From Sphingobium sp. AP49 (lineage in GTDB: Bacteria > Pseudomonadota > Alphaproteobacteria > Sphingomonadales > Sphingomonadaceae), in the NCBI RefSeq assembly GCF_000281715.2, contig NZ_CP124576.1, forward strand, positions 2,673,501-2,737,500: a DNA stretch of 64,000 nt, read 5' to 3'. A model generated the notes under the pieces. That model made no database searches, was not told the DNA's origin, and saw nothing but the letters and a program-made list of their open reading frames with translations. This document shows, in pieces, positions 1 through 64,000 of the stretch (positions within the stretch are counted from its first letter, which is position 1; each line of letters starts with the position of its first letter). The position numbers and the translations under genes are program-made.

Positions 1-13
1 CCGGTCTGAACAT
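1..13 (-). CDS. Start of an unidentified gene cut by the window edge, possibly gatB
   Basis: An ATG on the minus strand at position 13 is preceded by a GGAGAAGCC ribosome-binding site. Only four codons (MFRP) are inside the window. It lies 32 bases downstream of gatA on the same strand. gatB often follows gatA in gatCAB operons, so gatB is the natural guess, but four residues cannot prove it and GatB proteins do not usually begin this way. Confidence 0.3.
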
Positions 14-45
14 GGCTTCTCCGTCCCTGGGGCCTCTTGCCTAGC

Positions 46-1548
46 TTACCACCATTTGTCCGGCCGCGCGGTGAACCCGGCCCGCTCTTCGATGGCGAGC
101 GACGCGTTCAGCACGGTCTGTTCGTCCAGCGCCTTGCCGATCACCTGCAGGCCGATCGGCAGACCGGCCGCATCCAGCCCGCCCGGGATCGCCATCGCCG
201 GTAGCCCGGCCAGCGAGGCCGGCACCGTGAAGACGTCGTTCAGATACATGGCCAGCGGATCGGCCTGCTTCTCGCCCAGCGCGAAGGAGGCGCTCGGCGC
301 GGTCGGCGTCAGCAGCAGGTCGCACGTCTCGAACGCCTGTTCGAAATCGCGCGCGATCAGCGCCCGCACCTTCTGCGCCTGGGTATAATAGGCGTCGTAG
401 AAGCCGGCCGAGAGCACATAGGTGCCGATCATGATGCGGCGCTTCACTTCCGGGCCGAAGCCGGCCGCGCGGGTCGCGGCATACATGTCCTGCAGCCCCG
501 CCCCATCGGGCAGGTCGCGCTGGCCATAACGCACGCCGTCATAGCGGGCGAGGTTCGACGAGGCTTCGGCCGGGGCGATGATATAATAGGTCGGCAGCGC
601 ATATTTGGTATGCGGCAGCGACACGTCCACCACTTCGGCGCCGGCGTCCTTGAGCCATTCGATGCCGCGATCCCACATGGCGGAGATTTCGGCGTTCAGG
701 CCATCGGGGCGATATTCCTTGGGAATACCGACCTTCTTGCCCTTGAGATCGCTCGACAAATTGGCTTCCCACTGGGGTACGGCCAGATCGAGGCTGGTCG
801 AATCCTTGGGATCGAAGCCCGACATGACCTCCAGCAGGATCGCATTGTCGCGCACCGTGCGCGCCATCGGCCCGGCCTGGTCGAGCGAGCTGGCGAAAGC
901 GACGATGCCGAAGCGCGAGCAGCGGCCATAGGTCGGCTTGATGCCCGAAATGCCGGTGAAGGCGGCCGGCTGGCGGATCGAGCCACCGGTGTCGGTGCCG
1001 GTCGCCGCCGGGCAGAGCCGCGCAGAGATGGCCGAGGAGGAACCGCCCGAAGACCCGCCCGGCGCCAGCGCGGCGTTGCCGCCATCATTGCGCCGCCAGG
1101 GCGAGATCACATTGCCATAATAGCTGGTCTCGTTGGACGAACCCATGGCGAACTGGTCGAGGTTGAGCTTGCCCAGCATGCCCGCGCCCGCGGCCCACAG
1201 CTTGCCCGACACGGTCGATTCATAGGTTGGCACGAAGCCTTCCAGCATGTGCGACGCGGCGGTGGTCTGCGTGCCTTCGGTGCAGAACAGATCCTTCATG
1301 CCGATCGGCACGCCCGCCAGCGCGCCCAGAGTCTCGCCGGCCGCCTTCGCCTTGTCTGCAGCGTCAGCCGCTGCCAGTGCCTTTTCCGGCGTTTCCACAA
1401 TAAAGGCATTCAAGGCCTTGGCGGCGGCGACATTGGCGTTGAAGCCCTCGGCCACTTCGCGCGCCGAAAAATCGCCCGCGCGGAAGCCGTCGCGGATTTC
1501 CGCGACCGTCAGATCAGTCAAAGCGTTCTTGTCTGTAGAATTTGGCAT
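46..1548 (-). CDS. gatA: Asp-tRNA(Asn)/Glu-tRNA(Gln) amidotransferase subunit A
   Basis: This is the glutaminase/amidase subunit of GatCAB. It supplies ammonia to convert Glu-tRNA(Gln) and Asp-tRNA(Asn) to the amidated forms in the cytoplasm. The 500-residue protein has the amidase-signature triad: Lys in [10 protein letters not shown] (about residue 80), the glycine/serine-rich [10 protein letters not shown] stretch (about 155-165), and the nucleophile Ser in [10 protein letters not shown] (about 180). Length is typical for the family. The ATG start overlaps the gatC stop as TAATG, so the two are translationally coupled. It is the second gene of a gatC-gatA unit on the minus strand. Confidence 0.97.
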
Positions 1549-1835
1549 TATTCGATCACCTTGGGCACCGCGAAAAAGCCATGTTCGGCCTGCGGCGCAT
1601 TGGCCAGCACCTTGTCACGCACATTGCCGTCGGTGACGACATCGTCGCGCAGCCGTTGATGGTTGGGGATGACGGCCGTCATCGGCTCTACGCCGGTCAC
1701 GTCCACCTCGCCCAGCTGCTCCACCCAGCCAAGGATATTGTTGAGTTCGGGCACCATGGCCTCGGCTTCGGCGTCGGTCACCGAAATACGCGAGAGGCTG
1801 GCGATCTTTTTCACGGTCTGAAGGTCTATCGACAT
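1548..1835 (-). CDS. gatC: Asp-tRNA(Asn)/Glu-tRNA(Gln) amidotransferase subunit C
   Basis: This 95-residue protein begins [19 protein letters not shown] and has the GatC pattern of a short N-terminal helix, then [11 protein letters not shown], then a proline/threonine-rich belt ([13 protein letters not shown]). GatC wraps around GatA and GatB to stabilise the transamidosome. An ATG six codons upstream (1853) is possible, but the [10 protein letters not shown] start matches family length. It overlaps gatA by one base. Confidence 0.95.
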
Positions 1836-1975
1836 GGGCCAAGCCGCTAGCACCCGCTCCTGCCCGCTTCAAGTGCCACCTGCGTCATCCGTCCATCTTG
1901 CATGGCCGCGCCGCTTGGGCCAGACAGGCGGCAAGAAGGCGGGACGCTCCCGCGCAGGGATGGAGACGAGAGCAA

Positions 1976-3100
1976 GTGGCCCGCAAATTCCTCTATATTG
2001 TGGTCGGCCTCATCGCGCTGGTGATCGTGATGCTGCTCGCCTACCGCGTCTGGGGCACGCAGATGATCCGCGCGGTGATGGTCCCGCGCGAAGCGTTCCA
2101 GCCGCTCCAGCCACTGCCCGCCAATGCCTATGACGATCCGAAGATGTGGATCGCTCGCCCCGACATCGCCAAGGACAATCCTGCCCGCTGGACGCCGCAG
2201 GGCGCGGCACATCTCGCGCCGATGGAGCAGAAGGCGGCGATCTTCTTCATCCACCCGACCAGCTATGTGACACCGCTCGGCAATGCGCATTGGAATGCGC
2301 CGCTGGACGATGCCGAAGCCAACGCAACCGCGCGCCGCTTCGTCTCGGGCCAGGCCAGTGCCTTTAGCGCGGCCGGCAATGTCTGGGCACCACGTTATCG
2401 CCAGGCCAATTACGGCGCCTTCCTCACCACCGGGCCGGAGGGTGACCAGGCGCTCGCCGCCGCCTATCGCGACGTAACCCAGGCTTTCGCCGCTTTCCTG
2501 AAAGCCAATCCCACCGGCCCGCTGATCCTTGCCGGCCATAGCCAGGGCTCGCGCCATCTGCTCCAGCTGGTGCGCGAACAAGTGTCGGGCAAGCCGGTCG
2601 CTGCCCGGGTCGCGGCCATCTATGCCGTGGGTTGGCCGATCTCGATCGAGGCGGATTTGCCCGCGCTCGGCTTCCCGGCCTGCGCGAAGCGCGACCAGTC
2701 GCACTGCATCGTCAGTTGGCAGAGCTATGCCGAACCGGCCGACCCTTCCGCCGTCGTCGAAAGCTTCGAGCGCAAGACCGGCCTCAACGGCCAGCCGCGC
2801 AAGGGCACGCACATGCTCTGCACCAATCCGATCACCGGCACCTTCAACGGCAATGCGCCGGCCAGCGCCAATATCGGCACGCTCGATGCCCGCGCCGGCG
2901 ACAAGCCGCCACACCTCGTCGCCGGCGTGGTGCCCGCCCGCTGCGATACCAGCGGCGTACTGATGATCGGCGAGCCAGTCGACATGGGTCCCTACACGCT
3001 GCCCGGCAACAATTATCACGTCTATGATTATAGTCTGTTCTGGGGCAATGTGCGCGACGACGCCCGCCAGCGATTGGCGGCCTTTACCAAGACGCACTAG
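1976..3100 (+). CDS. DUF3089 family alpha/beta-hydrolase, membrane anchored
   Basis: This 374-residue protein starts at GTG 1976, preceded by GGAGACGAG at good spacing; an in-frame ATG at 1898 lacks such a site. An N-terminal transmembrane helix (about residues 3-22, FLYIVVGLIALVIVMLLAY) should anchor it to the inner membrane. The following domain has the lipase-like nucleophile elbow GHSQGS (about residue 185) and FIHPTSY near the domain start, as in DUF3089 proteins. The substrate is unknown. It is divergent from gatC and followed by a strong perfect hairpin. Confidence 0.85.
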   Translation: MARKFLYIVVGLIALVIVMLLAYRVWGTQMIRAVMVPREAFQPLQPLPANAYDDPKMWIARPDIAKDNPARWTPQGAAHLAPMEQKAAIFFIHPTSYVTPLGNAHWNAPLDDAEANATARRFVSGQASAFSAAGNVWAPRYRQANYGAFLTTGPEGDQALAAAYRDVTQAFAAFLKANPTGPLILAGHSQGSRHLLQLVREQVSGKPVAARVAAIYAVGWPISIEADLPALGFPACAKRDQSHCIVSWQSYAEPADPSAVVESFERKTGLNGQPRKGTHMLCTNPITGTFNGNAPASANIGTLDARAGDKPPHLVAGVVPARCDTSGVLMIGEPVDMGPYTLPGNNYHVYDYSLFWGNVRDDARQRLAAFTKTH

Positions 3101-3147
3101 ACCTTGATCGCTGCAAGTCGGGCCGGCTTGCAGCGATCAAGGTCTAG
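3097..3147. terminator. Perfect 21-bp stem hairpin after the DUF3089 gene
   Basis: Positions 3097-3117 and 3127-3147 are exact reverse complements around a 9-base loop. The left arm begins at the stop codon TAG (3098-3100). There is no long T-run, so it may be a terminator in either direction or a copy of an interspersed palindromic repeat. It sits immediately before a second folded segment in the ruvX leader. Confidence 0.7.
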
Positions 3148-3159
3148 AAACAAGGAAGA

Positions 3160-3219
3160 GAACCTGATTCACATTATCGGCGGAAGCGCAGAGCGCTTCC
3201 TCCTCAAACGATCAGGTTC
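3160..3219 (+). promoter_or_regulatory. Nested palindromic leader just upstream of ruvX
   Basis: An outer stem GAACCTGAT (3160-3168) / ATCAGGTTC (3211-3219) encloses an inner perfect hairpin GGAAGCGC-AGA-GCGCTTCC (3182-3200). The structure ends 9 bases before the ruvX ATG and therefore borders its ribosome-binding site. It could be a structured 5' leader or another dispersed repeat. Confidence 0.55.
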
Positions 3220-3228
3220 GGGAGATAC

Positions 3229-3702
3229 ATGAAACTTGTCACGACGGATCGCGCGCTATTTCGTGCAGCCCTGCCCGAGGGGGGCCGCCTGATCGGCATG
3301 GATGTGGGCACCAAGACGATCGGCCTTGCCCTGTGCGATGCCCAATGGTCGATCGCCAGCCCCGCCTACACCGTTACGCGCGGCAAGTTCAGCAAGGACA
3401 AGCCAGCGCTTGAAGCTTTCATGACGCAGCAGCAGGTGAAGGGGATCGTCATCGGCCTGCCGCTCAATCTTGACGGCACCAATTCACCCCGCAGCCAGGC
3501 GAGCCGCGCCTTCGCCCATAATGTCGCGGATATCGGCCTGCCGGTCCTGCTCTGGGACGAACGCTGGTCGACCCAGGCGGTCACCCGCACCCTGCTAGAA
3601 GCCGACGCCAGCCGTGCCCGTCGCGACGAACTGGTCGACAAGCTTGCTGCCAGCTACATCCTCCAGGGCGCGATCGACGGCCTGGTCGCCGGACTGGAGT
3701 GA
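3229..3702 (+). CDS. ruvX: Putative pre-16S rRNA nuclease / Holliday-junction resolvase-like protein (YqgF)
   Basis: This 157-residue RNase H-fold protein carries the family landmarks: [14 protein letters not shown] (first catalytic Asp, about residue 25), [15 protein letters not shown] (about 80-95), [10 protein letters not shown] with the second acidic site (about 109), and the C-terminal [11 protein letters not shown] (about 140). The family matures the 5' end of 16S rRNA and was first described as a Holliday-junction resolvase homologue. The ATG at 3229 follows a weak GGAGATAC site. Confidence 0.95.
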
Positions 3703-3742
3703 ACGGACGCCACACCGCGCAATGAATGCGCAGGAGAAAAGG

Positions 3743-3970
3743 ATGAAGCCCTTCCCGATCATCACCCTCCTGCCCCTGGCGGCTTGCCAGGCTGCCCCCG
3801 CGCCGAAGCCGGCCATCGGCATGCCCAATCCGGCGTCGGCCTATTGCGTCGAACAGGGTGGCCGACTGGAAATCCGCAACAGCACCAGCGGGGACAGCGG
3901 CTATTGCCATTTGCCCGACGGACGCGTTGTGGAGGAATGGGCATTTTTCCGGTCGCAGCCCGGCCAGTGA
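3743..3970 (+). CDS. Small DUF333-family lipoprotein
   Basis: A 75-residue secreted lipoprotein. The start at 3743 is chosen because AGGAGAAAAGG lies directly upstream; an in-frame ATG at 3722 has no such site. The signal ends in the lipobox LAAC (about residue 15). The mature part matches the DUF333 pattern: NPASAYCVEQGGRLEIR, then GYCHLPDGRVVEEWAFFR, with two conserved cysteines. DUF333 proteins are small envelope proteins of unknown role. It follows ruvX by 40 bases and may be co-transcribed. Confidence 0.85.
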   Translation: MKPFPIITLLPLAACQAAPAPKPAIGMPNPASAYCVEQGGRLEIRNSTSGDSGYCHLPDGRVVEEWAFFRSQPGQ

Positions 3971-4148
3971 GAAACTAAACCGGCATGCCAGCCCGTTCAG
4001 GGAAAATCCCGAGTTACGGAAGATCATGGAATATTGAAGCAATATTCTGATATTAAATGATTTTCTGATAAAACATGCCATTATTGGCCCTGATTGACAG
4101 CCTTTCCTGCCGGATGCAGCCATGGCTGATCATCACGGAGCTATTTTC

Positions 4149-4613
4149 ATGCGCCATGTCATCTTGCCGCTCGCCGCCGCCCTTGCCTGTGCCAGCCCCT
4201 CCGCCCTTGCGAACGAAGCTTATGTCGAACTCACCAGCGGGGTGAGTTGGAATGACGAGGCAACCGACGCCATTGCCGGCATCGCTGTCGGCTATGATAT
4301 CGACCTTGATGAGCGCTTCTTCGTTGGCGTCGAGGGCACGGCCGAAAAGCTGCTGGCGGACGATACCCGCATCGCCTGGGGCATTGGCGGCCGCATCGGC
4401 GCGGAGTTATTGCCCAGAAGCAAGATCTTCGCGGGCCTCAACTGGCAATCCAAGGATTGTGGTGAATGTGGCGATGCCATCGGTCTGGGCACCGGCTGGG
4501 AGCAGAATTTGAGCGAGGCGATTTACGTCAAGCTCGAATATAAGCGCCTCTTTGTCGACAGTGGCGAACCCGACGCCAATGTCGCGATCATCGGCCTTGG
4601 CATGATGTTCTGA
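4149..4613 (+). CDS. Small outer-membrane beta-barrel protein
   Basis: A 154-residue protein with a clear signal peptide (MRHVILPLAAALACASPSALA) and then alternating short beta-strands rich in Gly and aromatic residues, ending in Phe (IIGLGMMF). This resembles OmpA/OmpW-like eight-stranded porin folds. The start at 4149 is supported by GGAG eight bases upstream. It has a Cys pair in DCGECG (about residue 100) that could form a disulfide. Function is unknown. An imperfect palindrome (GCTGCCTG/CAGGCAGC at 4642-4658) after the stop may end transcription. Confidence 0.75.
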   Translation: MRHVILPLAAALACASPSALANEAYVELTSGVSWNDEATDAIAGIAVGYDIDLDERFFVGVEGTAEKLLADDTRIAWGIGGRIGAELLPRSKIFAGLNWQSKDCGECGDAIGLGTGWEQNLSEAIYVKLEYKRLFVDSGEPDANVAIIGLGMMF

Positions 4614-4797
4614 TCATCGACGCTGGCTGCCCTACATAGTTGCTGCCTGCCAGGCAGCGGGCCAAGCCTATCACCTCGGTTGCATATAACTGAATTAACA
4701 ACGTTAAATGCCTATTTACGTGATCATGCTCACGGATCGATCGTTACGAAACCGATATTCAGGCCTCTCCTATCGAACGGAAAAGAGGCGGACGGAC

Positions 4798-4962
4798 ATG
4801 GCCGAAGGCGAGACTCCGGAAGATATCTGGCAGGTCATCAATGAACGGCGGCGGTTGATGCGCGCCAATCTGCGTGCGGGCGACCCGACCCTGTCGGTAC
4901 GCAACGAAATGCTGCGCCGGATGAAGGCGCAGAAGCAGACACGTCAGGACGATGATTTCTGA
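4798..4962 (+). CDS. Small hypothetical protein, 54 residues
   Basis: Starts at ATG 4798 (MAEGETPEDIWQVINERRR), preceded by an AAAGAGGCGG purine-rich stretch. The protein is charged and helical, has no signal peptide or membrane segment, and ends in acidic DDDF. It overlaps the 3' end of the convergent MerR gene by 19 bases. The upstream 180 bases are AT-rich and could hold its promoter. I do not recognise a family. Confidence 0.55.
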   Translation: MAEGETPEDIWQVINERRRLMRANLRAGDPTLSVRNEMLRRMKAQKQTRQDDDF

Positions 4963-5351
4963 GGGCCGACCTCGAAGGCGCCGATGATCGGACATGGCCC
5001 CTCCTTTGACGATTCGCACTGATGGGCTAGTTGCGCCAGTGCGCTGCGCGCGGCACTAAGGTCCGCGATACGCCGATCCAGCACCGCGATCTGCGTCGCC
5101 GCGAGCTCTCGTGCCCGCTTACGGTCCTGCCCCGCATCCAGATTCAACAGCTCGCCAATCTGCTCCAGCGTGAAACCCGCTGCCTGTGCAGACCGGATGA
5201 AGCGCAGTCGCCGCACATCCCCCTCGCCATAGCGACGCACGCTGCCCTCGGGCCGATCGGGCGCATCCAGCAAGCCGCGTCGCTGATAGAAACGCACCGT
5301 CTCCACCCCGACATCGCCCGCGCGGGCCAGTGCGGAAATCGTCATGCTCAT
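4944..5351 (-). CDS. MerR-family transcriptional regulator with CueR-like cysteine spacing
   Basis: The roughly 135-residue regulator has the MerR N-terminal winged helix (TISALARAGDVGVETVRFYQRRGLL), a DNA-contacting RPEGSVRRY turn, a long dimer helix and a metal-loop-like C terminus, HQCESSKEGPCPIIGAF. The two cysteines are eight residues apart (C-x7-C), as in CueR, and the third MerR cysteine (Hg-type Cys82) is replaced. Starts at 5351 or 5345 are both possible; GGAG lies upstream. It is divergent from a glutaredoxin-MauE fusion whose promoter carries a MerR-type operator, so it probably controls that gene. Inducer unknown: copper, another soft metal, or a thiol stress. Confidence 0.9.
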   Translation of the reverse strand: MSMTISALARAGDVGVETVRFYQRRGLLDAPDRPEGSVRRYGEGDVRRLRFIRSAQAAGFTLEQIGELLNLDAGQDRKRARELAATQIAVLDRRIADLSAARSALAQLAHQCESSKEGPCPIIGAFEVGPQKSSS

Positions 5352-5354
5352 GCC

Positions 5355-5385
5355 TTGACTCCGTACCATGGTACAGACCCTATAT
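5355..5385 (+). promoter_or_regulatory. MerR-type operator and overlong-spacer promoter
   Basis: A -35 element TTGACT (5355-5360) is followed by a 19-20 bp spacer and a -10 of about CTATAT/TATATG (5380-5386). The spacer contains the perfect palindrome GTACCATGGTAC (5363-5374). The segment TTGACTCCGTAC is the left half of the classical mer operator, and an overlong spacer is the hallmark of promoters that MerR proteins activate by DNA twisting. It points toward the glutaredoxin-MauE gene and lies between the divergent starts. Confidence 0.88.
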
Positions 5386-5418
5386 GAGGGGCATCGCACT
5401 CGATACAAGGACGATGCA

Positions 5419-6168
5419 ATGCCCCAAGGACCGGAAAAGGTCGCTCAACTCTATCGCATGGTGATGCCCGGCCATGTCTGTCCTTATGGCCTCAAGGCAC
5501 ATTGGTTGCTGCGCCGCCATGGCTATCGGGTCGAAGATCACGCCCTCACCAGCCGCGCCGAGACCGATGCGTTCAAGGCGCAGCATGACGTGAAGACCAC
5601 CCCGCAAATCTTCATCGATGGCCAGCGGATCGGCGGCCATGACGATCTGCGTCGCTTCCTGGGCCTCAAGGTGCCTGTCCCCGGCGCGACCAGCTATGTG
5701 CCGGTGCTGACCGTCTTTGCCGTCGCCGCGCTGCTGGCGCTGGCGATCAACTGGCTGACCCTGGCGCCGCTGGTCGGCCTGCTGATGCTGGAGCGGTTCA
5801 TCGCCATCGCCATGATGCTGCTCGCCATGCTGAAGCTGCAGGATGTCGACAAGTTCGCGACCATGTTCCTGAACTATGACCTGCTCGCCCGCCGCGTCAT
5901 TCCCTATGGCCGTGCCTATCCCTTCCTGGAACTGGGCGCGGGTACGCTGATGCTGACCGGCCTTGCCCCCTGGCTGTCGATCCCGGTCGCCTTGTTCATC
6001 GGCGGCATCGGCGCGATATCGGTGTTCAAGGCGGTCTATATCGACAAGCGCGAACTCAAATGCGCCTGCGTCGGCGGCAGCAGCAATGTCCCACTCGGCT
6101 TCGTGTCGCTCACCGAAAATGTGATGATGGTCGCCATGGCGCTTTGGATGGTCGCCGGCATCCACTAA
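5419..6168 (+). CDS. Glutaredoxin domain fused to a MauE/DoxX-like membrane domain
   Basis: A 249-residue protein starting at ATG 5419 (AAGGA upstream). Residues about 1-85 form a glutaredoxin fold with active site CPYG (HVCPYGLKAHW), the cis-Pro motif TTPQIFIDG and the GGHDDL glutathione-binding turn. Residues about 95-249 hold four or five membrane helices of the MauE type, with a second cysteine pair in KCACVGGSSNVPLG near the C terminus. The layout suggests electrons or disulfides pass between cytosolic glutathione and the membrane CACVGG site. MauE helps form disulfides in methylamine dehydrogenase, but no mau genes are here. Likely controlled by the divergent MerR protein. Confidence 0.85.
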   Translation: MPQGPEKVAQLYRMVMPGHVCPYGLKAHWLLRRHGYRVEDHALTSRAETDAFKAQHDVKTTPQIFIDGQRIGGHDDLRRFLGLKVPVPGATSYVPVLTVFAVAALLALAINWLTLAPLVGLLMLERFIAIAMMLLAMLKLQDVDKFATMFLNYDLLARRVIPYGRAYPFLELGAGTLMLTGLAPWLSIPVALFIGGIGAISVFKAVYIDKRELKCACVGGSSNVPLGFVSLTENVMMVAMALWMVAGIH

Positions 6169-6185
6169 ATCGGCAGGACGGGGAA

Positions 6186-7751
6186 TTACTCCCCGTCCCG
6201 TCCGTAATCGTCGGGCAGGAACTGCACCCCGTCCGCCGTCGGTATCGCCGTCAGATAGGTGAGATAGACCGGCACCGGTCGGGGCAGCGGCACATATTGT
6301 TCGGGCGCATCGCTGTCCGCCGTCGGCGCCTTGCCGAAGAACCAGCGACCCAGCCGCTGCGCATCCTCCAGCCGGACGCAGCCATTGCTGAAATGGCGCA
6401 CAGGCTTCGTGAACAGCCCCCGGTCGGGCGTGTCGTGCAGATAGATGCCCAGGTCATTGGGGAACATGAACTTGATCTTCCCCATGGCGTTATTGCCGCC
6501 CGGCAACTGGCGCACGCGCAATTCGCGCTGACCCGCTGCCACCGCCTGCCAGTCGATCTCGCTCTGGTTCAGCGTCTGCGCGTCAGCGGTCCAGTCGCTC
6601 AGCGCCTCATAACGCATATTCCTGAGCGTCGCCCCACCCAGGATCTTGGGCGCCACCTTGCGCTCGACCAGGTCGGGCGGAATATTCCAATAGGGGTTGA
6701 GCGTCGCATAACGGATCATGCCCGCCATCATCGGCGTCTGGCTTTCCTTGGCGCCGGCCACGACCTTCATCGATCCGTCCAGTTCGCCACCGCTGTAATA
6801 ATAGAGCCGGGCTGAAGCCGCATCGACCTCGACATGGCGAACCCATGGGCCGGGCAGCAGCCGCGCCCGCTCCAGATTGAGCTGCAATATCCGGCCATAA
6901 TAGCCCGGACCACGATTGAGCGCTTCGATCGTCTGGACGCCGGCAACGCCGTCCGCCCCCAGGCCATGGTCGGCCTGGAACTGCTTGACCTTCGCCGCCA
7001 GCGCCTTGTCATAGGCCACGCCGTCCGCCAGCCCCAACCGGTGGCGCAGGATGGCGATTTCGCCGCTCGATCCACCCGGCCGCAGCTTGACGTCGGTCGG
7101 GACGCTCACCGAAGGCAGCCCGCCCCAGCGCGCTTCGTAGACGCCGCGCACCGCGCGCAATTTCATATAGGTCGGGCTCATCCAGCCCGCCTTCTCGATA
7201 TAGGCGGCAAGCTGAGGCGCCACCGCAGCCGCGCGCAGCACTTCGGCCGCGTCGGGCGTCTGCGGTTCCACCTCCGGGTCGAGATAGCGCATCTTCACCG
7301 CTTTGGAAGGCCGGCGCACATCGGCGACATAGGTTGCCAGCGCCCTCGACAAGGCGACATCCACCCGTGCCAGCGCCTTGGGATCGCCCGAGACATCCGC
7401 CTCCTTGATCGCGCGGGCCAGGCCCTTGGCGTCATAGTCGCGTGGCCTCAGGCCATCCTGGTCCGCACTGTCGAGCAGGGCCAGCAAGGCTTCGACTGCA
7501 TCCGCGCGTATTTTGCCCTTCTCGCTCCACAATGGCCAATAGCCGCGCGTGCCATAGAAATCGCGCAGCTTGCCGCTGGCTGCCGACCGGATTTCAGCGG
7601 CCACGCTGGAGCGGGCAGCCGCCTCACTGGCAACCGGCTGCGCAGCCACCATCCCCGGCACGAAACCGGCGATCAGGGCGGCGAGGATCAGGAAAGCGGG
7701 ATTTCGGGGGGCGCGGCGGGACTGCCGCGCCCGGAAAGAAGGATTGCTCAG
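6186..7751 (-). CDS. L,D-transpeptidase, YcbB/LdtD-like
   Basis: A periplasmic peptidoglycan 3-3 cross-linking enzyme of about 521 residues. It has an N-terminal scaffold region, a peptidoglycan-binding segment (AKVKQFQADHGLGADGVAGVQT, about residue 260) and a YkuD catalytic domain with HFSNGCVRLED, where Cys is the nucleophile (about residue 463). The only ATG/GTG starts (7652, 7661) would cut into the signal peptide. Upstream codons are open and encode a good one (FLILAALIAGFVPG), beginning at CTG 7751, which overlaps the upstream stop as CTGA and has GGAG seven bases before it. I therefore propose the CTG start, with GTG 7661 as the fallback. Confidence 0.9.
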   Translation of the reverse strand: MSNPSFRARQSRRAPRNPAFLILAALIAGFVPGMVAAQPVASEAAARSSVAAEIRSAASGKLRDFYGTRGYWPLWSEKGKIRADAVEALLALLDSADQDGLRPRDYDAKGLARAIKEADVSGDPKALARVDVALSRALATYVADVRRPSKAVKMRYLDPEVEPQTPDAAEVLRAAAVAPQLAAYIEKAGWMSPTYMKLRAVRGVYEARWGGLPSVSVPTDVKLRPGGSSGEIAILRHRLGLADGVAYDKALAAKVKQFQADHGLGADGVAGVQTIEALNRGPGYYGRILQLNLERARLLPGPWVRHVEVDAASARLYYYSGGELDGSMKVVAGAKESQTPMMAGMIRYATLNPYWNIPPDLVERKVAPKILGGATLRNMRYEALSDWTADAQTLNQSEIDWQAVAAGQRELRVRQLPGGNNAMGKIKFMFPNDLGIYLHDTPDRGLFTKPVRHFSNGCVRLEDAQRLGRWFFGKAPTADSDAPEQYVPLPRPVPVYLTYLTAIPTADGVQFLPDDYGRDGE

Positions 7752-8005
7752 CCGCGTTCTCCGGAACGGGGCGGTGCCGGCGGCGGCGGTGGCGGCGGAC
7801 AGGGCGGACCCTGGACCGGGTGATAGATGCCATCGGCAGTGTAATAGCCGTCGACATAGCCATCGCCATTGCGGTCGGCGGCCACGGTACCGGCGATCGC
7901 ACCCGGCCCGAGCGGCGGCGCACTGGTCACCGGCGCATCATTTTTCGAGCAGGCGCTCAGCGCCAGCAGGCTACCGGCGACCAGCGCCATTGTCTGGATT
8001 TTCAT
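7748..8005 (-). CDS. Small lipoprotein with an EF-hand-like loop and a polyproline tail
   Basis: An 85-residue lipoprotein: MKIQTMALVAGSLLALSAC is a signal with lipobox LSAC, and GGGAGATGAT precedes the ATG. The mature part has one calcium-loop-like segment (ADRNGDGYVDGYYTADG) and ends in a run of prolines. The stop overlaps the proposed start of the L,D-transpeptidase, so the two are probably translated together and the lipoprotein may act at the cell wall. Family not recognised. Confidence 0.75.
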   Translation of the reverse strand: MKIQTMALVAGSLLALSACSKNDAPVTSAPPLGPGAIAGTVAADRNGDGYVDGYYTADGIYHPVQGPPCPPPPPPPAPPRSGERG

Positions 8006-8165
8006 ATCATCTCCCTGTGCGTCCCGATCCTGTCGCGACGCCAATTGGACCCACTGCCGGGATGCAGTGCGACGACAACGGTTCAGGGGCGAAATGGAAT
8101 CCATTACCCTTGTGCAATGACGGCAGGACGTGCCTCAAGCGCGCCCAGCCGTTGGACATATGGGA

Positions 8166-9044
8166 TCAGTCGCGGACCCAGTCGGCCGAAGCGATCCCCT
8201 GCGCGTAGAGCAGCACCGACAAGTCGCCATGGATGATCTCGGCCGCCGCCGCCGCGCGGGTCTTGGGCTTGGCATGATAGGCGACGCCCAGCCCCGCCCC
8301 TTCGATCATCGGAATGTCATTGGCGCCGTCGCCCACCGCCAGCGTCAGCGCACGGTCGATGCCGCCGTCGATTGCGGCCTCCAGTTCGGTGCGCTTGCGC
8401 GCGGCATCGACGATCGGCATGGTGACGGTGCCAAGCAGCGCGCCATCGGCGATCTCCAGCACATTGGCGACATGGACGTCGAAGCCGATTTCCGCCGCCA
8501 CCGGCCCGGTGAAGCGGGTGAATCCCCCCGACACGAGCAGCGTCCGGGCGCCCCGCGCCTTCATCGTGCGCACCAGTTCGCGCGCGCCGCCCATGATCAC
8601 CACCCGCTCCTCGCGGCACTGGTCGATCGCGCTGTCGGGCAATCCTTTCAGCAGAGCGACACGGCCATGCAGCGCACCTTCGAAATCCAGTTCGCCGCGC
8701 ATCGCCCGTTCGGTGATCTCGGCGATCTGCGGCTTGATCCCGGCATAATCGGCCAGCTCGTCGATGCACTCGACCGTGATCATGGTCGAATCCATGTCGG
8801 CGATCAGCAGCGTCTTCTCGCGCCCTGCCGCCATCTGCACGATCACGTCGACGCGGTCGCCAATGTCGGTCAGCGCGGCGCGGGCGGTAACGGGATCGCT
8901 GCCAAAGAAAATATCCGCCGCCTTGCCCTCGTCCAGCCAGACGCTATCGACCGGGGCGCAGCCGGCAGAGGCCAGCCGTCCGGCCGCTTCGGCAATATCC
9001 GCCTGTTTCAGGGTCTCAACTGCCACTAAGGTCGCGACGAACAT
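8166..9044 (-). CDS. serB: Phosphoserine phosphatase
   Basis: A 292-residue HAD-family enzyme for the last step of serine synthesis. The catalytic motif [10 protein letters not shown] gives the nucleophile and acid/base Asp (about residue 90), SGGFTRF is motif II, and GDGANDIPM is motif IV (about residue 240). An N-terminal regulatory-type region precedes the catalytic domain, as in longer SerB proteins. The start is ATG 9044 with GGAG eight bases upstream. That start codon shares the tetramer CATG with the divergent miaA start. Confidence 0.95.
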
Positions 9045-9987
9045 GTCAAACTCCGAACCAGAAACAGGCGAATCCCGCCCACCGGTCGCGCTTATTGCCG
9101 GGCCGACCGCCAGCGGCAAGAGCGCGCTCGCCGTCCGCCTGGCCCAGATCGCCGACGGCGTCGTCATCAACGCGGACGCCAGCCAGGTCTATGCCGACCT
9201 GGCGATCCTGTCCGCCCGCCCGTCGCAAGCGGAAATGGGCGGCGTGCCCCATCGCCTGTTCGGCCATATCGACGGAGCGGAAGCGTGCTCCGCCGCGCGC
9301 TGGGCGGCCGAGGCCAGGGCAGAGATCGATGCGGCCCATGCGGCCGGCAAGCTGCCCGTGCTGGTCGGCGGCACCGGCCTTTATATACGGACCTTGCTCG
9401 ACGGCATCGCGCCGGTGCCGGACATCGACGCCGACATCCGTGCCACCGTGCGCGCCATGCCGGTGGCGCAGGCGCATGAAGCGCTGCGCATCGAAGATCC
9501 GGAGGCTGCCGCCCGCCTCGCCCCGGCCGACACCACCCGTGTTGCCCGCGCGCTGGAGGTGGTGCGATCGACCGGCAAGCCGCTGAAGATATGGCAGCAG
9601 CACAAGCAGGGCGGCATCGCCGACCGCATCAGCCTATCCCCGATGATCCTGCTGCCGCCGCGCGACTGGCTGATCGAGCGCTGCGACCGGCGGTTCGCGC
9701 AGATGATCGATCAGGGCGCCGTTGCCGAAGTGGAGGCCCTGCTGCCGCGCAATCTCAATCCCGACCTGCCGGTGATGCGGGCGATCGGCGTGCCGGACAT
9801 CGCCGCCTGGCTCAAAGGTGACAGCGATCGTGACACCATGATGGCCCGCGGCCAGCTCGCCACCCGCCAATATGCCAAGCGGCAATATACCTGGTTCTCC
9901 AACCAGCCGCCGCAGGACTGGCGCCGCGAAAGAAGACCGATTGATGCTGAAATTACCAATGAATTGGCAATTAAATTACAACAATAG
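9043..9987 (+). CDS. miaA: tRNA dimethylallyltransferase
   Basis: A 314-residue enzyme that adds a dimethylallyl group to A37 of tRNAs reading UNN codons. It has the P-loop [10 protein letters not shown] (about residue 20), [25 protein letters not shown] and [11 protein letters not shown] near the C terminus. The ATG at 9043 overlaps the serB start codon on the other strand, so each leader lies inside the other gene. An AAGG lies about 12 bases upstream. A last-codon stretch rich in A and T ends the gene, leading into the ilvB promoter region. Confidence 0.95.
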
Positions 9988-9990
9988 GGG

Positions 9991-10019
9991 TTGACCACGC
10001 ATTTTATGTCCTCTAGAGG
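9991..10019 (+). promoter_or_regulatory. Possible promoter of the ilvB operon
   Basis: TTGACC (9991-9996), a 17-base spacer and TAGAGG (10014-10019) form a weak sigma70-like promoter about 75 bases before ilvB. No short ORF rich in Ile, Val or Leu codons lies between it and ilvB, so I see no peptide attenuator here. Confidence 0.35.
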
Positions 10020-10091
10020 CAGGCGCCTTGCCAATGCGGGCGCGACGGCGCAGACCCGCGAGCCAGCATCTTAAAAAAGAGGAGTTTCATC

Positions 10092-11843
10092 GTGGCCGAA
10101 AAGAGCGGCGCGGACATTTTGGTCGAATGCCTGGTTGATCTGGGCGTCGAAGTTGTGTTCGGCTATCCGGGCGGCGCCGTGCTGCCCATCTATGACGCGC
10201 TCTATAATCACCCCACGATCAAGCATGTCCTAGTACGCCATGAACAGGGCGCGACCCACATGGCGGAGGGCTATGCCCGCTCGACCGGCAAGCCCGGCGT
10301 CGTCCTGGTCACGTCCGGCCCGGGCGCGACCAATGCCGTCACCGGCATCACCGACGCGCTGCTCGATTCGATCCCGATGGTCGTCATTACCGGCCAGGTG
10401 CCCACGCAACTGATCGGCACCGACGCCTTCCAGGAAGCGGACACGGTCGGCATCACGCGCCACTGCACCAAGCATAATTATCTGGTGAAGGACCCTGCCA
10501 AGCTGGCCGGCGTCGTCCATGAGGCATTCCACATCGCCACCACCGGCCGCCCCGGCCCGGTCGTCGTCGACATTCCCAAAAATGTCCAGATCGCGACCGC
10601 GCCCTATGCCCGGCCGGAACTGAAGGTCCATGCCAGCTATCATCCGCAGACCAAGGCGGATGCCAGCGCGATCGACGCGGCGGTCGAGATGCTGGCGGCA
10701 GCGGAACGGCCGATCTTCTACACCGGCGGCGGTGTCATCAATTCGGGTCCGCAGGCCAGCGCCTTGCTGCGCGAACTGGCGGCGATGACCGGCGCGCCGG
10801 TCACATCGACCCTGATGGGCCTGGGCGCCTTCCCCGCATCCTCCGACCAGTGGGTCGGCATGCTGGGCATGCACGGCACCTACGAAGCCAATTGGGCGAT
10901 GAACCAGGCGGACCTCATCATCTGCATCGGCGCGCGTTTCGACGATCGCGTCACCGGCCGGCTGGACGCCTTCGCGCCCAACAGCCGCAAGGTGCATATC
11001 GATATCGACCGCAGCTCGATCAACAAGATCGTCGACGTCGATGTCGCGGTCGTCGCCGATGTCGGCAGCGCGCTGGAGGATATGATCGCCCTGTGGAAGC
11101 AGCGCGGCCATGAAAAGGCGGACCTGTCGGCCTGGTGGGCGCGGATCGCCGAATGGCGCGCCAAGAAGAGCCTGTCCTATCCCGACAGCGGCAGCGAGAT
11201 CATGCCGCAAAAGGCGATCGCGGACCTTTACAAGGCCACCCGCGCGACCGGCAAGGACATCATCATCACCACCGAAGTCGGCCAGCATCAGATGTGGGCC
11301 GCCCAGCATTTCGGTTTTGAAGAGCCGAACAAGTGGCTGACATCCGGGGGCCTTGGCACCATGGGCTATGGCTTCCCTGCCGCCATCGGCGCGCAGATGG
11401 GCAATCCCGACAGCATCAGCATCTGCATCGCCGGCGACGCATCGATCCAGATGAACATCCAGGAAATGGGCACCGCGACCCAATATCGCCTTCCGGTGAA
11501 GATCTTCATCCTGAACAATGAATATATGGGCATGGTCCGCCAGTGGCAGGAACTGACCTATGAAAGCCGCTATTCCAACAGCTATTCCGACAGCCTGCCC
11601 GACTTCGTGAAGCTGGGCGAAGCCTATGGCTGGACCGGCATCCGCATCGAAGGACCGCAGGAACTGGAGGCCGGCATCCGCCAGATGCTGGAAACCGACG
11701 GCCCCGTGATCGTCGATTGCCGCGTGGCAAAGCTCTCCAACTGCTTCCCGATGATCCCGTCGGGCGCAGCCCATACCGACATGCTGCTCGATCCCAACCA
11801 GATCGAGGGTGTCATGTCGGACGAGGCCAAGGCGCTGGTTTAA
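10092..11843 (+). CDS. ilvB: Acetolactate synthase large (catalytic) subunit
   Basis: A 583-residue ThDP enzyme for the first common step of valine, leucine and isoleucine synthesis. It has the activating Glu in LVRHEQGATHMAEGYARSTG (about residue 50), three ThDP-fold domains, and the Mg/ThDP motif GDASIQMNIQEMG...NN (about 445-475). The GTG start at 10092 has GAGGAG upstream. It heads the run ilvB, a small unknown gene, ilvN, ilvC. Confidence 0.97.
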   Translation: MAEKSGADILVECLVDLGVEVVFGYPGGAVLPIYDALYNHPTIKHVLVRHEQGATHMAEGYARSTGKPGVVLVTSGPGATNAVTGITDALLDSIPMVVITGQVPTQLIGTDAFQEADTVGITRHCTKHNYLVKDPAKLAGVVHEAFHIATTGRPGPVVVDIPKNVQIATAPYARPELKVHASYHPQTKADASAIDAAVEMLAAAERPIFYTGGGVINSGPQASALLRELAAMTGAPVTSTLMGLGAFPASSDQWVGMLGMHGTYEANWAMNQADLIICIGARFDDRVTGRLDAFAPNSRKVHIDIDRSSINKIVDVDVAVVADVGSALEDMIALWKQRGHEKADLSAWWARIAEWRAKKSLSYPDSGSEIMPQKAIADLYKATRATGKDIIITTEVGQHQMWAAQHFGFEEPNKWLTSGGLGTMGYGFPAAIGAQMGNPDSISICIAGDASIQMNIQEMGTATQYRLPVKIFILNNEYMGMVRQWQELTYESRYSNSYSDSLPDFVKLGEAYGWTGIRIEGPQELEAGIRQMLETDGPVIVDCRVAKLSNCFPMIPSGAAHTDMLLDPNQIEGVMSDEAKALV

Positions 11844-11853
11844 GGGTCGGAGC

Positions 11854-12213
11854 GTGACGCAACATCTGAAGCTCCGCATCCATGTGACGGAGCCCTGGGA
11901 TTTCGAGCGCAGCGCCGGGTCGGCCGAACTGACCGGCTGGACCATCGATCATGTCGATCCCGACAATGAGGAATGGGAAGTGCATCTCGATCAGGGTTTT
12001 GATTTCAACGAGCGGCATTTCGGCACCTTGCTGGTCAGCCCGCGCTATGTGGGCGAGCATCTTTCGCGGATGCTGGACGCGGTGGCGGGTTTCCCCGTTC
12101 GCCTCGCCCACCGGCAGGATGGAGATTGGCATTTCGCCTTTGCGGCGATGATTTCGCAGCGCCACGACGACAAGGACGGGCGCGCAGATATGGATAACGG
12201 GGCAAGCATCTGA
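11854..12213 (+). CDS. Conserved-looking small protein between ilvB and ilvN
   Basis: A 119-residue soluble protein starting at GTG 11854 (VTQHLKLRIHVTEPWDFER), 10 bases after ilvB and with GGTCGGAGC upstream. The protein is rich in Trp, His and acidic residues and has no signal or membrane segment. Its stop overlaps the ilvN ATG by one base, so it is translated as part of the operon. Codon use matches its neighbours, which argues for a real gene. I do not recognise the family. Its place between the two subunits of one enzyme suggests a role in their assembly or regulation, but that is inference. Confidence 0.75.
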   Translation: MTQHLKLRIHVTEPWDFERSAGSAELTGWTIDHVDPDNEEWEVHLDQGFDFNERHFGTLLVSPRYVGEHLSRMLDAVAGFPVRLAHRQDGDWHFAFAAMISQRHDDKDGRADMDNGASI

Positions 12214-12728
12214 TGCATATCCACGAAGAACAGAGCGAGCGGCACGTCCTGTCGCTGACGGTGTCGAACGAGGCGGGCATATTGGCCCGCATCGCCGGCC
12301 TGTTCACCGCACGCGGCTATAATATCGACAGCCTGACCGTGGCCGACATTACCGACGACCATGCAATCAGCCGCATCACCATCGTCACCAACGGCCCGCC
12401 CAAGGTGATCGACCAGATCATCGCCCAGCTCGACCGGCTGGTGCCGGTGCACAAGGTGACCGACCTGACCGACGCCGGTCCGTTCGTCGAGCGCGAACTG
12501 GCGCTGGTCAAGGTCGCCGGCACCGGCGATCACCGGATCGAGGCCCTGCGCCTGGCCGATGTGTTCCGTGCCAAGGTGGTCGACACCACCATCGAAAGCT
12601 TCATCTTCGAGATCACCGGCACGACCGAGAAGATCGACAATTTCGTCGGCCTGATGCGCCAGGTCGGCCTGGTCGAGGTCGGTCGCACCGGCGTCGCCGG
12701 CCTGATCCGCGGCAAGGAGCCGGCCTGA
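12213..12728 (+). CDS. ilvN: Acetolactate synthase small (regulatory) subunit
   Basis: A 171-residue protein with an N-terminal ACT domain (RHVLSLTVSNEAGILARIAGLF...NIDSLTVADI) and the C-terminal ALS_ss_C domain (KVAGTGDHRIEALRLADVFRAKVVD). It binds valine and gives feedback control and full activity to IlvB. Its start is coupled to the preceding small gene. Length matches the long (IlvH-like) type. Confidence 0.96.
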   Translation: MHIHEEQSERHVLSLTVSNEAGILARIAGLFTARGYNIDSLTVADITDDHAISRITIVTNGPPKVIDQIIAQLDRLVPVHKVTDLTDAGPFVERELALVKVAGTGDHRIEALRLADVFRAKVVDTTIESFIFEITGTTEKIDNFVGLMRQVGLVEVGRTGVAGLIRGKEPA

Positions 12729-12781
12729 CATTCCATTCCGCGCCGTCACAGGCGGCGTTTCTTTCCACCACTATTGTCTAA

Positions 12782-13837
<1,056 letters not shown>

Positions 13838-13848
13838 GCCTTTCGCGC

Positions 13849-13876
13849 ACCGGAAACGGAACGATCCGTTTCCGGT
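13849..13876 (+). terminator. Perfect 12-bp hairpin after ilvC
   Basis: ACCGGAAACGGA (13849-13860), loop ACGA, TCCGTTTCCGGT (13865-13876). It starts 12 bases after the ilvC stop. No U-tract follows. It probably ends the ilv transcript or protects its 3' end. Confidence 0.7.
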
Positions 13877-13951
13877 TACGCCTCTGGAACAATCGAGGGA
13901 CGTGGCATATTCTGTGCCTCGTCCCTTGAATGCTTTTGGAGAGCGTTTCCC

Positions 13952-14569
13952 ATGCGCAAATATCTCATTCCCGCCGCGGCCCTGATCGCTGTTGCCGGTG
14001 GCACCGTCGTGATCGCCCAGGGCGCAGCCGCCCCCGGCACCAAGGATGTCGCCAAGGTTACTGGCGGCACCTATCAGGTCGAGCCGACCCACACCCAGAT
14101 CGTCTTCGCCTATGATCATATGGGCTTCACCAACAATATGGGCGTCATCGCCCAGCCGACCGGCACCCTGACCCTCGACAAGGCGAACCCCGCCGCCTCC
14201 AAGGTGTCGATCGATGTGCCCGTCGCCAATCTCAAGACCGGCATTCCGGCACTCGACGAGCATCTGATGAAGCCGGAATTCTTCGATTCAGCCAAGTTCG
14301 CGACCGCCAAGTTCGTGTCGACCAGCGTGAAGCCGGATGGCGCCACCGGGGCCGACATCAGCGGCAACCTGACCATCAAGGGCATCACCAAGCCGGTGAC
14401 GCTGGACGCCGAATTTTATGGCGCTGGCGCCAACCCGATGAACAAGAAGGAAAATGTCGGCTTCGTCGCGACCGGCAAGATCAAGCGTAGCGATTTCGGC
14501 ATGGGCTATGGCGTGCCCATGGTCGGCGACGATATCGAACTGAAGATCATCGTCGCCTTCCAGAAGTGA
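13952..14569 (+). CDS. YceI family periplasmic protein (copy 1)
   Basis: A 205-residue secreted protein with a signal peptide (MRKYLIPAAALIAVAGGTVVIAQ) and a lipocalin-like YceI domain: GTYQVEPTHTQIVFAYDHMGF, then VPVANLKTG, EFFDSAKFATAKFVST and GITKPVTLDAEFYG. YceI proteins bind isoprenoid or polyisoprenoid lipids in the periplasm; some are induced by base stress. A second, diverged YceI gene follows one base after the stop (counting its GTG). Confidence 0.9.
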   Translation: MRKYLIPAAALIAVAGGTVVIAQGAAAPGTKDVAKVTGGTYQVEPTHTQIVFAYDHMGFTNNMGVIAQPTGTLTLDKANPAASKVSIDVPVANLKTGIPALDEHLMKPEFFDSAKFATAKFVSTSVKPDGATGADISGNLTIKGITKPVTLDAEFYGAGANPMNKKENVGFVATGKIKRSDFGMGYGVPMVGDDIELKIIVAFQK

Positions 14570-14573
14570 TGTG

Positions 14574-15182
14574 ATGATCCCCCGCCCGGCCCGCGCGATC
14601 CTCCTTCTGGGCCTGATCGCGTGCGCGCCGGCGGCGGCTGCCCCGGCCGGGGAGGCATCCAGCCTCTTCGGCCCCGGCCGCTATCTGGTCGATAGCCAGG
14701 CGACCAAGGTGCATTTCCATGTGAAGGCACTGGCCGGCAGCTATGCAGGGGATTTCGTTGAGCCCGAAGGGGGCGTCGTGATCGACCCTGCTCATCCGGA
14801 TCGCGCCGATGTCGACATCCGCTTCCCGATCGAGAAGATGACCACCGGCGACGCATCGACCGACGCCATGTTGAAGGGCGACAGCTTTTTCGACATGGCC
14901 CGATTTCCGACCGTCCGCTTCGTCGCGAGGGAAGCGCCGCTCGCGGGCAGCGCAAGTGCATCCATCATTCCGGGTGAACTCACCATGCACGGCCAGACGC
15001 GTGCGGTATCCCTATCCGTCCGCCTGACCGGCGTCACGCCCGACGAAGCGCCCGGCATCGCCACCCTCCATTTCAGCGGCAGCATGACTGTCGAGCGCAG
15101 CCAATATGGCATGGGCTTTGGCCGCCCCTTCGTGTCCGACAAGGTCGACCTCACCATCGACGCAATTTTCCGTCGCACCTGA
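14574..15182 (+). CDS. YceI family periplasmic protein (copy 2)
   Basis: About 202 residues with a signal peptide (MIPRPARAILLLGLIACAPAAA). The YceI domain contains GRYLVDSQATKVHFHVKAL, DVDIRFPIEKMTTG, SFFDMARFPTVRFVA and MHGQTRAVSLSV. An in-frame GTG (14571) directly before ATG 14574 is an equal candidate start. It follows copy 1 by at most four bases, so the two are one operon. The sequences are clearly diverged, so this is an old duplication or paralogue pair. Confidence 0.88.
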   Translation: MIPRPARAILLLGLIACAPAAAAPAGEASSLFGPGRYLVDSQATKVHFHVKALAGSYAGDFVEPEGGVVIDPAHPDRADVDIRFPIEKMTTGDASTDAMLKGDSFFDMARFPTVRFVAREAPLAGSASASIIPGELTMHGQTRAVSLSVRLTGVTPDEAPGIATLHFSGSMTVERSQYGMGFGRPFVSDKVDLTIDAIFRRT

Positions 15183-15243
15183 CGCCGCGTTCGCAAGAAA
15201 CGGCTTTACCCCTGCCCCTGTCTGCGGTTATGGGGACAGCATC

Positions 15244-15291
15244 ATGCAGAGCGTCGCGCTTCTTACCCTGCTACGACTTACACGCCCTTAG
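15244..15291 (+). CDS. Leucine-rich leader peptide of leuA
   Basis: A 15-codon ORF, MQSVALLTLLRLTRP, sits 124 bases upstream of leuA. Five of the fifteen codons are Leu, clustered as Leu-Leu-Thr-Leu-Leu-Arg-Leu, and include CTT three times and CTA once. These codons are rare in this GC-rich genome. The stop TAG lies inside a folded region that can form alternative hairpins. This is the classical layout of a ribosome-mediated leucine attenuator. Confidence 0.82.
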   Translation: MQSVALLTLLRLTRP

Positions 15292-15389
15292 GCGTGGCTT
15301 TTGTGCTGCCTTCCGGCTAAGGGCAGCGTCGATCCGCCTAAGGGCATTCATCACAGTCAAGTCGTACCCCGGGAGCGCGCAATAGCGTC
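15272..15389 (+). promoter_or_regulatory. leuA attenuator-like alternative RNA structures
   Basis: GCCCTTAG in the leader stop region (15284-15291) can pair with CTAAGGGC at 15317-15324, or, as GCCCTTAGGCG (15284-15294), with CGCCTAAGGGC at 15335-15345. The second pairing is extended by TACGACTT (15272-15279) with AAGTCGTA (15359-15366). A separate GCTGCC/GGCAGC hairpin (15305-15327) excludes the first pairing. A further imperfect hairpin CGGGAGCGC/GCGTCCCG lies near 15370-15391. A ribosome stalled on the Leu codons would cover the left arm and change which pairs form. Confidence 0.7.
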
Positions 15390-15414
15390 CCGTGCCAGGA
15401 AGTAGTTTGATCCC

Positions 15415-17088
15415 ATGATGCTGACCGATCCTTCGCAGAAATACCGCCCCTTCCCCCAGGTGGACCTGCCCAATCGCCAATGGCCCTCCAAGGTCATCAC
15501 CAAGGCGCCCCGCTGGCTGTCGACCGACATGCGCGACGGCAACCAGTCGCTGATCGACCCGATGAACGCGGAGAAGAAGCGCCGCTTCTTCGACCTGCTG
15601 GTCAAGGTTGGCGTCAAGGAGATCGAGGTCGGCTTCCCCGCCGCCGGCGCGACCGAGTTCGATTTCATCTCGGGCCTGGTCAAGGACGGCGCGATCCCCG
15701 ACGACGTGATGCCCCAGGTGCTGACCCAGGCGCGCGAAGACCTGATCGCCACCACCTTCGAAAGCCTGCGCGGTGCGAAACAGGCGATCGTCCATGTCTA
15801 TAACGCGATCTCGCCGGCCTGGCGCAACATCGTGTTCCAGATGGAACGGCCCGAAATCAAGCAGATCGCGATCAACGCCGCCAAGCTGCTGCGCGACAAT
15901 GCGGCGCGCATGCCCGACACCGACTGGCATTTCGAATATAGCCCCGAAACCTTCTCGACCGCCGAGCTGGATTTCAGCCTGGAATGCTGCGAGGCGGTGA
16001 TGGACATTCTGCAGCCGACGCCGGAACGGCCGCTGATCCTGAACCTGCCCGCCACCGTCGAGTGCGCGACCCCCAACATCTATGCCGACCAGATCGAATG
16101 GATCTGCCGCAACATCTCGCGCCGTGACAGCGTGGTGATCTCGCTGCACACCCATAATGACCGGGGCACCGGCGTTGCCGCCGCGGAACTGGGCATCATG
16201 GCCGGCGCCGACCGCGTCGAAGGCTGCCTGTTCGGCAATGGCGAACGCACCGGCAATTGCGACCTGGTGACCGTCGCGCTCAACATGTACACGCAGGGCA
16301 TCGACCCGGAACTGGACTTCAGCGACATCGACGAAGTCATCCAGACCGTCGAATATTGCAACCAGCTGCCCGTCCACCCGCGCCACCCCTATGCCGGCGA
16401 ACTGGTGTTCACCGCCTTCTCAGGTTCGCATCAGGACGCGATCAAGAAGGGCTTTGCCGCGCAGGAAGCGCGCAACGACCTGTTCTGGAACGTCCCCTAT
16501 CTGCCGATCGATCCCAAGGATCTGGGCCGCGACTATGAAGCGGTGATCCGCGTCAATTCGCAGTCGGGCAAGGGCGGCGTCGCCTGGGTGCTGCAGCAGG
16601 ACAAGGGTTACAAGCTGCCCAAGCGGATGCAGGCCGACTTTTCGAAGGTGGTGCAGGCGCTGGCCGACCAGTCGAGCCGCGAACTCAACGCCGCCGACAT
16701 CTCGGCCGCGTTCGACAATTATTATCACCAGACTGGCGACCAGGCCTACAGCCTGATCGACTATCATGAGAGCGGCAGCGCGGGCGACCGCATCTTCACC
16801 GGCAAGATCGTCCATGAAGGCGGTGAGCGCTCGATCTCGGGTCGCGGCAACGGCCTCATCTCGTCGGTGCTGGCCGCACTGCGCGACGAACTGGGCGTGG
16901 TCCTCGACGTCGCCGACTATAATGAGCACGCCATCGGCGCCGGCACCGACGTGAACGCCGCCGCCTATGTCGAATGCCGCACCGCCGACGGCCGCACCGT
17001 CTTCGGCATCGGCACCGACAGCGACGTCGCGACCGCCTCGGTCAAGGCCGTCCTTTCGGCCGCCAATGCGGTGGCCGTGCGGGGCTGA
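15415..17088 (+). CDS. leuA: 2-isopropylmalate synthase
   Basis: A 557-residue enzyme for the first step of leucine synthesis. It has the DRE-TIM signature in [16 protein letters not shown] (about residue 40), [18 protein letters not shown] (metal-binding HxH, about 240) and [11 protein letters not shown], followed by the C-terminal LeuA allosteric domain (about 430-557, with [16 protein letters not shown]). ATG 15415 and 15418 are both possible starts; AGGAAG lies upstream. The length fits the long LeuA class. The leader peptide upstream implies control by leucine supply. Confidence 0.96.
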
Positions 17089-17095
17089 TATCCAT

Positions 17096-17192
17096 CCGTT
17101 CGCCCTGAGCGAAGTCGAAGGGCACGGCCCACCATCGGAAGGCCACTTCGCTTCGCTCAGTGTCGGGCTTCGACTTCGCTCAGCCCGAACGG
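17096..17192. repeat. Sphingomonad-type inverted repeat (CTGAGCGAAGTCGAAGGGC class)
   Basis: Arms 17096-17123 and 17165-17192 are near-perfect reverse complements (about 25 of 28 bases), built on CTGAGCGAAGTCGAAG. The copy lies between leuA and the convergent M20 peptidase gene and could act as a two-way terminator. Confidence 0.8.
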
Positions 17193-17204
17193 AAAGGATA
17201 GCCG

Positions 17205-18530
17205 TTACTTCGCCAGCGCCCGCACCACGCTGTCCCACTGGGCCAGCGAGGCGGCAATGCCCGCCACCGGCACCCGTTCATTGAGGCCATGGGCAAAGCC
17301 GTCCTCGGCCTTCATGAACAGGCTGGAGACGCCATAGCTGGGCACGCCCAGCGCGCGGAAATAGAGGCTGTCGGTCGCGCCGGCCGACATGCCCGGCATC
17401 ACCGTGATCGCGGGCGAGCGCGCCTTGATCGCGGCGGCCACGGCCTTCACCACATCGTCGCGCAATGGCGAGGCATCGCTTCCGGTCGGGTCGTTGAGCG
17501 TGGTGAAGGTCGCGCTTTGATCATCCACCACCTTGACCAGCTGCGCCTTCACGTCGTCGATCTTCACGCCGGGGAAGATGCGGCAATTGACGCTGACCTT
17601 GGCGCTTTGCGGCAGCGCATTGAGCGCATGGCCGCCCGACAGCATGGTCGCGACGCAGGTGGTGCGGACCTGCCCGACAAATTCCGGTCGGCTCGACAGC
17701 AGTTCCGCAGAGGCCGGATCCTGGGTCGCGGCATAGAGGCGCATCGCCTCTCCCACATCGCCGCCGATCCGTTGCGCCGACAGGCTGAGCGACGCCTTGG
17801 TCAGTTCGTTGATCATCGGCGGGAACTGATAGGCCGCGATCCGGTCGATCGCCTTGGCCAGCCGATAGATCGGGTTGCCCGGCGTCGGCGCGCTCGAATG
17901 ACCGCCCGGATCGGTCAAGCCGATCTCGAAATCGGCATAGGTCTTCTCGCCCGCCTGCAACTGGTAGAGGACGGGCTTGCCACTCTCGTCGAGCAGGCCG
18001 CCACCGCCATCGCCGTTCAGCAGCAGCTCGGCATCCTTGTACTTGGCCGCCAGCGCCTTGGTGGTGACCATGTTGGTTTCCTCGTCGCCCGACAAGAGCA
18101 GGATGACGGTGCGGCGCGGGGTCCAGCCCTCCTTCTTGAGCTGCGCCAGCGTCGCGACCATCATCGCGACATCATATTTGTTATCTTCGGACCCGCGCCC
18201 GAAAATATAGCCATCCTCTTCGACCGGGACGAAGGGATCGCGCGTCCAGTCGGCGCGATCGGCGGCCACCACATCCATATGACCGATCATCAGCATGGGC
18301 TTCAGGCTGGGATCACGCCCCTTGATCGTCGCCGCCAGGGTCGCGGTCTCGCCCATCGGGGTGATGACGATATCGGCGTCGGCAAAGCCCGCCTGTTTCA
18401 GCACCGAGGCATAATAGGCGGCCAGCCCGGGCACCTGCCCCGCGCCCTCGACCGTCCTGAACGCGACCGATTTCTTCAGAATCTCCTTGGCCACGCCCGC
18501 ATCCGCTGCCGCCTGTGCGCCAACCGGCAT
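17205..18530 (-). CDS. M20 family zinc peptidase, signal peptide out of frame
   Basis: The catalytic part has M20 metal-site motifs MIGHMDVVAADRADW (about residue 83), GRGSEDNKYDVAMM (Asp bridge), SGDEETN (catalytic Glu pair) and a dimerisation/lid domain with LTDPGGHSSAPT. The intact frame begins at ATG 18530 (MPVGAQAAADAG), just after where a signal peptide should end. The missing signal, MQLRGILLAGAMLAGGG, is present upstream in another frame from ATG 18586, with AGGAG in front. One extra G in the run of five near 18537-18541 would rejoin them. Either a real one-base deletion or a sequencing error separates signal from enzyme. Substrate probably a dipeptide or acylated amino acid. Confidence 0.88.
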   Translation of the reverse strand: MPVGAQAAADAGVAKEILKKSVAFRTVEGAGQVPGLAAYYASVLKQAGFADADIVITPMGETATLAATIKGRDPSLKPMLMIGHMDVVAADRADWTRDPFVPVEEDGYIFGRGSEDNKYDVAMMVATLAQLKKEGWTPRRTVILLLSGDEETNMVTTKALAAKYKDAELLLNGDGGGGLLDESGKPVLYQLQAGEKTYADFEIGLTDPGGHSSAPTPGNPIYRLAKAIDRIAAYQFPPMINELTKASLSLSAQRIGGDVGEAMRLYAATQDPASAELLSSRPEFVGQVRTTCVATMLSGGHALNALPQSAKVSVNCRIFPGVKIDDVKAQLVKVVDDQSATFTTLNDPTGSDASPLRDDVVKAVAAAIKARSPAITVMPGMSAGATDSLYFRALGVPSYGVSSLFMKAEDGFAHGLNERVPVAGIAASLAQWDSVVRALAK

Positions 18531-18780
18531 TGCCAGCCCCCTCCGGCCAGCATCGCCCCCGCCAGCAATATCCCCCGCAATTGCATATATTTATACTCCT
18601 TTATGGACCCGTACGGCGATTGTGGCATAGCGGATCGCGTCGTTCCATGCGTTTGATCGGACGGCGCGCGGAAAGAGGGCCACCTTATCCGCACTGAACC
18701 CCTTGAAAGAATTGCTTGCGCGCAATCGGACCGATGCCATCCGATATAGCGCGCCGGTCGTCCAAAGGAATAAAGCCATC

Positions 18781-20082
18781 ATGGCCCTCAATTATCGCAG
18801 CTTCGGCTTCCAGGTTCTGCTCGGCATGGTCGTGGGCCTTGCCCTTGGTCTCGTCGCGCGCCAGATCGGCGCAGGCCCCGATGGCGACCTCAACTGGCTG
18901 GCGACCACGCTCAAGACGGTCGGATCGATCTTCGTCTCGCTGTTGAAGGCGATCGTGCCGCCCTTGGTCTTCGCCGCGATCGTCGCGTCGATCGCCAATC
19001 TGCGCGCACTCGACAATGCCGCCCGCCTCGCCGGCCAGACCCTGCTCTGGTTCGCGATCACCGCGCTGATCGCGGTCAGCATCGGCCTTGCGATCGGCCT
19101 CATCGTCCAGCCGGGTGCGGGCCTGCACGGCACCGCGCTTGCCATGGGCAAGGCGGATTCGGTCGGCGGCTGGCTCGATTTCCTCAAGGGCCTCGTCCCC
19201 GGCAATAGCCTGGCCCTGTCGGCCGGCACCAAGATCACCGACGGCAGCGCCAGCACCAGCATCTCGTTCAACATCCTGCAATTGCTGGTCATCTCGATCG
19301 CGGTCGGCCTCGCCACGCTGAAGGTCGGCGACAAGGCGGAGCCCTTCCTCTCCTTCGTCCGCTCACTGCTCGCCGTCGTCCGCGCGATCCTGGGCTGGGT
19401 CATCCGCCTGACCCCGATCGGCTCGGCCGCGCTGATCGGCACCGCCATCGCGACCTATGGCTGGAGCGCGCTGGCCCAACTCGGCACCTTCACCGCCGCC
19501 ATCTATCTCGGCCTCGGCCTCGTCCTGCTGGTCGTCTATCCGCTGCTGCTGATCGCCAATGGCCTGAAACCCGGCCCCTTCTTCGCCAAGGCCTGGCCGG
19601 CGATCCAACTCGCCTTCGTCTCGCGCTCGTCGGTCGGCACCCTGCCGGTGACCGAGACCGTGACCGAGCGGCTGGGCGTCGACAAGGGCTATGCCGCCTT
19701 CGCGATCCCGCTCGCCTCGACCACCAAGATGGACGGCTGCGCCTCCATCTATCCGGCGCTGGCGGCGATCTTCGTCGCGGGCTTCTATGGCATCCCGCTG
19801 CACTTCATCGACTATGTGCTGATCGTCTTCGTCTCGGTCATCGGCTCGGCCGCGACCGCTGGCCTGACCGGCGCGATCGTGATGCTGACGCTGACCCTCT
19901 CGACGCTCGGCCTGCCGCTCGAAGGCGCCGGCCTGTTGCTGGCGATCGACCCGATCCTCGACATGGGCCGCACCGCCGTCAACGTCGCGGGCCAGGTGCT
20001 GGTCGGCGTGATCGTCGCCAAGCGCGAGGGCATTCTCGACGAGAGCGCCTATTATGGCGAGGGCGAACTGGTCGCCGCCTGA
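18781..20082 (+). CDS. Dicarboxylate/amino acid:cation symporter (DAACS family)
   Basis: A 433-residue inner-membrane transporter with about eight helices and two re-entrant loops. Typical features are PPLVFAAIVASIANL, SSVGTLPVTETVTERLGV (first hairpin loop region with the serine-rich part reduced to SRSS), STTKMDGCASIYPALAAIFVA and LAIDPILDMGRTAVNVAG, matching the GltP/DctA substrate site. The start ATG 18781 has AAAGGA upstream; an in-frame ATG at 18703 would add 26 non-hydrophobic residues. It should import C4-dicarboxylates, glutamate or aspartate with Na+ or H+. Confidence 0.92.
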   Translation: MALNYRSFGFQVLLGMVVGLALGLVARQIGAGPDGDLNWLATTLKTVGSIFVSLLKAIVPPLVFAAIVASIANLRALDNAARLAGQTLLWFAITALIAVSIGLAIGLIVQPGAGLHGTALAMGKADSVGGWLDFLKGLVPGNSLALSAGTKITDGSASTSISFNILQLLVISIAVGLATLKVGDKAEPFLSFVRSLLAVVRAILGWVIRLTPIGSAALIGTAIATYGWSALAQLGTFTAAIYLGLGLVLLVVYPLLLIANGLKPGPFFAKAWPAIQLAFVSRSSVGTLPVTETVTERLGVDKGYAAFAIPLASTTKMDGCASIYPALAAIFVAGFYGIPLHFIDYVLIVFVSVIGSAATAGLTGAIVMLTLTLSTLGLPLEGAGLLLAIDPILDMGRTAVNVAGQVLVGVIVAKREGILDESAYYGEGELVAA

Positions 20083-20094
20083 CGGCGGCGCGGT

Positions 20095-20745
20095 TCAGGG
20101 TTCGACGATATTGTTGCGCACCGCATAGCGCACCAGTTCGGCGGTGGTGCCAAGCTTCAGCTTGTGCATCGCCGCCGCGCGGTGGGTTTCCACCGTCTTC
20201 ACGCTGATTTCGAGCAAATGGGCGATCTGCTTGTTGATCTTGCCCTCGGCAATCAACTGTACGATCTCCCGCTCACGCGGGGTAAGCGTGGCGACATTGC
20301 CCCCGGCCATGCTGCTTTTGACAAAATGGTCGAGCAGCGTTTCGGAAATGGCCGCCGAAAAATAGGGCTTGCGAACGGCCAGCGCTTCCACCGCCGACAG
20401 CAGATGCGGGCCATTGTCGGACTTGAGCACATAACCGCGCGCGCCGGCCCGCAGCACTTCGACCAGCAAATCCTCCCGATCGTGCATCGTATAGATCAGG
20501 ATTTCGATCCGCGGAAATTCATGCTTGAGCGCGCGCGTCAGTTCCAGGCCATTCATCAACGGCAGGGAATAGTCGAGAATTGCGATATCAGGCTGGGTCT
20601 CACGCGCGGCCTTGAGCGCTTCATGCCCGTCGGATGCCTCTGCCACGATCTGCCAGTGGTCATGGGCTTCCAGGAACGTCCGGACCCCCTGCCTCAGGGC
20701 CTCATGGTCGTCGGCAATCAGTATCCGATGTAATGGCCTTCCCAT
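20095..20745 (-). CDS. NarL/FixJ-family response regulator, orphan
   Basis: A 216-residue two-domain regulator. The receiver has IADDHEALRQG (acidic pocket), phospho-acceptor Asp in ILDYSLPLMNG (about residue 57), and the conserved Thr and Lys (IYTMHD, YVLKSDNG). The LuxR-type helix-turn-helix reads LTPREREIVQLIAEGKINKQIAHLLEISVKTVETHRAAAMHKLKLG. No histidine kinase lies nearby. It is convergent with the symporter gene. Confidence 0.93.
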   Translation of the reverse strand: MGRPLHRILIADDHEALRQGVRTFLEAHDHWQIVAEASDGHEALKAARETQPDIAILDYSLPLMNGLELTRALKHEFPRIEILIYTMHDREDLLVEVLRAGARGYVLKSDNGPHLLSAVEALAVRKPYFSAAISETLLDHFVKSSMAGGNVATLTPREREIVQLIAEGKINKQIAHLLEISVKTVETHRAAAMHKLKLGTTAELVRYAVRNNIVEP

Positions 20746-21139
20746 GATCTAACCCCTGTTAATCGATGAGTGCGGTCTGCCATGGGGCAGACAGCCATCA
20801 TCGCGGCGCTGCGGCAGGACACAATGCGGGTTTCCCCGAGCATTGCGCAAGATAACCCCCATCCGCCGCCGTCCTCCCCATTTTTCTCGTCACCGGCCTA
20901 TGCTGAACGAACAGGCACATGCCGCTTGATCGGACGCAACCCTGCCATAGCCCCACGTGACAAGCGAGGGATAAGCTTGGTTATCGCCGGATAGGGAAAC
21001 ATCTAGCATAATTATCGGCGCCGCGACGCATGCGACCAATCCCGGGAAATGTCGGGAAATGTCCCGATGGTCCATTGCCCCCGCACAAGAGATGATTGCC
21101 CGACTTTCATCCCCGCAGGGGCCAACGGGTATTAGAGCC
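20746..21139. other. Intergenic region between the response regulator and an outer-membrane gene
   Basis: 394 bases, divergent promoters expected. The one clear feature is a contiguous tandem pair of CGGGAAATGT (21044-21053 and 21054-21063) followed by CCCG, about 80 bases before the next start. It looks like a binding site for a dimeric regulator, possibly the neighbouring NarL-type protein. I see no convincing small gene or RNA. Confidence 0.5.
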
Positions 21140-22117
21140 ATGTATCATCATCTGAAGACCTGTCTCACCATCGCTTCCCTGCCGCTGGCCGCACTGTGCG
21201 GAACGGCCCATGCTTCGGAAGGAGGCAGCAGTCTTTACCTGCTGGGTTCCGGCGGTCCGGGAACGGCGGTCATGCCGCCGCTGGAGGGCGTATATTTCGA
21301 CGACAGCGTCTATATCTACAATGGCAGTGCAGGCGCCGACAAGCAGTTCGTCGTCGGCGGCAACGTCGTTGCGGGTCTGGACGCGACGATCGTCGGGGAT
21401 TTCCTCACGACCCTTGCGGTTCCATCGACAAATTTCCTGGGTGGCACGTTGGCGATCGGCGCGATCGTCCCGGTGGGCGCACCGATGCTCGACGTCAACG
21501 CCGTCATTACCGGTCCTCTCGGGAACCAGCGCAGCATCAATGTCCATGATTCGGCGCTCGTCGTCGGCGATCCGGTGGGCACGGTCATGCTCGGCTGGAA
21601 GGCAGGCAAGCTGAACATCCAGGCCAGTACGCTGGTCAACGTCCCGATCGGCCATTATCGCGAAGACCAGTTGGCCAATCTCGCCTTTCACCGCTGGGCG
21701 GTTGACGGCTCGCTGGCGCTCAGCTGGCATGACGATGCGTCAGGCTGGGACATTTCGGGCAAGGGCGGCGTCACCTTCAACGGCAAGAACGACTATACCG
21801 ACTATAATAGCGGTAACGAGTTCCACCTCGAAGGCGCGGTGGAAAAGGCCTTGTCGAAGAAATTCTCGATGGGCGTCCAGGGCTATTGGCTCAAGCAGAT
21901 CAGCGATGACACGGGCGCCGGCGCACGTCTTGGCGCCTTTCGGGGCGAGATCGCCGGCGTCGGCGCAACCGCCGCGCTCAACGTCGTGATGGGACGCTCT
22001 CCCGCGACCTTCCGCCTGCGCGCTTTCAAGGAATTTGACGCCACCAACCGGCTGGAAGGCGAAGCCTTCTTCCTGAGCCTCAGCCTGCCACTCTATATGA
22101 AGATGCCCAAACAATAG
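21140..22117 (+). CDS. Outer-membrane protein of the phenol-degradation meta-pathway (SphA/MetA-like) family
   Basis: A 325-residue protein with a signal peptide ending at AHA (about residue 24), then a beta-barrel pattern ending LSLPLYMKMPKQ. The segments GGSSLYLLGSGGPGTAVMPPLEGVYF and LNIQASTLVNVPIGHYREDQLANLAFHRWAVDGSLALSW match the family first annotated as a MetA-pathway phenol degradation protein. Such proteins are thought to form channels for small hydrophobic compounds. No aromatic-degradation genes are adjacent. The ATG at 21140 follows TTAGAGCC. Confidence 0.8.
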   Translation: MYHHLKTCLTIASLPLAALCGTAHASEGGSSLYLLGSGGPGTAVMPPLEGVYFDDSVYIYNGSAGADKQFVVGGNVVAGLDATIVGDFLTTLAVPSTNFLGGTLAIGAIVPVGAPMLDVNAVITGPLGNQRSINVHDSALVVGDPVGTVMLGWKAGKLNIQASTLVNVPIGHYREDQLANLAFHRWAVDGSLALSWHDDASGWDISGKGGVTFNGKNDYTDYNSGNEFHLEGAVEKALSKKFSMGVQGYWLKQISDDTGAGARLGAFRGEIAGVGATAALNVVMGRSPATFRLRAFKEFDATNRLEGEAFFLSLSLPLYMKMPKQ

Positions 22118-22118
22118 G

Positions 22119-24623
22119 CTATAGCTGACGCAGTGCCCGAGCCGGGCGCACCGACATCAGCGGGAGGGAGCCGGCCAGACCGATGCCCAGCGTCAACACC
22201 GCTCCGCCCGCCAGCGTCGCCAGCATGACGGGCCAGTCGGGCGCCCAGCCGAAATCGAAGACCCGGACCACGACATAGGCGGCCGCTCCCGTTCCCAGCA
22301 GCAAGGCGATGGCCGACAGCAATAGCGCCAACAGTCCATATTCCAGGGCTTGCGCGCCCAATATCTGACCGCGCGTCGCCCCCAGCAGCTTCAACACCAC
22401 GCTGTCGTAGCTGCGGCTCTGGCGTGATGCCGCGATCGCGCCGATCAGCACGGCCACCCCCGCCAATATGGTCACCGACGCCGCCGCCAGGATCGCCCCG
22501 GACATCTGGTCGAGTAGCGCCGATACCTGGCCGATCACCTCGCCCACCTCGATCACCGACGCGCCGGGGAAGGCGGCGAGCAAGGCAGTCGTCATCGCCG
22601 CCTCGCGCCCCTTCTCCATCGTGATCGTCGCGGTCAGGCTGTGCGGCGCGGCGGCCAGCGTGTTGGGCGAGAAGACCAGCATATAATTGAATCCCATCGT
22701 GTCCCAGTTGACCTTGCGCAGCGACGCGATCCGCGCCTCGATCGGCCGGCCCAATATCGTGACGGTCATGCTGTCGCCGACGCCGACGCCCAGCGCATGC
22801 GCCTGTTCGGCGTCTACCGACAGCAGCGGTGGCCCGGCATAGTCCCGGGGCCACCATTGGCCGGCCTCCAGCTCGCTGCCGGCGGGCAGGGTCTCGCTAT
22901 AGGTCACGCCGCGCTCGCCGCGCAAAATCCAGGCGCCCTCCGGCTTTTCCTTCAGCGCCACGACCGGTTTGCCGCCATAGGCGGTGACCGTCCCGCGCAG
23001 GGTGGGCACGATATTCAGTTCGGCGCCGGGAGCATGCAGCGCCGCCAGCAGCCGCAATTGCGGCTCTCCGGTCGCGGGCAGGTCGAGCACGAAGAGGTTG
23101 GGCGCCCGTTTCGGCACGGTGCGGGCAATTTCCGCCTGCACGCTGGTCTGGATGCCAGCCAGCGTCACGAACAGGGTAAGCGCCAGACCGAGCGCGACGA
23201 CCAGTGCCGCCGTCTGGGCACCGGGCCGATACAGGTTGGCGATCGCCAGCCGCAACAAGGGACGCCGCGGCCGCCGCACCCGCCGGGCCAGCAGGCGCAC
23301 GCCTTGCCCCAACAGCAACAGCAACAGCAGCACTCCCGCCACCGCCCCCAGCACGGCCGCTGCAAACAGCGGCGCGCGCGCCGTCAACAGGGTGATGGCG
23401 ATCAGGACGGCAACGGCCATGCCGACCAGCATCACCGTGCGTCGGTCGATCCGGCGACGCGGGGCGATCAGGGCGCGCAGGATCGCGGCGACCGGCTCGG
23501 TCCGGGCCTGTGCCAGCGGCGGCAGGGTGAAGATCAGCGCGATCAGCGCGCCATATATGCCACTGGTCAGAAGCGGCAGAAGATGCAGCTGGAAACCGGG
23601 CTGGACCGGCAGCATCCCACCAGCCAGCGCGACCAGCAATGGCGGCAACAAAGCCCCCGCGGCAAGCCCCGCAAAGATGGCCAATCCCGCCACCGCCCCC
23701 AACTGCAGCATATAGATGCGTGCGATATCGGCCGATGTTGCCCCCAGCACCTTCAGCGTCGCCAGGCTGCCGCGCTTGATCGCCAGATAGGATGCGACGC
23801 CGTTGCTCACGCCAATCCCCGCGATCACCAGCGCCGCAAGGCCGATCAGCGAGAGAAACTGGCCCATATTCTCGATGAAGCGATTGGTGCCCGGCGCCGC
23901 CCGATCGCGATCCTTATATTCCCAACCCTGCGCCGCATAGCGCTGCTCCAGCCGCTCGCGCACTGCCTGGGCATCGCTGCCGGCAGGCAGGCGCAGCCGA
24001 TATTTCGCGCGATAGAGGCTACCCGGCTGGACCAGCGCGGTGCGTTCCATACCCTGCATCGAGACGATCGCCACCGGCCCCAGGGTAAAGCCCTCGCCTA
24101 CCCGATCGGGTTCATCGGCGATGATGCCAGAGACGGAAAAATCCGCCTGGCCATAGCGCAATCGATCGCCCGGCTTCAGTTCCAGCCGCTGCGCCAGCGC
24201 CGGGCCGATGAGGATAGTGTCTGCCGCCAGCGGGGCATAGCGTCCCTGCGCCAGGGTCAGCGCGCCATAGAGCGGATAGGCGTCGTCCACGCCCTTGAGT
24301 TCGGTCAGCAAAGGCTGCGCCCCGGCCTTTTGCGCCATGGCGCGCATCCGTACCGTCTCGCTCACCCTGCCCAGCCGGGCGATCGCCTGCCGATCCCCGG
24401 CATCCATCAGCCGCTGGCTCATCGCGATCTCGACATCGCCGCCCAGGATCGCCTGCCCCCGCCCGGCAATCTCGCCGGTGATCGCGCTGGTCAGGCTGCC
24501 GATCGCCGCCAGCGTCATCACGCCCAGGAACAGACAGACGAACAGCAGCCGCAGCCCCCGGAACCCGGCATGCAGATCGCGCCGCGCAATCCGCCAGCTT
24601 GCCCCCCAGCCCAATGTCGTCAC
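22119..24623 (-). CDS. ABC transporter permease with FtsX domains (YbbP-like)
   Basis: An 834-residue integral membrane protein. One helix near the N terminus is followed by a large periplasmic domain, then FtsX helices (residues about 260-400), more helices in the middle, a second periplasmic part, and a C-terminal FtsX set (SGAILAAASVTILAGVAVLIG...). This ten-helix, two-FtsX layout is that of YbbP. The GTG start at 24623 overlaps the ATPase stop by four bases. YbbA-YbbP-type systems are thought to move lipophilic molecules across or out of the inner membrane. Confidence 0.9.
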   Translation of the reverse strand: MTTLGWGASWRIARRDLHAGFRGLRLLFVCLFLGVMTLAAIGSLTSAITGEIAGRGQAILGGDVEIAMSQRLMDAGDRQAIARLGRVSETVRMRAMAQKAGAQPLLTELKGVDDAYPLYGALTLAQGRYAPLAADTILIGPALAQRLELKPGDRLRYGQADFSVSGIIADEPDRVGEGFTLGPVAIVSMQGMERTALVQPGSLYRAKYRLRLPAGSDAQAVRERLEQRYAAQGWEYKDRDRAAPGTNRFIENMGQFLSLIGLAALVIAGIGVSNGVASYLAIKRGSLATLKVLGATSADIARIYMLQLGAVAGLAIFAGLAAGALLPPLLVALAGGMLPVQPGFQLHLLPLLTSGIYGALIALIFTLPPLAQARTEPVAAILRALIAPRRRIDRRTVMLVGMAVAVLIAITLLTARAPLFAAAVLGAVAGVLLLLLLLGQGVRLLARRVRRPRRPLLRLAIANLYRPGAQTAALVVALGLALTLFVTLAGIQTSVQAEIARTVPKRAPNLFVLDLPATGEPQLRLLAALHAPGAELNIVPTLRGTVTAYGGKPVVALKEKPEGAWILRGERGVTYSETLPAGSELEAGQWWPRDYAGPPLLSVDAEQAHALGVGVGDSMTVTILGRPIEARIASLRKVNWDTMGFNYMLVFSPNTLAAAPHSLTATITMEKGREAAMTTALLAAFPGASVIEVGEVIGQVSALLDQMSGAILAAASVTILAGVAVLIGAIAASRQSRSYDSVVLKLLGATRGQILGAQALEYGLLALLLSAIALLLGTGAAAYVVVRVFDFGWAPDWPVMLATLAGGAVLTLGIGLAGSLPLMSVRPARALRQL

Positions 24624-25309
24624 GCGGCGACCTCGCCGCTCAACTGGCCGTCGCGCATCTCGACGGTCCGGTCGCACCGCGCCGCCAGCGCCGGATCATG
24701 GGTGATGATCAGCAGGGTCGCGCCGCTGGCCTGTTGCCGGGCGAACAGCAGGTCGATGATCGCCGTGCCGGTCGCCTGGTCCAGATTGCCGGTGGGTTCG
24801 TCCGCGAACAATATCGCCGGATCGGGCGCCATGGCCCGGGCGATCGCCACGCGCTGCTGCTCGCCGCCCGATAGCTGGGCGGGATAATGGGACAGGCGAT
24901 GGCCCAGGCCCACCGCCGTCAATTCCCGCGCCGCCCGCTCGAACGGATCGGCCAGCCCCGCCAGTTCCAGCGGCACGGCGACATTTTCCAGCGCCGTCAT
25001 CGTCGGCAACAGATGGAAGGATTGCAGGATGATGCCGATCCGCCCGCGCCGCGCCCGCGCCAGCCCATCCTCGTCGAGCGCGCGATAATCGACGCCGGCC
25101 ACGCTGACCGTGCCACCGCTCGCCTGCTCCAGCCCCGACAGGATCGCCATCAGCGACGACTTGCCCGATCCCGACGCGCCCAATATCGCCAGGCTCTCGC
25201 CGCGACGAATATCCAGGTCGATGCCCTTCAATATCTGCGTGTTGCCGAGCGAGAGGGTGACATTGCGCGCCTGGATCGCGATATGGGGGGCATCGATGGT
25301 CGCATGCAT
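24620..25309 (-). CDS. ABC transporter ATPase (YbbA-like)
   Basis: A 229-residue nucleotide-binding protein with Walker A GASGSGKSS (about residue 45), the Q-loop LQSFHLLPTMTALENV, signature LSGGEQQR, Walker B ILFADEPTGNLD and switch His in IITHDPALA, all LolD/YbbA-like. It pairs with the downstream FtsX-type permease. The start codon at 25309 shares CATG with the start of the divergent esterase gene, mirroring the E. coli tesA / ybbA-ybbP order. Confidence 0.93.
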   Translation of the reverse strand: MHATIDAPHIAIQARNVTLSLGNTQILKGIDLDIRRGESLAILGASGSGKSSLMAILSGLEQASGGTVSVAGVDYRALDEDGLARARRGRIGIILQSFHLLPTMTALENVAVPLELAGLADPFERAARELTAVGLGHRLSHYPAQLSGGEQQRVAIARAMAPDPAILFADEPTGNLDQATGTAIIDLLFARQQASGATLLIITHDPALAARCDRTVEMRDGQLSGEVAA

Positions 25310-26030
25310 GAAGAAGGAAGGCTCCTTGGCGAACGGTTTCCGGCTATATGGGTTCTCGCTGCTGCTTGTCCAACTGCTCGCCGCCTGTTCCCCAACGAAG
25401 CAAGAGGCGCTTCCCGCCGCCGCCGATAATGCAGCGAACATGACAGCGAAGGCGACACAGCCAATCGCTGATGGCAAGCTGGTCGTCGTGTTCGGCGACA
25501 GCCTCTATGCCGGCTATAATCTTCAGCAGGATCAGGGCTTTGCACCCATCCTTGAACAAGCCCTGTCAAAACAGGGGATCAAGGCCCATGTTGTCAATGC
25601 CGGCGTGTCGGGCGACACTAGCGCCGATGGCCTCGCCCGCCTCGCCTTCGGTCTCGACGGCCTGCCGCGCAAGCCCGACCTGGTCCTCGTGGGCCTGGGC
25701 GGTAATGACATGCTGCGTGGCCTCAGCCCACAGGCGACCCGGACCAATATCGACGCCATCCTGACCGAACTCGCCAAGCGCGGCATTCCCGCGATGCTGA
25801 CCGGCATGATGGCCTCGCCCAATATGGGGCCGGACTATGCCGCCGCCTTCAACCCGATCTACCCGGACCTGGCGAAGAAGCATGGCGTGCCGCTCTACCC
25901 CTTCTTCCTCGACGGCGTGATCGGCCAGCGCAGCCTGCTGCTGCCCGACGGCATCCACCCCAACCCGCAAGGCGTCCAGCGCATCACCGCCAAGGTCGCG
26001 CCATTGGTGGCCAGGCGATTGCGGGAATAG
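25308..26030 (+). CDS. GDSL-type arylesterase/thioesterase, TesA-like lipoprotein
   Basis: A 240-residue SGNH hydrolase. Block I is VVVFGDSLYAGYN (nucleophile Ser, about residue 65), block III GLGGNDMLRG and block V LLPDGIHPNPQG (catalytic Asp-His). The signal ends in lipobox LAAC, so it is probably a lipoprotein rather than a free periplasmic enzyme as in E. coli TesA. The ATG at 25308 is inside CATG shared with the divergent ATPase gene, but TTG at 25326 has a better site (AAGGAAGG) and may be the real start. Confidence 0.9.
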   Translation: MKKEGSLANGFRLYGFSLLLVQLLAACSPTKQEALPAAADNAANMTAKATQPIADGKLVVVFGDSLYAGYNLQQDQGFAPILEQALSKQGIKAHVVNAGVSGDTSADGLARLAFGLDGLPRKPDLVLVGLGGNDMLRGLSPQATRTNIDAILTELAKRGIPAMLTGMMASPNMGPDYAAAFNPIYPDLAKKHGVPLYPFFLDGVIGQRSLLLPDGIHPNPQGVQRITAKVAPLVARRLRE

Positions 26031-26119
26031 GCAGCGAGGGGAAATCGGGCACCTGTCAAACGGCCGAAATGGGTGGGAAGCGGACTGCCTGGTGTCAGTC
26101 TGGAACGGAGCAATTTTGG

Positions 26120-26320
26120 TCAGTGCCACATGCTGATTGCGGCTAACCCAAAAATAAGCGCCAGTGCGGTTAGTCGCCCTGCATACATCCAATACAACAT
26201 CGGCTCCCCTTGGCGCATAGGCGAGAGACCGTAAGAAGGCATTTGCCCAGCTATAAGGCCGCGCGCTAGCAGCGCAGCAAATAAAACCGCCCCAGCCAGC
26301 AGGAAAATAGCTGCGTTCAT
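26120..26320 (-). CDS. Small two-helix membrane protein, hypothetical
   Basis: A 66-residue protein with two hydrophobic segments (AAIFLLAGAVLFAALLARGLIAG and YWMYAGRLTALALIFGLAAISMW) joined by a short polar loop. Only a weak ribosome-binding site precedes ATG 26320. The surrounding 390 bases are lower in GC than the flanks, so it may be a local insertion. No family recognised. Confidence 0.5.
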   Translation of the reverse strand: MNAAIFLLAGAVLFAALLARGLIAGQMPSYGLSPMRQGEPMLYWMYAGRLTALALIFGLAAISMWH

Positions 26321-26423
26321 ATCGTCCGGTTATGGCGGCTCAACAGTTGGCTATCAATGTCTAAAAATGGTCGTATTTGCCCGTCTGAACTTACCCACCC
26401 GGCCTAGATAATCTCGTCACTCT

Positions 26424-27170
26424 CTAGATCAGCCCCCGCACAATCCAGCCCGGCAGCGTCGCGATCGCCAGCAAAGTCCCCAGCGGCACCCGGCTCTGCC
26501 CCTGCACCGCCCGGCCCAGCGCCAGCGCGACCAGCGCTCCCGCCAGCCCCAGCAACGCCGCGATCAGCAGGATGAAGGGCAGCGCCTGCCAGCCCAGCCA
26601 GGCGCCGATCGCGCCGAGCAGCTTCGCGTCGCCCAGCCCCAGCCCTTCGCGCCCGCGCAGCGCGCGATAGCCAAGCGCGATCGCCAGCAGCCCCAGATAG
26701 CCCGCCGCCGCGCCGATCACCCGGTCGACCAGCGCGACGTCGGTGGTCCACAGCCCCAGGGTGAAGCCGAGGAAAGCGAGTGGCAGGGTCAGCGCATCGG
26801 GCAGCCAGAAATGGCGCCAGTCCAGCAGCGCCAGGGTCAGCAGCATCCAGCCGAGCAGCGCCCAGCCGATGCCGCCCAGATCCGGCACGAAGCCCAGCGC
26901 CAGCGCGCCGATGATGGCGCAGCCCGCCTCCACCCGGCCATGGAGCGGATCGATCGCCGCGCCACAGGTCCGGCATCGGCCGCGCTGCACCAGCGCGCTC
27001 AGCATCGGCACCAGATCGATCGGCCCCAGCATCCGGCCACAGCCGTCACAGGCCGACCGGCCGCGCATCACGCCCCGCCCCTGCGGCCAGCGCAGGATCA
27101 GGGTGGCAAGGAAGCTGCCCGCGATCGCGCCCGCGACCGCGCCGACCAGGGCCGCCCAGGGATCGATCAC
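26424..27170 (-). CDS. gspO: Type IV prepilin peptidase / N-methyltransferase
   Basis: A 248-residue aspartic membrane protease that cleaves and methylates GspG-K. It has the zinc-type cysteine loop CDGCGRM...CRTCG (about residues 40-70) and the two catalytic Asp motifs LLDWRHFWLPD (about 117) and GLGDAKL (about 178, GxGD). It is the last gene of the operon, overlapping gspN by four bases. The cell can therefore process its own pseudopilins from this locus. Confidence 0.95.
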   Translation of the reverse strand: MIDPWAALVGAVAGAIAGSFLATLILRWPQGRGVMRGRSACDGCGRMLGPIDLVPMLSALVQRGRCRTCGAAIDPLHGRVEAGCAIIGALALGFVPDLGGIGWALLGWMLLTLALLDWRHFWLPDALTLPLAFLGFTLGLWTTDVALVDRVIGAAAGYLGLLAIALGYRALRGREGLGLGDAKLLGAIGAWLGWQALPFILLIAALLGLAGALVALALGRAVQGQSRVPLGTLLAIATLPGWIVRGLI

Positions 27171-27889
27171 AGCGTCCCTTCGACCTTCAGCACATAGGCG
27201 TTACCGACCGTGGCGAAGCCCGCTTGGCCCAGTGTCCCGGCCAGCGCCGGGTCAGCGGTTTCCACCCGCATTTCGGCGGTATAGCGGCCCGACCGCCAGA
27301 TGCGCAGATTGATCTTCTCCATCCCCGACTGGCTGACCAGCGGCAGCAGCAGCGCGTCACCATCGCAGGCGACCGTACCCGACAGCCCCTGCGACAGGTT
27401 CAGCCCGACAATCTGCGTCGCCATCCGCGCCCGCACCCGGCCTTCGGCATGGCCACAGACATCGCCGGAAAAATAGCCGCTGACATCCTCCATCATCAGC
27501 CCGCTGACCGGCAGCGGCGCGAAGGTGCGGCCCAGCGGCACCGCCCCTGTCACATCGTCGATGCCGATCCGGCCGAGCCCGACGGTCAGCGCACCCTGTA
27601 TATCGTCAGGCTGGCCCTTGGTCCGGGCAATGTCGAACCGCGCCCGGCCGACCAGCAGCGATAGCGGCGACAGGCCGGCGCGCACCGACCCCATCGGCAT
27701 TTCGCCCAGCATCAGCTGGTCGATCCGCCCGCTCCACACGCTGCCGCGTATCTCGCGCGCGGCTAGGCCCAGCCGGTCAAGCTGCGCCAGCCCCAGCGCC
27801 ACCCGCATCGGCAGGAAGACGATCAGGCCGAATATGAACAACGCGATCAGGATGATGCGCATCCGGCGCGACAGGATCAGACCCTTCAT
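27167..27889 (-). CDS. gspN: Type II secretion protein N
   Basis: A 240-residue inner-membrane protein with one N-terminal helix (RIILIALFIFGLIVFLPMRVAL) and a periplasmic beta-rich domain typical of T2SSN (AREIRGSVWSGRIDQLMLG near residue 45; two Cys around 145 and 175 may pair). Role in the machine is minor or accessory. It overlaps both neighbours by four bases. Confidence 0.9.
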   Translation of the reverse strand: MKGLILSRRMRIILIALFIFGLIVFLPMRVALGLAQLDRLGLAAREIRGSVWSGRIDQLMLGEMPMGSVRAGLSPLSLLVGRARFDIARTKGQPDDIQGALTVGLGRIGIDDVTGAVPLGRTFAPLPVSGLMMEDVSGYFSGDVCGHAEGRVRARMATQIVGLNLSQGLSGTVACDGDALLLPLVSQSGMEKINLRIWRSGRYTAEMRVETADPALAGTLGQAGFATVGNAYVLKVEGTL

Positions 27890-28374
27890 TGGCCGCCTCC
27901 CCGCACCAGCACCGCCTGTACCGACACGCTGCCCGCCGTCGGCGAAGGCCGTGCGCTCATCGTCTCGACGCGCAGCCCCTGCGCCTCCAGCCCGGCGATC
28001 CAGCTCATCATCGCCGTCGGACGAACCGATGCGATGGCGATTTCCATCCGGTCATTGCCCTGCGGCTGCGCCCGTTCCAGCGTCAACCCGGCTTCGCCCG
28101 CACTCTGGCCGACAAACTGCTCGATCGGGATGGCCGGGCCGGTCGGCGCGGGCCTGCGCGGCAAAGCTTTCAGCAGCTTCACCTTGGCGCGGATCGCCGC
28201 ATTGCGATCGGTCGCTTCGCTTAAGGCTTCGCGGGCGGAACGCTGCGCATGGGTCAGCGGCCGCGCCACGCCCAGCCACAATATCACCACCGCCAGCAGC
28301 GCGAACATCACGCCCAGCATCCACTGCTCGCGCGGCGATCGCTCGGTCCAATAGGCTTTCATCCTGTCCATCAT
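27886..28374 (-). CDS. gspM: Type II secretion protein M
   Basis: A 162-residue bitopic protein: a short cytoplasmic part (YWTERSPREQWMLGVMFALLAV) with the conserved R-E-x-W just before the helix, then a periplasmic ferredoxin-like domain. It binds GspL in the inner-membrane platform. The stop and start codons overlap with gspL and gspN. Confidence 0.92.
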   Translation of the reverse strand: MMDRMKAYWTERSPREQWMLGVMFALLAVVILWLGVARPLTHAQRSAREALSEATDRNAAIRAKVKLLKALPRRPAPTGPAIPIEQFVGQSAGEAGLTLERAQPQGNDRMEIAIASVRPTAMMSWIAGLEAQGLRVETMSARPSPTAGSVSVQAVLVRGGGQ

Positions 28375-29489
28375 GACCGCACCGTAATATCTGCCAGCGT
28401 GCGCCCGCCCGGATCCTGGGACGGGGTCGCCGTGATCGTGTAACCGGCCGCCTGCAGCGCCAGCAACACGATGTTGATGTCATCCGCCTTGGCCGCGGCC
28501 AGCGTCGCGCGCAGCATGCCGTCGGGATCGCGCGACAGCGACGTCAGCGACACGCCCGGCGCATCCTGCATCGCGCTCATCAGGCCGGCGACCGGCGCGG
28601 TGAAGGCATAGGCGCCAGCTCCGCGCGCAGCGAGTTGCCGGTCCATCTCCGCCTCGACCTGCATCACATCGCTCGCATCGGGCAGCACCTGCCGGGCTAG
28701 GCCCAGGCTTTGGTCATCGACCTGGCTGGCGGCGACATTCTGCCGTACCAACGTCACCAGGCTGAGGAGCAGGCTCGCCAGCAGGATCAGCCCGCACCAG
28801 ATCGCGATCCGGCCCAGCACCCGCGCGTCGATCTGCCGCCTGACCCGCTTGGCGAAATCGCCCTGGCGCAGGTCGATCGGCGGCGCATCGAGCGCGGCGA
28901 CGATCTGCGCATCGATCTCTTCGGCTGCGACCGCTCGCACCGGCGCATTGCCGATCAGTTCGGGCAGCGCCATGTCGCCGGTCAGCGCCATGTCCGGGCC
29001 GCGCAAGACCGGCATTCCAGCAATCATTCCGGATACGAAACCATTATCGCTTTCCGGCAGCAGCAGCGCGGCCGGCACGATGATGTCCGGGTCCAGCCCA
29101 TGATGCTGTGCCCAGAGCAGCCAATGCTGCATGTCGCTGCGCGCTGCGACCGCCACGATATGCGGCCGGGCCGGATCGTCATTCTCGTCGGCGGCGGCGA
29201 ACAACTGGTCGGACGGCAGGATCGCGCCGGCCAGCGCGCCCAGCCGCGCAGCAGCGCGTCCCTGCCGCGCGGGCAGGTCGGGATGCGACACCCAGTGCAG
29301 CGCCACCAGCGCGGCCGGTGGCACCAGCATCACCCGCGCCCTGTCGGGCAGCGCGGCCAGGCCACAGGCAGCCAGCCAGTTGGCGCCCGTGCCGGTCTGG
29401 ACGATCGCGCCATCCACCACACGCATCCATGTCGGCGCGTCCTCCGCCCCTTCGGGCAGGGCAAGGATCAGGGCATCGGCTGCGCTCAT
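28371..29489 (-). CDS. gspL: Type II secretion protein L
   Basis: A 372-residue protein. The N-terminal actin-like cytoplasmic domain (residues about 1-220) docks the GspE ATPase. A single helix (IAIWCGLILLASLLLSLVTLV, about 235) is followed by a periplasmic domain that contacts GspM. The start ATG 29489 (MSAADALILALPEG) overlaps the gspK stop by four bases; an upstream ATG would run further into gspK. Confidence 0.92.
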   Translation of the reverse strand: MSAADALILALPEGAEDAPTWMRVVDGAIVQTGTGANWLAACGLAALPDRARVMLVPPAALVALHWVSHPDLPARQGRAAARLGALAGAILPSDQLFAAADENDDPARPHIVAVAARSDMQHWLLWAQHHGLDPDIIVPAALLLPESDNGFVSGMIAGMPVLRGPDMALTGDMALPELIGNAPVRAVAAEEIDAQIVAALDAPPIDLRQGDFAKRVRRQIDARVLGRIAIWCGLILLASLLLSLVTLVRQNVAASQVDDQSLGLARQVLPDASDVMQVEAEMDRQLAARGAGAYAFTAPVAGLMSAMQDAPGVSLTSLSRDPDGMLRATLAAAKADDINIVLLALQAAGYTITATPSQDPGGRTLADITVRS

Positions 29490-30481
29490 GCGCCCGCCCC
29501 CCAATCACGCCGCAACAGCACCACCGGCTGCTGTCGCGCATCGATCAGGCCGCGCTCCACTATCTCGGTTCCCCCCACATTCACCGACACATCCACTCTG
29601 AAAAATCCCGTCGTCAACTTGACCTGTTCGGCCACCTCGGCGAGCGGGCTGAGCCCCGCCAGCGAGGGCATAGCCCAGAATTGCACCGTGCTGCCGTAGC
29701 CGTCCGCCGGTCGCTGCGCCAGCAATTGCCGCGCCTGGGCGATACTCAGTTGCCCGGGCAGCAGCATCGCGAACAGCGGCGCCTGATCGGGCAGCAAGGT
29801 ATTGATATTGATCGGCGAAAGATCCGACGTCGGCAGCGCACAGACCCAGGGCCGCACCAGATCGTAGATCGCCGGCGTAATGCCGTTCACCGCGCGCAGT
29901 TCGCTGGCGTCGACCATGAAGCGGTTGCCCGTGCGATAGGGCCGCGCTGCGCGGGCATAGGTCTCGTCCTCCGCGCCGCCCGGCTGGGGCGCGCTGTCGG
30001 TGTCGATCCAGTCGGCAAGCGAAGCGGCGGCGGCCTGCGCCTGGCGCGCATCGATGCCCAGCGCCTGCAACAGTCCCTGAAATTGCGATACGCCGACCGG
30101 ACGGACCTTCAGGTTATTCTCATTGTCGCCGGCGACGACGCTGTTGAGGTTGAAGCAGTTGCCGCCATCGGTCACCCTCGCCGTCGCGATACCGCCGGGC
30201 ACCGGGATCGCCTGCGGCGTGCCCATCCAGTTGCCCGCCAAGGTCGTCTTGCCGGGGCTGGCCGCGATCAGGTCACCGATCTTCAGCCGCGCGATCACCA
30301 TGCCGGCATCGGCATAGGCCCGCCCCTGGTCGACCGCGCCGCCATTGCCGGTCATCCGCGTCGCCAGCGCCACCCGCTCCAGCGCGGTTGCCGCCACCAC
30401 CGCCATCACCGCGACCAGCAGCAATACGGTCAGCAGCGCGGCGCCGCGTTCTTCGGGACGGTTGGGATCAGGTCGCCGCAT
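29486..30481 (-). CDS. gspK: Type II secretion minor pseudopilin K
   Basis: A 331-residue pseudopilin. The leader reads MRRPDPNRPEERG with the cleavage-type junction G-AALLTVLLLVAVMAVVA. As is usual for GspK, the mature +5 residue is not Glu. The large C-terminal insert has the alpha-domain and calcium-site-like segments (DWIDTDSAPQPGGAEDETYA). It caps the pseudopilus tip with GspI and GspJ. It overlaps gspJ by 14 bases. Confidence 0.94.
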   Translation of the reverse strand: MRRPDPNRPEERGAALLTVLLLVAVMAVVAATALERVALATRMTGNGGAVDQGRAYADAGMVIARLKIGDLIAASPGKTTLAGNWMGTPQAIPVPGGIATARVTDGGNCFNLNSVVAGDNENNLKVRPVGVSQFQGLLQALGIDARQAQAAAASLADWIDTDSAPQPGGAEDETYARAARPYRTGNRFMVDASELRAVNGITPAIYDLVRPWVCALPTSDLSPININTLLPDQAPLFAMLLPGQLSIAQARQLLAQRPADGYGSTVQFWAMPSLAGLSPLAEVAEQVKLTTGFFRVDVSVNVGGTEIVERGLIDARQQPVVLLRRDWGAGA

Positions 30482-31133
30482 TGGCCGCCTCCATATCCTC
30501 GGGCAGCGCTTCCTTGGGACCGGGCGCCACCAGGAAGCGGAGCGTCACCGGCGGCTCGCCGGTGCGCGTCACCATCATTTCCACCGCACGCGGCATCAGG
30601 TCGGGCTGGCCCGGCGTCCAATCCTCGCGCCATTCGCCCTCCCCATCGCGGAAGCGCAGCGTCACCTCCTCGACATGGTCGAGCAGCGCCGCCGGCTCGT
30701 CACCCGCCGCGCCGTCGATCTGGGCATAGCCGCGTCGTTCGAGCCGGCCCTGCCGCACCCAATATTCGACCTTCTGCAAGGACGGCCGGGGCAGATCGCC
30801 AAGATTGTCCCATCCGCCGCGCACGAACTGCATCACCGGCTGTTCCTCGCCATCGCGATGCGCCCAGAAGGCCGGCGCCAGCGTCCCCGCCTCGGTGCGG
30901 CTGATGCGCGGCACCGCCTGCCCCAGATCGGCCGACAGCGCGCCCGCAGCCCGCTGGATCGCCGCCATGTCGTCCAGCCGCGCCTTGACCTGCGCCTGCG
31001 CCGACACGCTGTTGCCGAGCAGCAGCACGCCCGCCGCCGCCAGCATCGCAAAGATCATCAGCGCGACGAGCAGCTCGATGAGGGTAAAACCTTGTTCATC
31101 CCGTCCCCGTTGTGGCTTCTCCGGCCTCATCAC
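30468..31133 (-). CDS. gspJ: Type II secretion minor pseudopilin J
   Basis: A 221-residue pseudopilin with a normal short leader (MMRPEKPQRGRDEQG) followed by FTLIELLVALMIFAM, with Glu at +5. Its leader has no 33-bp repeat, unlike gspG, gspH and gspI. It overlaps gspI by four bases (ATGA). Confidence 0.94.
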   Translation of the reverse strand: MMRPEKPQRGRDEQGFTLIELLVALMIFAMLAAAGVLLLGNSVSAQAQVKARLDDMAAIQRAAGALSADLGQAVPRISRTEAGTLAPAFWAHRDGEEQPVMQFVRGGWDNLGDLPRPSLQKVEYWVRQGRLERRGYAQIDGAAGDEPAALLDHVEEVTLRFRDGEGEWREDWTPGQPDLMPRAVEMMVTRTGEPPVTLRFLVAPGPKEALPEDMEAANAAT

Positions 31134-31534
31134 TCCACCTCCCGCAGGAAGCTGAGCACCACCGGCGACGCACCCGGCTGGCCGTCGACCACCAGATCGA
31201 CTTGCAACAGCCTTTTGTCCTCGGTCGCCTTGACGGTGCGGGTCCAGTGCCAGCGGCGACCGCCATTCTCGACCTCGCCATCCTCCTCGCCCACGGAGGG
31301 CGGAGCGACATCGCTCTCTACCTCGACCATCAGGTTGCGGGCGACGATCTGGCCCAGCGCCTTGCTGTCGAGATCGGCGGCGGTGCGCAGCGTCACCCCC
31401 TGCAACCGCACCAGCGCCAGCGCCGCGAGGCTGAACACCGCCAGCGCGACCAGCATTTCGAGCAGCGTGAAGCCGTTTTCGGCGGAACGCCTCAAAGGCG
31501 TGAAGCCGTTTTCGGCGGAACGCTTCAAAGACAT
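31130..31534 (-). CDS. gspI: Type II secretion minor pseudopilin I, with a repeat-built leader
   Basis: The mature pseudopilin begins G-FTLLEMLVALAVFSLAALALV with Glu at +5 and has the usual GspI length after cleavage. The leader is unusual: upstream of the true site the frame repeats RSAENGFTPLR and related units, encoded by 33-bp tandem repeats. ATG 31534 gives a 134-residue protein with one decoy unit. The frame stays open to GTG 31750, which overlaps the gspH stop, through a palindromic element; that would give 206 residues. The start is therefore uncertain. No good ribosome-binding site is visible at 31534. Confidence 0.8.
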   Translation of the reverse strand: MSLKRSAENGFTPLRRSAENGFTLLEMLVALAVFSLAALALVRLQGVTLRTAADLDSKALGQIVARNLMVEVESDVAPPSVGEEDGEVENGGRRWHWTRTVKATEDKRLLQVDLVVDGQPGASPVVLSFLREVE

Positions 31535-31556
31535 GAAGCCCTGTTGGGCGGAACGC
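31467..31556 (-). repeat. 33-bp tandem repeat in the 5' end of gspI
   Basis: Units at 31467-31499 and 31500-31532 are full copies; 31533-31556 is a partial copy. Two further diverged units (31622-31654, 31655-31687) lie inside the neighbouring palindromic element. Each unit encodes RSAE(N/Q)GFTPL(K/R). In the unit at 31533 the Thr codon ACG has become ATG, which creates a possible gspI start codon. Confidence 0.88.
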
Positions 31557-31571
31557 CTACCCCAATCACCG

Positions 31572-31725
31572 TCGTCATCCCGGACTTGATCCGGGATCCA
31601 TTCGGCGCTCCATCGCCGGGCGTGGAGCCCTGTTGGGCGGAACCCATAGAAGAGGTGAAGCCCTGTTGGGCGAAACGCTCCAAAGCGCAGCGCCGAATGG
31701 ATCCTGACTTTCGTCAGGATGACGG
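31572..31725. repeat. Interspersed palindromic element A, copy 1 (contains two 33-bp units)
   Basis: Outer arms are complementary: the left (31572-31611) is itself a hairpin CCCGG-ACTTGAT-CCGGG and ends ATCCATTCGGCGCT; the right (31689-31725) begins AGCGCCGAATGGAT and holds the hairpin CCTGACTTTCGTCAGG. The centre carries two diverged 33-bp pseudopilin units, absent from copy 2. The element lies between gspH and gspI and is an open reading frame in the gspI frame. Confidence 0.85.
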
Positions 31726-31742
31726 AAGAAAAGGGCCGCCGA

Positions 31743-32420
31743 TCAACCACCGACCGCGACCTTTCCGGCCATGTCGACGCTGACCTGCACCCGCTCCGCC
31801 TCGCGCGCCAGGGTAATGGTCAGCGGATCGGTGGGCAGGCCGGTGCCGTCAAAGGCGATCTGCTGGCGGCCATCCTTGCCGACGAGCGCCCGCGTGCCGG
31901 TCTTCCAGTTGGTGCTGACGAAGGGGTTTTCCTCCATCGGCACCCATTGGCCGCCCTCGCGGCGCTGGAAGCCATAGCCCGAGGCCGAGACCCACACACC
32001 CATCGGGCGCGCGGTGACGACCGCTTCATCGCGCGCGGCGGCTACGCGCGCGGCAAAGCGATCGGCATCATCGACGATCCGCCCGCGCGGATCGGGAATG
32101 GCGATCACCACGGCAGCCGAAATGAAACCGATGATCGTCAGCACGACCATCAGTTCTATCAGCGTGAAGCCGTGTTCGGCGGAACGCTTCAAAGGCGTGA
32201 AGCCGTGTTCGGCGGAACGCTTCAAAGGCGTGAAGCCCTGTTGGGCGGAACGTTTCAAAGCCGTAAAGCCGTGTTCGGCGGAACGGCCGTCCCGCTCACC
32301 GCCGTCATCCCGGACTTGATCCGGGATCCATTCGGCGCTCCGCTCACGACGCAGCGCCGAATGGATCCTGACTTTCGTCAGGATGACGGCAGGAGAAATC
32401 CGCCGGTCAGCCACCGTCAT
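31743..32420 (-). CDS. gspH: Type II secretion minor pseudopilin H, with a repeat-built leader
   Basis: The mature part begins G-FTLIELMVVLTIIGFISAAVVIAI, with Glu at +5, and is about 142 residues, normal for GspH. The reading frame before it consists of about four RSAE(H)GFTPLK-type units and then a palindromic element read as VILTKVRIHSAL...EWIPDQVRDD. Possible starts are ATG 32420 (chosen, downstream of the gspG stop) or 32435, giving a leader above 80 residues, or an undetected alternative start inside the repeats. Confidence 0.75.
   Translation of the reverse strand: MTVADRRISPAVILTKVRIHSALRRERSAEWIPDQVRDDGGERDGRSAEHGFTALKRSAQQGFTPLKRSAEHGFTPLKRSAEHGFTLIELMVVLTIIGFISAAVVIAIPDPRGRIVDDADRFAARVAAARDEAVVTARPMGVWVSASGYGFQRREGGQWVPMEENPFVSTNWKTGTRALVGKDGRQQIAFDGTGLPTDPLTITLAREAERVQVSVDMAGKVAVGG
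32164..32286 (-). repeat. 33-bp tandem repeat in the 5' end of gspH
   Basis: Units at 32164-32196, 32197-32229 and 32230-32262 are full length, with a partial unit at 32263-32286. They differ from each other by a few bases and keep the gspH frame. The unit nearest the gene body includes the real prepilin cleavage site G-FT. Confidence 0.9.
32302..32389. repeat. Interspersed palindromic element A, copy 2
   Basis: Same outer arms as copy 1 with only about 15 bases between them. It sits between gspG and gspH and is open in the gspH frame. The in-frame reading KVRIHSAL...EWIPDQVRDD is typical of how this repeat translates when it falls inside a gene. Confidence 0.85.
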
Positions 32421-32460
32421 CCACCGTCCGGCCATCAAGGCCCGCGGAAGGCGCGCGCCT

Positions 32461-32979
32461 TCACAGTTCGCTGGAATAGATGTCCGCATTTTCATTCTCG
32501 CCACCCGGCTGGCCATCGGCGCCCAGCGAGCTGATGTCGAACGCGCCCTTCCTGCCCGGCACGGTGTAGATATAGGCGCGCCCCCACGGGTCCTGCGGCA
32601 GCTTCTTGATATAGCCGCCGCGGCGATAGCGCTGCGGCTGCGCCAGCGAGGCGGGCGGATTGAGCAGCGCCTGCAGCCCGTCCGACGCGGCGGGATAGGT
32701 CAGGTTGTCGAGGCGATATTGCTCCAGCGCCTGTTCGATGGTCGAAATGTCGGCCTTGGCCTTCTCGACGCGGGCGGTGTCGGTCGCGGGGATGACGTTG
32801 ATCGCCACGATCGTCGCCAGCAGGCCGATGATGACGATCACGACCATCAGTTCGACCAGCGTGAAGCCGTGTTCGGCGGAACGCCTCGCAGACGTGAAGC
32901 CGTCTTCGGCGGAACGGCGGGGGGCATGCTGTGCCTCTCGTTCGATCAGCGCGGCCCGGATCTTGTTCAACTTCAGCAT
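32461..32979 (-). CDS. gspG: Type II secretion major pseudopilin G
   Basis: A 172-residue precursor with a solid start (AAGGAGT before ATG 32979). The leader is 38 residues, MLKLNKIRAALIEREAQHAP followed by two RRSAE-type units, then the site G-FTLVELMVVIVIIGLLATIV with Glu at +5. The mature 134 residues fit GspG, including DPWGRAYIYTVPGRKG and the acidic calcium-site end. It forms the shaft of the pseudopilus. The leader is longer than typical and contains an extra GFT motif. Confidence 0.95.
   Translation of the reverse strand: MLKLNKIRAALIEREAQHAPRRSAEDGFTSARRSAEHGFTLVELMVVIVIIGLLATIVAINVIPATDTARVEKAKADISTIEQALEQYRLDNLTYPAASDGLQALLNPPASLAQPQRYRRGGYIKKLPQDPWGRAYIYTVPGRKGAFDISSLGADGQPGGENENADIYSSEL
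32861..32917 (-). repeat. 33-bp repeat (two copies) in the 5' end of gspG
   Basis: One full unit (32861-32893) and one partial (32894-32917) encode RRSAEDGFTSA and RRSAEHG-FT. The same unit as in gspH and gspI, here in a gene with an unambiguous upstream start codon, which shows that at least these copies are translated. Confidence 0.85.
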
Positions 32980-32990
32980 ATTCTACTCCT

Positions 32991-34208
32991 TCAAGCCCCG
33001 GTCAGGCTTTGCAGCTGCAGGATCGGCAGCAGGATGGACAGGATGATGACGGCGACGATGCCGCCCATCAATATGATGATGATCGGCTCCAGCATGGCGA
33101 GCGCGGTCGAGGTGAAGGCATCGAACTCGCGCTCCAGATAATCGGCCGCGCGTTCCAGCATCGTGTCGAGCCGCCCGGCACTCTCGCCGCTCGCCGCCAG
33201 ATAGACCAGCAGCGGGGGAAACACCCCTGCCCGCTTCAACGCCGCCGACAGGCTACCACCGCCCCGGATCGCCTCGACAATCTCGTCCGACGCCTTGCGC
33301 AGTACCCGATTATGCACGGTATTGGCGGTCAGCGACAGACCCTCCATCAGCGGCAGCCGGCTCGCCACCATCGTCGAGAGCGTGCGCGCCATCCGCGCGG
33401 CGTGCAGGTCGCGGATCAGCCGGCCCAGCACCGGCAGGCCCAGCAGCCCCGCGTCGAAGCGATAGCGGAAGCTGTCGATCTTGAGCGCGCGCCAGAAGCC
33501 GAAGGCGCTGAGGCCAATCAGGATCAGCAACAGCCACCAATAGCCCGCCAGGAAGGCGGAAATAGCCATCACCATCCGCGTGAGCAGCGGCAATTGCTGG
33601 CCCACCGTGTCGAACTGTTCGACCACCTTGGGCACGACGAAGATCATCAGCGCCGCGACCACGAACACGGCGAAGGTCGCCAGCACGGAAGGGTAGGCGA
33701 TCGCGGTCAGCACCTTGGAGCGCATGATCGCCTGCCGCTCCATCAGTTCCGACAATCGCTCCATGATGGTGGGTAGGCTGCCGGAGCTTTCGCCGGCCGA
33801 GATCATCGCGCGATAGAGGGCGGGAAAGCTTTTCGGCTCCGCGCCCAGCGCATCGGCCAGCCGCCGGCCCTCCAGCACGCCCGAATGGACCTTGCCCACG
33901 ATCGCGCGGACATGATCCTGCTCGCTCTGGCGACCAATGGTGCGCAGGGATTCTTCCAGCGGACTCACCTGGACCAGGGTGGAGAGCTGCCGGGTGAAGA
34001 GCGTCAGTTCCTTGGCCGACAGCTTAGGCGCGCGCAGCGACAGGCCGGCCCGCTTGCGCGCCTTGTCTGCCGCACCGGCCTCCAGCCGGACGACGAACAG
34101 CTTGCGCGTGTCCAGCTTGACCCGCGCCTCTTCGACGCTGTCAGCCTTGACGCTGCCCTTGCGTTCCTTGCCCGCCGGGTCGATCGCGACATAGTCGAAA
34201 TCAGCCAT
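32991..34208 (-). CDS. gspF: Type II secretion inner-membrane platform protein F
   Basis: A 405-residue polytopic protein with two T2SSF cytoplasmic domains (KELTLFTRQLSTLVQVSPLEESL and MARTLSTMVASRLPLMEGL) and three helices, ending LPILQLQSLTGA. It couples the GspE motor to pseudopilus assembly. The start ATG 34208 (MADFDYVAID) overlaps gspE by eight bases. Confidence 0.95.
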   Translation of the reverse strand: MADFDYVAIDPAGKERKGSVKADSVEEARVKLDTRKLFVVRLEAGAADKARKRAGLSLRAPKLSAKELTLFTRQLSTLVQVSPLEESLRTIGRQSEQDHVRAIVGKVHSGVLEGRRLADALGAEPKSFPALYRAMISAGESSGSLPTIMERLSELMERQAIMRSKVLTAIAYPSVLATFAVFVVAALMIFVVPKVVEQFDTVGQQLPLLTRMVMAISAFLAGYWWLLLILIGLSAFGFWRALKIDSFRYRFDAGLLGLPVLGRLIRDLHAARMARTLSTMVASRLPLMEGLSLTANTVHNRVLRKASDEIVEAIRGGGSLSAALKRAGVFPPLLVYLAASGESAGRLDTMLERAADYLEREFDAFTSTALAMLEPIIIILMGGIVAVIILSILLPILQLQSLTGA

Positions 34209-35742
34209 CGGCGATGGTTTCCGCCTCGATCGCGTCGCGGCGCGACACCCGGATCGCTTCCTCGGCGGTGGTCTGGCCGTCGCGCACCAGCGCGCGCGCG
34301 GCCGACCCCAGGTTCGGCGCATTCAGGAAGGCATGGCGAGCGATCAGCGATTCATCGCCGCCATCGTTGATCAGGCGGCGGATCGTGTCGTCGACGCGGA
34401 TCGCCTCGAACACGCCGATCCGGCCCTTGTAGCCGGTACCGCTGCATTCGTCGCAGCCACGCGCCCGATAGATGATGGTGCCCGGATCAAAGCCCAGCAG
34501 CGCGCTCGCCGACTTGTCGGCCTGCACCGGCTCGCGGCAATGCTGGCACAGCCGCCGCACCAGACGCTGGGCGACGACGGCGCGCAGCGTGGAGGCCAGC
34601 AGGAAAGGCTCGACCCGCATATCGCGCATACGGGTGATCGCACCGACCGCGTCATTGGTGTGGACGGTCGACAGCACGAGATGGCCGGTCAGCGACGCCT
34701 GCACCGCGATCTCGGCGGTCTCGCGGTCGCGGATTTCGCCGACCATGACGACATCGGGATCCTGACGCAGGATCGCGCGCAGCCCGGCGGCGAAGGTCAG
34801 GCCGACCTTGGCATTGACCTGGGTCTGGCCGACGCCCTCCATCGCATATTCGACCGGGTCTTCGACGGTCAGGATATTGCGGCTGCCATCATTCAGGTTG
34901 CGCAGCCCCGCATAGAGCGTCGTCGTCTTGCCCGAACCGGTCGGACCGGTGACCAGGATGATACCGTTCGGTTCACCCAGCCCCTCGCGGAAGATGCGGT
35001 CGGGCGCGCCGGTCATGCCCAGCAGGTCGAGCGTGATGCCGGCATTTTCCTTGTCCAGGATACGCAGCACCACCCGCTCGCCCGCCCGGCTCGGCAGGGT
35101 CGAAACGCGCACGTCGAGCAGCTTGCCACCCAGCGTCAGGCCGATGCGGCCATCCTGCGGCACGCGCCGTTCAGCGATGTCGAGCCGCGCCATCACCTTG
35201 ATGCGGCTGACCACCACCGGCGCGACATGGGGCGGCATGCGCAGCGTCTCGCGCAGCACGCCGTCGACGCGCATGCGTACGACCAGGCCGGTCTCATAGG
35301 GTTCGATATGGATGTCCGACACGCCCTGGCGCGCGGCCTCGGCAATGATGCCGTTGATCAGGCGGATCGCCGGCGCATCGTCCGCGCTGTCGAGCAGATC
35401 GTCGGCGGTCGGAATGTCGGCGGCCAGAATGTCCAGCTCGTCCGCGCCCATCTCGATCGACCCAGCCATGGCGGCGGCGCTGCCATCCATCGCATAATGG
35501 TCCGACAGATGCCGGTCGAACTGCGGCGCCTCGACAAAGCGCACGTCGAAGCTGCGGGCGAGATGGCGGCGCACCTCCAGCAGCACGCGCGGATCGCTGC
35601 CCTCGCGGATCGCGATCGCCAGTCGCTCGCCATCCTGCGGCAGCATCACCACGCCATGCTTGCGGGCAAAGCCGTAGGGAATATCGACCGGCCGTAGTGG
35701 AAGAACCGACGGCAACGGTGCCCCTTGCTCCAGTTCGCTCAC
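34201..35742 (-). CDS. gspE: Type II secretion ATPase E
   Basis: A 513-residue hexameric ATPase. It has Walker A GPTGSGKTTTLYAGL (about residue 270), Asp and His boxes, Walker B VVMVGEIRDRETAEIA, and a zinc-binding tetracysteine part CQHCREPV...CDECSGTGYKG (about 400-440). The N-terminal domain binds GspL. The GTG start overlaps the gspD stop as GTGA. Confidence 0.96.
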   Translation of the reverse strand: MSELEQGAPLPSVLPLRPVDIPYGFARKHGVVMLPQDGERLAIAIREGSDPRVLLEVRRHLARSFDVRFVEAPQFDRHLSDHYAMDGSAAAMAGSIEMGADELDILAADIPTADDLLDSADDAPAIRLINGIIAEAARQGVSDIHIEPYETGLVVRMRVDGVLRETLRMPPHVAPVVVSRIKVMARLDIAERRVPQDGRIGLTLGGKLLDVRVSTLPSRAGERVVLRILDKENAGITLDLLGMTGAPDRIFREGLGEPNGIILVTGPTGSGKTTTLYAGLRNLNDGSRNILTVEDPVEYAMEGVGQTQVNAKVGLTFAAGLRAILRQDPDVVMVGEIRDRETAEIAVQASLTGHLVLSTVHTNDAVGAITRMRDMRVEPFLLASTLRAVVAQRLVRRLCQHCREPVQADKSASALLGFDPGTIIYRARGCDECSGTGYKGRIGVFEAIRVDDTIRRLINDGGDESLIARHAFLNAPNLGSAARALVRDGQTTAEEAIRVSRRDAIEAETIADG

Positions 35743-37994
35743 TTCTGCTCTCCGCTTGGCGGCAGGTCGACCGGGCGGACGACGCCGCTCGACTGCCGCA
35801 CCGTGGGTTCGATGACCTGGACCTGTCCCGGCGCCGGCGCCGTTGCCGGCACACCAGCCTGCGGTTCGACCACGACGTCGCCGGGCTGGGGCGCGATCGG
35901 CGGCTGCGCCCCCATATAGTCGCGCACCAGCTCGTCGATGGTCGGCTCGCTGTCGGGGCTGCGCTGCAACTGCATGCCGCGCACATAGCCATAGCGCTGC
36001 TGGGTCAGGCGTTGCGCGTCTTCCTTGGTGCGCAGGATGGTCGGCCGGATGAAGACCATGAGGTTGGTCTTGGTCCGGCTCTTGCTGCGCGACTTGAACA
36101 GTTCGCCAATGCCCGGAATGTCGGACAGCAGCGGGATGCGCTCGATCGTCTTGCGCTCATTATCGTCCAGCAGGCCGCCCAGCGCCAGTATCTCGCCGTC
36201 ATCGACCGTGACCGTGGTTTCGATCTCGCGCTTGTTGATGATGAGGTCGCTGCTCGAATTGCTGACTGGCCCCGCCACGCTCGACACTTCCTGCTTCAGG
36301 AACAGCTTGATCGCGCCGCCGGTGTTGATCTGCGGCTTCACCTCCAGCTTGATGCCGACATCCTGGCGCTGGACGGTGCGGAACTGATTGTCGAAATTCT
36401 GGCTCAGCGCTTCGCCGGTGGTCACCGGCACCTGCTGGCCGACCAGGATCGACGCCTTCTGATTGTCCAGCGTCATCACCGACGGCGTGGACAACAGGTT
36501 GCTCTCGGTATCCGACTTCACCGCATTGATGATCGCCCCGAAAATGCCGTTCTTGCCGATCTGGGTGCCCAGGCCGCCGATAATGCCGGTCGCGCCCGCC
36601 AGGCTGTCGACCGCCGCCTGGGTCAGGCTGTTGGCCAGGTCGCTGTTGGTCTGGGTCTCGGTCGTCGTGGTCGTGCCATCGGCCGCCACCACGGTCGTCT
36701 TGGTCGTACCCAGCTGGGTGGCGCCATAGGCACCGGCGATGGTGATCAGGCTGGGGGAGGCATTGCTGTAATTGGTCGCGGCAAAGCCGGTCGATGTGCT
36801 GCCGAGCAGGAACTGCACGCCCAGTTTCTTGGCCGCCGCATCGCTGATCTCGACGATGATCGCCTCCACCAGCACTTGTTCGCGGCGGGTGTCGATCTGG
36901 CGGATGGTCTCACCCAGCATGCGCTGCACGTCGCTGTTCGCCGCAACGATGATCGCATTGGCGCCTTCATAGCGGGTGACGATCGCCGGGCCGCGCGTGG
37001 AAATGCCGCTGCCGCTCGATCCGGTAGAGGCGGCCACGACCGGCGCTGCCGCTGCGCTCGCCGGGGCTGCGCCGCCGCCGCTGCCGCCACTGGCTCCGGC
37101 GGCCGGAACCGACGAGGTGACGGGCGTGCTGCTCGACTGGCCGATCAGCTGCTGCAACACCGGCAACAGCTTCTCCGCATCGGCATGTTCCAGCCAGTAG
37201 ACGCGAATCTCGGTACCGCTCGCCGCCTGCCGGTCCAGCTCCCGCGCCATGGTGGCAAGGCGCGTGACGGTGTTGACGTCGCCCCGGATCGCGATCGCAT
37301 TGCTGCTGTCGATCGGCACCACGCTGGCCGCCGCTGGCGCGCCATTCTCGCCGCCCCCGCCGCCGGCGACCAGCGCCTGAAGCGATGTCGCGATCTCGCG
37401 CGCGCCGGCATTTTTCAGCATCACCATCTGGGTCGAACTGGTGTCGCGATCGACGCGGGCGATCACCTGGCGGATGCGCGCGACATTGTCGGCATAGTCG
37501 GCAACGACGATGCTGTTGCCGGCGCGATTGGCGGTGACCGTGCCTTCCTTGCTGATCAGCGGGCGCAGCGTCTCCAGCACGCTGGCCGCATCGACCGAGC
37601 GCAGGCGGAAGACTTCGGTGACGAAGCTGTTGCGAGTGGCCGCGCGGCCCACCGCGCTCGGCTGGCCGGCGGCACCGTCGGCCGGCTGGACGCGATAGGC
37701 GCCGCCCGGCGCGGGGATCGCGACCAGGCCGTTGGCGCGCAGGGTCGACAGCACGATCTCGAAATATTCCGACTTGGACAGCGGCCGGTCGGTCACCACC
37801 GACACCTTGCCCTGCACCCGATTGTCGATGATGAAGGTGCGACCGGTGACGCGCGCGGCATCCTGGATGAAGGCGCGGATATCGGCGTCGCGCACATTCA
37901 GCGTCTGCTGTGCGAAGGCCGGCACGGGGGCAAGCATCGGCGCGGCCAGGATCAACGCGAGCGCGGCGGAATATTGGAGCAAATCTCTGGTCAT
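35739..37994 (-). CDS. gspD: Type II secretion outer-membrane secretin D
   Basis: A 751-residue precursor with a signal peptide ending FAQQ (about residue 29), an N0 domain (LNVRDADIRAFIQDAARVTGRTFIIDNRVQGKVSVV), three N1-N3 repeats with a Gly/Ser/Ala-rich insert (about 285-320), and the secretin core with VPVTTGEALSQNFDNQFRTVQRQDVGIKLEVKPQIN. It forms the outer-membrane exit channel. No GspS pilotin gene is present in the operon. Confidence 0.96.
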   Translation of the reverse strand: MTRDLLQYSAALALILAAPMLAPVPAFAQQTLNVRDADIRAFIQDAARVTGRTFIIDNRVQGKVSVVTDRPLSKSEYFEIVLSTLRANGLVAIPAPGGAYRVQPADGAAGQPSAVGRAATRNSFVTEVFRLRSVDAASVLETLRPLISKEGTVTANRAGNSIVVADYADNVARIRQVIARVDRDTSSTQMVMLKNAGAREIATSLQALVAGGGGGENGAPAAASVVPIDSSNAIAIRGDVNTVTRLATMARELDRQAASGTEIRVYWLEHADAEKLLPVLQQLIGQSSSTPVTSSVPAAGASGGSGGGAAPASAAAAPVVAASTGSSGSGISTRGPAIVTRYEGANAIIVAANSDVQRMLGETIRQIDTRREQVLVEAIIVEISDAAAKKLGVQFLLGSTSTGFAATNYSNASPSLITIAGAYGATQLGTTKTTVVAADGTTTTTETQTNSDLANSLTQAAVDSLAGATGIIGGLGTQIGKNGIFGAIINAVKSDTESNLLSTPSVMTLDNQKASILVGQQVPVTTGEALSQNFDNQFRTVQRQDVGIKLEVKPQINTGGAIKLFLKQEVSSVAGPVSNSSSDLIINKREIETTVTVDDGEILALGGLLDDNERKTIERIPLLSDIPGIGELFKSRSKSRTKTNLMVFIRPTILRTKEDAQRLTQQRYGYVRGMQLQRSPDSEPTIDELVRDYMGAQPPIAPQPGDVVVEPQAGVPATAPAPGQVQVIEPTVRQSSGVVRPVDLPPSGEQK

Positions 37995-38836
37995 TGGCCT
38001 TGCAATATCAGGTTGATGGACGCGACGGCGGCGCCACGCTCTACGGTCAGGGAGACACGCGCGCCGGGCACGATCTGGTTCTGCAATGTTGCCAGATCGC
38101 CCGCCGAACCGATCTGCTGGCCGTTGACCTGGCTGATGATGTCACCCGGCTGGAAGCCGGCATTCTGGAAACCCGGCCCCTTGGCCGTCAGGATCAGGCC
38201 GGTCACGCGGCCATTCTGCATGCGCGGGGTGAAGCCGATGTCGCGCTTGATGCTGTCGGCGGTCGGGCTGTCGCGCCCCGGCACCGGCGAGGGCACGCCC
38301 TGCCCCGGCGCAGGCGCGGGCGGCGCGCCGCCTTCCCCGCCTGCCTCGGGCGCGGGCTGCGATTGGTCGAGAAACACCTGCTCCTCCGCTCCGCCCCGGT
38401 CGATCGTCACATGGTCGAAGGCGACCGCTTTCAGCACCACGCCGGGTATGATCTCGTCGCCCACGGCATAGCTGTTCTGCACGCCGTCCGGGGTCGCCAG
38501 GATCGCCGACCCCAGCCCCGAACCCTCGTTCAGCCGTACGCCATAGAGGGTCAGCGCCAGCGAGGTGACGACGCCATTGCCCGCCTGCGGCGCACCGCTG
38601 CGAAAGAAGGGGTCGAAACTCGCAAACAGCGCCTGCCGCGCGCTGGCCGACAGCAGCTGTGCCTGACGCCCCTCCCAGGGGCCAAAGGCGCCCACCGGCG
38701 TCAGCAGCACCCACAGCAGGCGTGCCAGTTGCAGCACCAGCACGGCCATCAACAGCTTCTCGACCAGCCCCAGCCAGTCGACCGGACGGGCAAAGCGCCG
38801 CCATCCCTGCATCTTGTCGCCGAACGGCACACGCAT
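37991..38836 (-). CDS. gspC: Type II secretion protein C with a PDZ domain
   Basis: A 281-residue inner-membrane protein linking the platform to GspD. It has one helix (LVEKLLMAVLVLQLARLLWVLL, about residue 30), a homology region domain, a Pro/Gly-rich linker (about 170-190) and a C-terminal PDZ domain (GFQPGDIISQVNGQQIGSAGDLATLQNQI) that may select substrates. It is the first gene of the operon, preceded by an AAGGGGGG site and 11-bp iterated motifs. Confidence 0.93.
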   Translation of the reverse strand: MRVPFGDKMQGWRRFARPVDWLGLVEKLLMAVLVLQLARLLWVLLTPVGAFGPWEGRQAQLLSASARQALFASFDPFFRSGAPQAGNGVVTSLALTLYGVRLNEGSGLGSAILATPDGVQNSYAVGDEIIPGVVLKAVAFDHVTIDRGGAEEQVFLDQSQPAPEAGGEGGAPPAPAPGQGVPSPVPGRDSPTADSIKRDIGFTPRMQNGRVTGLILTAKGPGFQNAGFQPGDIISQVNGQQIGSAGDLATLQNQIVPGARVSLTVERGAAVASINLILQGQ

Positions 38837-38893
38837 GAGCCGAAATACCCCCCTTGGTTCGCCCGCCTGCTAAGCAATCCGTCTTACCGCTAG

Positions 38894-38921
38894 ATGACGG
38901 TTATGTTACGCAAATATGACA
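38894..38921 (-). promoter_or_regulatory. 11-bp iterated Pho-box-like motif upstream of gspC
   Basis: On the plus strand ATGACG (38894), GTTACG (38905) and ATGACA (38916) recur exactly every 11 bases. On the gspC coding strand these read TGTCAT, CGTAAC, CGTCAT, close to the CTGTCAT-N4 repeats bound by PhoB. The site lies 58-85 bases before the gspC start. It could equally serve the divergent hydroxylase gene. Confidence 0.45.
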
Positions 38922-39018
38922 CGAACAACAGGCGCGCGACGACACTTGCATTTCGCAGGTCGAGCGATAGCTAAAGCACGGAAACCGGCGGCCTGCGCCG
39001 TCTATCGCGGAAACCGCC

Positions 39019-39675
39019 ATGACCTCATCCGATCTGCTTTCGCCGCCCGCCGCACCGGATGCCGATCCCGCCTGGATCGCCGCCCATCCGCGCATCCAGC
39101 GCGTGCCGAGCAAAGACCTGACCCTCTTCATCCAGCGCGCCTTCCTGACCCCGGTCGAATGCGCGGCGCTCATCGAACGGATCGACGCCCAACGCCGGCC
39201 ATCGACCATCGCCGACGCCAATGGCGACGGCTATTTCCGCACCAGCGAGACCTGCGACCTCGACCATGGCGACCCGGTCGTCGCGGCGATCAACGCCCGG
39301 CTCGATGCCTTTGCCGGTATCGCCAGCGAATATGGCGAACCGATCCAGGGCCAGCGCTATGCCGTCGGCCAGGAGTTCAAGGCGCATACCGACTATTTCG
39401 AGCCCAAGGGGCCGGATTATCAGAAATTCTGTTCGGTCGCGGGCAACCGCACCTGGACGCTGATGGTCTATCTCAACGAACCGGCCGCCGGCGGCGCCAC
39501 CCGCTTCACCAAGATCGGCAAGACGGTCCAGCCCGAAACCGGCAAGCTGCTCGCCTGGAACAATCGCCTCGATCCAGACAGCTACAATCCCGCCAGCATC
39601 CACCACGGCATGAAGGTGCGCAGCGGCGTCAAGCATGTCATCACCAAATGGTATCGCGAACGCCCCTGGGGCTAA
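39019..39675 (+). CDS. 2-oxoglutarate/Fe(II) dioxygenase, prolyl 4-hydroxylase-like
   Basis: A 218-residue cytosolic enzyme with the P4Hc facial triad: His and Asp in EFKAHTDYF (about residue 120), distal His in SIHHGMKV (about 199) and the 2-oxoglutarate-binding Lys in KHVITKWYRE. WTLMVYLNEPAAGGATRF is the family beta-core. It may hydroxylate proline in a protein or peptide. It is divergent from the type II secretion operon. Confidence 0.9.
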   Translation: MTSSDLLSPPAAPDADPAWIAAHPRIQRVPSKDLTLFIQRAFLTPVECAALIERIDAQRRPSTIADANGDGYFRTSETCDLDHGDPVVAAINARLDAFAGIASEYGEPIQGQRYAVGQEFKAHTDYFEPKGPDYQKFCSVAGNRTWTLMVYLNEPAAGGATRFTKIGKTVQPETGKLLAWNNRLDPDSYNPASIHHGMKVRSGVKHVITKWYRERPWG

Positions 39676-39752
39676 GCAACATGAGTGCCCGAGCACGCGA
39701 CCGGTCATGATCCGATGGCAAGGATGGGTGGGGTCCGGAATGCCCCTGATCC

Positions 39753-39870
39753 CGTCATGCCAACGAAGGCTGGCATCTCAGGCAGGCGCACGCGACATAA
39801 ACGGATAGCGCAAGACGGCTGGCCTCTTTCTGCCACCGCCTGAGACCCCAGCCTTCGCTGGGGTGACGGA
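39753..39870. repeat. Interspersed palindromic element B
   Basis: Left arm 39753-39784 holds the hairpin TGCCA-ACGAAGGC-TGGCA and ends TCTCAGGC; right arm 39839-39870 begins GCCTGAGA and holds CCCCAGCCTTCGCTGGGG before TGACGG. The plan (CGTCAT outer ends, hairpin in each arm, complementary inner ends) is the same as in element A, with a different sequence. Confidence 0.75.
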
Positions 39871-39920
39871 GTTGGGGTGGCTAAGCGCCAGATTGTTTTG
39901 GCAGTTCTTCATACCCCTTT

Positions 39921-39982
39921 CTCCGCGCTCTTCGCGGCTCCGCATGATTCATTATTCGCGCGGAGCCGCGAAGAGCGCGGAG
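39921..39982. repeat. Perfect 23-bp inverted repeat
   Basis: Arms 39921-39943 and 39960-39982 are exact reverse complements around a 16-base AT-rich loop. It lies in a 397-base gap without any gene I can support (39676-40072), which otherwise holds element B. Too GC-rich and without a T-run for a standard terminator. Confidence 0.8.
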
Positions 39983-40072
39983 GAGAAAGAAGGAAGGGCG
40001 GGAATGGGTGGGTTGCGGACGGCCGGCTTTTTGGCTTTTTAGATAAACTCTCACCACCTGCCACCCGGCGTC

Positions 40073-40414
40073 TCACCGTTCGATAACTAAAGAGAAAGGC
40101 ACTAGAGCAGCAGCACACTTGATTCTCGCCATCGCCCCAGCTTCATTATCGATAAGCATTGAATTGCCATGGCCGAAACCTATTGCGTCCCACTTGAATC
40201 GCTTTTGGCCGCAGCGCAAAATTGCTTCAGATAGCGCTGATTCTGCCGTGTTATTGCTGGAAAAATTCCGCCAAGTGCCGCTGCCTTTTACGACTTCCGG
40301 AGGCTTTTTCATCCAGTCCTCGGCAAAGCTAATTCGGATCATAGGGCTCGCTTCTCTCGCACTGGCGGATAATGGAGCGATACAAAATACGAAAATAAGC
40401 GCCAATCTAGCCAC
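40073..40414 (-). CDS. Hypothetical secreted protein in an AT-rich patch
   Basis: A 113-residue protein from GTG 40414 (GAGG five bases upstream) with a signal peptide (ARLALIFVFCIAPLSASA). The mature part is basic and has two Cys (RCGQKRF, IKCAAAL) that could pair. GC content and codon use are clearly lower than in the neighbours, with many A/T-ending codons, which suggests recent acquisition. No family recognised. Confidence 0.6.
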   Translation of the reverse strand: MARLALIFVFCIAPLSASAREASPMIRISFAEDWMKKPPEVVKGSGTWRNFSSNNTAESALSEAILRCGQKRFKWDAIGFGHGNSMLIDNEAGAMARIKCAAALVPFSLVIER

Positions 40415-40738
40415 TAAAACCTCGCTAGGACAAGCAAATGGATTAGGCGGCCTAACGCCGTAACACATATATTGCAGCGTCAGGTTTTGTCCGCAATTGG
40501 CGATCTCGAATTACCAAACGAGTTGCAACAAATGGTCGCTGCCTGCCAATCACTCCCGGCGTCATCCTGACGGAAGCCTCTCCTAAGCCTGCCGAAAGAT
40601 CCGGATAACCGACACGCTCAGGCTGGCCTTTTCAGAGCAACACATCGCCACTTCTGCCCATCCACGAAAAAGCCGGCCCACATCGCTGCGGACCGGCTCT
40701 TTTCGTTGGGCCGCCCCCGGTTGCCCGGGCGCGCGATG
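40415..40738. other. Intergenic region with a terminator, otherwise no gene seen
   Basis: 324 bases between the AT-rich gene and the receptor stop. It holds a GTCATCCTGACGGAAG fragment (about 40561-40576) that resembles a decayed palindromic element, and the receptor terminator at 40667-40704. I find no convincing ORF. Confidence 0.5.
40667..40704 (-). terminator. Rho-independent terminator of the TonB-dependent receptor gene
   Basis: On the minus strand AGCCGG ... CCGGCT is followed by TTTTT. It lies about 35-70 bases after the receptor stop codon. Confidence 0.85.
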
Positions 40739-43438
40739 TCAGAAGGCGACGGTCATCGCCAGCGCGAAGGTCGTGCCGATCTTGTACCGGTTATAATAGA
40801 CCCGGTTGCCGTCCAGTTCCTGGAATTCCTGGTATTTGCGGCCGGTCAGGTTACGCGCCTCGAACTTGATCTCGCTGTTGATGCCGCCGGGGAACTTGAC
40901 CCCCTGGCGGGCCACGAAATCGAGCGTCAGGCCCGGCCGTTCCTTGATGTCGGGCTGCTGGTTGGGGCCGCGGCTGGTGACGCGGTCGCTGGCATAGGTC
41001 AGCATCAGCGTCTGCTGCGACAGCTTGTCGGTATCCTCCAGGCCGATCTGCAGATTGGCCAGATGGTCCGACTGGCCAGTCATCGGCGCGCCATCCCGGA
41101 AATAGTCCGACGCCAGCGGCAGGTCGCCGGTGGTGTAGGTATAGGGGATGGTGGTGTCGCTGGCGCCGACCTTCAGCTTCGACTGGGTATAGGTGTAGTT
41201 GCCGATCAGGACGACGCGGCGGCTCTGGAAGAAGTCCGAACCCGACATCCCGTCGAGCGGGAAATATTTCTGCAGCTCGACCTCGGCACCATAAAGCTGC
41301 GCCTCGGGTGCGTTGGCGAAGCTGGTCGTCACCGCATAGACGTCGTTGATGGTGGTGTAGGTTTCGATCGGATTGTCGATCTTCTTGTAGAAGCCGGCCA
41401 GGGTGAAGCGCTCGTCACGCCCCATATACCATTCGCCGCGCACTTCCGCGTTCCACAGCTCGCTGTCGGTCACGAACGGGTTGCCGCGATAGGTGCGGTT
41501 GGATTCCGTGTCGACATAGGGCTGGGCGATCTGCTCGCGGAACTGCGGGCGGGCGACCGTCTTGGAGGCGCTGGCGCGCAACTGCATGTCGGGGCGCAGC
41601 TGATAGGTCAGCGTGACCGCCGGCAGCCAATAGTCCTTCTCGATGACATTGGTCGGCTGGTCGCCCGTATTGTAGACATCGATACCGGTCACCGACTGCT
41701 TGCCGCTTTCAAAGCGAACACCGGCGTTGACGCTGAGGCCCGGGAACAGCTCGGCCTGAACCTGGCCATAGCCGGCATGGACGCGCAGAGCCGCGTCATA
41801 GACCGGATAATTGCCCGAAAAGTCGAGCATGGTCAGGTCATAGAGCTGGATCGTCGCGTCCGACACCAGATAGTCGGGACGCTCCTGCTGCACCGAAATC
41901 GGCAGGTTGGTCGCGTCATAATGCAGCTCGTAGCGCGACGAGGTCCGCTTGGTGTCGGTATAGGCATAGCCCGCCGTGATCGAGAAATCAGGCGAGAATT
42001 TGTAGCTCAGGTCCGCGCTGCCCGACCACAGATCCTCGTTCAGGTCGCTAAAGGTGACCGACGCATCGCCGCGCTGGCGATTGAGCGCGTTGATGTAGCG
42101 GTCGCCGACCGGATCGACCACCAGGTCACGATTGGTGCGGACATAGACGAACTCGCGCTCATAGGGCGCTTCGCGCTGCGAGTTGGAATAGCCACCGCGC
42201 GCATCGAGGCTCAGCGCGTCGGTCAGCTTGAACTCGCCGGCGACATGGGTGTCGATCAGCTGGCGCTCATACCAGGCGGTATTCTGCGTCATATAGTCGG
42301 CGCCCTGGATGGCACCGTCATTATAGCCGACCGACAGCTGGCCGCGCTTGAGCGTGTCGCGGATATAGAGGTTGGTCCAGCGGACCTTCTGGTCGCCCCA
42401 TTCCAGGCCCAGGCCCAGCAGGCCGTTCACCGTCACCTCATTGTCGGTGATCACCTGGTCGGCGCTCTTGCCCGGCGTTTCCTGGGTCAGGTCGATCGAC
42501 GCCTGCTGCAGGTTGGCGCGGGTGCGCCACTTGTTGCTGTAGGATGCGGTGGCGATCACGCCCAGACGCGCGTCGCTGCCAATGTCGACGGCGGTGCCGC
42601 CATTGATCGTACCGTTGAAGTTGAACGGCAGGCTGTTGGTCCGCTGCAGCAGCGTGGTGTCGCTGTTGAGCAGCTGCATCGACATCGCCTGCAGGTCCGA
42701 CCGGTCCATGTTGGAGAAGGGTACGCCGCTGGCGAAGGCCTGCTTGAGCAGCGGCGGCGTGTCGCGCGAACCGTCGTCGAAGCCGGTCCAGTCCGACTTG
42801 CTGCCATAATAGGTATAGCCCATCTGGCCCGACGTCTCGGTATTGGCCGAGCTGCCGACGGTGAGTTCCAGATAGCTTTCGGTCGGGATCGCCTTGGTCG
42901 TCAGGTTGATGACGCCGCCGCCGAACTCGCCGGGGAAATTGGCCGAATAGCTCTTCTGCACCAGGGTCGAGGCGATCACGCTGGTGGGGAAGATATCGAG
43001 CGGCACGACGCGCTTGAGCGGTTCGGGGCTAGGCAGCGGCGAACCGTTGAGCAGCGCCAGCGAATAGCGATCGCCCAGGCCACGGACATAGACATAGCCG
43101 CCCGATACGACCGACAGGCCGGTCACGCGCTGCAGCGATCCGGCGATGTCGCCTTCGCCGGTGCGCTTGATGTCCGCGGCCGACAGCACGTTCACCACCT
43201 GCGGCGCGGCCTGCGAGATGTTGCTGGTGCGGCGGCCGGTGACGATGATGTCGGCGCCGGGGATCGACACGTCGACATTGCCCGACTGGGCATCGGCCTC
43301 TTCTTGCGCGGTCGGTGTGCCCGACGGGGTGACGGCGCCGCCGGCTTCGCCTGCGGGCGTGGTTTGCGCCATCGCGGCCGGCGCGACCAAAGCGGTGGAA
43401 ATCAGGAGCAGGCGGGCCATGCTCAGCGGCATCGACAT
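40739..43438 (-). CDS. TonB-dependent outer-membrane receptor
   Basis: An 899-residue receptor with a signal peptide ending AMAQ (about residue 25), a TonB-box-like segment DIIVTGRR (about 62), a plug domain (QVVNVLSAADIKRTGEGDIAGSLQRVTGLSVV...YVYVRGLGDRYSLALLNGSPLPSPEP) and a 22-strand barrel ending LAMTVAF. Substrate is unknown. The ribosome-binding site is GAGGGGAA. It lies 88 bases after the lipoprotein gene on the same strand and probably shares its promoter, with a GGCGGGG/CCCCGCC hairpin in the gap. Confidence 0.94.
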   Translation of the reverse strand: MSMPLSMARLLLISTALVAPAAMAQTTPAGEAGGAVTPSGTPTAQEEADAQSGNVDVSIPGADIIVTGRRTSNISQAAPQVVNVLSAADIKRTGEGDIAGSLQRVTGLSVVSGGYVYVRGLGDRYSLALLNGSPLPSPEPLKRVVPLDIFPTSVIASTLVQKSYSANFPGEFGGGVINLTTKAIPTESYLELTVGSSANTETSGQMGYTYYGSKSDWTGFDDGSRDTPPLLKQAFASGVPFSNMDRSDLQAMSMQLLNSDTTLLQRTNSLPFNFNGTINGGTAVDIGSDARLGVIATASYSNKWRTRANLQQASIDLTQETPGKSADQVITDNEVTVNGLLGLGLEWGDQKVRWTNLYIRDTLKRGQLSVGYNDGAIQGADYMTQNTAWYERQLIDTHVAGEFKLTDALSLDARGGYSNSQREAPYEREFVYVRTNRDLVVDPVGDRYINALNRQRGDASVTFSDLNEDLWSGSADLSYKFSPDFSITAGYAYTDTKRTSSRYELHYDATNLPISVQQERPDYLVSDATIQLYDLTMLDFSGNYPVYDAALRVHAGYGQVQAELFPGLSVNAGVRFESGKQSVTGIDVYNTGDQPTNVIEKDYWLPAVTLTYQLRPDMQLRASASKTVARPQFREQIAQPYVDTESNRTYRGNPFVTDSELWNAEVRGEWYMGRDERFTLAGFYKKIDNPIETYTTINDVYAVTTSFANAPEAQLYGAEVELQKYFPLDGMSGSDFFQSRRVVLIGNYTYTQSKLKVGASDTTIPYTYTTGDLPLASDYFRDGAPMTGQSDHLANLQIGLEDTDKLSQQTLMLTYASDRVTSRGPNQQPDIKERPGLTLDFVARQGVKFPGGINSEIKFEARNLTGRKYQEFQELDGNRVYYNRYKIGTTFALAMTVAF

Positions 43439-43526
43439 GAAGGTTCCCCTCAGAAATTCAGTGCAAAGAAGGCGGGGAAGCGGCCATGCACGCTCCCCCG
43501 CCCCTATTGAGGTCAGGTCCGTTCGA

Positions 43527-45128
43527 TCAGGTCGTCGGGATCGCCGTGCAGGCCTTGCTGGTGCTGCCGAAGCTGGCGCTCACCGAATTGCAGGTCCAGC
43601 CGGCATACCAGGTGTCGCTGCTGTCCTTGACCGCGCCGATATAAGCGGTCGTGGTGAAGGCCGCGTCGATCGTCTTGGGATCGACGGCGGTGCGGGCGGT
43701 TTCGGTCGCGCCGTTGATGAACAGGCTGGTCAGCGACGGGGTGTAGCTGATGGTGCTGTTCGGGCCGGCCTCGAAGATCGACTGGACCAGCGCCACGTCG
43801 ACGCCGCCGGTGCCCTTGTACGGGGTGCTGTTGCACTGCATCACGACCGAGATGTAGCGCGGCTTGCCGGCGTCCTGCAGCGTGGCGTCGGCGTCACGCA
43901 CCGTCGCGGCGCTGTTGATGCGCAGGCAGCTCTGGTTCGGGCTGACGATGATGCCGTTGACCAGGGCGATGTCGGCGCCACCACGGACCAGCATCGCCGC
44001 ACCGTCGTCGCCGGTGTTCGAACGCTGGATATGGGTGAAGTTCGCCACCTTCAGATACTGGCGCGGCAGCGCGTCTTCACCGGCGTTGGTCGCCGTCGTC
44101 GAACCGTTCGAGTCGGTTTCGAGGAAGGTATCGCCGATGTTGTTGCCTTCGCGCTGGGCCGAGATGATGAACTGGGCGGTGCCACGGAAGCCGACGTCGG
44201 TGTCGAGATTGTCGTCCTCGTTACCGGTCAGCACCAGATACTTCATGTTGAAGCTGCCGCCGAACGCTTCGATGCCGTCGTCCGAGCTGTTGTGAACCTG
44301 GATATGGTCGATCACGGTGCCCGAACCGACGCCCGACGGGGTCAGGCCCTGCAATTCCTTGCTGTCGGCCAGGACGAAGCCCGAATAGCGGATCTGGACA
44401 TAGGACATGCGGCCCGAATTGTCGGCGTCGTTGGCGCCGCCATAGAGGGCGTTGCTGGTGCCTTCGGTGTCACGCTCGCAGGCAACGGTGCCCGGCGCGG
44501 CGGCCGGCGCGGCGCAGTCGGTGATCTTGGCGCGGCCAAGCAGCACGACGCCGCCCCACTGGCCCGACGACTGGTCGGTGGCGGTGCCCAGGACGTTTTC
44601 ACGGCTGGTGAAGACGATCGGCGCGGTGGCGGTGCCGACGGCGTTGATCTTGTTACCGCGGTTGACGGCCAGATAGGCGTTGCCGGTGCTGGCGAAGATG
44701 ACCACGCCCGGATCGATCGTCAGGGTGGCGACCGTATTGGTGCTGGACGGTCCCTGGTCGGTGCCGACATCGACGCGACCGGGCAGCGAATAGATCACGC
44801 CGGCGGTCTTGGTGATCGCGGTCGAGCTGCTGAAGCGCGCCGGGAAGGCGCAGTTGCGCCATGCGTCGCCGGTGACGGTGTTGGTGATGGTGCCCTGGTC
44901 GACCAGCTGATCCGAACCGGCGATCGTCGGGCAGCCTGCAGCGGGCGTCACCGCAGTGGGCGTCGGCGTGGGCGTCGGGGTCGGCGTCGGGGTCGGCGTC
45001 GGCGTGGGGGTCGGGATGACGATGGTGCCTTCGCCCGGCGAGGCGATGTCGTCGGCGCCGCAAGCGCTCAGCGCGGCGCAGGCGCAGCCCGCCATCAGGA
45101 TGGTATGGATACGGTTGATCTTGGCCAT
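43527..45128 (-). CDS. Large surface or secreted lipoprotein with a (Pro-Thr)n linker
   Basis: A 533-residue protein. GGAGACGAC precedes ATG 45128. The signal has lipobox LSAC (Cys 23), then a stretch of about ten Pro-Thr repeats (residues about 38-60), then a beta-helix-like domain rich in Gly, Asn and Thr (SGRMSYVQIRYSG, HNSSDDGIEAFGGSFNMKYLVLTGNEDDNLDTDVGFRG) with several Cys. The layout resembles phosphate-starvation lipoproteins exported by type II secretion in Caulobacter (ElpS), by context and architecture rather than proven homology. It pairs with the downstream TonB-dependent receptor. Confidence 0.85.
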   Translation of the reverse strand: MAKINRIHTILMAGCACAALSACGADDIASPGEGTIVIPTPTPTPTPTPTPTPTPTPTAVTPAAGCPTIAGSDQLVDQGTITNTVTGDAWRNCAFPARFSSSTAITKTAGVIYSLPGRVDVGTDQGPSSTNTVATLTIDPGVVIFASTGNAYLAVNRGNKINAVGTATAPIVFTSRENVLGTATDQSSGQWGGVVLLGRAKITDCAAPAAAPGTVACERDTEGTSNALYGGANDADNSGRMSYVQIRYSGFVLADSKELQGLTPSGVGSGTVIDHIQVHNSSDDGIEAFGGSFNMKYLVLTGNEDDNLDTDVGFRGTAQFIISAQREGNNIGDTFLETDSNGSTTATNAGEDALPRQYLKVANFTHIQRSNTGDDGAAMLVRGGADIALVNGIIVSPNQSCLRINSAATVRDADATLQDAGKPRYISVVMQCNSTPYKGTGGVDVALVQSIFEAGPNSTISYTPSLTSLFINGATETARTAVDPKTIDAAFTTTAYIGAVKDSSDTWYAGWTCNSVSASFGSTSKACTAIPTT

Positions 45129-45284
45129 GTCGTCTCCGCTCCGGCTGGACACCGGGTTTGTTGAAATGCGGAGCGCAAGGGGGAACTCGAATCGGACAAC
45201 GCCCCCTGTCGCCCTCGGAAGCGGCAGGTAGGCGCCGTAAATGACAGCCTCATTTTCATTTTATGACGTATCAATGTCTCTAAA

Positions 45285-45321
45285 ATGACATTTCAGAGAC
45301 ATTGATGACAAATAGGTGACA
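45285..45321 (-). promoter_or_regulatory. Tandem Pho-box-like repeats before the lipoprotein-receptor unit
   Basis: On the lipoprotein coding strand TGTCA-type half-sites recur at 11-base spacing: ATGTCACCTAT then TTGTCATCAAT (45322-45301), and TGTCTCTGAAA then TGTCATTTTAG (45301-45280). PhoB binds two CTGTCAT-N4 repeats with this period. The same stretch forms an inverted repeat, TCAATGTCTCT (45271-45281) / AGAGACATTGA (45295-45305). It lies about 155-195 bases before the ATG, in a gap that holds no gene. Confidence 0.55.
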
Positions 45322-45324
45322 TGG

Positions 45325-45356
45325 AAAGGGGCGCCACCCACCGGCAGCGCCCCTTT
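45325..45356 (-). terminator. Terminator between the TPR gene and the lipoprotein gene
   Basis: AAAGGGGCGC (45325-45334) and GCGCCCCTTT (45347-45356) are exact complements, with T-rich ends on both strands. A second compound hairpin (45396-45456, with GAAAATGCGC/GCGCATTTTC) directly follows the TPR stop. The TPR gene and the lipoprotein gene are therefore separate transcription units. Confidence 0.8.
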
Positions 45357-45462
45357 TCAAGCATCAAAGACTGGATTTGCGCGCCTTAGAGTCTGTTTGG
45401 ACATGCGCCGCTGGCGCATCCGCATCGAAAATGCGCTCTTTCGCGCATTTTCCAAACGGGTC

Positions 45463-45846
45463 TCAGCGCATCGCGTAGCTGGCCTGCAGCCGATCCATCG
45501 CCTTGATCGCGATATCGCGCGACGAAGCCTCGCTGCCATCCGCCAGAACCAGCATGGCCTCCGGCGCATAGCGCGCTGCCTGATAGGCATTGCGCGCATC
45601 GACCATGCGACCCAGGCCGGCATAGGCATTGCCCAGATTGATGAGACGCGCCGCGTCATTGGCGGCATCGGGACGCACAGCCGTCAGCCGGCGCTCGGCC
45701 CGGGCAAAATCCCCCTGGCTCAGCGCGGCGGCAGCCAGGCGTCCATCAGGCAGGCCGACCTCGACCGAACCCGCCTGCTGGGCGGAAGCGGCCATCGGGG
45801 CAGCCACAGCCACCGCGAGACCGAGAATCGCAGCGACTTTCACCAT
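45463..45846 (-). CDS. Small periplasmic tetratricopeptide-repeat protein
   Basis: A 127-residue protein starting at ATG 45846 with AGGAGAAATGAG upstream. A signal peptide (MVKVAAILGLAVAVAAPMAASA) is followed by TPR-like helices (GRLAAAALSQGDFARAERRLTAV; RLINLGNAYAGLGRMVDARNAYQAARYA). It is upstream of the lipoprotein-receptor pair on the same strand, but strong terminators lie between. Possible role in the same envelope or export process. Confidence 0.8.
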   Translation of the reverse strand: MVKVAAILGLAVAVAAPMAASAQQAGSVEVGLPDGRLAAAALSQGDFARAERRLTAVRPDAANDAARLINLGNAYAGLGRMVDARNAYQAARYAPEAMLVLADGSEASSRDIAIKAMDRLQASYAMR

Positions 45847-45961
45847 CTCATTTCTCCTGAAAAAACTTCCCAACATAGCCAGAAGTATTTCACTTTGATG
45901 ACGTTGGAGCAAGATCAGCAAGGGACCGTGATTTTGTTTTTTATTCGTTTAATTTCAGAGA

Positions 45962-45989
45962 ATTATAAGTTTTACACAAGAGTGTCATA
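45962..45989 (-). promoter_or_regulatory. Probable promoter of the TPR gene
   Basis: On the minus strand a perfect -10, TATAAT (45967-45962), has a weak TATGAC-type -35 sixteen bases upstream. The AT-rich leader runs about 110 bases to the start codon. Confidence 0.5.
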
Positions 45990-46043
45990 AAAGCGTAATC
46001 GAATGATTGGCCGGTTTCAACCGGCGATTCGAATCGCGATATA

Positions 46044-46066
46044 GGCGTGCATGACCGGTGCACGCC
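46044..46066 (-). terminator. Hairpin at the 3' end of ssrA
   Basis: GGCGTGCA (46044-46051) and TGCACGCC (46059-46066) are exact complements with a 7-base loop, followed on the minus strand by TATAT. Likely the tmRNA precursor terminator. The palindrome GCGATTCGAATCGC lies just beyond. Confidence 0.6.
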
Positions 46067-46453
46067 CAGCCGCTCAGATCATCGAAATGGGAAAGGGTCC
46101 GGAGGCTTCTGTTGCCCGGCGCCTCCGGGGGCCGCTGAATTCCCTTCTGTTGCCCGGTGGGTTCAACCGCGCTATTTTAGTATAATGTCAGGCCGTGAGG
46201 CCCTCAATTACGCTGCAATGGCGAGTGCTTCGTTATCGTTGGCACTTGTGAGTTTTGCACAGTTTAACGGCTTACACGGGCCGGGTAAAAGCATCGCCTT
46301 TGAACACACGTCGATCCTAGTTCGGCCCCGTCAGACATCCCGCCGAGCCTTGCGACCTTCCGGGACATGTGGTGGAACCGCCGGGTACTGCCCCCGGGTC
46401 CGCTGCGTCTATTATACGACACGATTTATCACCATAGCCGGGCGAACCCGGCA
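46067..46453 (-). ncRNA. ssrA: Two-piece (permuted) transfer-messenger RNA
   Basis: This is tmRNA, which rescues stalled ribosomes. On the minus strand the acceptor piece comes first (about 46453-46370), ending CGGTTCC-ACCA with T-arm CCGGG-GGCAGTA-CCCGG. A spacer of about 40 bases is removed. The coding piece starts at 46329 with GGGGCCG, which pairs with CGGTTCC to make the acceptor stem. The tag frame (46243-46208) reads ANDNEALAIAA-stop from resume codon GCC; with the Ala carried by tmRNA the tag is AANDNEALAIAA. Downstream are two hairpins (CCGGAGGC/GCCTCCGG at 46099-46128 and one near 46137-46166) whose loops share the 14-mer CCGGGCAACAGAAG. The gene order is that of alphaproteobacterial split tmRNAs. 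The exact mature 3' end of the coding piece is not certain. Confidence 0.92.
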
Positions 46454-46458
46454 CCCCC

Positions 46459-46487
46459 TATATGGCGGCGACCGCGTGATTTATCAA
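46459..46487 (-). promoter_or_regulatory. Promoter of ssrA
   Basis: On the minus strand -35 TTGATA (46487-46482), a 17-base spacer and -10 CATATA (46464-46459) precede the G-run at 46458-46452 where the acceptor piece begins. Confidence 0.75.
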
Positions 46488-46515
46488 GCCGGTGTTGCGT
46501 GAAGGAGGCGGCAAT

Positions 46516-47280
46516 ATGTGTATCGTGGCATTGGCCTGGCGGGCGCACCCGCGCTGGCAGCTCGTCCTGATCGGCAATCGCGACGAATATCATGCCCGCC
46601 CCGCCGCCGCGATGACCCGTTGGGACGATCGGCCGGGGCTGATCGCCGGGCGCGACCTGCAATCGGGCGGCACCTGGCTCGGCGCGGACGAACAGGGCCG
46701 GGCCGCCGTCATCACCAATTTGCGCGGCTTCGGCGATCCCCTGCCCGACCGCGCCTCGCGCGGCGCGCTGGTCACGGACCTGCTGGCCGGTACCGGCACC
46801 TATGCCGATCCCCATGCGGCGACGCTCGACGATTTCAACCCGTTCAACCTGCTGCTCGCCGACCGCGACCGGCTCATCTTCCTCACCAACCGTCCCGAGC
46901 CTCAGCGCAGCCTGCTCGCGCCCGGCCTCTACGGCCTCTCCAACGGCCCGCTCGACCAGCCCTGGCCCAAGACGCTCGCGCTCAAGGCGGCGATGCTGCA
47001 ATGGCTCGTCGCCGGCGCGACCGATCCGGAAAGCCTGTTCGATGCGCTACGCCGCGAAACCCTGCCCGCCACCGGCATCGCCCCGGCCACGCCCTCCGAC
47101 GCCCCGCTGGAACCGCCCCTCTCCCCCATCTTCATCCGCAATCCCATCTATGGCACCCGCTGCAGCAGCATCCTCGCCATCGCCCCGGACGGCGCCGGTC
47201 TCGCCCTGGAACGCCGCTTCGACGCGGAGGGCCAGCTCACGGGCGACAGCCGCATCCCCTTCCATTGGCCGAAATCTTGA
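46516..47280 (+). CDS. NRDE (TANGO2-like) family protein
   Basis: A 254-residue cytosolic protein. It starts MCIVALAWRAHPRWQLVLIGNRDEYHARPAAAMTRW, with the catalytic-type N-terminal Cys and the NRDEY motif that names the family, then SGGTWLGADEQGRAAVITN and YGLSNGPLDQPWPK. TANGO2/NRDE proteins are linked to heme handling or membrane organisation in eukaryotes; the bacterial role is unclear. GGAGG lies upstream of ATG 46516. Confidence 0.92.
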   Translation: MCIVALAWRAHPRWQLVLIGNRDEYHARPAAAMTRWDDRPGLIAGRDLQSGGTWLGADEQGRAAVITNLRGFGDPLPDRASRGALVTDLLAGTGTYADPHAATLDDFNPFNLLLADRDRLIFLTNRPEPQRSLLAPGLYGLSNGPLDQPWPKTLALKAAMLQWLVAGATDPESLFDALRRETLPATGIAPATPSDAPLEPPLSPIFIRNPIYGTRCSSILAIAPDGAGLALERRFDAEGQLTGDSRIPFHWPKS

Positions 47281-47282
47281 TT

Positions 47283-47301
47283 TGGACCATATAATGGTCC
47301 A
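47283..47301 (+). promoter_or_regulatory. Palindromic operator over the -10 of the toxin-antitoxin genes
   Basis: TGGACCAT-ATA-ATGGTCCA is a perfect inverted repeat. The -10-like TATAAT (47290-47295) lies at its centre, so repressor binding would block transcription. It sits 30 bases before the antitoxin ATG. Autorepression by the antitoxin, alone or with the toxin, is usual for this gene class. Confidence 0.75.
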
Positions 47302-47331
47302 TATTTAAGCTTGTCCACCAGGAGCTTTTCG

Positions 47332-47583
47332 ATGCGCATTTCCGTCTCAGAAGCAAAGGGCCAATTGACCGATCTCGTCCGGCGCGCAGAAGCCGGAGAC
47401 GAGGTCATCCTGACCCGCCATGGCCAGGCAGCGGTTCGCCTCGTCCCCATCCGCCAACCTGTTGACGGTGCCAGCCGACGCGCACTGATGGAAAAGTTGC
47501 GCGCGGCCGCGCGCCCCGCCGCTGGGCCGGACGCCGCCCGCAGCCAGGACTTTCTCTATGGTGAGACGGGCCTGCCCGAATGA
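47332..47583 (+). CDS. Antitoxin, Phd/YefM family
   Basis: An 83-residue protein starting at ATG 47332 (CAGGAGCTTTTCG upstream). MRISVSEAKGQLTDLVRRAEAGDEVILTRHGQAAVRLVPI is the Phd/YefM DNA-binding fold. The C-terminal tail (AARSQDFLYGETGLPE) should wrap the toxin active site. It overlaps the toxin gene by four bases (ATGA). Confidence 0.93.
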   Translation: MRISVSEAKGQLTDLVRRAEAGDEVILTRHGQAAVRLVPIRQPVDGASRRALMEKLRAAARPAAGPDAARSQDFLYGETGLPE

Positions 47584-47963
47584 TCGTGATCGATACGTCG
47601 GCGATCATGGCGATCCTGCTCGACGAGCCCGAAGCGGACCGCTGCATCGCCGCGATCGCGGGAAGCGACGTTTTGCTGATGTCAGCGGGCACGCTGGCGG
47701 AAACGCTGATCGTCGCCGATCGCCGCGCCGTCGGAGCAGAGGCAGCCAGGCTGATCGATGGCCTCGGCGTGGAGGTCGCCCCGGTCACGCCCGAAGATGC
47801 CCGCCGGGTTGCCGCCGCCTACACGCAATGGGGCAAGGGCCTTCATCCCGCCGCGCTCAATTTCGGCGACTGCTTCGGCTATGCGCTGGCACGGGATCGC
47901 GATTGCCCCCTGCTCTTCATCGGCGAAAATTTCGCGCGCACCGACGTCATCAGCGCCGCCTGA
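47580..47963 (+). CDS. vapC: PIN-domain ribonuclease toxin, VapC family
   Basis: A 127-residue PIN domain. The acidic quartet is visible: MIVIDTSAIMAILLDEPEA (Asp 5), AGTLAETLIV (Glu, about 41) and NFGDCFGYALAR (Asp, about 96) with a further acidic/Asn site in FIGENFARTDV. VapC toxins cut tRNA or rRNA. The start lies within the antitoxin stop, so they are translated together. Confidence 0.93.
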   Translation: MIVIDTSAIMAILLDEPEADRCIAAIAGSDVLLMSAGTLAETLIVADRRAVGAEAARLIDGLGVEVAPVTPEDARRVAAAYTQWGKGLHPAALNFGDCFGYALARDRDCPLLFIGENFARTDVISAA

Positions 47964-48305
47964 TCACGCCCCCTTGTCGCCATAGACAAAGGCTCGCCGC
48001 CCCGACCGCAGCAGCACCTCGCGCCGGACATAGTCGACCTCATAGGCGTCGGCGCTCGCGACATCCGCCTCGGTCAGGCGGAACAGCGTCCCTTCCACCG
48101 CATCTTCAACATCGTCGCTCGGCTCGACCATCGGGTGCCAGCGCGTGCCGCTCTTGGCGATCACGTCCGGGTCGCTGATCTCGATCATGCGCTGGCGATA
48201 GCCCGGCATCGCGTCGGGCTCCCCCTGCACCAACCGGCCGAACAGCGCCATCTGCACCTCCGCCAGCCGCAGCGTGCCATAGGAAAAGAGCAATATCTCG
48301 GTCAT
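47964..48305 (-). CDS. Gamma-glutamylcyclotransferase / AIG2-like protein
   Basis: A 113-residue protein with the family start MTEILLFSYGTLRLAEVQMALFGR (the YGTL loop), then GYRQRMIEISDPDV, VEGTLFRLTEADVASADAYEVDYVRREVLL, where the conserved catalytic Glu position lies in the Glu-Val-Asp-Tyr segment. The fold acts on gamma-glutamyl amines in some members; here the substrate is unknown. It follows the aldehyde dehydrogenase gene by 16 bases, so the two may form an operon. Confidence 0.85.
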   Translation of the reverse strand: MTEILLFSYGTLRLAEVQMALFGRLVQGEPDAMPGYRQRMIEISDPDVIAKSGTRWHPMVEPSDDVEDAVEGTLFRLTEADVASADAYEVDYVRREVLLRSGRRAFVYGDKGA

Positions 48306-48321
48306 CTGCGCGCTCCTCCGC

Positions 48322-49719
48322 TCAGCCCAGCGCGGCGTTGACGATGCGGATCTGGGTGAATTCCTCCACCCCGGCCAGCCCCTGGTGCCGGCCGATGCCC
48401 GATTGCTTGGCGCCGCCGATCGGCACGTCGAAGGGCAGGTCGAACAGCCGATTGACCCAGACCAGCCCGCTGTCGATTCGCGCCGCCATCGCCTGCCCGC
48501 GCGCCGCATCGGCGGTCCACACCGACGCGCCCAGCCCATAGGGACCGTCATTCACCCGGCGGACCAGTTCCGCCTCGTCATCATAGGCGAGCAGCGGGAT
48601 GATCGGCCCGAACTGCTCCTCGCGCACCAGCCGCGCTTCGTCGGGCAGGTCGGTGACGATCGTCGGCGCAATATAATAGCCGTCCCCCTCGATCGGCGCG
48701 CCGCCATGCAGCACCCGTCCCTGCGCCCGCGCCTCCGCCAGCAGATCGACCAGCCGCGCATATTGCGCCGCATTCTGCACCGGACCGATGGTCGTGCTCG
48801 CTGCCCGGCCGTCGCCGACCACAGCCCGCTCCGCGCATTCGACCAGTGCCGCGCCCAGCGCCGGCATCAACGCGCGCGGCGCATAGATGCGCTTGACGCC
48901 GAGGCAAATCTGCCCGGCATTGCCCATCGCCCCGTCGAACAGGATCGGCGCCACCGCCGCGACATCGGCATCGTCCAGCAGGATCGCCGGATCATTGCCG
49001 CCCAGTTCCAGCGTGAAGCGCTTCACCGTGTCGGCCGCCGCCGCCATCACCCGCCGCCCGGTCGCGGTCGATCCGGTGAAGCTGACATGGGCGATCCCCG
49101 GATGCGCGGTCAGCATCGGCCCGACATCGCCGGCATCGCCCAGCATCTGCACCACCCCGGCGGGGAAGATGTCGGCCGCCAGCGCGCCCAGCATCAATGT
49201 CGTCAGCGGCGTCGTCGGCGCGGGCTTGGCAATCACGACATTGCCCGCGGTCAGCGCCGGCGCGAGCTTGAGCGCCAGCAGCAGCAGCGGATAATTCCAC
49301 GGCACGATCGCCGCCACCACGCCCAGCGGATGGCGCTGCTCGACCACGCGCTCGGTCGCACTCTCCTTCAGCACCACCGGCTCCAGCCGCAGCCCGGCAT
49401 GATAGCGCAGCGCCGCCACCGCCCCCTCTATCTCGCCCCGCGCCTCGGCCAACGGCTTGCCCTGTTCCTGCGTCAGCAGCGCGGCGAAATCCTCGGCCCG
49501 GCCCTCCAGCGCATCGGCGAGCGCTGCAATCAGCGCACCACGCTCGGCAAAGTCGAGCGCGCGCCAGCCGGCAAAGGCCCGCTGCCCGGCCGCCACCGCC
49601 CGTTCCACCTGCGCCGCATCGGCACAGGGCGCGGCGGCAAAGATCTGCCCGTCCGCCGGATTGACAAGGTCGATCGCGCGCGCGCCATCGACCAGCTCAC
49701 CATCGATAAGAAGCTGCAT
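48322..49719 (-). CDS. Aldehyde dehydrogenase family protein
   Basis: A 465-residue NAD(P)-dependent enzyme. Motifs: PWNYPLLLLALKLAPALTAGN, VSFTGSTATGRRV (cofactor loop), general base Glu in FTLELGGNDP (about residue 240) and nucleophile Cys in NAGQICLGVKRIY (about 274). The substrate cannot be read from the sequence; the closest pattern is of betaine-aldehyde or succinate-semialdehyde dehydrogenases. Linked to the downstream cyclotransferase-like gene. Confidence 0.93.
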   Translation of the reverse strand: MQLLIDGELVDGARAIDLVNPADGQIFAAAPCADAAQVERAVAAGQRAFAGWRALDFAERGALIAALADALEGRAEDFAALLTQEQGKPLAEARGEIEGAVAALRYHAGLRLEPVVLKESATERVVEQRHPLGVVAAIVPWNYPLLLLALKLAPALTAGNVVIAKPAPTTPLTTLMLGALAADIFPAGVVQMLGDAGDVGPMLTAHPGIAHVSFTGSTATGRRVMAAAADTVKRFTLELGGNDPAILLDDADVAAVAPILFDGAMGNAGQICLGVKRIYAPRALMPALGAALVECAERAVVGDGRAASTTIGPVQNAAQYARLVDLLAEARAQGRVLHGGAPIEGDGYYIAPTIVTDLPDEARLVREEQFGPIIPLLAYDDEAELVRRVNDGPYGLGASVWTADAARGQAMAARIDSGLVWVNRLFDLPFDVPIGGAKQSGIGRHQGLAGVEEFTQIRIVNAALG

Positions 49720-49911
49720 CCCGCCCCTCTACCGCAGCCATGCCATGCTGCAAGCCTGTCCTACAGCCAGCCCGACGGGCTAGAATGCCGCCATGTCCTG
49801 CGCCCGCACCACCGACAGCCCCCTCCTCCCCGATCCCGCAACAAGATTTCCAACATTTGTTCCAAAATTTCAGAATGTACGGGAAATATGCGAAGTTAAG
49901 CGGGCGATTTC

Positions 49912-50340
49912 CTATTTTTCCGCTGGCGCATCGACCCGGTCGCCATGGCTTTTGGGCGTCGAATTGACCAGGAAATCGACTGGCGCGCCGCTCCTGTTCT
50001 GCGCCCGGTGCGGCACGCCCGGCGGCACTTCCAGCCCCTGCCCCGCTTTGAGCACATGGGTCACACCGCCCGCCTCCAGCGTCAGTTCGCCCGACAGGAC
50101 ATAGAAGAATTGCCGCGCTCGCTGATGATAATGGCGCACTTCCGCCCCGCCCGGCGCGATCCGTTCCTGGATCACCGACATTGCGTCGCGCTTCACCAGA
50201 TGCCAGCCGTCATTGCTGCCGCCCCAGACATAATGTTCGGCATTGGTCCGGTCGATCGGCGCGATCGGCGCCTCGGGCGGGGCGTCGGGCGAGACATCGG
50301 GTGCGGCAGCCAGCAGCAGGGGCAAAAGCAATATCGTCAT
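49912..50340 (-). CDS. Secreted cupin-domain protein
   Basis: A 142-residue protein from ATG 50340 with a signal peptide (MTILLLPLLLAAAPDVS). The cupin core has the metal site pattern HYHQRARQFFYVLSGELTLEAGG (two His and Glu-like positions) and GLEVPPGVPHRAQN. An upstream ATG (50376) would add 12 residues without improving the signal. Function unknown; single-domain cupins often bind sugars or small acids. Confidence 0.8.
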   Translation of the reverse strand: MTILLLPLLLAAAPDVSPDAPPEAPIAPIDRTNAEHYVWGGSNDGWHLVKRDAMSVIQERIAPGGAEVRHYHQRARQFFYVLSGELTLEAGGVTHVLKAGQGLEVPPGVPHRAQNRSGAPVDFLVNSTPKSHGDRVDAPAEK

Positions 50341-50416
50341 GCCCGTTCCAACGATCCGCCCTTCCCATCCCGCCATGCCACTGGCGCACGCCCGACCGCC
50401 CCCCTATAGCTGGACC

Positions 50417-52729
50417 ATGGCATCGACCGAAAAACAGAAGAAAGCCCCCGCGCGCACCAAGGTGCGCCCCGCCGGCTTCCCGACCCGCGATGAGGTGGTG
50501 GACTTCATCACCAGCTCCGACCAGCCCGCCGGCAAGCGCGAGATCGCCAAGGCCTTTGGGCTGAAAGGCCAGGAAAAGATCGCCTTGAAGGCGCTGCTCA
50601 AGGACATGGCCGACGAAGGGCTGATCGACATCGGCCCGGCCCGCGCCTTCCACAAGATGGGCGGCGTGCCCAAGGTGACGGTGCTGCGCATCGTCGATGT
50701 CGACGACACCACCCTGATCGCCACCCCCGAACGCTGGGAGGCCGAGGGCCAGCCCGCGCCCCGCATCCGCGTGGTCGAACGGGGCAAACGCGGCGCGCTG
50801 ACGATCGGCGACCGCATCCTCGCCCGCACCGAGGAAGCGGGCAAGGGCTGGATCGCCCATCCGATGAAGAAGCTGGCCAAGGCGACCGAGATGCTGCTCG
50901 GCGTGGTCGAGGAAATGGCCGATGGCAAGCTGTGGCTGCGCCCGGTCGACAAGCGCATCCGCAAGGATACGCCGATCAGCGACATCGGCACCGCGAAGAA
51001 GGGCGACCTGGTCCTGGCCGAGCCGACCGGCCGCCCGCCGCGGATCAGCGCGCGCGTCACCGACATTCTCGGCGATCCCTTCGCCCCGCGCAGCTTCAGC
51101 CTGATCGCGATCCACAAGCATGGCATCCCCAACGTCTTCCCCGAAGCGGTGGAGGAGGAAGCGGTCGCCGCATCGAAGCTGCCGTTGCATGAGGACAAGC
51201 GCGAGGATCTGCGCCATTTGCCGATCGTCGCGATCGACCCCAGCGACGCCCGCGACCATGACGACGCCGTCTGGGCCGCGCCGGACGAAGACCCGGCCAA
51301 TGAGGGCGGCTACAAGGCGATCGTCGCGATCGCCGATGTCAGCTATTATGTCCGCCCCGGCAGCGCGCTCGACCGCGAAGCGCGCAAGCGCGGCAACAGC
51401 GTCTATTTCCCCGACCTGGTCGTGCCGATGCTGCCGCACCAACTCTCGTCCGACATGTGCTCGCTGCGCGCCGGGCAGGACCGCGCCGCCATGGCCTGCC
51501 ATCTGGTGATCGACGCGCAGGGCAAGGTGAAGAGCTTCCGCTTCTCCCGCGCCATCATCCGCGTCGCCGCCGTCCTTGCCTATGAAAATGCGCAGGCGGC
51601 GATCGATGGCGAGCAGGATAATGCATTGCTCGAACCGGCCCTGAAACCGCTCTGGGCCTGCTGGGCGCTGCTGCGCAAGGCCCGCGAAAAGCGCGATCCG
51701 CTTGCGCTCGACCTGCCCGAACGGCGCGTCGTCCTCGACGAATGGGGCAAGATCGTCAGCGTCGCCGTGCGTGAACGGCTCGACGCCCATATGCTGATCG
51801 AGGATTATATGATCGCCGCCAACGTCGCCGCCGCCAAGGCGCTGGAGGCGAAGAAGGCGCCGGTCATGTACCGCGTCCATGAAACGCCGGGCCGCGACAA
51901 GCTGGTCGCGCTCAAGGAATATCTCGCCACCTTCGACATCGATTTCGCGCTTGGCCAGGTGATCCGTCCGTCCACCTTCAACCAGCTGATCAAGAAGGTC
52001 GGCGAGTCGGAGGAGAAGGAGCAGATCATGACCCAGATCCTGCGCTCCCAGACCCAGGCCTATTATGCGCCGCAGAATATGGGCCATTTCGGCCTGGCGC
52101 TGGGCAGCTACGCCCATTTCACCTCGCCCATCCGCCGCTATGCCGACCTTCTGGTCCATCGCGCGCTGGTCGGCGCCTATGATCTCGAACTGCCCGCGCC
52201 CAAGGACAACGCGATCCCCGACCGCTCCTCCCTCAGCCAGGAGGATTATGAGAATATGGGCCGGGTCGGCGAGATGATCTCGGGCCATGAGCGCCGCGCG
52301 ATGGAGGCGGAGCGCGAGACGATCGACCGCTATGTCGCCGCCTTCCTGTCGGCCCATGTCGGCGAAGTGGTAAAGGCGCGGATCACCGGGGTCCAGAATT
52401 TCGGCTTCTTCGCCACGGTCGAGGGGCTGGGCGGCGACGGCCTCGTGCCCGTATCGACGCTGGGCGCCGAACATTTCTTCTTCGACGAAGCGGGCAAGGC
52501 ACTCCAAGGCGTCGAAAGCGGCGACCGCTATACGGTGGGCCAGCGGCTGGAACTGCGCCTCGCCGAAGCCGATCCGATCAACGGCGCGCTGCGCTTCGAA
52601 CTGCCCGACAATCCTTCCCCGCGCGGCAGCCCGCTGAAACGCGACCGCACCCGCCCGAAAATCCACCGCGGCCGCCCCACCAACATCCGCCATATCGGCA
52701 GCAGCCGGGGCAAGCACAAGAAACGCTAA
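50417..52729 (+). CDS. rnr: Ribonuclease R
   Basis: A 770-residue 3'-5' exoribonuclease. It has an N-terminal helix-turn-helix/cold-shock part, the RNB catalytic domain with IVAIDPSDARDHDDAVWA (acidic Mg ligands, about residue 280), YAHFTSPIRRYADLLVHR, and a C-terminal S1 domain (GEVVKARITGVQNFGFFATVEGLGGDGLVPVSTL) followed by a basic tail (GSSRGKHKKR). It degrades structured RNA and works with tmRNA, which is encoded about 4 kb away. The start ATG 50417 is chosen from the conserved N terminus. Confidence 0.96.
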   Translation: MASTEKQKKAPARTKVRPAGFPTRDEVVDFITSSDQPAGKREIAKAFGLKGQEKIALKALLKDMADEGLIDIGPARAFHKMGGVPKVTVLRIVDVDDTTLIATPERWEAEGQPAPRIRVVERGKRGALTIGDRILARTEEAGKGWIAHPMKKLAKATEMLLGVVEEMADGKLWLRPVDKRIRKDTPISDIGTAKKGDLVLAEPTGRPPRISARVTDILGDPFAPRSFSLIAIHKHGIPNVFPEAVEEEAVAASKLPLHEDKREDLRHLPIVAIDPSDARDHDDAVWAAPDEDPANEGGYKAIVAIADVSYYVRPGSALDREARKRGNSVYFPDLVVPMLPHQLSSDMCSLRAGQDRAAMACHLVIDAQGKVKSFRFSRAIIRVAAVLAYENAQAAIDGEQDNALLEPALKPLWACWALLRKAREKRDPLALDLPERRVVLDEWGKIVSVAVRERLDAHMLIEDYMIAANVAAAKALEAKKAPVMYRVHETPGRDKLVALKEYLATFDIDFALGQVIRPSTFNQLIKKVGESEEKEQIMTQILRSQTQAYYAPQNMGHFGLALGSYAHFTSPIRRYADLLVHRALVGAYDLELPAPKDNAIPDRSSLSQEDYENMGRVGEMISGHERRAMEAERETIDRYVAAFLSAHVGEVVKARITGVQNFGFFATVEGLGGDGLVPVSTLGAEHFFFDEAGKALQGVESGDRYTVGQRLELRLAEADPINGALRFELPDNPSPRGSPLKRDRTRPKIHRGRPTNIRHIGSSRGKHKKR

Positions 52730-52786
52730 GGGATGGGTGGCGAGCGTTGCCGCCCTCTGCCTATATCGTCATCCCAGCTTTTTTTA

Positions 52787-52876
52787 CCGTCATCCCCGCG
52801 AAGGCGGGGATCCATCTCCCACCATAACCCCAGCCGCGAGGTCCGGTGATGGCTTCCCGCTTTCGCGGGAATGACG
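52787..52876. repeat. Interspersed palindromic element C
   Basis: Left arm 52787-52818 holds the hairpin CCCCGCGAAGGCGGGG; right arm 52854-52878 holds TTCCCGCTTTCGCGGGAA before TGACG. Outer ends again carry CGTCAT/ATGACG, as in elements A and B. It lies between rnr and a small membrane-protein gene. Confidence 0.75.
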
Positions 52877-52934
52877 AAAGTCAAATGATAGCGGTCTGCT
52901 TTTCCGTGCCATCAATTATGTGTAGCCAGACTGC

Positions 52935-53225
52935 ATGAAGCCAAACGAATATGCGCAAGCTCAGGGTTGGGATTCCATGATACGTATCATGGTCGTCGGC
53001 TGTCTGTTTCTCAGCGCCTTCATGGCTGTCTGTTCAGCCATCGTCCTCAGCATCCTGGCGGACTCTGGCGATGCCATTCTTCTGCGAAGCGCCTTTTTGG
53101 TGTTTGGCACATTGGCGTTCACGGCGGGCTTGGCTTTCAGAAAAATCGACCGCCTGACCTGGAAGCACTGGTCAGTCATATGCTTGCTCGCCGCGCCAGG
53201 GGCAATTTACATGTTAGTCCACTAA
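52935..53225 (+). CDS. Small membrane protein with three helices, hypothetical
   Basis: A 96-residue protein with hydrophobic segments at about 18-42, 50-68 and 78-95. ATG 52935 has no clear ribosome-binding site; ATG 52977 ([11 protein letters not shown]) has GGGATTCC upstream and removes a polar N-terminal tail. GC content is lower than that of its neighbours. No family recognised. Confidence 0.55.
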
Positions 53226-53284
53226 GATCTGGCGTTGTTCGCCCCCTTCCCCCCATCGTCATCCGCGCCTATAGGCTGTGTCCC

Positions 53285-53875
53285 ATGATCCTCGTCATCG
53301 ACAATTATGACAGCTTCACCTGGAACCTGGTCCATTATCTGATGGAGTTGGGCGCCAAGGTAGAGGTCGTGCGCAACGACGCCATCTCGGCGGGCCAGGC
53401 CCTGTCGAGCGGGGCCAAGGCCTTCCTGCTGTCGCCCGGTCCCTGCACCCCCAATGAGGCGGGTGTCAGCCTGGATCTGGTCGCGGCCTGCGCCGATGCC
53501 GGCGCGCCGCTGCTCGGCGTGTGCCTCGGCCATCAGGCGATCGGCCAGCATTTCGGCGGCAAGGTGGTGCGCGGCGGGCTGATGCACGGCAAGACGTCGC
53601 CGGTGCGCCATGATGGCACCGGCCTGTTCGCCGGCCTCCCCTCGCCCTTCACCGCGACCCGCTATCACTCGCTGATCGTGGAGGATATTCCGGCCGACCT
53701 GGTGGTCAACGCGACCAGCGAGGACGGTTCGGTCATGGGCTTCCGCCACGCGACCCTGCCGATCCATTCGGTCCAGTTCCACCCGGAAAGCATCGCGACC
53801 GAACATGGCCATGACATGCTGGCCAATTTCATGAAGATCGCCGGCATCCCGGTCCGCGAGCGCGAGGCAGCGTAA
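53285..53875 (+). CDS. trpG: Anthranilate/aminodeoxychorismate synthase glutamine amidotransferase subunit
   Basis: A 196-residue class I glutamine amidotransferase. It opens [19 protein letters not shown], with [13 protein letters not shown], the nucleophile Cys in [11 protein letters not shown] (about residue 82), and the His-Glu pair in [13 protein letters not shown] (about 168). It supplies ammonia for anthranilate or aminodeoxychorismate. The usual partner trpE is not next to it; trpD and trpC lie 3.6 kb downstream, past two transporters. It could serve both tryptophan and folate synthesis. Confidence 0.94.
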
Positions 53876-53900
53876 GCCCGCCTCCGGGGCAGGCCGCATG

Positions 53901-55391
53901 TCAGTGCGGCACCGCCCCCGTCTCCACCCCGGTCTTGTCGTGCAGGGCGAAGCGGTCGACGATGTCGGCGCTCGCCCGGTTATAGCCGACCACCTCGACC
54001 ATGCGCCCCTCGCGCCGCAGCCGGGCGATGATCTTGTCGAGCGCGCCGACACCCGAAATATCCCAGAAATGCGCGCCCGACACGTCGATCCGCACATGGG
54101 TCGCGCTTTCCTCGCCCGTGAAGGCGCGGGTGAAGCGGTCGACCGAGGCGAAGAATATCTGGCCGGTGACGCGATAGGTCGCCCGGCCATCGGCCACGCT
54201 GAGCTCCACCGCGAACATGCGCTGCACCTTGGCGGCGAAGAAGATGCCCGACAAAAGCACCCCGGTCAGCACGCCCAGCGACAGGTCGCGCGTCGCCACC
54301 ACGACCACCACCGTCGCCAGCATCACCGCCGAGGAGGTCGGCGGATGGCGCCGCAGATTGGCGATCGAGGCCCAGCTGAACGTGCCGATCGACACCATCA
54401 CCATCACCGCGACCAGCGCCGGCATCGGGATGCGGCCGACCCACGGCCCCAGCACCGCCAGCAGGAACAGCAGGAAGGCGCCAGCGACGAAGGTCGACAG
54501 CCGCCCGCGTCCGCCGGACGTGACGTTGATCACCGACTGGCCGATCATCGCGCAGCCGCCCATGCCGCCGAACAGGGACGCGACGATATTCGCCCCGCCC
54601 TGCCCCAGGCATTCGCGCTGCTTGTCGCTGTCGCTATCGGTCATGTCGTCGACGATCTGCGCGGTCAGCAGCGATTCGAGCAGGCCGACCGCCGCCATCG
54701 TCACCGAATAGGGCAGGATGATGCGCAGCGTGTCCCAGGTCAGCGGCACCTGCGGCAGGGCAAGGCTCGGCAGTCCTTCAGGCAGGCGCCCCATGTCGCC
54801 GACGGTATGGACCGGCAGGCCCAGGCCGATCGACAGCGCGCTCAGCAGCGCGATCGCCACCAGCGGCGCCGGCACCGCCTTGGTGATCCGGGGAAAGAGA
54901 TAGATGATGGCCAGGCCTCCCAACACCATCGCATAGGTCTGCCAGCCGACGTTCGTCAGCTGCGGCAATTGCGCCATGAAGATCAGGATCGCCAGCGCAT
55001 TGACGAAGCCGGTGATGACCGATCGCGACACGAACTGCATCAGCAGGTCGAGCCGCAGCAGCCCGGCGATGATCTGCACCACCCCCATCAGGATCGTGGC
55101 GGCGAACAGATATTCGACGCCATGCTCGCGCACCAGCGGGCCGACCAGCACGGCGACGGCGGCGGTCGCGGCGGAGATCATCCCCGGCCGCCCGCCGATC
55201 AGGGCGATGGTGATGGCGATCGCCACCGAGGCATAGAGGCCGACGCGCGGGTCGACCCCGGCGATGATGGAAAAGCCGATCGCTTCGGGGATCAGGGCGA
55301 GCGCGACGACGATGCCGGCCATGATGTCATGGCGCGCCGTCCGAGCGTCGCTGAACCATTGGCGGCGATAGCGGCTGAAAAATTGGGTCAT
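53901..55391 (-). CDS. SulP family anion transporter with a STAS domain
   Basis: About 496 residues. The N-terminal transport domain has [36 protein letters not shown], the SulP signature, and about 12 helices; a cytosolic STAS domain ends the protein ([37 protein letters not shown]). Family members move sulfate, bicarbonate or dicarboxylates. Starts at 55391 and 55406 are possible, neither with a strong ribosome-binding site. It separates trpG from trpD together with the ClC gene. Confidence 0.92.
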
Positions 55392-55564
55392 GTCGAAAAT
55401 CCACATCAGGTCACATGGCGCCAGCTCCGGGCGCGTTCGATAATCATGTGTGATGTTGTCCGGCGGATCGGCGGCCGGAATAGCCACCCGGAATTTCACC
55501 GGGTCCATGCGAATGCCGGCCTTCTACAGCCCTGCCCCGCCAATGCAAGCCCGGCCCGCGCGCT

Positions 55565-57319
55565 CTATCCCTCGCCGAACAGCGCCCTTTGCGAGCTTTC
55601 GATTTCCTCGAAATAGCGCCGCCGCGCATGTTTCTCGGTCAGCACGCCCAGTACCAGCCCGCTTTCGTCCACCACCGCCAGCTCGTCCGCCGCCGCCTTG
55701 TCGAACAAAGGCAGGATCGCGCGGATATCCGCGTCGGCCCGCAGCGCAATATCGGCCATCGTTGCCAGCGGCGCGATCGGCGCATCCTCCGCCAGTTCGG
55801 GGCGATAGGCCGCCGCCGTCGGCACGATGCCGCGATAGCCGCCCGCGCCGTCGATCATGATCGCCTTGCTCGCCGACCCCAGCGGCACCAGCGCGCGAAA
55901 CTGGCCGACATTCATCCTATCGGGCACTGACACCCAGTCGCGCCGCATCATCCGCCCGGCGGTCAGGTTCATCACCCAGCCAATGTCGCGCGGGCTGCGG
56001 ATGGTCGATCCACGCAGATGCAGCCGCCAGGTGGAGAAGGAGTAACCGAACATTTCCCGCGTCACCGCGCTCGACAGCAGCGACGCGGTCAGCACCACGC
56101 CCATCAGCTGGAAATCATGGGTCGTTTCCAGCATCAGCAGCCCCAGCGTCATCGGCCCGCCGACGATCGCGACGCTCAGCGCCGCCATCCCCACCAGCGC
56201 CGCATCATTGGGGTCGAGCGACCAGCCGATCCCGACAAGGTCGATCAGCTGCGCGAAAATCTGCCCCGCCAGCGATCCCAGGAACAAAGACGCGAAGAAC
56301 AGCCCGCCGCGAAAGCCGAAGCTCAGCGAGATCACCGACGCCGCGATCTTGAGGCACAGGACCATCAGCAGCACGGTCCAGTCGGGCAGCAGGATGAGGT
56401 TGAGGTGCAGCGCGCCATGCCCGGCCGACAGCGTCTGCGGCGTCAACCAGGCGAGCGGCATCAGCAGCACGCCGCCGATCACCGGTCGCCACCGCCCCGG
56501 CCAGGTCCAGCCCTGCACCCGCAGCTCGGCAAAGGTCACCATCCGCATGATAAGGATACCCAGCCCCGCGCAGAGCAGGCCCAGCAGCGCATAGAGAAGA
56601 TAGTCCACCGTCCCCAATATCCGGTCCGCCGTGGTCGCGATCAGCCAGGGCTCGACGCCCAAAGCGCGCGTCACGAAGGCCGCGCTCAAGGCTGCCGCCA
56701 CCACCGGCGCGATCGCGGCGGGCGTATAATGGCCGATCACGATCTCGAACGCATAAAAGGCGCCGGCCAGTGGCGCGCCGAACGCCGCGCCCACGCCCGC
56801 CCCTGCACCCGCGCCGACCAGGGTACGCAGATCATTGCGCCGCAGCTTCAGCCATTGGCCCAGCAGCGACGCGACGCCGCCGCCCATCTGCGCATAGGCC
56901 GCCTCCAGCCCGACCGAGGCGCCCGCCCCGTTCGACAGCACCGTCTGCCCGGCGATCACCAGATTGTCGGCCATCGGGATGCGCCCGCCATGCAGGGCAT
57001 TGGCCTCCACCACGTCGATCAGCGGCCTTTGCCGGCGGCGCAGCAGCCGCGCCAGCAACACCAGCGCCAGCCCGCCCAGCGGCAGGCCCAGCAGTCGCCA
57101 GGGATGGCGGATCTCGCCCAGCGCGCTCAGCCGGTTGATGCTGACGCCATAGAGCAGCTCCTGAATGCCATGCGCCATCAGCTGCAACAGGTTGGTGATC
57201 AGGCCCGCCGCCACGCCCGCCAGCACGGCGAGCAGGATGAAGGCCGCCTCGCTCTCGCGCAACCGACGGCGCTGGCGGATGGCAAGGCTCCAGAACAGGG
57301 TCGACCAGGGGCGGCGCAT
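55565..57319 (-). CDS. ClC-type chloride channel or antiporter with CBS domains
   Basis: A 584-residue protein. The transport core (residues about 25-430) has the family plan, but the first anion-binding loops read GAGASVGLEAAYAQMG and GFRGGLFFASLFLG, where classical proteins have GSGIP, GREGP and GxFxP. The gating-type Glu is kept (Glu in GLEAA). The C terminus has CBS repeats (RDWVSVPDRMNVGQFRALV; MADIALRADADIRAILPLFDKAAADELAVVDE). It is divergent from trpD. Confidence 0.9.
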   Translation of the reverse strand: MRRPWSTLFWSLAIRQRRRLRESEAAFILLAVLAGVAAGLITNLLQLMAHGIQELLYGVSINRLSALGEIRHPWRLLGLPLGGLALVLLARLLRRRQRPLIDVVEANALHGGRIPMADNLVIAGQTVLSNGAGASVGLEAAYAQMGGGVASLLGQWLKLRRNDLRTLVGAGAGAGVGAAFGAPLAGAFYAFEIVIGHYTPAAIAPVVAAALSAAFVTRALGVEPWLIATTADRILGTVDYLLYALLGLLCAGLGILIMRMVTFAELRVQGWTWPGRWRPVIGGVLLMPLAWLTPQTLSAGHGALHLNLILLPDWTVLLMVLCLKIAASVISLSFGFRGGLFFASLFLGSLAGQIFAQLIDLVGIGWSLDPNDAALVGMAALSVAIVGGPMTLGLLMLETTHDFQLMGVVLTASLLSSAVTREMFGYSFSTWRLHLRGSTIRSPRDIGWVMNLTAGRMMRRDWVSVPDRMNVGQFRALVPLGSASKAIMIDGAGGYRGIVPTAAAYRPELAEDAPIAPLATMADIALRADADIRAILPLFDKAAADELAVVDESGLVLGVLTEKHARRRYFEEIESSQRALFGEG

Positions 57320-57465
57320 GGCTTCCCCGACAACGCCCCTTTGGCGCCCACGTCAAGCCCCACACGTCAAGCCAATTGCCGGACCACGCAACAAAATTCC
57401 AATTGGCGGGCAAATAGCATGTCGCCCTCGACTTTCGCGCGTGGGCGGGACTAAAGGCTTGGCCC

Positions 57466-58473
57466 ATGACCGTTCTGCTCAATTCCGGCCTGCCCGATCC
57501 CAGCGCGCCCCTGGCCGCCGACGAAGCCGCCCGCGCCTTCGACCTGCTGTTCGACGCCGACCTGTCGGACGAGGCGATCGCCGGCTTTCTCGTCACCATG
57601 GCGCGGCGCGGCGAGACCGCGACGGAGATTGCCGCCGCCGCCCGTGCGATGCGCGCCCGGATGATCCCGGTCGACGCGCCCGACGGCACGATCGACGTCT
57701 GCGGCACCGGCGGCGACGGCCATCATACGCTCAACGTCTCGACCGCCGTCAGCCTGGTGGTCGCGGCCGCCGGCGTGCCGGTCGCCAAGCATGGCAATCG
57801 CGCCGCCTCGTCCAAGGCGGGCGCGGCCGACACGCTCGAAGCGCTCGGCCTTGACCTCGATCGCGCCGCCGCCACGGCGGAAGCGACGCTCAAGGATCTG
57901 GGCATCTGCTTCCTGTTCGCGCAAAATTACCATCCGGCGCTCAAACGCCTCGGCCCGATCCGCCGGTCGATCGGCGAACGCACCATCTTCAACCTGATGG
58001 GGCCGCTCGCCAATCCCGCCAATGTCCGTCGCCAGCTCGTCGGCATCGCCCGCCCCGCCTATGTCCCCATCTATGCCGATGCGCTGGGCCAGCTTGGCGC
58101 CACCCATGCGATGATCGTGTCGGGGGACGAGGGGCTGGACGAACTCTCGCTCGCCGGCGGCAACGACATTGCCGAGGTGACGGCCGACGGCGTGGTCGCG
58201 ATGCGGCGCCTGACCGCTGCCGAACTGGGCCTCTCGACCCATCCCGTCACCGCCATTCGCGGCGGCGACCCGGCCCATAATGCCGCAGCGCTCCGTGCCC
58301 TGCTCCAGGGCGAGGCCGGCGCTTATCGCGACGCCGTGCTGCTCAACGCCGCCGCCGCTTTGGTGGTGGCTGACGCCGCCCATGATTTCCGCGATGGCGT
58401 CGAACAGGCCGCCGAAGCGATCGACAACGGCCTTGCCAATGCGCTCCTCAATTGCTGGATTGCCTATCAATGA
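57466..58473 (+). CDS. trpD: Anthranilate phosphoribosyltransferase
   Basis: A 335-residue enzyme with the PRPP-binding motif [20 protein letters not shown] (about residue 80), [21 protein letters not shown] (about 108) and [19 protein letters not shown]. It transfers phosphoribose to anthranilate. Its stop overlaps the trpC start (ATGA). The leader region has an 11-bp direct repeat CACGTCAAGCC (57349-57359, 57363-57373) and GCCAATTG/CAATTGGC half-sites. Confidence 0.96.
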
Positions 58474-59261
58474 CCAACAAGCTCATCGAAATCTGCGATT
58501 TCAAGCGCGAGGATGTTGCCCGCCGCAAGGCCGCGACCACGATCGCGTCGCTCCACGCCCGCGCCAGCGAGCAGACTCCGCCGCGCGGCTTCCGCAGGGC
58601 GCTGGACGATGCCGCCCGCTCGGGTTTCGGCCTGATCGCGGAGGTGAAGAAGGCCAGCCCGTCCAAGGGGCTGATCCGTGCCGATTTCGATCCGCCGGCC
58701 CATGCCGTCGCCTATGCCGCCGGTGGCGCCGCCTGCCTTTCGGTGCTGACCGACGAGCCCTATTTCCAGGGCCATGACGATTATCTGATGGCCGCCCGCT
58801 CGGCCTGCGCCCTGCCGGTGCTGCGCAAGGATTTCATCGTCGATCCCTGGCAGATCCTCGAAAGCCGCGCGCTCGGCGCCGACGCGATCCTGATCATCGT
58901 CGCCGCGCTGGACGACGGCCAGATGCAGGAGATCGAGGACGCCGCGCTCGGCCTTGGCATGGACGCCCTGATCGAGGTGCATGACGAGGCCGAACTGGAA
59001 CGCGCGCTCAAGCTCCGCTCGCGCCTGATCGGCGTCAATAATCGCGACCTGCGCGATTTCAGCGTCGATTTCGCCCGCACCTATGAACTGGTCGGCAAGG
59101 CGCCCGACGGCTGCACCTTCGTCGCCGAAAGCGGCCTTGGCTCCCATGCCGACCTCACCGCCATGGCCGATCATGGCGTGCGCTGCTTCCTGGTCGGCGA
59201 GACGCTGATGCGCCAGGCCGATGTCGAGGCGGCGACCCGCAACCTGCTGACCGGCGCATGA
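58470..59261 (+). CDS. trpC: Indole-3-glycerol phosphate synthase
   Basis: A 263-residue TIM-barrel enzyme. It has [18 protein letters not shown] (about residue 50, substrate-binding Lys), [26 protein letters not shown] (about 110), [14 protein letters not shown] (about 180) and [13 protein letters not shown] (about 210). It closes the indole ring in tryptophan synthesis. Its stop overlaps the moaC start by four bases. Confidence 0.96.
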
Positions 59262-59743
59262 CCGGCCTCACCCATCTGGACGAGGATGGCGCCGCCCGCA
59301 TGGTCGATGTCTCGGCCAAGGCGGTGACCGCGCGCGAGGCGGTGGCCGCCGGGCGCATCACCATGGCGGCCGACGCTGCGCAGGCGATCGCCGCCGGCCT
59401 CGTCAAGAAGGGCGATGTACTGGCCGTCGCCCGCGTCGCCGGCATCATGGCGGCCAAGCGCACCGCCGAACTGATCCCGCTCTGCCATCCGATCCCGCTG
59501 AGCGCCGTCACCATCGACTTCGCCCTCCACGACGATGGCGTCACCGTCACCGCGACCGCGCGCACCGCCGGCCAGACCGGGGTGGAGATGGAGGCGCTGA
59601 CCGCCGCCACCGCCGCCTTGCTCACCGTCTATGATATGGCCAAGGCGCTCGATAAGGGCATGATAATCTGCGATGTTCGCCTGCTCGCCAAGCGCGGCGG
59701 CAAGTCGGGCGACTGGACCGCGCCGGAGCATGCCGGCCGATGA
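59258..59743 (+). CDS. moaC: Cyclic pyranopterin monophosphate synthase (molybdopterin synthesis C)
   Basis: A 161-residue protein with [26 protein letters not shown], the active-site [17 protein letters not shown] (about residue 72) and [28 protein letters not shown], all MoaC landmarks. It makes cPMP from the MoaA product. Here it is translated from the trp operon, overlapping trpC and moeA by four bases each, a gene order common in sphingomonads. Confidence 0.96.
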
Positions 59744-60924
59744 GCCTGATGCCGGTCGCGGACGCGCAGGCGCGGCTCCTTGCCCTCGCCGATCCGCTGC
59801 CGACCGAACTTGTGCCCGTTACCGCCTGCGCGGGCCGCTGGCTCGCCACTGACGTCGCCGCGCTCCGCGACCAGCCATGGGCCGACCTTTCCGCGATGGA
59901 CGGCTATGCTGTACGCGCATCCGAAGGCGCGGGGCCGTGGCAGGTGATCGCCACCAGCAGCGCGGGCGATGCCGATGTCCCGGCCCTGCAACCGGGCCAG
60001 GCCTGCCGCATCTTCACTGGCGCCCCCTTGCCGGCCGGCGCGGACGTCATTTTGATCCAGGAAAATGCCACGCGCGACGGCGACAAGCTGACCGCGCATG
60101 ACGGCACCCTGTCGCCCGGCAAACATGTCCGCCCGCTCGGCTCCGATTTCCGCGCCGGCACACCGCTGGTCGGCGCCGGCAGCCGCCTTACGCCGGGCCA
60201 GATCGCGCTTGCGGTGCTGGGCGGTCATGGCAGCCTGCCCGTCGGCGCGCGGCCCCGCGTCGCCCTGCTGTCCACCGGCAATGAACTGGTTCCGCCCGGC
60301 GCGCCGACCCCGCCGGGCTTCCTCCCCTCCTCCAACGCGCCGATGCTCGCCGCCCTGCTCGCCGCGCTGCCCTGCGAGGTGATCGACCTCGGCATCGTGC
60401 CCGACGATCTCGCCGCCATGACGCGGGCGCTGGAACAGGCGGCACAGGCCGACATCATCGTCTCGACTGGCGGCGCCTCGGTCGGCGACCATGACTATGT
60501 CCGCCCCGCCTTCGCCGCCGCCGGCGGCACGCTCGATTTCTACAAGATCGCGATGCGGCCGGGCAAACCGCTGATGGCCGGGCGCCTTGGCAATGCGACC
60601 TTCCTCGGTCTGCCGGGCAATCCGGTCTCCGCCTTCGTCACCGGTACCCTGTTCCTCTGCCCGCTGGTCCGCCATCTCGCCGGATCGCGCACGCCACTGC
60701 CACCGATCGTGCAGGCCCGCCTGGCCGCGCCGCTGCCCGCGACGGAGGAACGCGATGACTATCTGCGCGCCTATCATTCCGCCAACGGCATCGTGTCGGT
60801 CACCGCGCAGGACAGCGCCGCCACCGCGGCCATGGCGACGGCGGATTGCCTCATCAGGCGCCCTGCGGGGGCACCTCCAGCCGTCAGCGGCGATTGGGTC
60901 GACATATTGCCGCTCTCCTCCTGA
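59740..60924 (+). CDS. moeA: Molybdopterin molybdenumtransferase
   Basis: A 394-residue protein with [17 protein letters not shown] (about residue 50), [36 protein letters not shown] (about 180), [17 protein letters not shown] (about 245) and [26 protein letters not shown] (about 275). It inserts molybdate into molybdopterin. Last gene of the trpD-trpC-moaC-moeA run. Confidence 0.95.
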
Positions 60925-60950
60925 GCCTAAAGCGCTGTACCGCTTTAGGC
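60925..60950 (+). terminator. Hairpin between moeA and lexA
   Basis: GCCTAAAGCG (60925-60934) and CGCTTTAGGC (60941-60950) form a perfect 10-bp stem with a 6-base loop directly after the moeA stop. It ends just before the lexA -35 element, so it can insulate the two. Confidence 0.75.
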
Positions 60951-60952
60951 GC

Positions 60953-60995
60953 TTGACTTGCCCCTTTCCGTTTCCTATGCGTTCTTCATTCGTTC
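60953..60995 (+). promoter_or_regulatory. lexA promoter with an SOS box
   Basis: -35 TTGACT (60953-60958), a 17-base spacer and -10 TATGCG (60976-60981) are followed at once by GTTC-TTCATTC-GTTC (60981-60995). This is the direct-repeat GTTC-N7-GTTC LexA site of alphaproteobacteria, covering the start of transcription. It shows that lexA represses itself. Confidence 0.92.
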
Positions 60996-61010
60996 CATGG
61001 AGGATCGCCG

Positions 61011-61678
61011 ATGTTGACGCCCAAGCAGCAGGAATTGCTGAGCTTCATTCAGACCCGGCTGGAAGAAGGCGGCGTGTCTCCTTCGTTCGAGGAGATGAAG
61101 GACGCGCTCGACCTGCGCTCCAAGTCCGGTATCCACCGCCTGATCAACGCGCTGGAAGAGCGTGGCTTCATCCGCCGCCTGCCCAACCGCGCGCGCGCGC
61201 TGGAGGTGCTGAAGCTGCCTGACGCGATGCACCGCCCCCCCGCCCCGGCCGTTGCGGTGCCCAAGACGCCAGCGCCGGCCGTGCTGCTGCCGACCGCCGC
61301 CAATGACGTGATCGAAATCCCGCTGCACGGCCGCATCGCCGCCGGCGTCCCGATCGAGGCGATGGAAAGCCACACCATGCTGTCCGTTCCCGCCGCCTTG
61401 CTCGGCTCGGGCGATCATTATGCGCTCGAAGTCTCCGGAGACTCGATGATGGAGGCCGGCATTCTCGACGGCGACTTCGCGCTGATCCAGCGCACCGATG
61501 TCGCGCGCGAGGGCCAGATCGTCGTCGCCCTGATCGACGATGCCGAAGCCACGCTCAAATATTTCCGCCGCGAAGGCAGCCGGGTCCGGCTCGATCCCGC
61601 CAATGCCGCCTATGAACCGCAGATCTACGATCCGCGCCAGGTCCGCATCCAGGGCAAGCTCGCCGGCCTGCTGCGCCG

Positions 61679-61688
<10 letters not shown>
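61011..61688 (+). CDS. lexA: SOS-response repressor LexA
   Basis: A 225-residue repressor-protease. The N-terminal winged helix is [54 protein letters not shown]. The cleavage site is [10 protein letters not shown] (Ala-Gly, about residue 108), followed by the catalytic Ser in [16 protein letters not shown] (about 145) and Lys in an ATLKYF segment (about 182). Its 3' end overlaps the convergent comEC gene by 10 bases. Confidence 0.96.

Positions 61689-64000
<2,312 letters not shown>

Follow-up and report, generated by a model that had tools for sequence, protein, structure and literature searches.

Why do pseudopilin genes of a T2SS operon carry tandem 33-bp repeats directly ahead of the prepilin cleavage site, and what is it in these repeats that persists? 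The question is raised by a stretch of 64 kb from Sphingobium sp. AP49 (the window, 64,000 nucleotides), and an answer requires knowing where the repeats occur, whether they are translated and what is conserved in them.

Arrays in the pseudopilin genes and their distribution

All genes, leaders, arrays and units described here lie on the reverse strand, and ↓ marks the cleaved bond. In gspG (32461..32979), which encodes the T2SS major pseudopilin as a 172-aa precursor (Pfam T2SSG 1.1e-38, N_methyl 6.4e-9), the leader of 38 aa (32866..32979) starts with an ATG after AGGAG and contains a decoy unit at 32884-32916, followed by the true-site unit, which begins at 32883; a separate repeat search placed the repeat pair at 32858-32925. 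The longest ORF of gspH has 257 aa (31743..32516; Pfam GspH 1.3e-11, N_methyl 2.8e-8). Counted from a conserved ATG within the end of gspG, the gspH leader has 107 aa (32169..32489); an alternative ATG 6 nt further upstream is also possible. It contains a CGTC-type palindromic (REP-like) insert (32296..32390, no strand assigned; in-frame reading AVILTKVRIHSA...AEWIPDQVRDD) and an array of four units (32162..32285; Tandem Repeats Finder, period 33, 3.8 copies, 92% matches), in which the decoys RSAEHGFTALK, RSAQQGFTPLK and RSAEHGFTPLK precede the true site RSAEHG↓FTLIE. The gspI ORF (206 aa, 31130..31750; Pfam T2SSI 4.8e-19, N_methyl 1.3e-7) has a leader of 93 aa (31472..31750) from a conserved GTG at the gspH stop. 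Its array (31465..31558; Tandem Repeats Finder, period 33, 2.8 copies, 88% matches) reads RSAQQGFMSLK and RSAENGFTPLR before the true site RSAENG↓FTLLE. Two further 33-bp units of this leader (31612..31677) are out of frame and read FRPTGLH, and the two halves of a REP-like insert stand at 31566..31611 and 31686..31725 (no strand assigned). The gspJ leader has 14 aa (31089..31130). The Pfam search found an N_methyl segment of the form G↓F-T-L-x-E and the appropriate family domain in the products of gspG, gspH, gspI and gspJ, as in T2SS pseudopilins, and these four were the only N_methyl matches in the genome at E up to 0.1. We used gspK (29486..30481) as a control; it has T2SSK domains, no N_methyl match, the site ERG↓AALL without GFT and a short, near-constant leader.

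The original prediction had located the repeats of gspG, gspH and gspI correctly, and both repeat searches recovered the arrays. With the true-site unit included, there are 2 in-frame units in gspG, 4 in gspH, 3 in gspI and 0 in gspJ, while gspK has 0; these counts agree with the predicted ones, except that the displaced pair in gspI proved to be out of frame. Because of this shift the pair encodes no G-F, which had been expected in each extra unit and is indeed encoded by all in-frame units. At +2 to +5 the decoys read TALK, TPLK and TPLK in gspH, MSLK and TPLR in gspI and TSAR in gspG. Hence Lys or Arg at +5 holds for 6/6 in-frame decoys, and the predicted Pro at +3 for 3/6 only. Likewise, the statement that gspJ and gspK lack units is right for the window, but gspJ of relatives carries up to five.

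A proposed search of the genome outside gsp returned no other copies. With a 68-base query against the 4.5-Mb genome, five stretches matched at E 4.4e-11 or better, all at the gsp locus, and the next best match had E 0.5; chance origin of the repeats is excluded. All 11 core matches in the window (up to 2 mismatches) directly precede a prepilin motif, and in the whole genome no core was found beyond the matches at the gsp locus. Could the arrays be an artefact of assembly or sequencing? Two contigs from one and the same genome, G237, differ in array length although the 1408 bases between are identical, and thus assembly can be unsure at arrays. Nevertheless, the genome of the window is a single 4.5-Mb contig and the core occurs in 56/61 genus assemblies, so that an artefact of this kind is practically excluded.

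In the genus, the core lies essentially at pseudopilin genes only, among the matches listed, and in the loci examined 195/196 core matches fall within 330 nt upstream of a prepilin motif. The same 21-bp core was found in pseudopilin leaders of other genera, where 115/115 core matches in loci L254-L270 (nearly all from other genera) fall within the same distance; here, units were sought only upstream of prepilin motifs and both G237 contigs were counted, whereas core matches were additionally checked anywhere in the locus. The unit is also present at a second T2SS. A limited literature search found no published account of such leaders.

Reading frame and turnover of the leaders

Counts on leaders rest on the 186/198 gene rows with a conserved start (G 46/50, H 47/50, I 47/49, J 46/49); five loci with a different gene order (L092-L096) were excluded from frame and unit counts, matches to H and J are missing from L068, and several anchors from L091. 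From the conserved starts, leaders have 7 to 107 residues. Their phase is constant in 49/49 gspI (16-274 nt), 49/49 gspJ (20-293 nt) and 47/50 gspH genes. When 33 nt per unit were subtracted, one phase still held for 26/26 distinct lengths of gspI, 27/27 of gspJ and 26/29 of gspH. Moreover, an open coding frame across gaps of at least 60 nt is seen in 22/22 gspI, 30/30 gspJ and 36/37 gspH genes, compared with only 10, 16-17 and 18-21 for each other frame. The H, I and J leaders with a conserved start (140/148 rows) are free of stops. For gspG, where openness is a condition of the start search itself, 44/45 genes have a first ATG after GGAG that is in frame and open. The phase is broken in three gspH genes (L066, L077 and L079), and in L077 the first ATG after GGAG of gspG is also out of frame.

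These data indicate that the leaders of gspG, gspH, gspI and gspJ are very probably translated, and that the repeats preserve the reading frame as predicted. Alternatively, the repeats could be an untranslated 5' region, with translation from an internal ATG or TTG in or below the arrays. Some units do contain an internal ATG (GFM), an in-frame TTG is frequent in the spacer, and PMC3733652 states that many REPs at ORF N termini may be extragenic. The constant phase over 26 and 27 distinct non-unit lengths in gspI and gspJ and the absence of stops argue against such an arrangement, which we regard as very improbable. A translation start below all copies, named beforehand as the outcome that would overturn the repeat interpretation, is made unlikely by the same constancy of phase. 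Our results also give a warning for annotation, as pseudopilin starts in these bacteria can be far upstream of the cleavage site, and, to judge from the range of lengths, leaders of 7 to >100 residues seem compatible with pseudopilin maturation.

Unit counts in 5' ends of relatives were also compared, as had been proposed: each of gspG, gspH, gspI and gspJ carries 0-5 units in about 50 genus genomes, and no unit at all is present in 18/50 G, 22/50 H, 27/49 I and 25/49 J genes. Minisatellite-like variation of copy number was borne out between relatives, in a comparison between species with one genome per species: two with 98.6% identity in codons 1-100 of mature G, H and I have 2 vs 3 units in gspG and 1 vs 2 in gspJ. 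A phylogenetic signal is absent from the unit counts of gspG and gspH, for which 249 and 280 of 1000 shuffles required no more changes than the real data, and present to some extent in those of gspI and gspJ (2 and 15 of 1000).

This turnover bears on the idea that the repeated leader tunes targeting or processing of the pseudopilin through decoy sites or charge. In accordance with tuning, every in-frame unit of the window encodes G-F, and leaders are mostly net positive (135/186, mean +2.2; neutral 26, negative 25). Neither the number of units nor the gene that carries them is conserved, however, the counts of G and H lack phylogenetic signal, six relatives have a gspI leader of 7 residues and one has such a leader in gspJ, and two units of the window are out of frame. 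A stable decoy or tuning role is therefore not supported, with units in any of the four genes, in no fixed number and absent from many genes, and we consider tuning improbable.

Conservation of the core as DNA

The unit of 33 bp comprises an imperfect palindrome of 21-24 bp, CGTTCCGCC(G/C)AACA(C/G)GGCTTCACG, and a variable spacer. The core encodes R-S-A-E-H-G-F-T and its compensatory twin R-S-A-Q-Q-G-F-T. Disfavoured codons are used in the core (Arg CGT 88% vs 9%), and this off-bias usage extends from Sphingobium to other genera: it is the DNA of the unit that is conserved. The end pair of the inner stem (GCCG/CGGC or GCCC/GGGC) can form in 191/204 units with G-T counted, a few of the 204 being doubtful as units were sought by a loose regular expression. 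This pair, 10-15, has the highest mutual information among all position pairs and switches jointly from G-C to C-G; pairing was found in 162/173 distinct 30-mers, compared with a mean of 94 and a maximum of 114 after shuffling. No covariation was found for outer-stem pairs and other inner pairs hardly vary, so that a longer conserved hairpin was rejected, only pair 10-15 covarying.

Such conservation suggests a second reading, in which a function of the nucleic acid maintains the unit and the peptide is a by-product. As an RNA hairpin, the unit could tune how the overlapping gspG-J genes are translated or how stable their mRNA is; alternatively, it could be a binding site for a protein or recombinase. 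Conservation of the core against codon bias, the compensatory switch, and folding of the gspH and gspI arrays better than shuffles (z -3.1 and -2.6) are in agreement with it, as is persistence of out-of-frame units (4 cores) in gspI of the window's clade. On the other hand, folding of the gspG units is at chance level (z -0.2), covariation is absent from outer pairs, and many genes lack the unit altogether. Equal covariation could moreover come from hairpin-templated mutation or from a swap of two ready-made core types, the C-G type being found in 1/113 outside the genus. Overall, we think a nucleic-acid function unlikely, though less so than tuning.

Neutral frame-preserving expansion, also considered at the outset, is right for the frame and incomplete for the rest: core DNA is conserved against codon bias, one pair covaries and the gspK leader hardly varies. 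The gspK gap is 25-28 nt in 46/49 (maximum 52), the gene has no GGC-TTC-AC cleavage codons, and its leader takes neither units nor REPs. The K-to-L junction is not expanded either (of 49 loci, 32 were measurable, with 17 nt in 30 and 11 nt in 2). Presumably the gspK leader is cut off as well and equally disposable; tolerance alone is thus insufficient, and we rejected expansion of any disposable leader. The gspK leader may be constrained for reasons of its own.

Proposed spread of the unit and likeness to known elements

The explanation that we favour, and hold to be fairly probable, is that a REP-like minisatellite spreads among pseudopilin genes by exchange at the cleavage site and is tolerated in the cut-off leader. 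In Sphingobium and related genera, the leaders of gspG, gspH, gspI and gspJ would be translated, modular and fast-changing, with this 33-bp element as their main module. Copies would expand and contract locally and pass between the four genes by recombination or template switching around GGC TTC AC, the codons of G↓F-T common to genes and unit. Other REP-like palindromes would enter the same leaders, 58/186 of which contain REP-like peptides. All residues ahead of the last G↓F, the sole one adjoining the transmembrane segment, should be cut off by prepilin peptidase. Leader content would be tolerated for this reason, and selection would thus keep only the reading frame from the conserved start codon. 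Units, their distribution and turnover, constant phase, conserved starts, conservation as DNA, covariation of one pair and absence from gspK are observed; we infer that recombination takes place at GGCTTCAC, that only the last site is cleaved and that tolerance is the reason. In favour of exchange, the H and J leaders of one genome have 81 identical nt in common. On the other side, GGCTTCAC is present not only in 87/101 unit-bearing genes but also in 38/85 unit-free ones, only 4/265 within-genome gene pairs have a leader run of at least 40 nt in common, and no recombination event was observed.

Neutral tolerance leaves the conservation of core nucleotides across genera unexplained. Tentatively, and with clearly less confidence than in exchange and tolerance, the unit may be a sequence-specific homing micro-element, whose core spreads only into genes with prepilin cleavage-site DNA and whose conservation and G-C/C-G switch reflect self-copying, e.g. 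hairpin-templated synthesis. If true, such an element resides in a peptide segment that is always cut off, in several genera, in four paralogues and at a second T2SS. The leaders offer a clean natural case of repeats in a translated, probably disposable peptide with the frame as visible constraint, and about 200 aligned copies with gspK as internal control gene are material for studies on palindrome spread and DNA constancy.

Palindromes beside the gspH and gspI arrays start with CGTC like the CGTC-tagged REPs described for S. chlorophenolicum and S. wittichii (PMC3733652). Elsewhere in the genome, three partial copies of these palindromes were found besides one that is near-full (83% over 89 bases). 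Unlike REPs, with their many copies dispersed in intergenic DNA, the 33-bp unit was found in its genome only at the gsp locus. The core has neither a GTAG nor a CGTC end tag; on informal reading, some spacers contain CGTC. RAYT (Y1) transposase (PF01797) had 0 matches in the same genome and matched 5/14 control genomes, so that mobilisation of the core by RAYT failed as a candidate for the one genome tested.

Rickettsia palindromic elements and intragenic REPs (PMC3733652) share with our unit short palindromic DNA that lies in frame within protein genes and adds peptide (with the four out-of-frame gspI cores as exceptions here), and host protein function is presumably kept in both. They occur in many kinds of gene, whereas the unit, as far as searched, is confined to prepilin leaders, with N_methyl in 20/20 protein database matches of a leader query; it is also tandem, anchored at cleavage codons and conserved across genera.

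With T2SS pseudopilins in general, the proteins share the N_methyl motif, family domains and D-K gene order, and differ in leaders of up to 107 residues vs 7 in the shortest relatives. Coding minisatellites (VNTRs) have units that are a multiple of 3. The unit resembles them in being tandem and frame-neutral with period 33, and in copy number that differs between close relatives (between species). To our knowledge, coding VNTR cases concern one gene each, without DNA conserved between genera, whereas the unit is found in several genera and at a second T2SS, in four paralogous genes, and one of its base pairs covaries.

Unit arrays and probable translation of the leaders

The genome that contains the window is a single contig of 4.5 Mb, and gspD, E, F, G, H, I, J and K lie on the minus strand of the window, each with Pfam support. 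Tandem Repeats Finder placed 33-bp arrays on the same strand at 31465-31558 (gspI) and 32162-32285 (gspH), and a repeat search found a pair of 33-bp repeats in gspG, also on the minus strand; the repeats of the original prediction are thus real and located as it claimed. Counting the unit at the true cleavage site, gspG, gspH, gspI and gspJ have 2, 4, 3 and 0 in-frame units. For gspI, three units plus two displaced ones had been proposed; three in-frame and two further units indeed exist, but the displaced pair (31612-31677) is out of frame and reads FRPTGLH instead of RSAQQGF. A CGTC-type palindrome with CGTCATCCCGGACTTGATCCGGGATCC is present in both the gspH and gspI leaders, and a search of the same genome with it found one near-full copy elsewhere, at 708277 (83%, 89 bases), and three partial copies of 27-35 bases at 3468508, 3862247 and 2351525.

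The leaders of gspG, gspH, gspI and gspJ, from start codon to the last G|F, are very probably translated, judging from starts, phase and open frames. A gspG match was found in 81 of 100 relatives; 60 gsp loci were fetched, 55 of them from the window's genus. The measured rows, 50 for gspG, 50 for gspH, 49 for gspI and 49 for gspJ, came from the window and from those fetched loci whose gene order was the usual one. Each gene has a conserved start: gspG uses an ATG after AGGAG (46/50), gspH an ATG within the gspG end (47/50), gspI a GTG at the stop codon of gspH (47/49) and gspJ an ATG that overlaps the stop codon of gspI (46/49). The phase from upstream stop to cleavage codon was constant in 49/49 gspI (16-274 nt), 49/49 gspJ (20-293 nt) and 47/50 gspH. 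Because 33 is a multiple of 3, the units were then subtracted; this left 26 different lengths for gspI, 27 for gspJ and 29 for gspH, and 26, 27 and 26 of these share one phase. Of the gspG loci, 45 have an ATG following GGAG and five lack this pattern; in 44 of the 45 the first such ATG lies in the coding frame and the frame stays open. Across gaps of ≥60 nt, the coding frame was open in 36/37 gspH, 22/22 gspI and 30/30 gspJ genes; the two alternative frames were open in 21 and 18, 10 and 10, and 17 and 16 of them, respectively. Leaders ranged from 7 to 107 residues, 104 of 186 exceeding 30, and a regular expression found REP-like (short palindromic element) peptides of four kinds in 58 of the 186, from 31 genomes.

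In loci L066, L077 and L079, the conserved ATG does not share the phase of gspH, so that another start would be required, and in L077 the first ATG of gspG is out of frame; new starts, broken genes and sequencing errors are alternative explanations.

Nucleotide conservation and a covarying base pair

The unit is conserved as DNA. Comparison of codons in 204 genus units with mature pseudopilin genes gave fractions of 0.88 versus 0.09 for Arg CGT, 0.96 versus 0.18 for Ser TCC, 0.95 versus 0.31 for Ala GCC, 0.86 versus 0.16 for Gln CAA (codon 4) and 0.94 versus 0.35 for His CAC, and Asn was AAC in 12/12 versus 0.37. In 113 units from 16 loci of other genera, CGT was 0.93 versus 0.13, TCC 0.91 versus 0.12, CAC 0.98 versus 0.47 and AAC 14/14 versus 0.48. 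Hence the alternative of neutral, frame-preserving expansion is half right: expansion is tolerated, but tolerance does not explain a nucleic-acid constraint on the unit.

The two common forms of the palindromic core, GCCGAACACGGC (A-E-H-G) and GCCCAACAGGGC (A-Q-Q-G), differ at both ends of a small hairpin. Bases 10 and 15 were paired as G-C in 125, C-G in 58 and G-T in 8 of the 204 genus units, and unpaired as C-C in 6, G-G in 5 and C-A in 2. Among 86 distinct 24-mers, this pair had the highest mutual information of all (0.494, next 0.311) and was paired in 75; shuffling gave 44.8 on average and 62 at most. Units of one genome whose 24 nt differ only at one or both of these bases formed 40 pairs with a double switch, 2 with G-C/G-T and none in which a mismatch took part; the corresponding comparison among all distinct 24-mers gave 11 G-C/C-G, 3 C-G/G-T, 2 G-C/G-T and 4 involving a mismatch. 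A strong structural reading is opposed by the outer-stem pairs, which showed no covariation, by the other inner pairs, which hardly vary, and by the rarity of the C-G type outside the genus (1/113 units; unpaired, 6/113); exchange of a few founder cores could therefore be part of the origin of this covariation. Both core types were found in 11 sequence contexts. Folding z values were -3.1, -2.6 and -0.2 for the gspH, gspI and gspG arrays.

Turnover and distribution of units

Unit counts varied across the measured rows as in a minisatellite: every gene lacks units in some rows, and the highest counts are 4 in gspG, 5 in gspH, 3 in gspI and 5 in gspJ. A tree of mature G+H+I DNA from 49 genomes requires a minimum of 24 changes of unit count in gspG, 23 in gspH, 15 in gspI and 19 in gspJ. 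Phylogenetic signal was absent from the gspG and gspH counts, since 249 and 280 of 1000 shuffles needed as few changes, and some was present in gspI and gspJ (2 and 15 of 1000). Loci L063 and L066 share 98.6% identity in the first 100 codons of gspG, gspH and gspI; they are one unit apart in gspG and in gspJ and have entirely different gspH leaders; between L043 and L059 (97.4%), whole inserts differ in G, H and I. One relative, G237, has two contigs with the gspG-J region (C84 28500-31889 and C53 1-4000; L264 and L265), in which 1408 bases between arrays are identical and unit numbers are 4 versus at least 7 in gspG and 9 versus 5 in gspJ. This difference may reflect copy-number polymorphism or assembly; C53 starts within an array and C84 stops just past one.

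Of 61 genus genomes, 56 contained the 21-base core (≤2 mismatches), always on a single strand apart from G052; a reversed control pattern matched in 3. Among the matches listed, cores cluster at gsp genes, with at least four strays of 2 mismatches each. In a family draw, 55 of 397 genomes had matches, nine of them from the genus; many single 2-mismatch matches there are probably chance, because the reversed control matched 13 genomes. Within the fetched loci, core matches lay ≤330 nt before a same-strand prepilin motif in 195/196 cases in genus loci (L042-L096), 115/115 in L254-L270, almost all of which are from other genera, and 7/7 in a second type II secretion system (L271-L273). All 20 matches of a protein search that used only the gspH leader had the prepilin N_methyl domain. 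The second, divergent system in genus genomes also bears units: one pseudopilin gene has two in L271, and a different one has four in L272 and one in L273.

The Sphingopyxis loci read contained no units, and some had REP-like leader peptides. In L153-L181, mostly Sphingopyxis, leaders were mostly unit-free, some with such peptides (WAPAFAGAR...ERG) before the cleavage site; leaders may therefore be a sink for other repeats more widely than for the unit.

Inferred spread of units and comparison with known elements

In 52 of 101 unit-bearing leaders, G-F and a spacer stand at unit distance directly before the first unit (e.g. DERG-FTPLR-RSAENG), and these leaders look as if spacer and RSAEHG had been set between a native G and F. 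The H and J leaders of L082 share 81 identical nt, the longest run among 265 gene pairs, four of which reach at least 40 nt. Leaders with REPs have similar sequence between the REP end and GGCTTCAC, even across genes and species. A TCGAGTGCCGACGAGCGCGGCTTCACG-like run of about 27 bases joins REP to cleavage site in L046 I, L054 G/J, L055 H, L065 I, L081 H, L082 H/J and L086 J, as if REP and cleavage site might have moved as one cassette.

A disposable leader alone is not sufficient for unit gain, because the gspK leader and the K-to-L junction are near-constant and the gspK leaders listed contain no unit or REP. The gspK of the window operon (Pfam T2SSK, site ERG|AALL), a pseudopilin gene that serves as the control, belongs to a set with gaps of 25-28 nt in 46/49 loci (maximum 52), and 30 of the 32 K-to-L junctions that could be measured are 17 nt long. 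The obvious difference from gspK would be the GGC-TTC-AC DNA common to gspG, H, I and J, although the gspK leader may be under constraints of its own and GGCTTCAC also occurs in 38 of 85 unit-free genes.

A decoy or tuning role for the repeated leaders, as first suggested, found no support. Prepilin peptidase is not known to cut anywhere other than beside the transmembrane segment, or to depend on Glu+5.

The phenomenon is much larger than the single-genome observation from which it was noticed. A limited literature search found no published account of a unit restricted to prepilin leaders and conserved across genera. REPs within coding genes are already known from PMC3733652, which also mentions Rickettsia elements.
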